Assembly: GCF_026151205.1 (NCBI RefSeq)
Contig: NC_087083.1
Coordinates: 5,188,460 to 5,248,459 of the forward strand
DNA: 60,000 nt
Direction of reading: 5' to 3'
Source of the DNA: Bolinopsis microptera
Taxonomy: Eukaryota > Ctenophora > Tentaculata > Lobata > Bolinopsidae
In this document: positions 1 to 60,000 of the stretch, piece after piece
Layout: each line of letters begins with the position of its first letter
Position numbering within the stretch: position 1 is the stretch's first letter
Notes under the pieces: model-generated
The model's database searches: none
Seen by the model: the letters and a program-made list of their open reading frames with translations, nothing else
What the model was told of the DNA's origin: nothing
Translations under genes and position numbers: made by a program

Positions 1-361
1 AATATTGTAATAGTGGTTGTCATAGAATAGAGATAATATATAAGCGTTTTATCGAGTTAGGCGATGGTCAGGGGGGAGGGGGAACCCCCCCCCCCCCCCC
101 CATGGTGAGATTTTAAGCTGTAAACTGATTCACTGTTGGCACATGTCCATTTCTAATACAATTAACGTTGATAAAAATAACCTCATGTGTTTGAGCCGAT
201 TGGCTCGGTCACAACACGTACTCAAATTACATGTGCTTTAGATTTTAACTTACAATTCACTTTAACATGTCAGTTCATCCTAAACAATGGTTTACATTTT
301 TTACGTCGAATTTAACTAAGATCACGCACAAGATGTCATCCTGACATTCCCTTCAAATTGA
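1..361. other. Non-coding leader region, probably intron
   Basis: No open frame of note on either strand and no recognisable exon or RNA gene. The only structure is the G/C-run hairpin at 71-101. Because a probable internal exon with an acceptor lies downstream at 1333 on the + strand, this stretch is most simply the 3' part of an intron whose upstream exon lies before the window. Confidence 0.5.
71..101. repeat. Adjacent G-run and C-run (hairpin-forming homopolymer pair)
   Basis: A 12-base G-run interrupted by one A is followed, after two A residues, by 17 consecutive C residues. The halves are complementary and could fold into a G:C hairpin; either strand could also form quadruplex or i-motif structures. 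Long C homopolymers recur in the satellite array from 5975 onward, but the flanks here share nothing with it. The exact run length is unreliable in most sequencing chemistries. Confidence 0.8.
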
Positions 362-1351
362 ACTAATATCATACCACTAACAAGATATTATCCCTCTCAG
401 AGTGAACTAACAAGATATGACCCCTCTCAGAGTGAACTAATATCATACCACTAACAAGATATTACCCCTCTCAGAGTGAACTAACAAGATATTATCCCTC
501 TCAGAGTGAACTAATATCATACCACTAACAAGATATTATCCCTCTCAGAGTGAACTAATATCATACCACTAACAAGATATTACCCCTCTCAGAGTGAACT
601 AATATCATACCACTAACAAGATATTACCCCTCTCAGAGTGAACTAATATCATACCACTAACAAGATATTACCCCTCTCAGAGTGAACTAATATCATACCA
701 CTAACAAGATATTACCCCTCTCAGAGTGAACTAATATCATACTACTAACAAGATATTACCCCTCTCAGAGTGAACTAATATCATACCACTAACAAGATAT
801 TACCCCTCTCAGAGTGAACTAATATCATACCACTAACAAGATATTACCCCTCTCAGAGTGAACTAATATCATACCACTAACAAGATATTACTCCTCTCAG
901 AGTGAACTAACAAGATATTACCCCTCTCAGAGTGAACTACCAAGATATTACCCCTCTCATAGTGAACTAACAAGATATTACCCCTCTCAGAGTGAACTAA
1001 TATCATTCCACTAACAAGATATTACTCCTCTCAGAGTGAACTAACAAGATATTACTCCTCTCAGAGTGAACTAACAAGATATTACCCCTCTCATAGTGAA
1101 CTAACAAGATATTACCCCTCTCAGAGTGAACTAATATCATACCACTAACAAGATATTACCCCTCTCAGAGTGAACTAACAAGATATTACCCCTCTCAGAG
1201 TGAACTAATATCATACCACTAACAAGATATTACCCCTCTCAGAGTGAACTAACAAGATATTACCCCTCTCATAGTGAACTAACAAGATATTACCCCTCTC
1301 AGAGTGAACTAACAAGATATTACCCCTCTCAGAGTGAACTAATATCGTATC
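362..1351 (+). repeat. 44/30-bp composite minisatellite carrying repeated splice-acceptor motifs
   Basis: 26 tandem copies of a 30-bp core; 14 of them are preceded by a 14-bp spacer, giving 44-bp long units and 30-bp short units (14x44 + 12x30 = 976 bp, matching 362-1337). A last spacer-like block at 1338-1351 is the start of the exon itself. Unit order is L S L S, nine L, S S S, L S S S, L S, L S S S. Variation is by substitution only, for example CAG to CAT in cores 15, 19 and 24 and CCC to CTC in cores 13, 17 and 18. Each core contains CTAAC (a branch-point-like motif), about 12 nt later a pyrimidine tract, then CAG: a full 3' splice site. The spacer matches the first codons of the exon at 1333. 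I infer that the array grew by tandem duplication of an intron/exon junction. Confidence 0.93.
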
Positions 1352-1479
1352 AAGAGCAGATCAGGAGTTTGTCACTAAGCAAAGCGTCCTTGAGCGCGGA
1401 AATTACTAACGTCTCCAAGAAGTGCGGTGAACTGGAACAGAAGATCGTGGACCTGCCTTTGATTAAGAAGGAGAATAAG
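1333..1479 (+). CDS. Probable internal exon of a coiled-coil protein (gene otherwise outside the window)
   Basis: Open frame of exactly 49 codons from an acceptor (CCCCTCTCAG, ending 1332) to a consensus donor (AAG|GTGGGT, GT at 1480-1481). It is visibly more GC-rich than its surroundings. The peptide opens SELISYQEQIRSLSLSK and has a near-perfect heptad pattern: a-positions at residues 3, 10, 17, 24, 31, 38 and d-positions at 6, 13, 20, 27, 34, 41 are all non-polar or Cys except Lys17. That is a coiled coil, but no family can be named from it. If unspliced, the frame would stop at 1516-1518. A second possibility is a 52-bp mini-intron (1480-1531, ending in a T-rich TTTAG) followed by a 10-codon terminal exon with stop at 1562-1564. 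In-frame alternative acceptors lie at 1243 and 1303. There is no ATG and no similarity evidence, so the call rests on splice sites, heptads and base composition. Confidence 0.6.
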
Positions 1480-2260
1480 GTGGGTATTTATTATATTATT
1501 TATTTAATTGTTTGTTAAATAATTTTTTTAGAAACACACCATACAAACTGTACATAAAAATTAAGGTAACGGTACTGAAGATATTATGACACTATTCCTC
1601 CCGTTGTTATAAAGACTTTGTTTTGTTGTTAAACAATTCCCTTCCACAAATATAAATTATGGCACATAATTTTAGTAAAAAACACGCAGAGTCACTCTAA
1701 GTCTAAAAGAAAATTAACCCTTCGCACGACTTTGGATCGGATTAAATTTTGGCTCAAGAATTGGATCATGAAAAAGTACATTTAAAAAAGTACATTCACA
1801 TACCCTTATATACCAAACCAATTTGGTGTAAAAATACAACATTTACCACATTTTGGTTATCTCGTATTGTGCTAACATTTATACCACTAAGTTTTATTAT
1901 TACTATAAATTATATAATTGTGAGATGTACTGAGTAACACACACAACAACAGTAGTGGTTCGATGTGGTGAAAGTTACTGATACCATTATGGTTGAAGTG
2001 TATATTATTATACATATTTATTTATTATTATGTATATTTTATGTAGGCTATTTGCATACTTTTGTTCGTGTTGGACGGAGAAATGATACGACCTTGTAAT
2101 CACAAAAAATCGAAAAAGTATCCATTGAAATTTAAAATCAATAATGATTCTAAAATGTATAAGAATTTCTTACACTGAAACTCATAACATTATAACTGAT
2201 ACGATCTGTCTGAAGTAAACCTCAGTTCCGCTTACAGGCAGGCTGCAGATGTGGGGAGGG
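1480..2260. other. Non-coding AT-rich stretch (intron or intergenic)
   Basis: Nothing coding is supported. A 62-codon frame at 1749-1937 starts at TTG and looks like chance AT-rich translation. A short ACAC-rich stretch lies near 1937-1950 and an AT-rich TTATTA/TATTTA stretch at about 2005-2045. The region separates the + strand coiled-coil exon from the 3' end of the minus-strand receptor gene. Confidence 0.6.
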
Positions 2261-2492
2261 TCATCGCCATTTCTCATTTATTTTTGGAGGTTCAATTTTC
2301 GCTATTGAAGGCTGGCAAAATGGCAATACAAAATTTCGATGATTTGACCATTCACTAAAACTTGTCCATCGATAAATGGTAGTGAAGGCGATTTTTTTGC
2401 TATCATAGCCATTTATTTAATTCTTAAACTTTTTAGCCATTTCACCAAGCGAAAATTACATTCTCCATTTCTTTTTTTTAAAGTGGCGATGA
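2261..2492. mobile_element. Possible MITE-like element with 12-bp terminal inverted repeats
   Basis: TCATCGCCATTT at 2261-2272 is the inverted complement of 2481-2492 with one mismatch, enclosing 232 bp of AT-rich non-coding DNA that contains several CCATTT motifs. Size and structure suit a small non-autonomous DNA transposon. No clear target-site duplication flanks it, and a 12-bp match can occur by chance. It lies in the 3' flank, or possibly the 3' UTR, of the receptor gene. Confidence 0.25.
2412..2417 (-). promoter_or_regulatory. Candidate poly(A) signal of the GPCR gene
   Basis: TTTATT on the + strand reads AATAAA on the minus strand, 261 nt downstream of the receptor stop codon. A second AATAAA is at 2277-2282 on the minus strand. 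Either could end the transcript; the nearer one gives a 3' UTR of about 280 nt. This is motif evidence only, in AT-rich sequence. Confidence 0.4.
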
Positions 2493-2677
2493 TTCTTCCA
2501 GACATTTAGCACTAATCACAAAACAGTAGTACAGAGAAATCATTATAAATTTAACAATTCTTCGTGAGCATTAATATTCTTATTTAATAAGCACACTTTG
2601 CTTACACCCAAAAGATAGCACAGTGTGAATATACGTGAGCAGTAACTGAGTAACTTGGAATTTTTCATATACACAAA

Positions 2678-5600
2678 CTACAATGAGTCCATGATGCGGT
2701 TTTTTCTTCCAAAGGAATCTGTTCCGGTAATTATAATATTTGGAATGATAAACTGCACCGGATTTGATGTTTGAGCAGTTGCGGTGATAATGTTCATTTC
2801 CATTCCTTCGCCTGGTATATCTTGTGTGATATCTGAAGCTAACCCTAGAATTGCAAGTAGATTACTCAGCCTCAATTGGAGGCTAATGAAGAACTGTTTT
2901 GTTTTGGTAAATAATTGTTTTTTGTCCCCGTTTATAAGCGGATTTATGACTGAGTTGACGGGAAGTATGATTAACGAGAATATGGGATATGTTGAGGTTG
3001 CATCGATCTGTCCAAGAGAATGTAATCCACAAACAAAAATAAACGGTACCCAGCATATGAAATCTGTTAATATAATCATCGCAATTTTTCTTTGGTCCTT
3101 TTTCCTTTCTCGAACCAACTGCATTTGATCGATTTCTTCCAGTTCCACAGTTTCAGCCGATGTTTTTGTTTTGACAATGATGAGTCCATAGCAAAAGCAA
3201 ATTGTTAAGAAGCAGAACAAGTTGACTCCTAAGCAAAGCCACACAAAGGCTTTTTGTGGATCATTGTTCTGGACGAAGTACTTGAAAAGACAAACTCCGT
3301 CTGTACCATAAAAATGGATTTTCTTTCGGTCAAGTGTCCCTTTGTTGTAATCACTTGTGAACATTTCGTCAATCAGTGAGTTTATGCGTTGCCATGAGGT
3401 ATCATCTTGTAACCTTAAATTCCCATAGAAACTTTTTATAACACCCATGTGAGTTTTTTTATCCACATACGGTAAAAACAGTTTTACATTAGGGTTGTAT
3501 GTCATTCCGTTAACAAACAAATCTTCAAAAGAGGATAGAAGAGGCCCAATAGCTATCATAAGGCTTGGAACAGTAACAATCATAATCAAACCAGCGATTT
3601 TCAATAAAAGGTTTTCTAGCATATTAAACTTTAAATTAAAAACTTCGAACAAACGGAACATGCTGAATGAAGTCATCGAAAATAGGGATATTTGTGCGCC
3701 AAATGTACTTACCACTCCTAGCGATGAACACATGGTGCTTGATAACCAGACATATTGCTGCTTGCAGTATCCTTCTCCGTAAATGATGGAATCCACAATT
3801 GCAATGCAAAGCAGGTAAATACCTGTGAGAAGATCTCCGATATTGATGAGCAGCGCAAATGTTGTATTGATCACAGTGTTGTTTACTCCAATGTTTTTGG
3901 ATAATGATATAAAATTGCTGATCATACGCGTAATATTTAGTATGACTGCAACAACCCCAATGATCCAACTGACTACTTTAAATAAAATCCCAGAAATTAT
4001 TTGCCTACCACAGTCTTCACCACATTCATCCGAGTAGTCAGAGCATTGAACAATGCCGTTGCACTTTTGTGTGCTGGGAATGAAGTCTCTGGTCAAATTA
4101 CAAGAAAAAACGTTAGAACAGTTTGTTTCATCGGAAAGGTCTCCACAATCGTCCACTAGATTACAAACTTTGTCATGAGTTATACAATGTTCGTTTTCAC
4201 AACGAAATAGTTCCTTTTGTAAATACCTATTTGTAACACTTATAAAAGCTAAACTGGTCCCATCACGTGTGACAGATATAGTATTATCTTTAAAATTTTC
4301 ACCTCCAGATCCACAGGCTTTCGTGAGTTTGGCGACTTTTAATGGACAAACCAGAGAGTGTAGACATCTTTTTTTGCAGGTCATAAAAACGTATTGCTCG
4401 CCATAGAAGCTTTTGCATTCATGTTTTTTCTCTGGTAGAAAGATTGACAACGGAGCATTTACTCCTAAAATGCCGGTGTCTGGGATTTGGAAGGTTTCAT
4501 GAGAGCACGATGAGATGTGCTGACCCATACTAAGAGCAATTCCAGGGAGACAGTATGACACAAATTTTGTCGGGAAATCCTTAATGTCCCTCCATAGGTG
4601 TTTATGATAATACGCTTTACTTATAACATTTTTGGATGGTCTTGTTTTTTTACAAGCAGCTTTTTCTACTGAGCAGGTGTTTAAGCCATTACACATACTC
4701 TCCAGTTTCACAAATCCAGTGGTCTCTGGCCCACACTTGAATACGTTTTTACAAAAATGACCTTCTGGCAAGTATCGGAACGAAGTGCCAACTTTGCAGG
4801 TCGGCCAGAGGTTCAGTTCATCTTCCCCTCCGGTACAATCCTGCAATCCATCACTAAGCCACGATATGGGCAGACTCAGAGGCATATCATGACGATATCT
4901 GCGGGCACACGTTCCTTCAGTCATGTCATGACATTCCTCGATATTTTCATCACTATGATCAACACAATCAAAATTTCCATCACAAAGTTGATGTTTATGA
5001 ACCTTGCATCGGAAAGAAGGTTCTCTGCAAAGTACATCGAAATGGTCATCACACAAAGAGTTTACCAGAGGTAAATCCATACAAATGATTGTAGGAGACA
5101 AAGTTGTCATAAATCCGCTTATAGGACATGTCAATACAGCTCGCTTTGCGTCCGTGCAATTCATTTGGTCAAAATAATTACTGCATAAAGGGATGACATA
5201 ATCATCGTAGAACATAATGTGTGAGCTATTTTCCTTGAAGGAATATACGGGGGGTTTCTCTAAAGCTGCGCATCTTGTAAAATTGTGAATTGGTATCGAA
5301 CGGAAATTGTTGTTGTTGTTAGAAGCACATTTCTGGGTATCAGATTTCAAATCCATGTCAAAACAATTTCTCTCGTCTTCCCCATAATCACAATCCCACA
5401 CTGAATCACAAATTTCAATTGGTCTGACATATGTTTGTGTTTTTCCTTTTTTGCAAATAATTCCATACAGAAAACCGTTGCAAAATGCTTCGTCGAAACA
5501 ATCTAGAGAATCGCAGTGTAGGTCGCACAAAGAAATGATTATTTCAGAAACTTTTGGGCAAAAGGCTTTCATATCACAAGAAACAATTGATTGAAACAGT

Positions 5601-5986
5601 TTGTCATTTCGCGTTTTATCGCAAACCCAACTGTAATCCATAATTTCGTGCCATTTTTTACCTCTGAAACGTACATTGGATGTATTGCACATAGTCGCAT
5701 CGTCGTAAATACCATTCAGGTCCATTGACAGCTGTTCATACTCTACCAGTTCATTAACCGAATGCAAAAGAAGCTGGTAGTTGAAATGCTTATCATTTGG
5801 GCATATTTTAGAAACATAAACTTGGAATAAGTTCTCATCCTCGTATAGAGATGGTTTGGAGAAAACTGCAAGTACATAAATGACTGTATAATATGTTTCT
5901 GACCATACACATTTCTGTACTATAAAAAGATGTTCTTCAACACATACGATTTGAATTGTTATACCGTAATGTAATGTAATTTCCAA
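2678..5986 (-). CDS. LDLa-domain rhodopsin-family GPCR, GRL101-like (partial: 5' exon missing)
   Basis: Predicted plasma-membrane receptor with a long cysteine-rich ectodomain and a 7-helix core; ligand unknown. In frame coordinates (1102 codons), LDL-receptor class A modules lie at about 163-208, 320-352, a degenerate pair at 360-397 and 412-445, then 596-623 and 629-659, several with the acidic SDE/GEDE calcium-binding signature. Helices: TM1 665-685, TM2 707-733, TM3 745-775, TM4 793-817, TM5 912-938, TM6 967-991, TM7 1000-1019. TM6 has CWVP (978-981). The DRY-equivalent is FRL (Arg778), and NPxxY reads NPLIN (1015-1019). Extracellular loop 2 is unusually long (about 95 residues). LDLa modules plus the relaxin-receptor-like TM3 (CxxLGxxST) point to the GRL101/relaxin-receptor branch, but I see no leucine-rich repeats, which GRL101 and relaxin receptors have. 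The frame opens at TTG (5986), just after a stop, and the first ATG is at codon 88. It is therefore a 3' exon: likely acceptors put its start at 5919 (TTTTTATAG) or 5865 (TTGCAG). No frameshift anywhere. Stop TAG is at 2678-2680. Confidence 0.9.
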   Translation of the reverse strand: MEITLHYGITIQIVCVEEHLFIVQKCVWSETYYTVIYVLAVFSKPSLYEDENLFQVYVSKICPNDKHFNYQLLLHSVNELVEYEQLSMDLNGIYDDATMCNTSNVRFRGKKWHEIMDYSWVCDKTRNDKLFQSIVSCDMKAFCPKVSEIIISLCDLHCDSLDCFDEAFCNGFLYGIICKKGKTQTYVRPIEICDSVWDCDYGEDERNCFDMDLKSDTQKCASNNNNNFRSIPIHNFTRCAALEKPPVYSFKENSSHIMFYDDYVIPLCSNYFDQMNCTDAKRAVLTCPISGFMTTLSPTIICMDLPLVNSLCDDHFDVLCREPSFRCKVHKHQLCDGNFDCVDHSDENIEECHDMTEGTCARRYRHDMPLSLPISWLSDGLQDCTGGEDELNLWPTCKVGTSFRYLPEGHFCKNVFKCGPETTGFVKLESMCNGLNTCSVEKAACKKTRPSKNVISKAYYHKHLWRDIKDFPTKFVSYCLPGIALSMGQHISSCSHETFQIPDTGILGVNAPLSIFLPEKKHECKSFYGEQYVFMTCKKRCLHSLVCPLKVAKLTKACGSGGENFKDNTISVTRDGTSLAFISVTNRYLQKELFRCENEHCITHDKVCNLVDDCGDLSDETNCSNVFSCNLTRDFIPSTQKCNGIVQCSDYSDECGEDCGRQIISGILFKVVSWIIGVVAVILNITRMISNFISLSKNIGVNNTVINTTFALLINIGDLLTGIYLLCIAIVDSIIYGEGYCKQQYVWLSSTMCSSLGVVSTFGAQISLFSMTSFSMFRLFEVFNLKFNMLENLLLKIAGLIMIVTVPSLMIAIGPLLSSFEDLFVNGMTYNPNVKLFLPYVDKKTHMGVIKSFYGNLRLQDDTSWQRINSLIDEMFTSDYNKGTLDRKKIHFYGTDGVCLFKYFVQNNDPQKAFVWLCLGVNLFCFLTICFCYGLIIVKTKTSAETVELEEIDQMQLVRERKKDQRKIAMIILTDFICWVPFIFVCGLHSLGQIDATSTYPIFSLIILPVNSVINPLINGDKKQLFTKTKQFFISLQLRLSNLLAILGLASDITQDIPGEGMEMNIITATAQTSNPVQFIIPNIIITGTDSFGRKNRIMDSL
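5865..5921 (-). promoter_or_regulatory. Candidate 3' splice sites for the GPCR exon
   Basis: On the minus strand, a T-rich CTTTTTATAG ends at 5920, so the exon would start at 5919. TATGTACTTGCAG ends at 5866, so the exon would start at 5865. Both leave the downstream frame open. The first has the better pyrimidine tract, and using it would keep the Cys-containing segment CVWSETYY. One of them is needed because the frame has no credible start codon and no signal peptide. Confidence 0.45.
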
Positions 5987-5995
5987 TTACTGATT
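5960..5995. repeat. Left junction of the satellite array with unique DNA
   Basis: Single-copy sequence of the receptor exon changes to satellite within about 20 bp. Satellite identity begins inside the monomer's own palindrome (AATTGG-TAATTAT-CCAATT); the last unique bases are a short GTAAT-rich stretch. Monomer 1 is complete and as similar to the others as any internal copy, so the edge shows no gradual decay. Confidence 0.8.
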
Positions 5996-8900
5996 GTCCG
6001 ATGTAAAAACTTTTGATACAAAAGTTTTAACTCCTTGATAAGATAAACATTCTAAGGTTAATTTGCAGCCTTCTATGATGTTCACAACTAAAGATATTGC
6101 AAACCAGAAAGGTGGTACAAAGGTGGTAAAAATGGTAAAAAGTGTGTTTCCGTTGAGATACAAAATTGGCAACAAGTCTAATTATGTTCGTAGGGGTCCT
6201 AACTACCATATTCCGTTTAAAATCCTTGTGAACATTCGAAACCAACGGAATGCCAATTTTCCCCTTAACTATTCATGCTAAAAAATGCCTCCATTATGTC
6301 ATGACGTGAAGATTCTTAGTCCATCATTTAGACATGTGCCTGCACATTTTCAGATACCCACGAAACTTTGCAACTGGTGACCTTCCCAAAGGATGAATAA
6401 ACACGATTTCGGTTGAGACATTTTTTTACCTTGGCAAAACCCGGAGGGCCCAAGCCCATATTGACCCAATAACTAACTGACCCCTTGCTTCTGAGTCGTA
6501 GAGACTCAAAATAGGCTTCAACGAACCGCATATGCAAGCGAGGTATTAACATAGAACGGGGAGCAAACATGGGCTGATATAACCAATTTGCTCTATTTTG
6601 GTGCACATTTCCCTCCAATAACCACTACAAGTAAGCATTTTAGGGTTGCATGTTGCTTCATAAGTTGTTATAAAAACATGCCATCTGCACATTTGCATTC
6701 ATATTCAAAAATCTCTAAGTCGCCTTCATAGCTTCAAAGTACCACATACCCATATTTTTTGCATGATTTCGGGAACCGAAAAATCAGTTTATCGCCAAAA
6801 ACTGTAAAAGTACGCACTTTAAGGCATATGTTTCTTCGTAAGTCATATATAAATATGCCAATTGCGGTTCTTTTGGCACTCTATCCAAAGACTCCTATCA
6901 CATCCTATCAAAAGTTATAAAATCGGCTCATCGTGCCACGCCCAAATGGTTTATTGGCGAATTTCTCGAAAAGTAAGGATTTTAGCAATGTGTTGACAAT
7001 AACTCATATATAGAACCTGCAATATGCGCTTCGTTTTAAGCCTATTTGGAAGTCTCTACGACCTCAGAACAAGGTAATATTTACACTCGCTTCCTATACC
7101 CCCCCCCCCCCTCCCCCCCCTATAATACCAGGCCTCTTCGCGAGGTTCGAGAGTGACAAAAAGTGCGACAGTTAAAGAAACCCCTGTGATAACTCGCATT
7201 CTTGCACAACCTGGTCTAATTATAGAGGTAAATAAAGAGGTCCTGTACATTCAGATACCCGGTATAGATTGGCAAGATTGACAGAGTTTTGGATCATTGA
7301 AATCATAAAATGATAGTACAAGCAGGTAAAAATCGTTCGATCTAAATGGGCCTTATTGTTCTGTTTCTTTATGTGGAATTTGATAAAGCTGTATTGTAAT
7401 TAGTTACGAAACTCTAATATTGTGTGGTTAACCTTTTCAGTCCAGCCCTTTCCGCTAGCAATTCCAAATTACTAAAATATCGAGATTTAATGAAACTCCA
7501 ACCTTCAATATTGATTATTTTAGTATTCCTCAATCTAAAAAATCTCGAAATTTTTCTGCAAGGCATTTTTATATCCACGTTCATGCAATTCGATCACTTT
7601 TGCGGAAAAAATATTTTCAAATTTTCCAAACTTTTTTTCAAGTCTCGAAAAAAAATTTAAGTGAAAAATTATGAGTTTTTCTAAAAAACTACATTTCTCC
7701 GTGTTTCAAACGATTTTTAAATCATATTAAGCCAATAAACAATTTTCACTTTTTTTGGTGATTAACTAATTGGTAATTATCCAATTATGCTGATTGTCCG
7801 GATGTAAAAACGTTTGATACAAAGTTTACTCCTTGTATGGGAAGATAAACATTCTAGGTTAATTTGCAGCCTTCTATGATGATCACAACAAAAGATAATT
7901 GCAAAGCCAGAAAGGTGGTACAAAAGGTGGTAAAAAGTGGTAAGAGATGGTGTTTCCGTTGAGATACAAAAGTGCGCAACAAGTCTAATTATGTTCCGTA
8001 GGGGTCCAAACTACCATATTCCGTTGAGAAATCCTTGTGAACATTCGAATCCAACGGAAATGCCACTTTTTTTTCCCCTTACTATTCAACTAATAATGCA
8101 TACATTATGTCATGACTGTGAAGATTCTAGTCCAGTCCATTTATGGACATGTGCCTGCAAATTTTTCAGATACCCCGAAACTTTGCACAGAACTTCCCAT
8201 AGGTATGAATAAACGATTTTCGGTTGGAGAACATTTTTTTTACCTTGCAAAACCCAGGAGGCCACGCCCATAGTGAACCCAATAACGTAACTGAACCCCT
8301 TGCTTCTGAAGGTCCGTAAGAACTTCAAAATAGACTAAACGAAGCCGCAATGCATGCGAGTTATTAACATAGAACGGGAGGCAAAAATGCTGATATAACC
8401 AATTTTGCTCTATTTTGTGCACATTACCTCCAAATAACTCGAAAAGTAACATTTTAGGGTGCAATGGTTGCTCATAAGTTGTATATAAACATGGGGCCAT
8501 TCTGCACAATTTGCACTCATTCAAAAATCACAAGGCTTCATAGCTGAATGTACCACAAACCCATATTTTTGCATGATTTCTGGAACCGAAAATCAGTTTT
8601 TCGCCAATAACAGTAAAAGTAAGCACTAAGGCATATGTTCGCACCGAAGTCATATAAAAATATGCCACATTGCGGTTCCTTTTGCACTCTATCCAAAGAC
8701 TCTATCACAAGCCTATCAAAAGTAGTAAAATCGGCTCAGCGCACGACCAAAATGTTTTTGGGAATTTCTCGAAAAGTAAGATTTAGGGCAATGTGTGCTC
8801 AATAACACTTAATATAAACAATGCATATGGGCTTCGTTTAAGCCTATTTTGAAGTCTCTCGACCTTCAGAAGCAAGGTATATTTACACTCGCTTCCTATA

Positions 8901-11900
8901 GGTGTCACCCCCCCCCCCTCCCCCCCCCACCCCCCCCCCCCCCCCCCCCTATAATACAGGCCTCATGCGAGTTGCGAGAGTGACAAAAAGTGCACAGTTT
9001 AAGAAACCCCTGTGAGAAAACGCATTTCTTGCACAACTGGGTCAAATAATGAGGTAAATAAGAGTCCGGTACATTCAGATACCCGGTATAGATTGGCAAG
9101 ATTGACAAGGGATTTGATCATTGAAATCAATAAAATGATAGTACAGCATGAAAATCGTTCACGATCTAAATGGTCCTTTATGTGCTGTTTCTTATGTTGA
9201 ATTTGATAAGCTGTAATGTAATTAGTTACGAAACTCTAATATTGTGTGGGTTAACTTTTCAGGTCCACCCTTTCCGCTAAGCAATTCCTAATTTACTTGA
9301 AAATATGTCGAGATTTACTGAACTCCAACTTTCAAATATTGACGATTTTAGTATTCCTCAAACTAAAAATCTCGAAATTATTTCAGCAAGGCATTTTATC
9401 CACGTTTCATGCAATTCGATCACTTTTGGCGGAAAAAAATATTTTCAAATTTTCAAACTTTTATTTTCAAGTCTCGAAAAAAATTTAAGTGAAAAATTTT
9501 TAAGTTTTTCTAAAAACTACATTTCTCCCGTGTTTCAAAAACGATTTAAATCATTTAAAGCCAATAAAAAATTTTCCTTTTTTTGGTGATTAACTAATTG
9601 GTAATTATCCAATTAGCTGATTTGTCCGATGTAAAAACTTTTGATACAAAGTTTTAACTCCTTGATAGAGATAGGGAGGAACAATTCTAGGTTAATTTGC
9701 AGCCTTCTATGATGTTTCACACTAAAGAATATTTGGCAAACCAGAAAAGGTGTTACAAAGGTGGTAAAAAGTGGTAAAAGGTGGTGTTTTTCCGTTGAGA
9801 TACAGAAATTGGCAAACAAGTCTAATTTGTTCGTAGGGGTCCTAACTACAACTTCCTTGAGAAAATCCTTGTGAGACATTCGAATCCAAAAGGAATGCCA
9901 CTTCCCCTTACTATTCATGCGTAATAATCATACATTATGTCATGACTGTGAAGATTCTTAGTCCAGTATTTTATGGACATGTCCTGCAAATTTCAGATAC
10001 CCACGATAACTTTGCACATAACTTCCAAAGGTATGAATAAACGATTTTCGTTGGAGACATTTTTTACCTTGCAAAACCCAGGAGGGCCACGCCCATATTG
10101 ACCCAAAACGTAACTGACCCCTTGCTTCTGAAGGTCGTAGAAGACTCAAAATAGGCCTTAAACGAAGCCGCATATGCAATGCGAGTTATTACATAGAACG
10201 GGAGGCAAAAATGGCTGATAAACCAATTTGTTGCTCTATTATTGTGCACATCTCCAAATAACTCGCAAAGTAAGCATTTTAGGTGCATGTTGCTTCATAA
10301 TTGTATATAAACATGGCCATTCTGCACAATTTGCACGCATATCAAAATTCTCTAAGCCTGCATAGCTCCATTGTACCACAACCCATTTTTTGCATGATTT
10401 CTGGGAACCGAAAATCAGTTTTTCGCCAATAACTGTAAAAGGAAGCACTTTTACGGCAAATATGTTCCATCTAAGTCATATATAAATATTCCAATTGCGT
10501 TCTTTGCACTCTATCCAAAGACTCTATCACAATCCTATCAAAAAGTTAGTAAAATCGTCTCAGCGCCACGCCCCAAAATGGTTTTGGCGAAATTTCTCGA
10601 AAAGTAAGGATTTTAGGCAATCGTGTTGATCAATAACTACTCTTATATAAAACAAGCATATGCGGCTTCGTTTAAGCCTATTATTGAAGTCTCTACGACC
10701 TTCAAATCAAGGTATATTTACACTCGCTTCCTATACCCCCCCCCCCCCGCCCCCTATAATACCAGGCCTCTTGCGAGTTGCGAGAGTGACAAAAAAGTGC
10801 ACAGTTCAAGAAACCCCTGGTGAGAAATCCATTTCTGTCACAACTGGGTCTAATTATAGAGGGAAATAAAGAGTCCGGTAACATTCAGAGAACCCGTATA
10901 GATTGGCAAGATAGACAGAGTTTTGATCATTGAAATCAATAAAATGATAGTACAGCAGGTAAAATCGGTTCTCGATCTTAAATGGTCCCTTTTGTGCTGT
11001 TTCTTTAATGGTGGAAAATTTTGATAAAGCGTATTGTAATTAGTTACGAAACCTAATATTGTTGTGGTTAACCTTTTTCAGGTCCAGGCCCTTTCCGCTA
11101 AGAGCTATTCCTAACTACTAAATTGTCGAGATTTACTGAACTCCAACTTCAAATATTGATGATTTTAAGTATTCCTCAATCTAAAATCTTCGAAATTTTC
11201 TGCAAGGCAATTTTAAGTCCACTTTCATGCATTTCGATCACTTTTGGCGGAAAAAAATATTTCAAATTTCAAACTTTTTTTTTTCAAGTCTCGAAAAAAA
11301 AATTTTAAGTGAAAAATTTTTGGAAGTTTTTCTAAAAACTACATTTCATCCGTGGTTCAAACGATTAAATCATTTTAAGCCAATAAAAAATTTTCACTTT
11401 TTTTGTGATTAAACTAATTGGTAATTAACCAATTAGCTGATTTTGTCCGATGTAAAAAACTTTTGATACAAAAGTTTTACACTCCTGATAAGATAAACAT
11501 TCTAGGTAATTTGCAGCCTTTCTATGATGTTTCACAACTAAAGATATTTGGCAAACCAGATAAGGAGGTACCAAGGTGGTAAAGAAGTGGTAAAATGTGG
11601 TGTTTCCGTTGAGATACAAAATTGGCAACAAGTCTAATTATTTCGTAGGGGGTCCTAACTACCATATCCGTTTGAAAATCCTTGTGAACATTCGAATCCA
11701 ACGAATGCCAACTTATTCCCCTTACGAATCATGCTAATAAAGCCAGTACATATGTCATGACAGTGAAGATTCTTAGTCCAGTCATTTAGGGACGTGACTG
11801 CCAAATTTTCAATACCCACGAAACTTTGCACAGAACTTTCAAAGGTATGAATAAAACGATTTTCGGTTGGAGACATGTTTTTTACCTTGGGCAAAACCCC

Positions 11901-13780
11901 AGGATGGCCAAAGACGCGCCATATTGACCCAATAACGTATCTGACCCCTTGACTTCTGAAGTCGGTAAGACTTCAAAAATAGGCTTAAACGAAGCCGCAT
12001 ATGCAGTGCGAGTTATTAACATAGAACGGGGAGGCAAAAATGGCTGATATAACCAATTTTGCTCTATTTGTGCACATATTCCACCAAATAAGCTCGAAAA
12101 GTAAGCATTTAGGGGTGCATGTTAGCTTCATAAGTGGTGGTATATAAACATGGCCATTCTGCATATTGCACCTCATTCAAAAACACAAAGGCATTCTACT
12201 CAATGTACCACATACCCATATTTATGCATGTTCTGGAACCGAAAAATCAGTTTTTTGCCATACCTGTAAAAGTAAGCACTTTAAGCATAATGTTTTCTTC
12301 CGTAGTCATATATAAATAGCCAATTGCGGTTCTTTTGCACTCTATCCAAAGACTCTATCACAATCCTAACCAAAAGTTAGTAAAAATCGGCTCAGCGCCA
12401 CCCCAAAATGGTTATTTGGCGAATTTCTCGAAAAGTAAGGAAATTAGGCAATGTGTTGATCAATAACTCTTATAAAAACATGCATATGCGGCATCGTTTT
12501 AAGCCTTATTTTGAAAGTCTCTAACGACCTTCAGAAGCAAGGTATATTACACTCGCTTTCCTATACCCCCCCCCCACCCCCCCCTTAATACCAGCCTCTT
12601 GCGAGTTGCGAGAGTGACAAAAAGTGCACAGTTTTAAAGAAACCCCTGAGAGAAAATCGCATTTCTTGCACAAACTGGGTCCAATTATAGCGGTCAATAA
12701 GAGGTTCCGTACATACAATACCCGAAAGATTGGCAAGAATGACAGAGGTTTGTGATCATAGAAATCAAATAATGATAGTCCAGCAAGGTTAAAATCGTTC
12801 GAGTCTTAAATGGTCCCTTTTGGCGTTTTCTTTAATGTGGAATTTGAATAAAAGCGTATTGTATTTTAGGTTACGAAACCTAATATTGTGATGGTTAACC
12901 TTTTTCAGATCCAGCCCTTTTCCGCTACAGCTCTTCCTAATTACAAAAAAATGTCGAGATTTACTGAACTCCAACTTCCAAATATAGATGATTTTAGTAT
13001 TCCCTCAATCTAAAAAAACTTCCGAAATTTTCGTGCAAAGGATTTTTATCACGTTTCATGCATCGATCACGTATAGGCGGAAAAAAATATTTCAAATTTT
13101 CAAACTTTTTTTTTCAAGTCTCGACAAAAAAATTTATAATGAAAAATGTTGAAGTTTTTCTAAAAACTACATATCTCCGTGGTTCAAACGATTTAAATCA
13201 TTTTAAGCCAATAAAAAATTTTCACTTTTAATTTTGGTGATTAACTAATTTTAATATCCAATTAAGCTGATTGGTCCGATGGAAAACTTTGATACAAAAG
13301 TTATACCTCCTTGATAAGATAAACATTCTAGTTAATTTGGCAGCCTTCTATGATGTTATCACAACTAAAGATATTTGGCAAGACCAGAAAGGGTGGTACA
13401 GAAGGTGGTAAAAAGTGTTAAAAGGTGGTTTATCCGTTGAAGATACAAAATTGGCAACAAGTCTAATTATGTTCGTAGGGGTCCTAACTAACATATTCCC
13501 GTTGAGAAAACCTTGTGAACATTCGAAACCAACGAATCCACTTTTCCCCCTTAGCTATTCAAAGGCTAAATAATGCAAACATTAATGTCTGACTGTGAAG
13601 ATTCTTAGTCCCGTCATATGGACATTTGCCTGCAAATTTTCAGATACACACGAAACTTTGCACAGAACTTCCCAAAGGTATGAATAAACGAATTTCGGTT
13701 GGAGACAGTTTTTTTAACTGGGCAAAACCCAGGAAGGGCCACGCCCTCATATTATTAGACCCAGATAACGTAACTGACCC

Positions 13781-13839
13781 GCTTGCTTCTGAGGTCGTAG
13801 AGACTTTCCAAATAGGTTAAACGAAGCCGCATATGCATG
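13781..13839 (+). repeat. Left arm of the intra-monomer inverted repeat
   Basis: About 60 bp running from GCTTGCTTCTG to CATATGCATG. It is the reverse complement of 14314-14372, with a few indels in this copy. In copies with fewer errors the arms look essentially perfect, and a weaker match extends another 20-25 bp (GAGTTATT..AACA). The arm is in effect an inverted fourth copy of part of the ~170-bp subrepeat. Confidence 0.88.
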
Positions 13840-13849
13840 CGAGTTATTA

Positions 13850-14372
13850 ACATAGAACGGAGGCAAAAATGGCTGATATAACCAATTTTGCTCTATTTTG
13901 TGCACATTTCCTCCAAATAACTCGAAAAGTAAGCATTTTAGGGTGCATGTTGCTTCATAAGTTGTATATAAACATGGCCATTCTGCACAATTTGCACTCA
14001 TTCAAAAATCCTCTAAGGCCTTCATAGCTCCAATGTACACATACCCATATTTTTGCATGATTTCGGAACCGAAAAGCAGTTTTTCGCCAATAACTGTAAC
14101 AGTAAGCACTTTAAAGGCATAAGTTTCTTCGTATGTCATATAAATAATATGCCAAAGCGGCTTCTTTTGCACTCTACCAAAGACCTCTATCACAATCCTA
14201 TCAAAAGTTTAGTAAAATGCCTCAGCGCCACGCCCAAAATGGTTTTTTGGCGAATTTTCTCGAAAAGTAAGGATTTTTAAGGCAATGTGTTGATAAATAA
14301 ACTCTTATATAAACATGCATATGCGGCTTCGTTAAGCCTATTTTGAAGTCTCTACGACCTTCAGAAGCAAGG
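13850..14372 (+). repeat. Three diverged ~170-bp direct subrepeats inside the monomer
   Basis: Anchors CTCGAAAAGTAAGC (13921), CTGTAACAGTAAGC (14094) and CTCGAAAAGTAAGG (14260) are 173 and 166 bp apart. Each is followed in register by an ATTTTAGG/CTTTAAGG block, a TATATAAA-like block, ATGCC/ATGGCC/ATGCGG, and a TCTCTA..CCTTCA or TTTGCACTC block. They are clearly related but well diverged, so this triplication is older than the amplification of the 1.83-kb unit. Confidence 0.8.
14314..14372 (-). repeat. Right arm of the intra-monomer inverted repeat
   Basis: Partner of 13781-13839; the intervening loop is 474 bp here and about 490 bp in the next copy (15601-15658 with 16148-16207). It contains the self-complementary core CATGCATATG. 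Every complete monomer has both arms, so the array holds about 29 potential foldbacks of roughly 590 bp each. Confidence 0.88.
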
Positions 14373-14396
14373 TATATTTACACTCGCTTCCTATAA

Positions 14397-14427
14397 CCCC
14401 AACCCCCCCCCCCCCGCTCCCGCCCCT
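14397..14427 (+). repeat. C-homopolymer tract (one per monomer)
   Basis: A run of C with occasional interruptions, always between CGCTTCCTATA and TATAATACCAGG. Corresponding tracts begin near 7099, 8907, 10736, 12566, 16236, 18073, 19917, 21717, 23545, 25363, 27194, 29046, 30876, 32689, 34516, 36364, 38213, 40083, 41896, 43714, 45518, 47324, 49157, 51001, 52823, 54660, 56480 and 58306. Most are 12-25 nt; the one at 8907-8949 is about 43 nt. The minus strand therefore carries G tracts able to form quadruplexes. Confidence 0.95.
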
Positions 14428-14885
14428 ATAATACCAGGACTCTGCGAGTTGCGAGAGTGACAAAAATGCACAAGTTTAAAAAACCCCTGTTGGAAATCGC
14501 ATTTCTTGCAACAACTGGGTCTAATTATAGAGGTAAAATAAGAGGTCCGGTACATTCAGATACCCGTATAGAAATGGCAATATGACAGAGGTTTTGATCA
14601 TTGAAATCAATAAAATGATAGTTACAGCAGGGTAAAAATCGGTTCGATCCATAAATGGTCCTTTTGTGCTGTTGTCTTATGTGGAATTTGATAAAGCTGT
14701 ATTGTAATTAGTTACGAAAATCTATATTGTGTGGTAACCTTTTTCAGGTCCAGCCCTTTCCGCTAAGACTATTCCTAATTACTACATAAGTCGAGAATTT
14801 ACTGAACTCCAACTTCAAATTTTGGATGTTTTAGTATTCCTCAATCTAAGAAATCTTCGAAATTTTTTTCTGCAAGGCATTTTAT

Positions 14886-15092
14886 CCACGTTTCATGCAA
14901 TTCGATCACTTTTGGCGGAAATAAATATTTTACCAAATTTTAAACTTTTTTCAAGTCCTCGAAAAAAAATTTTAAGAGAAAAATTTTTGAAGTTATTTCT
15001 AAAAACAACATTTCTCCGTGTTTCATCAAACGATTAAATCATTTTAAGCAATAAAAAATTTTCACTTTTTTGGTGATTAACTAATTGGTATT
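14886..15092. repeat. A/T-homopolymer segment at the end of each monomer
   Basis: About 200 bp with repeated A4-8 and T4-8 runs spaced roughly a helical turn or two apart, including AAGTGAAAAATTTTT and its near inverse AAAAATTTTCACTTT. Such phased tracts favour curved DNA and low nucleosome affinity. No gene is present. Confidence 0.7.
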
Positions 15093-18000
15093 TATCCAAT
15101 TAGCTGATAGTCCGATGTAAAAACTTTTGATACAAAAGTTTACCTCCTTGATAAGATAAACATTCTAGGTTAATTATGCAGCCTTCTATGATTTCACAAC
15201 TAAAGATATTGGCAAACCAAAAGGTGTACAAATTGGTAAAAAGTGGTTAAAAGTGGTGTTTCCGTTGAGATACAAATTGGCAACAAGTCTAATATGTCGT
15301 AGGGGTCCTAACTACCATAATTCCGTTGAGAAATCTTGTGAACATTCGAATCCAACGGAATGCCACTTTTTCCCCCCTTACTAATCATGCTAATAATGCT
15401 ACATTATGTCATGACTGTGAAGATTCTTAGTCCAGTCATTTATGGACATGTGCCTGCAAATTTTCAGATACCCACGAAACTTTGCACAGAACTTCCCAAG
15501 GTATGAATAAACGATTTTCGGTTTGGAGACATTTTTTTTTACCTTGGCAAAAGAAACCCAGGAGGGCCACGCCCATATTGACCCAATAACGTAACTGACC
15601 CCTTGCTTCAGAAGGTCGTATAGACTTCAAATAGGCTTAAACGAAGCCGCATATGCATGCGAGTTATTAACATAGAACGGGAGGCAAAATGGCTGATATA
15701 ACCAATTATTGCTCTATTTGTGCACATTTCCTCCAAATAACTCCCCCGAAAAGTAAGCATTTAAGGTGCATGTTTCTTCCCATAAGTTGTATAAAAACAT
15801 GGCCATTCTGCACAATTTGCACTCATTTTCAAAAATCACTAAGGCCTTCAATAGCTCAATGTACTACATACCCATATTTTTGCAATGATTTCTGGAACCA
15901 AAATCAGTTTTTTCCCGCCAATACCAGTAAAAGAAAGCACTTAAAGGCATAGTTTCTTCGTAAGTCATATATAAAATATGCCAATTTGCGTTCTTTAGCA
16001 CTCTATCAAAGACTCTATCACAATCCTTCAAAGTTAGTAAAATCGGCTCAGCGCCACGCCCAAAATGGTTTTTGGCCGAATTTCTCGAAAAGTAAGGATT
16101 TTATTGCATGGTTTTGATTGAAAAAAAACAATAACTCTTATAATAAACATGCATATGCGGCTTCGTTAAGCCTATTTTTGAAGTCTCTACGACCTTCAGA
16201 AGCAAGGTATATTTACACTCGCTTCCTATACACAGACCCCCCCCCCCCCCCCCCCCCCTATAATACAGGCCTCTTGCGAGTTGCGAGAGTGACAAAAAGT
16301 GCACAGTTTAAAGAAACCCCTGTGAGAAATCGCATTTCTGCACACTGGGTCAAATTATAGAGTAAATAAAGAGGTCCGGTACATTCCGGATACCGGTAAA
16401 GATTGGCAAGTATTGACAGAGGTTATTGATCATTGAAATCAAAAAATGATAGTACAGCAGGTAAAATCGTTTTCGATCTTAAATGGTCCTTTTGTTGCAG
16501 TTTCTTTAGTGAATTTGATAAAGCAGTATTGTAATTAGTCACGAAACTCTAATATTGTGTGGTTTTATCCTTTTCAGGTCCAGCCCTTTCCGCTAAGCTA
16601 TTCCTAATTACTAAAATATGTCGAGATTTTACTGAACTCCAACTTCAAATATTGTATGATTTTAGTATTCCTCAATCTAAAAATTCTTCGAAATTTTTTC
16701 TGCAAGCAATTTTTATCCACTTACGATGCAATTCGATCACATATGGCGAAAAAAATATTTTCCAATTTTCGAGAACTTTTTTTTCAAGGTCTCGAAAAAA
16801 AAATTATAATGAAAAATTTTGAAGTTGAGTGATTTCTAAAACTACATTTCTCACGTGTTTCAAACGATTTTAAAAATCATTTTAAGCCAATAAAAAATTT
16901 CACTTTTTTTGGTGATTAAACTAATAGGTAATATCCAAATAGCTGATAGTCCGATGTAAAAACTTTTGAAACAAAAGTTTACTCCTTGAAAGATAAACAT
17001 TCTTAGGTTAAATTGCAGCCTCAGATGAATTCACAACTACAGTATATTGGCAAACCAAAAGGTGGTACAAAGGTGGTAAAAAGGTTAAAAAGTGGTGTTT
17101 TTCCCGTTGAGATACAAAAATTGCAACAAGTCTAATTATGTTCGTAGGGGACCAAACTCCATTATTCCGTTGAGAAATCCATGTGAAACAGTACGAATCC
17201 AACGGAATGCCACTTTTCCCCTTACTATTCATGCTAATAATGCATACATTATGTCATGACTGTGAAGATTCTTAGTCCAGACATTTATGACATGTGCCTG
17301 CATAATTTAAGATACCCACGAAACTTTGCACAGAACTTCCCAAAGGTATGGAAATAAACCGATTTTCGGTTTGAGAGACATTTTTTTTTACCTTGGGCAA
17401 AACCCAAGGGCCACGCCCAAATTACCCAATACCGTAACAGACCCCCTTCCCTTGCTTCTTTCTGAAGGTCCGAAGAGAACTTCAAAAGAGCTTAAACGAG
17501 AGCCCGCAGAAGCATGCGAGTTATTAACAGAGAACGGGAGGCAAAAAAAGTGCTGATATAACCAATTTTGCTCTATTTGTGCACATTTCCTCCAAATAAC
17601 TCGAAAAGTAAGCATTTTAGGGTGGCTTGTTGCTCATAAGTTGTATATAAACATGGCCCATTCCTGCACAATTTGCCCTCATTCAAAAATCTCTAAGGCC
17701 TTCATAGCTCAATGTACCCACAAACCCCATATATTTTGTTTGCATGATTCTGGAACCGAAAATCAGTTTTCGCCAAATAACTGTAAAAGTAAGCACTTTA
17801 AGGCATATGTTCTTTCGTAAGTCATATATAAATATGCAATTGCGGTTCTTTTGTCACTCTATCCAAAGACTCTATCACACAATCCAATCAAAAGTATAAA
17901 ATCGGCTCACGCCACGCCCAAAATGGGTTTTGGCGAATTTCTCGAAAGTAAGATTTTAGCAATGTGTTGATAATAACTCTTATATAAACATGCATATGCG

Positions 18001-21000
18001 GCTTCGTTTTAAGCCTATTTTGAAGTCACTACTGACTTCATAAGGCAGTATAATATACACTCGCTCCTACACCCGCCCCCCCCCCCCCCCCCCCTATAAT
18101 ACCAGTCCTCTGCGAGTTGCGAGAGTGACAAAAAGTGCACAGTTTTCAAAAGAAACCCTGTATGAGAAATCGCATTTCTGCACAACTGTGTCTAATTATG
18201 AGGTAAAAAAGAGGTCCGTACATTCAGATACCGTATAGATTGGCAAATTGACATAGGTTTTGATCATTGAAATCAAAAAATGATAGTACAGCTGGTAAAA
18301 ATCGGTTCGATCTTAATGGTCCTTTTTGTGCTGTTCTTTATGTGGAATTTGATATAGCTGTATTGTAATTAGTTACGAAACTCTAATATTGTGTGGTTAA
18401 CCTTTTTCAGGTCCAGCCTTTCGCAAGCTATTCCTAATTACTAAAATATGTCGAGATTTACTGAACACCAACATCACATATTGATGATTTTTAAGTATTC
18501 CTTTCCCCCAATCCTAAAAATCTTCGAAATTTTCTGCAAGCATTTTTATATAACCACGTTTCATGCAATTCGAATCACTTTTGGCGAAAAAAATATTTTC
18601 AATTTCAAACATTTTTTTTCAAGTCTCGAAAAAAAAAATTAAGTGAAAAATATTGAAAGTTTATCTAAAAACTACATTTCTCCGGTTTCAAACGATTTAA
18701 ATCACATTTTAAGCCAATAAAAAATTTTCACATTTTTGTGATTACTAATTGGTAATTTATCCCATTAGCTGATTGTCCGATGTAAAAACTTTTGAATACA
18801 AAAGTTTTACTCCTTGAAAGATAAACATTCTAGGTTAATTTGCAGCCTCTATGATGTTCACAACTAAAGAAATTTGTCAAACCAAAAAGGTGTACAAAGG
18901 TGGTAAAAATTGGTAAAGTGGTGTTTCCGTTGGATACAAAATTGGCAACAAGTCTAATTTATGTCTTAGAGGGTTCCTAACTACCAAATTCCGTTGAGAA
19001 ATTCCTTGTGAAATTGCCGAATCCAACGGAATGCCACTTTTTCCCTTACTATTCATGCCTAATAAAGCATACCTTATGTCATGACTGTGAAGATTACTTA
19101 GTCCAGTCATTTATGGACATGTCCTGCAAATTTTCAGATACCCACGAAACTTTGCAAAGAACTTCCCAAGGTATGAATAAACGATTTTCGGTTGAGACAT
19201 TTTTTTACCTTTGGGCAAAACCCAGGAGGGCCACGCCCATATTGAACCAATAACGTAACTGAAACCCCTGCTTCTGAAGGTCTGAGAGACTTCAAAATAG
19301 GCTTAAACGAAGCCGCATATGCATATCCGAGTTATTAACATATAACGGAGCAAAAATGGCTTGATATAACCAATTTTTGCTCCTATATTGTGCACATTTC
19401 CTCCAAATAACTCGAAAAGTAAGCATTTTAAGGGTGCATGTTGCTCAATAAGTTGTATATAAACATGGCCATGTTCTGCACAATCTGCACTCATTCAAAA
19501 ATCACTCTCTTCCCTCTCTCTAAAGGCCTTCATAGCTCAATGTACCACATACCCCCCATATTTTTGCATGATTTCTGCGGAACCGAAAATCAGTTTTTTC
19601 GCCAATAACTGTAAAAGTAAGCAACTTAAAGGCATAGTTCTTTCGTAAGTCATATATAAATATGCCAGATTGCGCTTGCTTTTTTGCCACTCTATCCAAA
19701 GACTCTATCACAATCCTATCAAAAGTTAGTAAATCGGCTCACGCCCCACGGCCAAAATGGTTTTTGGGCGAATTTCTCGAAAAGTAATGGATTTTAGGCA
19801 ATGTGTTGATCAATAACTCTATATAAACCTACATATGCGGCTTCGTTTAAGCCTATTTTGAAAGTCTCTCGACTTCAGAAAGCAAGGTATAGTTTACACC
19901 TAACTCGCTTCCTATACCCCCCCCCCCCCCCCCCCTATAATACCGGCCTCTTGCGGAGTTTGCGCGATTGACAAAAAGTGCAAGTTAAAGAAACCCCTGT
20001 GAGAAATCGCATTTCTTGCAACAACTGGGACTAATTATAGAGGTAATAAGAGGTCCGTACATTCAATACCGGTATGATTGCAAGAATGACAGAGGTTTGA
20101 TCATTGAAATCAATAAAATGATAGTACAGCAGGTAAAATCGGTCGATCTTAAATGTCCTTTTTGCTGTTTTTCTTTATGTGGAATTTGATAAAATGTATT
20201 TACTTAGTTACGAAACTAATATTGTGTGGTTAACCTTTTCAGGTCCAGCCCTTTCCGTGTTCTAAGCTATTCCTAATTACAAAAATATGTCCGAGATTTA
20301 CTGAACTCCAACTTCAAATAATGAAGATTTAGAGTATTCCTCAATCTAAAAATCTTCGAAATTTCTCTCTGCCAAGGCATTTTTATCCACGTTTTCATGC
20401 AATTTCGATCACTTTTGGCGGAAAAAAAGTATTTTCAAATTTTCAACTTTTTTTTCAAGTCCCCCGAAAAAAAATTTTAATTGAAAAATTTTGAAGTTTT
20501 TCTAAAACAACATGCTCCGTGTTTCAAACGATTAAATCATTTTAAGCCAGATAAAAAATTTCACTTTTTTTGGTGATTAACTAATTGGTAATTATCCAAT
20601 TACTGATTGTCCGATGTAAAAACTTATGATACAATAGTTTTTACCTCCTTGATAAATCAACATTCTAGGTTAATTTGCAGCCTTCTATGATGTTTCACAT
20701 ACAAAAGCTATTTGCAAACCAAAGGTGGTAACAAAGGTGGTAAAAAGTGGTAAAATGGTGTATCCGTTAGATACAAAATTTGGCAACAAGTCTAATTATG
20801 TTCGTAGGTGTCCTAACTACATATTCCGTTGAGAAATCCATGTGACATCGAATTCCAACGGAATGCCACTTTTCCCTTCCTATTCATGCTAATAATGCAT
20901 ACATTATGTCATGACTGTGAAGATACTTAGTCCAGTCATCTAGGACCATGTGCCTGCAAATTTTCAGGATACCACGAGAACTTTGCACAGAACTTCCCAA

Positions 21001-24000
21001 AGTATGAATAAACGATGTTCGGTTTGTGACATTTTTTTTACCTTGGGCAAAACCCAGGAGGGCCACGCCCATATTGACCCAATAACGTAACTGACCCCTT
21101 GCTTCTGAAGGTCGTAGAAGACTTCAAAATAGGCCTTAAACGAAAGCCGCTTATGCATGCGAGTATTAACATAGAACGGAGGCAAAATGCTGATATAACG
21201 CAATTTTGCTCTATTTTGTGCACAGTTTCCTCCAACTAACTCGAAAAGTAAGCATTTTAGGGTGCATGTGCTTCATAAGTGTATATAAACATGGCATGTC
21301 TGGCTACAATTTGCACTCATTCAAAAATCACTAAGGCCTTCATAGCTCAATGTACCACATAACCCATATTTTTTGCACGATTTCTGGAACCGAAAATCAT
21401 TTTTTCGCCAATAACTGTAAAAGTAAGCACTTTAAGGCATATGTTTCTCGTAAGGCATATATAAAATATGCCAATTGCGGTTCTTTTTGGCACTCTATCC
21501 AAAGACTTGCTATCACAATCCAATCAAAAGTTAGTAAAATCGGCTCCAGCTCCACGCCCAAAATGGTTTTTGGCGAATTTCTCGAAAAGTTAGGATTTTA
21601 GGAGGCAATGTGTTGATCAATAACTCAATATAAACATGCATATGCGCTTCGTTTAAGCCTATTTTGAAGACTCTACACCATCAGAAGCCAAGGTATATTT
21701 ACACCGCTTCTGATAACCCCCCCACCCCCCCCCCCCCTATAATACCAGGCCTCTTGCGAGTTGCGAGAGTGACAAAAAAGTGCACAGTTTTAAAGAAACC
21801 CCTGTGATAAATCGCTTTCTTGCACAACTGGGTCTAATTATAGAGGTAAATAAGGTCCGGTACATTCAGATACCCGTAGAGATTGGCAAGATTGACAGAG
21901 GTTTTGATCATTGAAATCAATAAAATATAGTACAGCAGGTTAAAATCGTTCGATCTAATGGTCCTTTTGGCTGATTTCTTTATTGGTATTTGATAAGCTG
22001 TATTGTAATTAGTTACGAATCTCTAATATTTTTGTGGTTACCCTTTTTCAGGTCCAGCCCTTCCGCAAGCTAATCCTAATTACTAAAATAATGTCAGATT
22101 TACTGAACTCCAACTTCAAATATTGATGATTTTAGTATTCCCTCAATCTAAAAATCTTCGAAATTTTTCTGCAAGGCATTTTAAACCACGTTTCATGAGC
22201 AATTCGATCACTTTTGGGAAAAAAATATTTTCAAATTTCACTTTGTTTTTCAAGTCTCGAAAAAAAATTTAAGTGAAAAATTTTTTGAAGTTTTCTAAAA
22301 AACTACATTTTCCTCCGTGTTTTCAACGATTTAAATCATTTTAAGCCAATAAAGAAATTTCACTTTTTTTTGGTGATAACTAATTTGGTAATCAATCCGA
22401 ATTAGCTGATTTGTCAGATGTAAAAACATTTTGATACAAAAGTTATACTCCTTTGATAAGATAAACATTCTAGGTTAATTTGCAGCCTTCTATAGTTCAC
22501 AACTAAAGATAATATTGGCAACCAGAAGGTGGGTACAAAAGGTGGTAAAAAGTGTAAAAAGTGGTGTTTCCGTTGAGATACAAAATTGGCAACAATTCTA
22601 ATTATGTTCGTAGGGTCCTAACTAACACCATATTTCCCGTTGAGAAATCCTTGTAACATTCGAATCCAACGGAATGCACTTTTCCCCTTACTATTCATCA
22701 TATAAAGCAGTACGATTATGTAATGACTGTGAAGATTCTTAGTCCAGTCATTTATGGACATGTGCCTACCAAATTTCAGATACCCACGAAACTTAGCACA
22801 GGAAACTTCCCAAAGTAGGAATAACTATTATCAGGTTGGAGACAATTTTTTTTACCTTGGGCAAAACCCAGAGGGCCAACGCCCCATATTGACCCAATAA
22901 CGTAACTGACCCCTTGCTTCTGAAGGTCGTAGAGACTTCAAAATAGGCTTAAAAACGAAGCCGCATATGCATGCGAGTCATTAACTTATGAACGACGGAG
23001 GTCAAAAATGGCTGATATAACCAATTTTGCTCTAGTTTGTGCACATTTTCCTCCAAATAACTCGAAAAGATAAGCATTTTAGGGTCATGTTGCTTCATAA
23101 GTTGTATATAACATGGCCATTCCTGCACAATTTGCACTCATTCAAAAATCTCTAAGGCTCATAGCTCAATTGTACCACATACCCATATTTTTAGGCATGA
23201 ATTCTGACCGACAATCATTTTTTCGCCATAAACTGTAAAATAACACTTTAAGGCATATGTATTCTTCGGAAGTCATATAATAAATATGCCGAATTGCGGT
23301 TCTTTGCACTCTAATCCACAGACTCTATCACAATCCTATCAACAGTTAGTAAAATCGGCTCATCGCCACGCCCCAAAATGGTTTTTGGCGAAATTTTCCT
23401 ATTCTCGAAAAGTAAGATTTTAGGGCAATGTTTGATCAATAAACTCTAGATAAACACTGGCATATGCGGCTTCGTTTAAGCTATTGTTTGAAAGTCTCTA
23501 CGACCGTTCAGAAGCAAGGTATATTTACAACTCGCTTCCTATACCCCCCCCCCCCCCCCCTCCCGATAAAACAGGCCTCATGCGAGTTGCGAGAGTGGAC
23601 AAAAAGTGCAAACCGTTTAAAGAAACCCCTGTGAGAAATCGCATTTCGTAGCACAACTGGGTCAAGTATATAGGAAATAAGAGTCCGGTAACATTCAGAT
23701 TACCCGGTATAGATTGGCAAGATTGACAGAGTTTTATCATTTGAAATCAATAAAAGATAGTACAAGCAGGTAAAAAACGGTTCGATCTTAAATGGTCCTT
23801 TTGTGCTGTTTCTCTATGTGAATTTGATAAAGCTGTATTGTAATTAGTTACGAAACTCTAATATTGTGTGTTTAACCTTTCAGGTCCAGCCCTTTCCGCT
23901 AAGCTATTTCCTAATTACAAAAATATGTCGAATTTTACTGAACTCCAACTTCAAAATTGATGATTTTAGTATCACAAGCTAATAATCTCGAAAATTTTTC

Positions 24001-27000
24001 TGCAAGGCATTTTTATACCACGTATCATCAATTCGATCACTTTTTAGGCGGAAAAAAATATTTTCAAATTTTCAAACTTTTTTTTCAAAGTCCCGAAAAA
24101 AAATTTTAAAGTGAAAAATTTTTTTGAAGTTTTTTCTAAAAACTACATTTCTCCGGGTTCAAACGATTTTAAATCATTTTAAGCCAATAAAACAATTTTT
24201 TCACATTTTTTTGGTGATTAACTAATTGGTAATTATCCAATTAGCTGATTGTCCGATGTAAAAACTTTATGATACAAAAGTTTTACTCCTTGATAAGATT
24301 AACATTCTAGTTCATTTTGCACCTTCTATGTGTTCACAACTAAAGATATTTGGCAAACAGAAAGGTGGTACGAAAGTGGTAAAAAGTGGTAAAAGTGGTG
24401 TTTTCCGTTGAGATACAAAATTGCAACAAGTACTAATTAAGTTCGAGGGGTCCTAACTACCATATTCCGTTGAGAAATCCTTGTGAACATTCAATCCAAC
24501 GGAATGCCACTTTTCCCCCTTCTATTCATGGCTAAAAATGCGATACATTATGTCATGACTGTGAAGATTCTTCGTCCCAGTCATTTTTGACATGTGGCCC
24601 TGAAATTTTCAGATACCCACGAAACTTTGCACAGAAACTTCCCAAAGGTATGAAAAAACGATTTTCAGGGTTGAGACATTTTTTTTTACTTGGGCAAAAC
24701 CAGGAGTCCACGCCCATAATGACCCAATAAACGTAACTGACACCATGCTTCTGATGTGTTGAAGACTTCAAAATAGGCTAAACGAAGCCGCATATGCATG
24801 CAGTTAGGTTAACAGAAACGGGAGGCAAAATGGCTGATATAACCAATTTTGCTCTATTTGTGCACATTTCTCCAAATAACCTCGAAAGTAAGCCATTTTA
24901 GGGTCAAGTTTCTCATAAAGTTGTATATAAACATGTCATTCCCTGAACAATGTTTGCACACATTCAAAAATCTCTAAGGCCTTCATACTCAATGTACCTC
25001 ATACCCATAATTTTGTTTTGCATGATTTCTGGAACCGAAAATCAGTTTTTCGGGCCAATTAACTGTAAAGTAAGCACTTTAAGGCATATGTTTCTTCGTA
25101 AGTCATATATAAATATGCCAATTGCCGTTCTTTTTGCACTCTATCCAAAGACTCAATCACAAACCTATCAAAAGTTATTAAAATCGGCTCAGCGCCACGC
25201 CCAAAATGGGTTTTTGGCGAATTCTCTCCAAAAGTAAGGATTTTAGGCACTGTGTTGATCAATAACTCTTATATAAACATCATATGGGCTTTCGTTTAAG
25301 CCTATTTTGAAGTCTCTTACGCCTTCAGGAAGCAAGTAATTTAACAACTCGCTTTCCCATACCCCACCCCCCCCCCGCCCCCCTATAATACCAGGCCTCT
25401 GAGAGTTGCGAGAGTGACAAAAATTGCACAGTATAATAGAAACCCCTGTGAGAAATCGCATTTCTTGCACAACTGGGTCCTAATTATAGAGGTAAATAAG
25501 AGGTCCGGAACATTCAGAATACCCGGTATAGATTGTGCAAGATTGACAGAGGTTTTGATCATTGAAATCAAAATATGATAGTACAGCATAAAATCGGTTC
25601 GATCTTAAATGTTCCTTTTTGGTGCTGTTTCTTTATGTGAATTTGATAAAGCCTGTATTGTAATTAGTTTACTAAACTCATAATATTGTGTGTTTAACCT
25701 TTTTCCAGGTCCAGCCCTTTTCCGCTAAGCATTCCTAATTACAAAATGTCGAGTTTTACTGAACTCCAACTCAAATATTGATGATTATATTTAGTAGTCC
25801 TCAATCTAAAAATCTTCGAAAATTTTTCTGCAAGGCATTTTTTATCCACGTTTCATGCAATTCGATCACTTTTGGGCGAAAAAAAATATATCAAATTTTC
25901 AACTTTTTTTCCAAGTCTCAAAAAAAATTTTAAGTGAAAATTTTGAAGTTTTTCTAAAACTACATTTCTCCGTGCTGTCATCAAACGAATTTAAAAATCA
26001 TTTTAAGCCCAATAAAAAAATTTTCACTTTTTTTGGTGATTAACTAATGGTAATTATCCAATTAGCGATTGTCCGATGTATAAACTTTTGATACAAAAGT
26101 TTTACTCCTTGAAAAGATAAACCTTCTAGGTTAATTTGCAGCCTTCTATGATGTTCACGATGGAACTCTAAGATATTTGGCATAAACCGAAAGGTGGTAC
26201 AAAGGTGGTAAAAAGTGTAAAAGTGGTGTTTCCCGGTTGAGATACAAAATTGGCAACAAGTCTAATTATGTTCGTAGGGTCCTAACTACCATATTCCGTT
26301 GAGAAATCCTGTGAACATTCGAATCCAACGGAATGCCACTTTTCCCTACAATTCATGCTAATAATGATACATTATGTCATGACTGTGAAGATTCTTAGTC
26401 CCAGTCATGTTATGGATCATGTGCCTGCAAATTTTCAGATACCCACGAAACTTTGGCACCAGAACTTCCCAAAGGTATGAAATAAACGATTTTCGTCGGA
26501 GACATTTTTTTTACCTTGGTCAAAACCCAGGAGGGCCACGCCCATATTGACCCAAAAAGTAACAGACCCCTTGCTTCTGAAGGTCGAAGAGACTTCAAAA
26601 TAGGCTTAAACGAAGGCCGCATAATGCATTGCGCGTTATTAAACAAAGAACGGTAGGCAAAAATGGGCTGATATACCCCATTTTTGCTACTATTTTGGTG
26701 CACATTTCCTCAAATAACTCGAAAGTAGCATTTTAGGTGCAAGTTGCTTCATAAGTTGTATATGAAAACATGGCCATTCTTGCAACCAATTTGCACTCAT
26801 TCAAAAATCTCTAAGGCCTTCATACTCAATGTAACCACATAACCCATAATTTGTCATGACTTTCTGGAACCGAAAATCAGTTTTTTCGCCAATAACTGGT
26901 AAAATAAGCACTTTAAGGGCATATGTTTCTTCGTAAGTCATATATAAATAGCAATTGCCGGTTCTTTTTGCACTCTATCCAAAGACACAATCACAATCCT

Positions 27001-30000
27001 ATCAAAGTTAGTAATCGCTCTGCGCCACGCCCAAAATGGTTTTTGGCGAATTCCCACGAAAAGTAAGGATATTAGGCAATGTGGTTGATCAATAACCTTT
27101 AAATAAACATGCATGCATATGCGGCTTCGTTTAAGCCTATTTTGAAGTCTCTACGACCTTCAGAAGCAAGGTATATTTACACTCCTTCCTATACCCCCCC
27201 CCCCCCCCCCCCTATATACCAGGCCTCTTGCAGTTGCGAAGTGACAAAAAGTTGCACAGTATTAAAAAACCCCTGTGAGAAATCGCATTTCTTGCACAAC
27301 TGGGTCTAATTATAGAGTATATAAGAGGGTCCGGTACATTCAGATCCCGGTATAGATTGGCAAGATTGACAGAGGTTTGATCATTGAAATCAAAAAAATG
27401 ATAGTAAAGCAGGTAAAAATCGGTTCGATCTTAAATGGTCCTTTTGTGCTGTTTTTCTTTATGTGGAATTTGATAAAGCTGTATTGTATTAGTTTACGAA
27501 ACTCTAATATTGTGTGTTAACACTTTTTCAGGTTCCAGCCCTTTCCGCTAAGCTATACCTAATACAAAAAAAATTCGAGATTTACTGAACTCGCAACTTC
27601 AAATATTGATTATTTTAAGTATTCCTCAATCTAAAAATCTTCGAAATTTTTCTGCAAGGCATTTAAATCCACTTTCATGCAATTCGATCACTTTTGGCGA
27701 AAAAAAAATATTTTCAAATTTTCCAAAACTTTTTTTATCAAGTACTCAAAAAAATTTTAAAGTGAAAAATTTTTGAAGTTCTTTTTTTATTTTTTTCTAA
27801 ATACTACATTTCTCCTCCGTGTTTCAAACGATTTAAAATCATTTTAAGCCAATAAAAAATTTCACTTTTTTTGGTGATTAACTAATTGGTAATTATCCAA
27901 TTAGCTGATTGTCCGATGTAAAAACTTTGATACAAAATTTTTTACTCCGGATAGATAAACATTCTAGGTTAATTTGCAGCCTTCTATGTTTCACAACTAA
28001 AGATATTTGGCCAAACCAGAAAGGGGTACAAAAGGTGGTAAAAAGTGTAAAAGTGGTGTTTCCGTTGAGATAACAAAATGGCAACAAAGTCTAATTATGT
28101 TCGTAGGTCCTAACTAACTACCATATTCCGTTGAAAAATCCTTGTGAACTTCGAATCCAACGGAATGGCCCACTTTTCCCCCTTACATTCATGCTAATAA
28201 TGCATACATTATGTCATGACTGTGAAGATTTCTTAGTCCAGTCGTATGGACATGTGCCTGCCAAATTTTCAGATACCCACGACACTATGCACAGAACTTC
28301 CCAAAGTTAGAATTAAACGATTTTCGGTTGGAGACATTTTTTTTTACCTTGGGCAAAACCCAGGAGGGGCCACGCCCATATTGACCCAATAGGTAACTGA
28401 CCCCTTTGCTTCTGAAGGTCGTAGAGACTTCAAACTAGGCTAAACGAAGCCCGCATATGCAATGCGAGTTATTAACATAGAACGGGAGGCAAAAAATGGC
28501 TGATATAACCAATTTTGCTCTATTTTGTGCACGCATTTCCCTCCAAATAACTCGAAAAGTAAGCATTTTAGGGTGCATGTTTGCTTCATAAGTTGTATAT
28601 AAACTGGCCATGTTTCTGCACAATTTGGCACTCAATCAAAATTCTCCTAAGGCCCGTTCATAGCTCAATGTTGTACCACATACCCATAATTTTTTGCATG
28701 ATTCTGGAACCGAAAATCAGTTTTTCGCCATAACTGTAAAAGTAAAGCACTTAAGGCATATGTTTCTTCGTACGTCATATATCAATATGCAATTGCGGTT
28801 CTTTTGCACACTAACCAAAGACTCTATCACAATCCTATCAAAAGTTAGTTAAATGCGGCTCAGCGCCACGCCCAAAATGGTTTTTTTGGCGAATTTCTCG
28901 AAAAGTTAAGGATTTTAGGCAATGTGTTGATCAATAAACTCTTTATAACACATCATATGCGGCTTCGTTATTAAGCCTATTTTGAAAGTCTCTCTACGAC
29001 CTTCAGAAGCAATGTATGATATTTTACACTTGACGCTTCCTATAAACCCCCCCCCCCCCCCCCCCCTATAATACCAGGCCTCTTGCGAGTTGGCGAGATG
29101 ACCAAAAAGTGCACATTTAAAGAAACCCTGTGAGAATCGCTATTACTTGCACAACTGGGTACTAATTAATAGAGTAAAATAAAGAGGTCCGGGAACATTC
29201 AGATACCCGGTATAGATTGGCAAGATTGTACAGAGGTTTTGATCATTGAAATCATAAAATGATAGTACAGCAGGTAAAATCGGTTCGATCTTACATGGTC
29301 CTTTTGTGCGAGTTTTCTTTAGTGGAATTTGATAAAGCTTATTGTAATTAGTTACGAAACTCAATATTGTGTTGTTTAACCTATTTCAGGGTCCACCCTT
29401 TCCGCTAAGCTATACTAATTACTAAAAATATGGTCGAGATTTACTGAACTCCAACTTCAAATAATTGATGATTCTAGTATTCCTCAATCAAAAAATCTTC
29501 GAAATTTTTTCTGCAAGGCATTTTTATCCACGTTATCATCATCCATGCAATTCGATCACTTTTTGGCGGAAAAAATATTTTCAAGATTGTTTCAAACTTT
29601 TTTTTTCAATCTCGAAAAAAAATTTTAATGAAAAATTTTGAAGTTTTCTAAAAACTACATTTCTCCGTTGTTTTTCACAAACGATTTATATCAATTAAGC
29701 CAAACAAAATTTTCACTTTTTTTCGGTGATTAACTAATGTGGAAAGTATCCAATTAGCTGATTTCCGATGTAAAAACTTTTGAAACAAAAGTTGTACTCC
29801 TTGATAAGATAAACATCTAGGTTAATTTGCCAGCCTTCCTATGATGTTCACAAACTAAAAATAGGCAAACCAGAAAGGTGTACAAAGGTGGTAAAAAGTG
29901 GTAAAAGTGGTGTTTTCCGTTGAGATACAAAATTGGCAACAAGTCTAGATTATGTTCGTAGGGGTCCTAACTACCTTATCCGTTGAGAATCCTTGTGAAC

Positions 30001-33000
30001 ATCGAATCCAACGGAATGCCACTTTTCCCCTTACTATTCATGCTAATAATGCATACATTAGTCATGACTGTGACGATTCTAGTCCAGTCATTTAGTGGAC
30101 CTGTGCCAGCAAATTTTCAGATACCCAGAAACTTTGCACAGAACTTCCCAAGGTATGAATACACGATTTTCGGTGGAGACAATTGTTTTTTTTACCGCTT
30201 GGGCAAAACCCAAGGAGGGCCACGCCCATATTGAACCCAATAAAATAACTGACCCTTGCTCTAAGGTCGAAGAGACTTCAAATAGGCTTAAACGAAGCCG
30301 CATATGCATGCGAGTTATTAACATAGAACGGGAAGCAAAAATGGCTGATATACCCAATTTTGCTCTATTTTGCTGCACATTTCCTCCAAATAACTCGAAA
30401 AGTAAGCAATTTTAACTAGGTCATGATGCTATCATAATTGTATATAAACAGGCCATTTCTGCACAATTTGCCACTCATTTCAAAAATCATCTAAGGCCTT
30501 CATAGCTCTAATGTACCACATACTCCATATTTTTCATGATTTCTGGAACCGAAAATCAGTTTTTCGCCAATTAACTGTAAAAGTAACACTTTAGGCATAT
30601 GTTAGGTCCTTCCGTAGGTCATATATAAATAAGCCAATTGCGGTCTTTTGCACTCATCCAAGGACCATCCACAATCCTATCAAAGTTAGTAAAAAATCGG
30701 CTCAGCGAGCCACGCCCAAAATGTTTTTGGCGAATTTCTCGAAAAGTAAGGATTTTTAGGCAATGTGTGATCATAACTCTTATAAAAACATGCATATGCG
30801 GCGTCGTTTATCCTATTTTGAAGTCTCTACGACTGCAGGAAGCAAGGTATAATTTACACTCGCTTTCTCTATACCCCCCACTCCCCCCCCCCCTATACAT
30901 ACCAGGCTCTTCGAGATTGCGAGAGTGGACAAAAAGTGCATAGGCAGTTAAAGAAACCCCGGTGAGAAATCGCATTTCTTGCACAACGGTCTAATTATAG
31001 ACGTAAATAAAGGTCCGGTACATCAATACCCGTATAATTGGCAAGATTGACAGAGGTTTATGATCAATGAAATCAATAAAAAGATAGTACAGCAGGTAAA
31101 ACGGTATTCGATCTGAATGTCCTTTGGCTGTTCTTTTATGTGGAATTTGATAAAGATGTATTTAATTAAGTTTACGAAAACTCTAATATAAGTGTGGTTA
31201 ACAACCTTATTCAGGGTCCCAGCCCTTTCCGCTAAGCTATCCAATTACAAAATATGTCGAGGATTTAACCTGAACTCCAACTTTCACATATTGATGATTT
31301 TTTAGTATTCCTCAATCTAAAAATATTCGAAATTTTTCTGCAAGGCATTTTTATCCACGTTCATGCAATTCGATCACTTTTGGCGAAAAAAATATTTTCA
31401 ATTTTCAAACTTTTTTTTCAGTCTCGAAAAAAAATTTTAAGTGAAAAATTTTTGAAGTTTTCTAAAAACTACATTTCTCCGTGTTTCAAACGATTTAAAT
31501 CATTTTAGCCAATAAAAAATTTTCACTTTTTTTGTGATTAACTATTGGTAATAACCCAATTAGCTGATTGTCCGTGAAAAAAACTTTTGGATACAAAAGT
31601 TATAGCTCCTTGAGAAGATAAACAGTCTAGGGTAATTTGCAGCCTTACCTCTGATGTTCACAACTAAAGATATTGGCCATACCAGAAAGGTGGTTACAAA
31701 GGTGGTAAAAAGTGGTTAAAAGAGTGTGATATCCGTTGAGATACAAATTGCAACAAGTCTCCTTATGTTCTAGGTCCTAAACTACCAATATTCCGTTGAG
31801 AAATCCTTGTGAACATCGAATCCAACGAAATGCCACTTTTCCCTTACTATTCATGCTAATAAGCATACATTAATGTCAATGACTGTGAAGATTCTTAGTC
31901 CGTCATTTTGGACATGTCCTGCAAATTTTCAGAATACCCACGAAAAACTTTGCACAGAATCTTCCAAGGTATTGAATAAACGATTTTCCGTTTGGAGACA
32001 TTTTTTTACCTGGGCACAACCCAGGAGGGCCACGCCCCCATATTGACCCACTAACGAAACTGACCCCTTGCTTCTGAAGGTCGATAGAGACTTCAAAACT
32101 AGGCTTAAACGAAGCCGCATCTGCATGCGAGTTTATTAACATAAACGGAAGGCTAAAAATGGCTGATATAACCAATTATGCTCTATTTTGTGCACGATAT
32201 CCTCCAAATAACTCGAAAAAGGTAATCATTTCGGGTGCATGATGCTTCTTAAGTTGTATATAAACATGGCATATCTGCCAATTGGCACTCATGTTCCCAA
32301 AAAAAAATCACTAAGGCCTTCATAACTCAAATGTACCACTCTAACCCATATTTTTGCATGATTTCTGGAACGAAAATCAGTTTTTCCCAATAACTGTAAA
32401 AGTAAGCACTTTATGCATATGATTCTTCGTATCATATATAAATATGCCAATTGCGGTTCCTTTTCACTCTATCCAAAGACTCTAATCACAATCCTATCAA
32501 AATTAGTAAAAACGGCTCAGCGCCACGCCCAAAATGGTTTTTGGCGAATTTCCACAAAAGTAGGATTTAAGTAGGCAATGTGATGATCAATAACTCTTAT
32601 ATAAACATGCAATATGCGGCTCGTTAAGCCTATTTTGAAGTCCTCTAACGAACCTTCAGAATCAGGTTATTTACACTCGCTTCCTATACCCCCCCCCCCC
32701 CCCCCCCCCCCTATAATACCACATCCATGCGAGTTTGCGAGAGTGACCGAAAAGAGGCACAGTTTTAAAGAAACCGCAGTGCGAAATCGCATTTCTTGCA
32801 CAACTGGGTCTAATTATAGAGGAAAATAAGAGGTCCGTACATTTCAGATCCCGGAAAAGATTGGCAAGATTGCCGAGGAGTTTGATCATTGAAATCAAAA
32901 AATGATAGTAACAGCAGGTAAAAATCGGGTTCGATCTTAAATGGTCCCTTTTTGGTGCTGTTTCTTTATGTGGAATTGATTAAAGCTGTATTGTAATTAG

Positions 33001-36000
33001 TTACGAAACTCTAATTTGTGTGTAACCCTTTTTTCAGGTCCAGCCCTTCCGCTAGCTATTCCTAATTTACTAAAATCATTTCGAATTTACTGAACACCAA
33101 CTTCAAATATTGGATGATTTTTAGTATTCCTCAATCTAAAAATCTTCGAAATTTTCTGCAAGGCTTTTTTATCCACGTTTGCATGCAATTCGATCACTTT
33201 TGGCGGAAAAAAATATTTTCAAATTTTCCAAACTTTTTTTTCAAAGTCTCGGATAAAAAATTTTAAGTGAAAATTTTTGCGGTTTTCTAAAAACTACATT
33301 TCTCCGTGTTTCAAACGATAAATCATTTAAGCCAATAAAAAATTTTTCACTTTTTTGGTGATTAACTAATTGGTAATTATCCAATTAGCGATTGTCCGAT
33401 GTAAAAAACTTTTGATACAAAAGTTTTACTCCTTGATAAGAAAACATTCTAGGTTAATTTGCAGCCTTCTATGATGTTCACGAACTAAAGATATTTGGCA
33501 AACAGAATGTGGTACAACGGTGTAAAAAGTGGTAAAAGTGTGTTTTCCGTTGAGATACAAATTGGCAACAAGTCTAATTATGTCGTAAGGTCCAAACTAC
33601 ATATTCCGTTGAGAAATCCTTGTGAACATCGAATCCAACGGAATGCCAACTTTTCCCTTACTATTCATGCTAATAATGCCATACATTATTCATGACTGGA
33701 AGATTCTTAGTCCAGTCATTATGGACATGTGCCTGCAAATTTTCAGAATACCCACGAAACTTTGCAACAGAACTTCCCAAAGGTATGAATAAACGATTTC
33801 TCGTTGGGAGACATTTTTTTTTAACCTTGGGCAAAACCCAGGAGCCAATGCCCATATTGACCCATATAACTAACTGACCCCTTGCTTCTGAAGGTCGTAT
33901 AGACTTCAAAAATAGGCTTAAAACGAAGCCGCATATGCATGCCGAGTTATTAACAAGAACGGGAGGCAAAAATGGCTGATATAACCAATTGTGTGCTCTA
34001 TTTGGTGCACATTTCCACCAAATAACTCGAAAAGTTGCATTTTTAGGGTGCATGTTCTTCATAAGGTTGTTATATAACATGGCCATTATCTGGCACGAAT
34101 TTCACTACTTTCAAAAATCACTAAGGCCTTCATAGCTCAATTAGCCACATACCCCAAATTTTGCATGAATTCTGGGAACCTGAAAATCAGTTTTTTCCCG
34201 CCAATAACTGTAAAAGAAAGCCTTAAAGGCATAAGTTTTCTTCGTAAGTCATATATAAATATTGCCAATTGCGGTTCTTTTGCATCTATCCAAAGACTCT
34301 ATCACAAGTCCCAATCGAAAAGTTAGTAAAATCGGCTCAGCGCCACGCCCAAAATGGTTTTTGGCGAATTTCTCACGAAAAGTAAGGATTTTTAGGCAAT
34401 GTGTTGATCAATAACTTCTTATATAAACATGCATTGCGGCTTCGTTTACAGCCATTTGTAAGTCCACTACGACCTTCAGAAGCAAGGTAATATTTACACC
34501 TCGCTTCCTAATACCCCCCCCCCCCCCCCCCTATAATACCAGGCCCCTTGCAGTTGCGAGAGGACAAAATGCACATTTTAAAGAAACCCCTGTGAGAAAT
34601 CGCATTTCTTGCACAACTGGTCTAATATAGAGTAAATAAGAGTCCTGTACATTCAGATAACCCGGTATGATTGGCAAGATGACAGAGGTTTTGAGCATTG
34701 AAATCAATAAAATGATAGTACAGCAGGTAAAATCGGTCGATCTTAAATGTCCTTTTGTGCTGTTTTCTTCTTTTATGTGGAATTTGATAAAGCTGTATTG
34801 TAATTATTTACGAAACTCTAATATTGTGTGGTTAACCTTTTTCAGTCCAGCCCTTTCCGCTAACTAATCCTAATTACTAAAATATGTCGAGATTTACTGA
34901 ACCCAACTGTCAAATTTGATGATTTTAGAATTCCTCATTCTAAAAATCTCGAAATATTCTGCAGGCATTTTTAAATCCACGTTTTCACAATTGCAATTTT
35001 CGATTCACTTTTGGCGGAAAAAACAATTTTCGAAAATTTTCAAAACTTTTTTTTTTCAAGTCTCGAAAAAAAATTTTAAGTGGAAAAATTTTTGAAGTTT
35101 TTTAAAAACAACATTGCTCCGTGTTCAAAAACGATTAGAATCATTTTAAGCCAATAAAAAACTTATTCGACTTTTTTGTGGAGTTACTAATTGGTAAATT
35201 ATCCAATTAAGCTGATTGTCCGGATGTAAAAACTTTGATACAAAAGGTTAAACTCCTAGATAAGATAAACATTCTAGGTAAATTAGCAGCCTTCAATATG
35301 TCACTAACTAAAGAATTTGGCAAACCAGAAAGGTGGTACAAGTGGTAAAAAAAGTGGTAAAAGTGGGTTTCCGTTGAGATACAAAATTGGCAACAATCTA
35401 ATTATGTTCGTAGGGGTCCAAACTACCATATTATTTCCCCCCGTTGAGAAATCCATGTGAACATTCGAATCAACGAAATGCCACTTTTCCCTTACTATTC
35501 ATGCAATAATGCATACATTATGTCATGACTGAAGATTCTAGTCAAACCAGTTCATTTATGGACAAGTGCCTGCAAATTTTCAGATACCCACGAAACGTTG
35601 CACAGAACTTCCCAAAGGTATGAATAAACGATTTTTCGGTTGAGACATTTTTTTTACCTTGGGCGAAACCCCATGGAGGGCCACGCCCATAATGACCCAA
35701 TAACGTAACTGACCCCCTTGCTCCTGAATGTCGTAGAGAACTGTCAAATAGGCTTAAACGAAGCCGCATATGCATGCGAGTTATTAATACATAGAACGGA
35801 GCAAAAATGGCTGATATAACCAATTTTGCTCTATTTTGTGCACATTTCCTCAAATAACTCGAAAAGTAAGCATTTTAGGGTGCAAATGTTTGCTTCAAAA
35901 GTTGTATAATAAACATGGCCAATTCTGGCACAATGTTGCCACGCATTCAAAAATCTCTAAGGCCTTCATAGCTCAATGTACCACATACCCCCCATATTTT

Positions 36001-39000
36001 TTGCATGATTTCGGAACCGAAAATCAGTTTTTTCCCGCAATAACTGTTAAAAGTAAGCACTTAAGGCAATAGTGTTTCCTTCGTAATTCATATGATAAAT
36101 ATGCCAATTGCGGGTTCTTTTGTCATTGCTCTCAAAGATCCAAAGACCTCTATAACAAACCTATCAAAAGTTAGTAAGAATCGCTCAGGCGCCACGCCAA
36201 AATGGTTTTTTGGCGAATTCTCGAAAGTAAGGTTTTAGGCAATGTTGATATCCCAAAAACTCTTATATAAACATGCCATAGCGCATCGTTTAATTGTAAG
36301 CCTATTTTGAAGTCTCTACTACCTTCAGAAGCAAGGTATATTTACATCACTCGCTTCCTATAACCCCCCCCCCCCCCCCCCCCTATAATACCAGGCCTCT
36401 TCCGAGTTTGCGAGAGTGACAAAAAGTGCACAGTTTAAAGAAACCCTGTGAGAAATCGCATTTCTTGGCACTACTGGGTCTAATTATAGAGGTAAATAAG
36501 ATGTCCGGTACATTCAAGATACCCCGGGTATAGATAGGCAAGATTGGACAGAGTTTTGATCTTGAAATCAATAACATGATCGTACAGCAGGTAAAATCTT
36601 CGATCTTAAATGGTCCTTTTGAGCTGTTTCTTTAATGTGGAATATTGATAAAGCTGTATTGTAATTAGTTACGAACTCAATATTGTGGTGGTTAACCCTT
36701 TTTTTCATAGGTCAGCCCTTTCCGCTAGCTTATTCCTAAAATACTAAAATATGTCGAGATTTTACTGAACTCCAACTTCAAATATTGATGATTTTAGTAT
36801 TCTCAATCTAAAAATCTCCGAAATTTTTCTGCAAGGCATTTTTTTTAATCCACGTTTTCATGCAATTCGGATCACTTTTGGCGGAAAAAAATATTTTCAA
36901 ATTTTTTCAACTTTTTTTCAAGTCTCGAAAAGCAAAATTTTAGTGAAAAATTATTGAAGTTCTTTTCTAAAAACTCCATTTCTCCGTGTTTCAAACGATT
37001 TAAATCATTTTAGCCAATAAAAAATTTTCACTCTCTTTGGTGATTAACTAATTGGTAATTATCCAATAGCTGATTGTCCGTGTAAAAACTTTTGATACAA
37101 AAGTTTTACGCCTTGATAGCATAAACATTCTAGGTTAATTTGCAGCCTTCTAATGATGTTCACAACCTAAAGATTATTTGGCAAACCAGAAAGGTGTAAC
37201 AAAAGGTGGTAAAAATGAGGTAAAAGTGGTGTTTTCCAGTTGAGATACAAAATTGGCAACGAAGTCAAATTATGGTTTCCGTATGGGTCCGAACTAACCA
37301 TATTCCGTTGAGAAATCCTTTGAACATTCAAGCCACGAATGCCCACTTTTCCCCTTACTATCATGCTATAATGCATACATTAATGTCATGACTGTGAAGA
37401 TTCTTAGCCAGTCATTTATGGACATGTGCCTGCAAATTTTCAGATACCCACGAAACTTTGCACAGAACTTCCCAAAGGTATGACTAACGAATTTTCGGTT
37501 GAGACATTTTTTTTTTACCCTTGGGGCAAAACCCAGGAGGGCCACGCCCATATTGACCCAATAACGTAAACTGGACCCCTTTGCTTCATGAAGGTCGTAG
37601 AGACATCAAAAAGGCTTTAACGAAGCCCGCATATGCAAATGCGGAGTTATTAACATAGAACGGGAAGGCAAAACTGGCTGAATATAACCATTTTTGCTCT
37701 ATTATTGAGCACATTTCCTCCAAATAAACTCGAAAAGTAAAGCATTTTAAGGGTGCATGTTGCTTTCATAAGTTGTATATAAACATGGGCCATTGCTGCA
37801 CAATTTGCACTCATTCACAAATCTCCAGGCCTTCATAGCTCACTGTACCACATACCCTATTTTTTGCATGTTTTTCTGTAACCGAAAATCAAGTTTTTTC
37901 CGCAATAACTGTTAAAAGGAAGCACTTTAAGGCATAGATTTCTTCGTAAGTCATATATAAATATGCCAATTTGCGGTTCTTTTGCATCTATCCAAGACTT
38001 CTATCACAATCTATCGAAAATTAGTAAAATCGGCTCAGCGACCACGCCCAAAATGGTTTTGCGAAATTTCTTCGAAAAGTAAGGATTTTAGGCAATGTGT
38101 TGATCAATAACACTTTATATAAACATGCATATAGCGGCTTCGTTTAAGCCTATTTTGAAGTCCTCCTAACGACCCTTCAAAGCAAGGTATATTATCACTC
38201 GCTTTCTATACCCCGCCCCCCCACCCCCCCCCCCTCCCCCCTATAATACCTGCATCTTGCGAGTTGCGAGAGTGACAAAAAGTGGCACCGTTTAAAGAAC
38301 CCCTGTGAGAAAGTCGCATTCTTGCACAACTGGGGTCTAAGTATAGAGGTAAATAAGAGGTCCCGTACATCAGATACCCGGTATAGATTGGCAAGATGAC
38401 AGAGTTTTTGAGTCAATGAAATCATTAAAATGATAGACACGCAAGGAAAAATCCGGTTCGATCTAATTGGACCTTTAGTGCTTTTTCTTTTGTGAATTTG
38501 ATAAAGCTGTATTGTAAATTTTAGTTACGAACTCTAATATGTGTGGTTAACCTTTTTCAGTCAGCCCTTTCCGCTAAGCTATTCCTAATTTACTAAAATA
38601 TGTCGAGATGTTACTGAACTCCAAACTTCAAATATTGATGAATTTTTAGTATTCCTCAATCTAAAAATCTTCGAAATTTTTCTGAAGGCCATTTTTATCC
38701 ATCGTTTCATGCAATTCGAAACACTTTTGGCGGAAAAAAATATGTTATCAAAATTTTCAAGACTTTTTTTCAAGTCTCGAAAAAAAATTTTAAGTGAAAA
38801 ATTTTTGTGCAAGTTTTTCTAAAAACTACAATTATCCGAGTTTCAAACGATTTAAATCATTTTAAGCCAATAAAAAATTTCACTTTGTTTTGGTGATTAA
38901 CTAATTGTAATTATCCCAATTAGCTGATTGGACCGATGTAAAAACTTTTGATACAAAAGATTTACTCCTTGATAAGAAAACCTTCTAGTTAATTGCAGCC

Positions 39001-39952
39001 ATTCTAATGGATTTCACAACTAAAGATATTTGGCAAACCGAAAGGTGTACAAAGGTGTAAAAGGTGGTAAGAAGTGGTGTTTCCGTTGAGATACCCAAAA
39101 TTGGCAACAAGTCAATATGTTCGTATGGGCCCTAACAACCATATTCCGTTAGGAAATCCTTGTGAGACATTCGAATCCAAACGGAATGCACTTTTTCCCC
39201 TTACTATTCAATGCTAATAAAGCATACCATTATGTCATGACTGTAGAAGATTTCGTAGTCCAAGTCATTATGGACATGTGCCTTATTGTGCCTGCAAATG
39301 TCAGATACCCACGAACACTTTGACACAGAACTTCCAAAGGTATGAATAAACGATTTTTCCGGTTGGAGACAGTATTTTTTTTACCTTGGGCAAAACCCTG
39401 GAGGGTCACGCCCATATTGACCCAATAAAGTAACTGACCCTGCTTCTGAAGGACGTATAGACTTCATAATAGGCTTAAACGAAGCCGCATATGCATGCGA
39501 GTTATTAACATAGAACGGGAGGCAAAATTGGCTGATATAACCAATTTTGTCTCATTTTGTGCACATTTCCTCAAATACTTCGAAAAGTAAGCAAATTAGG
39601 GTGCATGTTGCTGTCATAAGTGGTATATAAACATGGCCAGTCTGCACAAATTTGCACTCATTCAAAAATCTCTAAGGCCTTCATAGCTCAATGTCCACAT
39701 ACCCATAATTTTGCATGATTTCTGGAAACCGAAAATCAGTATTTTTTCCGCCAATAACTGTAAAAGTAAGCACTTTAAAGGCATATGTTTCTTCGTAAAG
39801 TCATATATAAAATATGCCAATTGGCGGTTCTTTTGCACTCTATCCAAAGACACAATCACAAGCCCATCAAAGTTAGTAAAATCGGCTCAGCGCCACGCCA
39901 AAATGGTTTTGGCGAATTTTCTCGAAAAAGTACGGATTTTAGCAATGTGTTT

Positions 39953-39974
39953 GGGGGGGGGGGGGGCGGGGGGG
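39953..39974 (+). repeat. Poly-G insertion in satellite copy 19
   Basis: About 22 nt, G with a single C, inserted between TGTGTT and GATCAATAAC in the third ~170-bp subrepeat. Other copies have the two flanks joined directly. It makes this monomer the longest (about 1,866 bp). It may be biological or a consensus artefact from a strand-switched C tract. Confidence 0.85.
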
Positions 39975-42900
39975 ATCAATAACTCTTATATAAACATCGC
40001 ATATGCGGCTTCGTTCAAGCCTATTGTTGAAATCTCTACGACCATCAGAATCAAGGTATATTTACACTCGCTTCCTATATTACCCCCCCCCCCCCCCCCC
40101 CCTATAATACCAGGCCTCTTGCGAGTTGCGAAGTGGAAACAAAAAGTGCACAGTTATAAAGAAACCCCTGTGAGAAATCGCATTCTTGCACAACATGGTC
40201 TAATTATAGGGTAATAAGAGTCCCGGTACAATTCAGATACCCGGTATTAATTGCAAGATTGACAGAGTTTTGATCATTGAAATCAATAAAAGTGATTATG
40301 TACAGCAGGGTAAAAGATCGGTTCGATCTTTGAAATATGGTCTTGTGTTTCCATTTTTGCTGTTTCTTTATGTGGAATTTGATAAAGCTGTATTGTAATT
40401 ATTACGGAACCTAATATTGTGGTGGTTTAGCCTTTTCAGGTCCAGCCCTTTACCGCTAAAGCTATTCCAAATTACAGATATGTCGAGATTTACGAACACC
40501 AACTTCAAATATTGATGATTTTAGTATTCCTCATCTAAAATCGTTCGAAATTTTTTCCTGCAAGGCATTTTATCCCACGTTTCATGCAATTCGAGTCACT
40601 TTGGCGGAAAAAAATATTTTCAAATTTTCAACTTTTTTTTCAAGTCTCGAAAAAAAATTTTAAGTGAAAAATTTTTTTAAGTTTTTCTAAAAACTACATT
40701 TCTTCGCGTGTTTCAAACGATTTAAATCATTTAAAGCCAATAAAAAATTTCACTTTTTTTTGGTGATTAACTATTGGTAATTATCCAATACGATTGTCCG
40801 ATGATAAAAACTTTTGATACAAATGTTTTACTCTTGATCAATAAATCTACTAGTTAATTAGCAGCTTCTATGATGGTTCACAACAAAAGATATTTGGCAA
40901 ACCAAAAGGTGGTACAAAGGTGGTAAAAAGTGTAAAAGTGGTGTTTTCCGTTTTAGATACATAAATATGGCAACAAGTTCTAATTAGTTCGTATGGTCCG
41001 ACCTACCATAGATTCCGTTGAGAATCCTTGTGAACATCGAATCCAACGGAATGCCACGTTCTCCGCTTACTATTCATGCTAATAAGCATACATTATCGTC
41101 ATGACCTGTGAAGATTCTTAGTCCAAACAGTCATTTTATGTACATGTGCCTGCAAATGTTCGAGATACCCACCGAAACTTTGCACAGGACTTCCAAAGGT
41201 ATGAATAAACGATTTTCGGTTGGAGACATTTTTTTTACCTTGCAAAACCCAGGAGGGCCACGCCCATATTGACCCAACAACGTAACTGAACCCGCATGCT
41301 CTGAGTCGAGAGACTCAAAATAGCTTAAACGAAGCCGCATATGCATGCGAGTTATTAACATAGAACGGAGGCAAATGCTGATATAAACAATTTTGGCTCA
41401 TTTTGTGGGCACATTCCTCCAAGATAACTCATAAGTAAGCATTTTAGGTGATGTTGCTTCTTAAGTAGTATAAAATGGCCATTAGTCCTGCACAATTTGG
41501 CACTCATTCAAAATCTCTAAGGCCTTATAGCTCAATGTACTACATACCCATATATATTTGCATGATTCAGGAACCGAAAATCAGTTTTTCGCCAAATAAC
41601 ATAAAATAAGCACTTTAAGGCATATGTTTCTTCGTAGTCATATATAAATAATCAATTGCGGTTCTTTTGCACTCTTATTCCAAAGACTCTATCACAATAT
41701 CCTATCAAATTAGTACAATCGCTCAGCGCCACTCCCAAAATGGTTTATGGCGAATTTTGTCGAAAAGTAAGATTTTAGGCAATGAGTTTGATCAATCACT
41801 CTTAAATAAACATGCATATGCGCTACGTTTAAGCCTATTTGAAGTCTCATACGACCCTTCAGAGCAAGGTATATTTACACACGCTTCCCTATACCCCCCG
41901 CCCCCCCCGCCCCCTATAATACCAGGCCTCTTGCGAGTTGCGAGAGTGACCAAAAGTGCACAGTTTTAAAGAAACCCCTGTGAAATCGCATTCTTGCACA
42001 ACTGGGTCTAATTATAGAGGGTAAATAAGAGTCCGTAACATCAGATACCCGGTATAGATTGGCAAGGATTGACAGAGGTTTTGATCAGATTGAAATCAAT
42101 AAATTGATAGTATACATGCAGGTAAAATCGGTTCATCTAAATGGTCCCTTTTTGTGCTGTTTCTTTATGTGGAATTTGATAAAGCAGTATTTGTAATTTA
42201 GTTATCGAAACTCTAATATTGTGTGGTTAAACCTATTCAGGTCCAGTCCAGCCTTTTCCGCGTAAGCTAAGTCCTAATTACTAAAATATGCCGAGAATTT
42301 CTGAACACCAACATCAATATTTGATGATTTTAGTATTCCTCAATCTAAAATCTTCGAATTATTCTGCAAGCATTTTTTATCCACGTTCATGCAATTCGAT
42401 CACTTTTGGGGAAAAAATATTTCCAAATTTCAAACTTTTTTTTCAAGTCTCCGAAAAAGAAATTTAAAGGTGAAAAATGTTGAAAGTTTTTCTAAAAACT
42501 AACATTTCTTTCTCCGTGTTTCAAACGAATTTAAATCATTTAAGCCAAAAAAAAATTTCACTTTTTGTGATTAACTAATTGGTAATTATCCAAGTTAAGC
42601 TGATTGTCCGATGTAAAAACTTTGATACAAAAGTTTACTCCTTGATAAATAAACATTCTAGGTTAAATGCATGCCTTCATGATGTTCACACTAAAGAGTA
42701 TTTGGCAACCAATAAGGTGGTACAAAGGTGGTAAAAAGTGGTAAAAAGTGGTGTTTCCGTTGAGATACAAAATTTGGCAACAAGTCTAATTATGGTTCGT
42801 AGGGGTCCTAATACCATATCCGTGAGAAATCCTTGTGACATTCGAATCCACGGAATGCCACTTTTCCCCTTACTATTCATGCTAATAATGCATAACATTA

Positions 42901-45900
42901 TGTCATGACTGTGAAGATTCTTAGTCCAGTCAATTATGGACATGTCCTGCAAATTTTCAGATAGCCACGAAAACTTTGCACAAACTTCCCCAAATGAATG
43001 ATAAACGAATTTCGTTGGAGACATTTTTACCTTGGGCAAAACCCAGGAGGGCCGACGCCCATATTGACCCAAAACGTAAATCGTGACCCCTTGCTGTCTG
43101 AAGGTCGTAGAGATTCAAATAGGCTTAAACGAAGCCGCATATGCTATGCGAGTTATAAACATAGAACGTTAGGCAAAAATGGCTGATATAACAATTTTGC
43201 TCTATTTTGTGCACATTTTCCTCCAAATAACTCGAAAAGTAAGCATTTTAGGGTGCATTATGCTTCATAAGTTGTATATAAGCATGACCCATTCTCACAA
43301 ATTGCACTCATTCAAAAATCTCTAAGGCCTTCATAGCACAATTACCACATACCCATTTTTTTTGCATGATTTCCTGGAACCTTACTGAAAATCAGTTTTT
43401 CGCCAATAACTGTAAAGTAAGCACTTTAAGGCATATGTTTTCTCTTGTAAGTCTATTAAATATGCCAATTTCGGTTCTTTTTGCACTCTATCCAAAGACT
43501 CTATCACAATCCTATCAAAGTTAGTAAAATATCGGTCGGCTCAGCGCGCACGCCCAAAAGGTTTTTGGCGAATTTCTCGAAAAGTAAGGATTTTAGGCAA
43601 TGTGTTGATCAATAAACTCTTATATAAACATGCATATGCGCTCGTTTTTAATCCTATTTAAGTCCTAGCGACTTCGAGAGAAGCAAGGTATATTTACACT
43701 CGCTTTCCTATACCCCCCGCCCCCCCCCCCCCTATAATACCAGGCCGTCTTGCGAGTTGCGAGAGTGACAAAAAGGTGCTCAGTTAGAGATCGCCCTGTG
43801 AGAAATCGCATTCTTGCACAACTGGGTCTAATAATAGAGGTAAATAAGAGGGTCCGGTACATTCAGATACCCGGTATAGATTGGCAAGATGACAGAGTTT
43901 GATCATTGAAATCAATAAAATGATAGTACAGCAGTAAAATCGTTCGATCTTAATGGTCCTTTTGTGCTGTTTTCTTTATGTGGATTTGTATAAAGCTGTA
44001 TTGTAATTAGTTACGAACTACTAATATTGTGTGGTAACCTTTTTCAGGTCCAGCCCTTTCGCTAAGCTATTCCTAATTACTAAAATATGTCGAGATTTAC
44101 TGAACTCCAACTTCAAAAATTGATGTTTTAGTATTCCTCAATCATAAAAATCTCGAAATTTTCTGCAAGGCATTTTTATCCACGTTTCATGCAATTCGAT
44201 CACTTTTGGCGAAAAAAATATTTCAAATTTCAAAGCTTTTTTTCAAGTCTCGAAAAAAATTTTAAGTGAAAAATTTTGAAGTTTTTCAAAAAACTACATT
44301 TCTCCGTGTATGCAAACGATTTAAATTAAATCATTAAGCCACTAAAAAATTTCACTTTTTTTTGGTGTTAACTAAATTGGTAATTATCCAATTAGCTGAT
44401 AGTCCGAGTGTAAAAACTTTTGATACAAAATTTTACTCCTTGATAAGAAAACTTCTAGGTTAATTGCAGCCTTCTATGATGTTCACAACTAAAGAATTTG
44501 GCAAACCAGAAAAGTTGGTACACAGGTGGTAAAAAGTGGTGAAAGTGGTTTTCCCGTTGAGATACAAAATTGGCAACAAGTCTAATATGTTCGTAGGGGT
44601 CCTAACTACCATATTCCGGTTTTTGAGTAAATCCTTGTGAACATTCGAATCAACGGAATGCCACTTTTTCCCTTACTATTCATGCTAATAATGCATACCA
44701 TTATGTCATGAACTGTGACGATTCTTAGTCCAGTCATTTATGGACATGTGCCTGCAAATTTTCAGATACCCACGAAACTTTCAACAGAACTTCCAAAGGT
44801 ATGAAAAACGATTTTCGGTGAGACTTTTTTTTTATCCCTTGGGCAAAACCAGGGAGGGCCACGCCCATATTGACCCAATAACGTAACTGACCCCTTGCTT
44901 CGTGAAGGTCGTAGAGACTTTCAAAATAGGCTTTAAACGAAGCCGCATATGCATGCGAGTTATATAACAAAGAACGGGAGGCAAAAATGGCTGATATAAC
45001 CAATTTGCTCTATTTTGTGCACATTCCTCCAAATAACTCGAAAAGTAAGCATTTTAGGGAGCATGCTGCTTCATATAAGTGTATAATAAGAACGATGGCT
45101 ATTCTGCAACAATGTTGTCACTCAATAAAAAATTCTCTAATGCCTTCATAGCTTCAATGTACCATCATACCAAATTTTTTGCATGATTTCCTGGAACCGA
45201 AAATCAGTATTCGCCTATGAACTGTAAAAGTACGCACTGTTAAGGCATAGTTTCTTCGTAAGTCATATATAAATAGCCAATTGCGGTTTCTTTTGCACAC
45301 TATCAAAGACCTATCACAATCCTATCAAAAGTTTAGTAAATCGGCTCAGCGCCCATCGCCAAGATGGTTTTTTTGGCGAATTTCCTCGAAAAGTAAAGGA
45401 TTTAGCAATGTGATGATCAATAACTCTTATATAAACATGCATATGCGGCTCGTATCAAAGCCTATTTTGAAGTCCTACGACCTCAGAAGCAAGGTATATT
45501 TACACTCGCTTCCTATCCCCCCCCCCCCCCCCCCCCCTATAAAATACTCATGCCTACTGCGAGTTGCAGAGAGTGCAAAAAGTGCATCAGTTTTAAAGAA
45601 ACCCCTGTGAGAAATCGCATTATCGTGCACAACTGGGTCCTAATTATAGAGGTAAATAAGAGGACCGTACATACAGATACCCGGTATATAGATTGCAAGA
45701 TTGACATAGGTATTGAGCATTGAAATCAATAAAATGATAGTACAGCAGGTAAAATCGGTTCGCTCTTAAATGTCCTTTTGTGCTGTTTCTTTATGTGGAA
45801 TTTGATAAAGCTGTAATTGTAAATAGTACGAAACTCAAATATTGTTGGTTAACCTTTTTCAGGTCCAGCCCTTTCCGCTAAGCCTATTTCCTAATTACCT

Positions 45901-48900
45901 AAAATATGTTCGAGATTTACGCGTGAACTCCAACTTCAAATATTGATGATTTAGTATCCTCAATCTAAAAAACTCGAAATTTTTCTGCAAAGGCATTTTA
46001 ACCACATTTCATGCAATTCGATCACTTTGGCGGAAAAAAATATTTCAAATTTTCAAACTTTTTTTTCAAGTCCTCGAAAAAAAAAATTATAAGAGAAAAA
46101 TTTTTGAAGTTTTCTAAAACAACATTTCTCCGTGTTTCAAACGATTTTTAAATCAATTTAAAGCCCAATAAAAAATTTTCACTTTTTTGGTGATTAACTA
46201 ATTGAATTTCAATTAGCTGATTGTCCCGATGTAAAACTTTGATACAAAAGTTTACACCTTGATGAGATAAAACAATCTAGGTTAATTTGCAGCCTTCATG
46301 ATGTTCACAAACTAAGATATTTGGCAAACCAGAAAGGTGTACAAGGTGGGTAAAAAGTGTAAAAGTGTGTGTTTCCGTTGAGATACAAAATTGGCAACAG
46401 TCTAATTATGTTCGTAGGGTCCTAACGTACCATATTCCGTTGAGAAATTCCCTAGTGAACATTCGAATCCAACGAATGCCACTTTCCCTTACTATTCATG
46501 GAAATAATGCATACATTATGTTCTTGATGAGAAAGATTCTTATCCAGTCATTTAAGACATGTGCCTGCAAATTTTTCAGATACCCACGAAACTTTGGCAC
46601 AGACTTCCCAAAGGTATGAATAAACGATTTTCGGTTGAGACATTTTTTACCTTGGGCAAACCCAGGAGGGCCACGCCCATATTGACCAATAACGTAACTG
46701 ACCCCTTGCTTCTTGAAGGTCGTAGAGACTTCAAAATAGGCTTAAACGAAGCCGCATATGCTGCGAGTTATTAACATAGAACGGGAGCAAAAAGCTGATA
46801 TAAACCAATTTGCTCTAGTTTGTGCAACATTCCTCCAAATAACTCCGAAAAGTAAGTGCATATTAGGGTGCATGTTTGCTTCATAAGTTGTATTATAGAA
46901 CCATGCCATTTCTGCACAATTTGCACTCATTCAAAAATCTCTAAGGCCTGCATATGCTCAATGTAACATACATACCCATATTTTTGCATGATTTCTGGAA
47001 CCGAAAATGCAGTTTTTTCGCCATAACGTGTAAAAGTAAGCACTTTAAGGCTATGATTCTCGTAGTCATATATAAAAGTGCCACTTGCGGTTCTTTTGCA
47101 CCTCTATCCAAAGACTCTATCAAATCCTATCAAAAGTTTAGTAAAATCGGCTCAGCGCCACGCCCACAATGGTTTTGGGTGAAATTTCGCGAAAAGTAAG
47201 GATTTTCGAGGCAATGTGTTGATCATAACTCTTATATAAACAACTTATGCGGCATTCGTTAAAGCTAATTTGAAGTCTCTACGACCTTCAGAAGCAAGGA
47301 ATATTTACACTCGCTTTCCTATACCCCCCCCCCCCCCCCCCCTATAATACAGGGGCCTCTGCGAGTTGCGAGAGTGACCAAATAAGTGGCACAGTTTAAA
47401 GAAACCCCTGTTAGAAAATCGCATATCTTGCACACTGGGCCAATTAAAGAGGTAAAAAAGAGGTCCGGTACATTCAGATATCCCGGTATAGATTGGCAAG
47501 ATTGACAGAGTTTTGATCATTGAAATCGATCAAATGATAGTACAGCAGGTAAAAATCGTTCGATCTTAAATGGTCCTTTTGAGCTGTTTCCTTTTATGTG
47601 GGAATTTGATAAAGCTGTATTGTAATTAGTTACAAACTCTAAATATTGTGTGGTTAACCTTTTTCAGGTCCCAGCCATTTTCCGCTAATTCTATTCCTAA
47701 TTACTAAAATATGTCGAGATTTACTGACTCCAACTTCAATATTTATTGATTTTAGATGTATTCCTCAATCTAAAATCTTCGAAATTTTTTCTGAAGGCAT
47801 ATTTTATCCACGTTTCATGCAATTCGATCACTTTTTGGCGTAAAAAAAAAAATATATTCAAATTTCCCAAACTTTTTTTTTCAAGTCTCGAAAAAAATTT
47901 TTAAGTGAAAAATTTTTGAAGTTTTTCTAAAAAACTACATTCTTCTCTCCGTTTATCAAACGATATAAATCATTTTAACAATAAAAAATTTTCACTTTTT
48001 GTGATTAACTAATTGTAATTATCCAATACTATTGTCCGATGTAAAAAAAAACTTTGATACAATAGTTTTACTCCTTGATAAGATAAACATTCTAGTATAA
48101 TTGCAGCCTTCTATGATGTTCACAACTAAAGATATTTGGCAAAACCAGAAAAGGGGTACAAAGGTGGTAATAAAGTGGTAAAAGTGGTGTTATCCGTTGA
48201 GATAAAAATTGGCAAACAAGTCCTAATTATGTTCCGAGGGTCCTAACTACCATATTCCGTTGAGAAATCCTTGTGAACATTCGAATCCAACGGAATGCCA
48301 CTTTTCCCCTTACTATTCATGGCTAATAATGCATGACATTAATGTCATGACTTGAAGATTCTTAGTCCAGTCCCATTTATGGACATGTGCCTGCAAATTT
48401 TCAGATACCCACGAAACTTTGCACAGAACTTTCTCCCAAAGGTATGAATAAACGATTTTCGGTGAGAACCATTTTTTTTACCTGGCAAAACCCAGGAGGG
48501 CCAGCACGCCCATATTGGACCAAAACGTAACTGACCCCTTGCTCGAAAGGTCGTAGAGACTTCAAAATAGCTTAAAACGAAGCCGCATATGCATGCGAGT
48601 TATTAACAAAGAACAGGAAGGCAAAAGGCTGATTAACCAATTTTGCTCTATTTTGTGCACATTTCCTCCAAATAACTCGAAAAGTAAGCATTTTAGGGTG
48701 CAATGTTTGCTTCATAAGTTTTATAAAAACATGCCCATTCTGCAAATTTGCACTCATTCAAAAATCTCTAAGGCCTTCATAGCTCAATGGTATCACATAC
48801 CCATAGTTTGCATGAATTTCTGAACGCGAAAATCAGTTTTTCGCCAATAACTGTAAGTAAGCACATTAAGCATATGATTTTTGTCGTTAGTCCATATAAA

Positions 48901-51900
48901 ATATATGCCAATTGTGGTTCTTTTGCACTCCTATCCAAAGACTCTATCACCAATCTCGTATCAAAAGTTAGTAAAATCGGCTCAGCGCCACGGCCCCAAA
49001 ATGGTTTTTGGCGAATTTCTCGAAAGTAAGGATTTTAGGCAATGTGTTGATCATTAACTCTTATATAAACATGCTATGCCCGGCCTTCGTTTAGCCTATT
49101 TTGAAAGTCTCCTACGACCTTCAAAGCAAGGTATATTTACACTCGCTTCCTATACCCCCCCCCCCCCCCCCCCCATAATACCAGGCCTCTGCGAGTTGCG
49201 AGAGTGACAAAAAGAGCACAGTTGTTAAAGAAACCCCTGTGAGAAATCGCATTTCCTTGCACAACTGGGTCTTATTATAGAGGTAAAAAGAGGTCCGGTA
49301 CTTCAGATACCGGTAAAGATTGGCAAGATTGACAGAGGTTTTTGATCATTGAAATCAATAAAATGAAGTACAGCGGTATAATCGTTCGATCTTAAATGGT
49401 CACTTTTGTGCTGTTTCTTTATGTGTGAATTTTGATAAAGCTGTATTGTAATTAGTTCGAAACTCTAATATTGTTGTGGTTAACCTTTTTCAGGTCCATG
49501 CCCTTTCCGCTAAGCTATTCCTAATTACTAAAATATGTCGAGATTACTGAACTCCCAACTTCAATATTGATGATTTTTAGTATTCCTCAATCTAAAATCT
49601 TCGAAATTTTTTCTGCAAGGCTGCATTTTATTCCACGTTTCATGCAATTCGATCACTTTTGGCGGAAAAAAATATTTTCAAATTTTCAAACTTTTTTTTT
49701 CAAGTCTCGAAACAAAATTTTAAGTGAAAAATTTTTGAAGTTTATTCTAAAAACTACATTCTTTCTCCGTGTTTCAAACGATTTTAAATCATTTTAAGCC
49801 AATAAAAAATTTTCACTTTTTTTGGTGATTAACTATTGGTAATTATCCAATTAGCTGATTGTTCCGATGTAAAAACTTTTGATACAAAAAGTTTTACTCC
49901 TGGATAAGATAAACATCTAGTTAATTTTGGCAGCCTTCTATTATGTTCACACTAAAGATATTGGCAAAACCAGAAAGGTGGTACAAAGGTGGTAAAAAGT
50001 GTAATAGAGGGTTTACGTTGAGATACAAAATTGGCAACAAGTCTAATTATGTTCGTAGGGGTCCCTAACTACCAAAATTCCTTGAGAAATCCTTGTGAAC
50101 ATTTCGAATCCAACGGAATGCCCACTTTTCCCCGTACTATTCATCTAATAATGCCATATATATGCATTATGTTCATGACAGTGAAGATTTCTTAGTCCAG
50201 TCATTTATGGACATGAGCCTGCAAATTTCAGATACCCACGAAACTTTGCACAGAACTCCCAAAGGTATGAATAAAAACGATTTTTCGGGTTGGAGACATT
50301 TTTTTACCTTGGGCAAAACCCAGAGGGCCACGCCGAAAAAACACATATTGACCCAATAACGTAACTGAACACCTTGCTTCTGAAGGTCGTAGAGACATCA
50401 AAATAGGCTTAAACGAAGCCGCCATATGCATGCGAGTTATAACATAGAAAGGAGCAAAAATGGCTGATATAACCAAATTTTTGCTCTATTTTGTGCACAT
50501 TTCCCCTTCCTCCAAATAACTCGAAAAGTAAGCTTTTTAGGTGCATGTTGCTTCATAAGTTGTAAATAAACATGCCATTCGCACCAATTTGCACTCATTA
50601 CAAAATCGCTAAGGCCTTCATAGCTCAATGTACCTACATACCCGCCACATACTATTTTGCATGATTTCTGGAACCGAAAATCAGTTTTCGCCAATAACTG
50701 TAAAAGTAAGCACATTAAGGCATAATGTTTCCTTTCGTAGTCATATATAAAATGCCAATTGCGGTTTTTCTTTTGCACTCTATCCAAAGACTCTATCACA
50801 ATCCTATCAAAAGTAGTAAAATCGGCTCCGCGCCACGCCCCAAAATGGTTTTTTGGCGAATTCTCGAAAGTAAGGATTTTAGGAGGCAATGTGTTGATCA
50901 ATAACTCTATATAAACATGCATTATGCGGCTTACGTTTTAAAGCCTATTTTGAATCTCTACGACGCTTCAAAGCAAGGTAATATTTAACACTCGCTCCTC
51001 TCCCCCCCCCCCCCCCCCCCCCTATAAAACCAGGCCTCTTGCGAGTTGGCGAGAGTGACAAAAATGCACAGTTTAACAGAAACCCCTGTGAGAAATCATC
51101 GCATTTCAAGCACAATCTGGGTCCTAATTATATAGGTAAAATAAGAGGTCCGGTACATTCAGATACCCGGTAAGATTTGGCAAGATTGACAGAGGTTTTG
51201 ATCATTGAAATCAATAAAATGATAGTACAGCAGTAAAATCGGTTCGATCTTAAATGGTGCCCCTTTGTGCTGTTCTTTATGTGGAATTTGATAAAGCTGT
51301 ATTGTAATTAGTTTACGAAACTACTATATTGTGTGGTTAACCTTTTCATTTCAGGTCCAGCCCTTTCCGCTAGCCTACTAATTACTAAAATATGTCGAGA
51401 TTTACTGAACTCCAACTTCAAATATTGATGAATTTAGTATCCTCAATCTAAAAATCTTCGAATTTTTTCTGCAAGGCATTTTTAATCCACGTTCATGGCA
51501 ATCGATTTCACTTTTGGCGGAAAAAAATATTTTCAAATTTTCAAACTTTTTTTTCAAGTCCTCGAAAAAAAATTTTAAGTGAAAAAAATTTGAAGTTATT
51601 TCAAAAACTACATTTCTCCGTGTTTCAAACGATATAAATCCATTTTTAAGCCAATAAAAAATTTCACTTTTTTTTGGTGATTAACAAAATTGGTAATTAT
51701 CCAATTAGCTGATTTGTCCGATGTAAAAACTTTTTAAACAAAAGTTTACTTCCTTGAAAGATAAAATTCTAGTTAATTTGCAGCCTTCTATGATGTTCAC
51801 ACAAAAGATTATTTGGAAACCAAAAGGTGGTACAAAGGTGGTAAAAGTGGTAAAAGTTGTGTTTCCGTGAGATACCAAAATTGGCAAACCAAGTCTACTT

Positions 51901-53752
51901 ATGTTCGTAGGGTCCTAACTACCATATCCGTGAGAAATCCGTGGTGAACATTCGAAATCCTTCGGAATGGGCCACTTTCCCCTCACTATTCATGCTATAA
52001 TGCATACATTATGTCATGACTGTGAAAGATTCTTAGTCCAGACATTATGGACATGTGCCTGCAAATTATTCAGTATACCCACGAAACTTTGCTGCACAGA
52101 ACTTCCCAAAGGTATAATAAACGATTTCGGTTGAGACATTTTTTTACCTTGGGCAAAACCCAGAGGGCCACGCCCATATTGACCCAATAACGTAACTGAC
52201 CCCTTATCCCTTGCTTCTGAAGGTCTTAGAGACATCAAAATAGCTAAACGAAGCCGCATATGCATGCGCGTTATCTAACATAGACGGGAGGCAAAAATGG
52301 CTGATAAAACCAATTTTGCTCTATTTGTGCACATTTCTCCAAATAACTCGAAAAGTAAGCAATTTAGGGTTCTGTAGCTTCCATAAGTTTATAATAAACC
52401 TGGCCAGTTCTGCACAATTAGCATCATTCAAAAAACTCTAAGGCCTTCATAGCTCAATGTACCCACATACCCATCATTTTGTTTTTGCATGATTTTCAGG
52501 AAACCGAAAATCATTTTTCGCCAATAACTGTAAAGTAACACTTTAAGGCAAATGTTTTCTTCGTAAGTCATAATATAAATATGCCAATTGCGGTTCTTTT
52601 GCACTCTATCCAAAGACTCTAATCACAATCCATCAAAGTTAGTAACAATCGGCCTCAGCGGCGCCACGTCCCATAAATGGTTTTTTTGGCGAATTACTCG
52701 AAAAGTAAGGATTTTAGGCAATGTGGTAGATCAATAACTCCTTTATATAAACATGCTTATGCGGCTTCGTTTTAAGCTATTTGAGTCTCTACGACCCATC
52801 CAGAAGCAAGTAAATGTTACACTCGCTCTATACCCCCCCCCCCCCCCCCCTCCCTATAATACCAGGCCTCTTTGCGAGTTGTGGACAGAGTGACAAGAAA
52901 GTGCACAGTTAAAAGAACCCTGTGAGAAATCGCATTCTTGCATCGACTGGGTCAAATTATAGAGGTAAAAGAATAGGGTCCGGTACATTCAGAATACCCG
53001 GTATAGATTGGCAAGATGAACGAGAGGTTTTAGATCATTGAAATCAATAAAATATAGTACAGCAGGTAAATCGGTTCGATCTTAAATGGTCCTTTTGTGC
53101 AGTTTCTTTATGTGGAATTTGATAAAGCTGTATTGTAATTTAGTTACGAAACTCTAATATTGGTGTGGTTAACCTTTTCAGGTCCAGCCCTTTCCGCTAA
53201 GCTATTCCTAATAACTAAAATATGTCGAGATTACGAACTCCAACTTCAAATATTGATGATTTTAGTATTCCTCAATCTAAAAATCTTCGACATTTTTCTG
53301 CAAGGCATTTATCCACGTTTCATGCAATTCAACACTTTTGGCGAAAAAAATATTTTTCAAATTTTCAAAACTTTTTTTCAAGTCTCGAAAAAAAATTTTA
53401 GTGAAAATTTTTATGAAGTTTTTCTAAAAACTACATTTCTCCGTGTTTCAAACGATTTAAATCATTTAAAGCCAATAAAACATGTTCACATATTTTTGGT
53501 GATTAACTAATTTGGTAATTATCCAATTAGCTGATGTCCGATGTAAAAACTTTGATACAAAAGTTTTACTCTTGATAAGATAAACAATCTAGGTAATTTG
53601 CAGCCTTCTATGATGTTCACAACTAAAGATATTTGGCAAACCAGAAAGGTGTACAAAGGTGGTAAAAAAAAGTGGTAAAATTGGTGTTTCCGTTGAGATA
53701 CAAAATTGGCAACAAGTCTAATTATGTTTCGGAGGGGTCCCCTAACAACCAT

Positions 53753-53795
53753 ATTCCGTTGAGAAATCCTTGTGAACATTCGAATCCCACGGAAT
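53753..53795 (+). repeat. Conserved short hairpin in each monomer
   Basis: ATTCCGTTG and CAACGGAAT form 9-bp complementary arms around a loop of about 25 nt; this copy has one mismatch in the right arm. The loop and right arm include TTCGAATCCAACGGA, which partly matches the CENP-B box pattern. The same hairpin is legible in most copies, for example near 26295-26335 and 48256-48297. Confidence 0.6.
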
Positions 53796-56700
53796 GCACT
53801 TTTCCCCTTACTATTCCTGCTAATAAATGCATACATTATGTCATGACTGTGAAGATTCTTAGTCCAGTCATTTAAGGACATGTGCCTGGCAAATTTTCAG
53901 GATACCCACGAAACTTTGGCACAGTAACTTCCCAAAGGTATGAATAAACGATTTTCGGTTGGAGAACATTTTTTTACCTTGGGCAAAACCCAGGAGGGCC
54001 ACGCCCAATGTGAACCCAATAACGTAACTGACCCCTTTCATTCTGAAGGGGCGTAGAGACTTCAAAATAGCTTAAACGAGCCGCATATGCATGCGAGGTA
54101 TTAACATAGAACGGGAGGCAGAAAATGGCTGATATAACCATTTTGCTCTAGTTTTGCAACAATTCCTCAAATAACTTCGAAAAAGTAAGCATTTTTAGGG
54201 TGCATGTGTGCTTCATAAGTTGTAATATAAACATGGCCAGGTCTGCACAATTTTGCACTCATTCAAAAATCTCTAAAAAGGCCTTCTAGCTCAATGTACC
54301 ACATACCCATATTTTTTGCATGATTCTGGAACCGAAAATCAGTTTTTCGCTCAATAACTGTAAAAGTAAGCACTTTAAGGCATATGTTTCATCTCGTAAG
54401 TCATATATGAAATATGCCAATTGCGTTCTTTCACTCGTATCCAAAGACTCTATCACTATCCTATCAAAAGTTAGTAAAATCGCTCAGCGGCCACGCCCCA
54501 AAATGGTTTGGCGAAATTTCTCGAAAAGTAAGGATTTTTAGGCAATGTGTTGACAATAACGTCTAATATAATACATGCAATGCGGCTTCGTTTAAGCCAA
54601 TTTTGGAATGTTCTCTACGACCTCAGAAGCAAGGTATATTACAACTCGCTTTCCTATAACCCCCCCCCCCCCCCCCCCCCCCCTATAATACCAGGCCCCT
54701 TGCGAGTTGCGAGAGTGACAAAAAGTGCACAAGTTTAAAGAACCCCTGTGAGAAATCGCATTTCTTGCACAACTGGGTCTAATTATAGAAGGAAAATAAG
54801 AGGTCCGGTACATTCAGATACCCGGTAAAAGATTGGCAAGATTGACAGAGGATTTGATCATTGAAATCAATAAAAATGAAGTACAGCAGGTAAAAATCGT
54901 TCGATCTAAATGTCCTTTTGTGCAGTTTTCTTTATGTGGAATTTGATAAAGCTTGTATTTAATTAGTTACGAAACTCTAATATTTGTGTTAACCTTTTCC
55001 AGGTCCACCCTTCCGCTAAGACTATTCCTAATTACTAAAATATGTCGAGATTTACTGAACTTCCAACTTCCCATATTGGATGATTTTTAGTATTCCTCAA
55101 TCTAAAAATCTTCGAAATATTTCTGCAGAGTCTTTTTTTATCCACGTTTCAAAGCAATTCGAATCCCTTTTGGCGGAAAAAATATTTTTCAAATTTTCAA
55201 AAACTTTTTTTTCAATCCCCGAAAAAAAATTTAAGTGAAAATTTTCGAGTTTTTTCTAAAAACTACATTTCTCCGTGTCTCAAACGATTTAAATCATTTA
55301 AAGCCAATACAAAATTTTCACGTTTTTTTTGGTGATTAAACTAATTGGTAATTATCCATTTAGCTGATTGTCGATGTAAAAACTTTAGATACAAAATTTT
55401 ACCTCCTTGATCAGTAAAACATTCTAGGTAATTTTGCAGCCTTTCTATGAAGTTCACAACTAAAGATATTTGGCAAACAGAAAGGTGGTACAAAGGTGGT
55501 AAAAAGTGGAAAAGTGTGTTTTCCGTGAGAGATACCAAATTGGCAACCAAGTCTAATTATTTCGTAGTGTCCTAACTACCAAATTCCGTTGAGAATCCTT
55601 GTGAACATTCGAATCCAACGAGATCCATTTCCCCTTACTATTCATGCTAATTAATGCAACATTATGGTCAATGACTGTGTAAGATTCTTAGTCCAGTCAT
55701 TTATGGACATGTGCCTGCAAATTTTCAATACCCACGAAACTTTCACATAACTTCCCAAAGTAATGAATAAACGATTTCGGTTGGAGACATTTTTTTTACC
55801 TTGGGCGCAAAACCCAGGAGGGCCACGCCCAAATGACCCAATTAACGTAACTGAACACGTTTGCTTCTGAAGGTCGTTAGAGACTTCAAAATAGGCTTAA
55901 ACGAAGCCGCATATGCATGGCAGTTTTATTAACATATAACGGGAGGCAAAAATGGCTGATTAAACCAATTTGGCTCTATTTTGTGCACATTTCCTCCAAA
56001 TAACCCTTCCCCGAAAAGTAAGCATTTTAGGGTGCATGTTAGCTTCATAAGTTGTATATAAACATGGCGCATTCTGCACAAAATGCCACTCATACAAAAT
56101 CTCTAAGGCCTTCCATAACTCAATGTACACTATCCCATATTTTTGCATGATTTTCTGGAACCGAAAAATCAGTTTTTCGCCAAAAACTGTAAAATAAGCA
56201 CTTTAAAGGCAATGTTTCTTCGTAAGTCATATATAAATATCCAATTGCGGTCTTTTGCACTCTATCCCAAGCCTCTAATCACAATCCCTATCAAAAGTTA
56301 GTAAAACGGCTCAAGCGCCACGCCCAAAATGGTTTTTGCCGATTTCTCGAAAAGTAAGGATTTTAGGCAATGTGTTGATCCAATAACTCTTATATAAACA
56401 ATGCAAATGCGCTATCTTTAAGCCTATTTTGAGTCACTACGACACTTCAGAAGCAAGGTATATTACACTCGCTTCCTATACCCCCCCCCCCCCCACCCTA
56501 TATACCCGCCTCTTGCGAGTTCGAGAGTGACAAAAAGTGCCCAGTTTAAAAAACCCCTGTGAGAAATCGCATTTCTTGCACAGAACTGGTCTAATTATAA
56601 CGAGGGTAAATCAGGGTCCGTACATTCAGATTACCCGGTAAAGATTGGCAAGATTGACGAGAGGTTTTGATCATTGAAATCAATAAATGATAGTACAGAG

Positions 56701-57719
56701 GTAAAAGACGTTCGATCTTAAATGGTCCTTTTGTGCTGTTTCTTCTTAGTGGAATTGTGATAAAGCCTGTATTTTAATTAGTTACGAAACTCTAATATTG
56801 TGTGGTTAACCTTTTTCAGGTCAGCCCCTTTCCGCTAAGCTATTCCCTAATTACTAAAATAGTCGAGATTACTGAACCCAACTTCAATATTGAGATTTTA
56901 GTATTCCTCAATCTAAAAATCTTCTGAATTTTTTCGCAAGGCATTTATAACCACGTTTCATGCAATTCGATCACTTTTGGCGGAAAAAAATATTTTCAAA
57001 TTCAACTTTTTTTTCAATTCTCGAAAAAAAAATTTAAATGAAAAATTTTTGAAGTTTTTTCTAAAAACTACATTTCTCTGTTTTCAAACGATTTAAATCA
57101 TTTAAAGCCAATAAAAAATTTTTTCACTTTTTTTTGGGTGATTAACTAATTGGTAATTATCCATTTAGCTGATTGTCCGATGTAAAAACATTTTGAAACA
57201 AAAGATTTACTCCTTGATAAGATAAACATTCAGGTTAATTTGCAGCCTTCTATGATGTTCACAAACAAAAGATATTTGGCAAACCAAAAGGTGGTACAAA
57301 GGTGGTAAAAAGTGGTAAAAAGTGTGTTTCCGTTGAGATACAAAATTGGCAAACAATCTAATTTATGTCGTAGGGTCCTAACAACCATATGCCGTTGAGA
57401 AATCCTAGTGTGACATTCGAATCCAACGGAATGCCACTTTCCCCTTACTATTCATGCTAATAATGCTTACATTATGTCCTGACTGTGAAGAGTTCTAGTC
57501 CAGTCATTTATGGACATGTGCCTGCAAATTTCAGATACCCACGAAACTTTGCACAGAACTTCCCAAAGGTATGAATACAACGATTTTCGGTTGTAGACAT
57601 GTTTTTTACCTTGCAAAAACCCAGGAGGGCCACGCCCATATTGACCCAATAACGTAACGACTCCCTTGCTTTCTAAAGGTCGTAGAGACTTCAAAATAGC
57701 TTAAACGAAAGCCGCATAT

Positions 57720-57732
57720 GGGGGGGGGGGGG
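57720..57732 (+). repeat. Poly-G insertion in satellite copy 29
   Basis: About 12 extra G residues between GCCGCATATG and CATGCGAG inside the left inverted-repeat arm. All other copies read through directly. The orientation is opposite to the C tract that normally follows the right arm, as expected if a C tract had been copied across the foldback. Confidence 0.85.
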
Positions 57733-59024
57733 CATGCGAGTAATTAACATAAGAAACGGGAGGCAAAAAAGGCTGATATAACCAATTTTGCTCTATTTTG
57801 TGCACAATTTCCTTCCTCCAATAACTCAAAAGTAAGCATTTTTAGGTGCATGTGCTTCATAAGTGTATATAAACATGGCCATTCTGCACAATTTGCACTC
57901 AATCAAAAATCTCTAATCCCTTCATAGCTCAATGTTACCACATACCCATATTTTGCAATGATTTCAGGAACCGAAAATCATTTTTCGCCTGAATAACTGT
58001 AAAAGAAGCACTTTAAGGGCATATGTTTTCATCGTAAGTCTTATATTACATATGCCATTGCGGTTCTTTTGCACTCTATCTCCAAAGACCTATCACAATC
58101 CTATCAAAATTAGTAAAATATTCGCTCATCGCCACGCCCAAAATGGGTTTTGGCGAATTTTCTTTCTCGAAAAGTAAGGATTTTAGGCAATGTGTATTGA
58201 TCAATAGACTCTTATATAAACACATATGCGGCTTTCGTTTAAGCCTATTTTGAAGTCTTCCTACGACCTTCAGAAAGCAAGGTTAATTACACTCGCTCCT
58301 CATACCCCGCCCCCCCCCCCCACCTATAATACCGGCCTCTTGCGAGTTGCGAGAGTGGACAAAAAGTGCACGTTTAATAGAACCACCCCTGTGAGAAATC
58401 GCATTCTTGCACAACAGGTCTAATTATAGAGGTAAATAAGAGTTCCGGTACATTCAGATACCCGTATAGATTTTGGCAAGATTGACAGAGGTATTTGATC
58501 ATTTGAAATCAATAAAAATGGAAATAAAAAGTTTTTTACAGCCAGTAAAATCGGTTGTCGATCTAAATGGGTCCTTTTTGTGCTTCTTATGTGGATTTTG
58601 ATAAAGCTGTAATGTAATTTAGTTACGAAACTCTAATATTGTGTGGTTAACCTTTTTTTCAGTCCAGCCTTTTCCGGCTAAGCTATTCCTAATTACTAAA
58701 TATGCGAGATTTACTGAACTCCAACTTCAAAAATTTATGATTTTTAGAATCCTCAATCTAAAAATCTTCGAAATTTTTCTTGCAAGGCATTTTTATCGCA
58801 CGTTTCATGCAATTCGATCACTTATGGATGGCGAAAAAAATATTTTCAAATTTTCATACTTTTTTTTTTCAAGTCTCGAAAGAAAATTTTAAGTGAAAAA
58901 TTTTTGAAAGTTTTCTAAAAACTACTACTTTCTCCGTGTTTCAAACGATTTAAATCATTTTAAGCCAATTAAAAAATTTTCACTTATTTTTGGTGCTTAA
59001 CTTAATTGGTAATTATCCATTAGC

Positions 59025-60000
59025 TGATTGTCCGAGAAAAACTTTTGATAGAACAAAAGTTTTACTCCCTTGATAAGATAAACATTCTAGGTGAATTTAA
59101 TTTGCAGCCTTCTATGATGTTCACAACTAAAGATATTTGGCAAAAACCAGAAAAGGTGGTACAAAGGTGGTAAAAAGTGTAAAGTGGTGTTTCCGTTAGA
59201 TAACAAAATTTGCAACAAGTCAATTTGTACGTAGGGGTCCAAACTACCATATCCCGTTGAGAAATCCTTGTGAACATCGAATCCAACGGAAAAATGCCAC
59301 TTTTTTTCCCCTTACTAGTCATGCTAATAATGCAACAATTATGTCATGACTGTGAAGATTCTTAGTCCAGTCATCTGTATGGACATGTGCCTGCAAAATT
59401 TTCAGATACCCAACGAAACTTTGCACAGAAATTCCCAAAGGTATGAATAAACGATTTTCGGTTGGAGACATTTTTTTACATTGGGCAAAACCCAGGAGGG
59501 CCACGCCCATATTGACCCATAACGTAACAGACCCCTTGCTTCTGAAGGTCGTAGAGACTTCAAAATAGGCTTAAACGAAGCCGCATATGCAAGCGAGTTA
59601 TTAACAACATAGAACGGGGAGGCAAAAATGGCTGATCATAACCAATTTTTGCTCTATTTGTTCACATTCCCTCCAAATAACTCGAAAAGTAAGCAATTTA
59701 GGGTGCATGTTGCTTCATATAAGTTGTATAATAAACATGGCCCAAATCTGCACAATTTTCACTCATCAAAAATCTCTAAGGCCTTCATAGCTCAATGTAC
59801 ACATACCCATATTTTGCATGATTTCTGGAACCGAAAATCGAGTTTTTTTCCGTACGCCAATAACTGTAAAAAGAAGTCACTTTAAGGCATAATGTTCTCT
59901 TCGTAAGTCAGGTAAATAAATATGCCAAATTGCGGTTCTTTTGCACTCTATCCAAAGACGCCTATCACAATCCTATCAAGAAAGTTAGTAAAATCGCTCA
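59025..60000 (+). repeat. Partial last satellite monomer, truncated by the window end
   Basis: Contains the first ~975 bp of the unit: hairpins, left inverted arm (about 59535-59592), first subrepeat (about 59675) and most of the second (about 59865). It is still in phase and in the same orientation, so the array continues beyond 60000 and its right end is unknown. Confidence 0.95.

Follow-up and report, generated by a model that had tools for sequence, protein, structure and literature searches.

A minisatellite of duplicated 3′ splice sites abutting exon 5 of TMF1

Intron 4 of a TMF1 gene ends in a minisatellite built from copies of its own junction with exon 5, with 26 units at the locus under study (copy A) and 48 at a second locus (copy B), i.e., two copies in one assembly. 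The array is very probably a "mirage" minisatellite, in which splicing would go most likely mainly to the last copy of the acceptor and the upstream acceptors would be spare. The locus lies near the start of the window, by which we mean the whole stretch of 60,000 bases that was analyzed (C12:5188460-5248459, position 1 being C12:5188460). Genome-wide searches covered an assembly of 264.65 Mb in 232 contigs; those by sequence scored the best candidates only and skipped common words.

The units were counted by two routes. The 30-nt unit, used as a pattern with up to three mismatches across the window, gave 26 matches, all in 376-1337 and none elsewhere in the window, against 0 expected from 100 dinucleotide shuffles. 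Splitting the array at its CTCTCA[G/T] ends returned the same 26 units. Both routes thus confirmed the 26 tandem copies of the original prediction, with the borders moved from 362-1342 to 359-1332; the unit similarity runs past 1332 into the exon because the unit itself copies the exon. The distance from one unit end to the next was 44 nt in 13 cases and 30 nt in 12 (Table 1). Each unit presents, in order, a branch-like CTAAC (CTACC in one), a pyrimidine tract, CAG or CAT, and the first bases of the exon. The branch-like adenosine of CTAAC lies at -21, in agreement with the predicted normal spacing of about 20 nt between branch point and acceptor. A full set of CTAAC, tract, and CAG had been claimed for every unit and was found in most; 23 of the 26 end in CAG and three in CAT (at 960, 1094, and 1272), the first of these also being the unit with CTACC.

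Table 1. Features of the TMF1 locus in the window (positions in nucleotides from the start of the window)
Feature	Position	Strand	Basis or remark
TMF1 intron 4, non-repeated part	1..358	+	Intron 4 starts at C12:5188302, upstream of the window
Array of 26 tandem units of 44 or 30 nt, copies of the intron 4/exon 5 junction	359..1332	+	Unit splitting, pattern search
Unit with impaired signals (CTACC in place of CTAAC, CAT in place of CAG)	931..960	+	
Unit ending in CAT, without acceptor AG	1065..1094	+	
Unit ending in CAT, without acceptor AG	1243..1272	+	
Last unit, with the probable authentic acceptor of exon 5 at junction 1332/1333	1303..1332	+	PF12325 match without net gap; next junction upstream scores lower
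TMF1 exon 5 (147 nt), reading SELISYQEQIRSLSLSKASLSAEITNVSKKCGELEQKIVDLPLIKKENK, with donor AATAAG/gtgggt	1333..1479	+	Joined reading frame, Pfam test
TMF1 intron 5	1480..5989	+	Assigned by homology to copy B, with which similarity extends to 5975

The exon that follows the array was assigned through the joined gene. TMF1 exons 1 to 4 lie at C12:5184716-5188301, and exon 4 ends at C12:5188301 with the donor TCACAG/gtaagg. Together with exon 5 they form a stop-free frame of 1,061 codons, which exon 6 from copy B completes to a protein of 1,108 residues plus stop. The joined protein scored 44 bits with TMF_DNA_bd (cut-off, 35) and 86.1 bits with TMF_TATA_bd (PF12325; cut-off, 29.1), and its match to Fez1 was below the cut-off for that profile. 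As both TMF domains exceed their cut-offs, the gene carrying the array is, on its domain content, TATA element modulatory factor 1 (TMF1). With TMF_TATA_bd, residues 996-1102 align to profile positions 9-115, i.e., 107 residues to 107 positions and no net gap, across exons 4, 5, and 6. This match without net gap over the exon 4/5 and exon 5/6 joins indicates that the junction 1332/1333 keeps the domain whole. A C-terminal fragment built with this junction scored 92.2 bits, and one built with the next acceptor upstream, which adds 10 residues, scored 77.5. Exon 5 by itself gave no PF12325 score genome-wide, where only the exon 6 piece was matched (profile 73-115); its assignment therefore rests on the joined protein. 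We also take the region of the exon 5 junction to resemble human TMF1. Array and exon 5 abut exactly at 1332/1333, and the coding exon on whose acceptor the array had been predicted to end is thus TMF1 exon 5, as judged by the Pfam test across the junction.

The units themselves point to their source. The 44-nt unit equals intron positions -25 to -1 followed by exon positions +1 to +19, with two mismatches, at exon positions 15 and 18. By inspection, the 30-nt unit is the 44-nt unit minus the 14 nt between its two copies of ACTAA. Both exon mismatches were present in all complete 44-nt units inspected, indicating that they arose early or that the exon changed later. Finding a splice-site motif in repeat units of this kind is no more than moderately surprising, and the motif is insufficient to carry the case by itself. 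Among 20,000 dinucleotide shuffles made for each unit type, a loose 3′ splice-site motif appeared in 2,422 for the 44-nt unit and in 1,803 for the 30-nt unit, i.e., in 9 to 12% of shuffled units; a strict one (CTAAC, YAG, and pyrimidines at 9 or more of 10 positions) appeared in 14 and 3, respectively, or less than 0.1%. What decided the case was the abutment on the TMF1 exon together with the exon-derived 19 nt, 17 of which are identical to the start of exon 5; the original prediction had placed a copy of the first codons of the exon in the 14-bp spacer of the long units. On these two grounds, tandem duplication of an intron/exon junction, originally put forward as the simplest reading, is well supported.

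In the course of events that we favor, the TMF1 intron 4/exon 5 junction, comprising about 25 nt of intron (with branch site, tract, and CAG) and the first 19 nt of the exon, would have been duplicated in tandem. The 44-nt form would be the older one, and the 30-nt form would have arisen from it by deletion of 14 nt between the two ACTAA repeats. Blocks of several units would afterwards have been duplicated or lost.

The second locus offered a comparison. A homologous block occurs twice on contig C12, in direct orientation and about 180 kb apart, at 5171133-5194434 (copy A, 23.3 kb) and 4992683-5011509 (copy B, 18.8 kb); TMF1 of copy B spans C12:4999357-5014814. Between the two genes, 12 of the 3,183 positions in exons 1 to 5 are different, none of them among the 147 of exon 5. 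The arrays share the order of long and short units at their left ends and differ in the middle. CAG is found in 43 of the 48 copy B units, so that 5 of the 48 end in CAT, and within the copy B array blocks of units recur at offsets of 30, 134, 414, 518, 652, and 1,066 nt. It is also split by a 1,288-bp insertion (L002 2092-3379, C12:5004091-5005378) that has inverted ends (poly-G/C, then CCAATGGCATAAATGGAG-like) and a 9-bp direct repeat, AATATCATA, on both sides; in sequence this insertion looks like an inverted-repeat transposon. Short repeats are present in intron 5 of copy B as well, of the TTAATCACGTGTGG type at L004 3270-3460 and of the CACCYTACAATAA type at 5010-5270, the latter ending directly before exon 6.

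By sequence, the acceptors that might compete in front of exon 5 in copy A number 23 and not up to 26, as the original prediction had it, because three units end in CAT. Fourteen of the 22 live AGs upstream of the last one in copy A are identical to it over -25 to +10, and each of the remaining 8 departs from it by a single base; with the last included, 15 of 23 live acceptors in copy A and 30 of 43 in copy B are identical over this stretch. To judge from these 35 nt, the true acceptor cannot be singled out by local sequence, and the choice must depend on position or on more distant signals. Nothing local would explain the silence of the upstream acceptors, which counts against the mirage reading. 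Reading on from each acceptor, we predict that 3 of 23 in copy A (+0, +30, and +90 nt) and 6 of 43 in copy B (+0 to +210 nt) keep the frame without a stop, the remaining 20 and 37, respectively, meeting one. Each of the copy B stops precedes the exon 5 end by 377 nt or more, and stops so far before an exon end expose an mRNA to nonsense-mediated decay.

Under the mirage reading, splicing would most likely go mainly to the last copy, the one contiguous with the complete exon. The upstream copies would be spare acceptors, probably little used because it is the last one that adjoins the real exon with its donor site. Where the +30 or +90 acceptor was used, it would add 10 or 30 residues in the form of SELTRYYPS[Q/H] repeats. 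Live acceptors beyond +90 in copy A would, where used, lead to a stop and hence to a truncated product, or to an mRNA open to nonsense-mediated decay if exon 6 follows. Published precedent favors the view that the upstream copies would be harmless spares, in that amphioxus mirages are reported, in the sections consulted, not to disturb regular splicing (PMC3087553, PMC3902484).

The same precedent weighs against a working splicing rheostat, which we consider rather unlikely. In such a device, the spare acceptors would be used appreciably and would lead mostly to a stop, the length of the array would set the amount of productive TMF1 mRNA, and a few acceptors would add 10 to 70 coiled-coil residues. 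The equality of spare and last acceptors over 35 nt and the preponderance of stops in both copies are consistent with it, as are the units nearest the exon, which are 30 nt long, in frame, and stop-free. Human minisatellites provide some encouragement: IFI6 (6-16, G1P3) uses repeat units as splice donors (PMC4526556), and among the repeat-driven intron modifications of human duplicated genes, 66% are accompanied by an alternative transcript in which the repeat is retained, according to the part of that report consulted (PMC2812944). Yet an extension by 10 residues lowers the domain score, and units ending in CAT are tolerated in both arrays (3 of 26 in copy A and 5 of 48 in copy B). A more specific proposal, that of a length-variable functional decoy-acceptor array outside cephalochordates in which the number of upstream 44-nt units would set the proportion of TMF1 transcripts lost to premature stops and the in-frame 30-nt units adjoining the exon would add 10 to 70 residues to the C-terminal coiled coil, appears unlikely. 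Recursive splicing and micro-exons within the array were considered and rejected; GT does lie one base past the acceptor (CAGA/GTGAAC), and the resulting donor is by eye too poor.

Copy A is 3′-truncated, interrupted, or misassembled, and the gene of copy B, in which the same array stands, is complete. TMF1 exon 6 has a single match in the genome, at C12:5014669 in copy B, and the window copy, from 1480 onward, yielded no match to this last exon. With exon 6 found in copy B only, the transcript of the window copy may be defective. From 5990 the sequence of copy A passes into a 1.8-kb satellite. Thirty direct copies of this satellite, with a unit of 1.82 kb, fill 5990-60000, the last being cut by the end of the window; they are 82 to 86% identical to a reference unit at 7788-9605, and the satellite was still present in a sample at C12:5256000 and absent from one at C12:5266000. 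Intron 5 of copy A contains, on the minus strand at 2678-5986, a single open reading frame of 1,102 amino acids with LDL-receptor class A and seven-transmembrane (rhodopsin-like) domains, resembling GRL101-type receptors.

We regard it as improbable that the array length or the second copy is an artefact of assembly or haplotypes. On the side of an artefact, the homologous block is short, copy A runs straight into the satellite, and exon 6 was found once in the genome; copies A and B might be a pair of haplotypes joined into a single contig. One amphioxus mirage, too, looked misassembled in a genome draft (PMC3087553, sections consulted). However, arrays are present in both copies, with a different unit order and with an insertion in one. 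No N was found in two joined stretches of 104,360 and 55,201 bases or in four 1-kb samples of the 125 kb that separates them. The 27 kb (copy A) and 28.6 kb (copy B) examined to the left of the block contained no match longer than 250 nt, which argues against an artefact because a misplaced haplotype would be expected to continue there.

Very improbably, the events ran the other way, and the first bases of exon 5 came from a satellite that was already there. The 17 of 19 nt that unit and exon have in common would fit such a capture, but exon 5 sits inside the TMF_TATA_bd match without a net gap. Being part of a conserved domain, the exon is probably the older partner. The array DNA was also confined to the two loci among the best candidates of the genome search. 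A dispersed satellite was thereby discarded as a candidate: a 121-nt array query gave 27 matches among the best candidates, common words skipped, and 27 of 27 fell at the two C12 loci. A search for an array-free paralogue found exon 5 twice among the best candidates, both times with an array; conversely, at both loci found the repeat was accompanied by the exon. As for a sink that would titrate branch-point and U2AF factors, the presence within a single intron of 26 or 48 branch/tract/AG sets that are nearly identical could suggest it, and one or two genes set against such abundant factors make it scarcely credible.

Tandem repeats across intron-exon boundaries have been described as mirages in amphioxus Adh3, TnC, and globin genes (PMC3087553, PMC3902484), those of TnC and PGBD5 having been added by the second of these reports (PMC3902484). 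Their units measure 10 to 72 bp in Adh3 and 150 to 160 bp in globins, haplotypes of BflGb6 carry 6 and 3 units, and somatic instability is reported for the Adh3 mirage (PMC3087553, PMC3902484). Going by the consulted sections of both reports, the TMF1 array has in common with them units that span an intron end and an exon start, a unit size within the published range, a copy number that differs between two copies of the locus (be they alleles or paralogues here), and splice signals kept in many repeats. It is likewise a head-to-tail minisatellite abutting what the domain test indicates to be the authentic junction of its gene. It differs in affecting another gene, in its 26 and 48 units compared with the 6 and 3 of BflGb6, and in the complete branch/tract/acceptor set of nearly every unit. 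Genome-wide searches for the GFP family, for GH6 (a mark of tunicates), and for Chitin_bind_4 (a mark of arthropods) each gave 0 matches, as did their 14 controls, and are therefore weak indications. The lack of a GFP-family match and the assembly size of 265 Mb are slight indications that the host is not an amphioxus, amphioxus having a larger genome and GFP genes. COX1 also gave 0 matches, with 8 of 14 controls responding; a mitochondrial contig is thus probably absent from the assembly.

The IFI6 minisatellite consists of 26 repeats of 12 bp. It resembles the TMF1 array in lying at an exon edge and multiplying a splice site; as far as the consulted part of the report goes, the site multiplied there is a donor whose use is published, whereas the TMF1 array multiplies putative acceptors. 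By eye, the TMF1 unit does not match an IFI6-type donor consensus (AGA/GTGAAC being a poor donor). In human duplicated genes, variable tandem repeats at exon-intron boundaries have on average four units of 30 bp; these minisatellite changes also touch splice boundaries in recent paralogues, while the TMF1 array places dozens of intact acceptors before one exon (PMC2812944, sections consulted). CeRep25B of Caenorhabditis elegans was set aside as a parallel, as it consists, in the part of the source consulted, of intronic motifs and not of duplicated junctions (PMC4039745). No other 3′ splice-site array of such size was found in the part of the literature searched, most subscription papers being outside its scope.

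The anatomy and the origin of the TMF1 array are firm, and the array is an extreme case of the mirages already described in amphioxus. With many acceptors identical over 35 nt, it amounts to a natural competition experiment in cis; the acceptor used would tell whether position, be it nearest to the exon or first transcribed, and not local sequence decides the choice. In addition, the junction is observed here in the course of its multiplication, the raw material proposed for new introns in the model of the amphioxus work (PMC3087553, sections consulted). If the host is not an amphioxus, the array would widen the known range of mirages.
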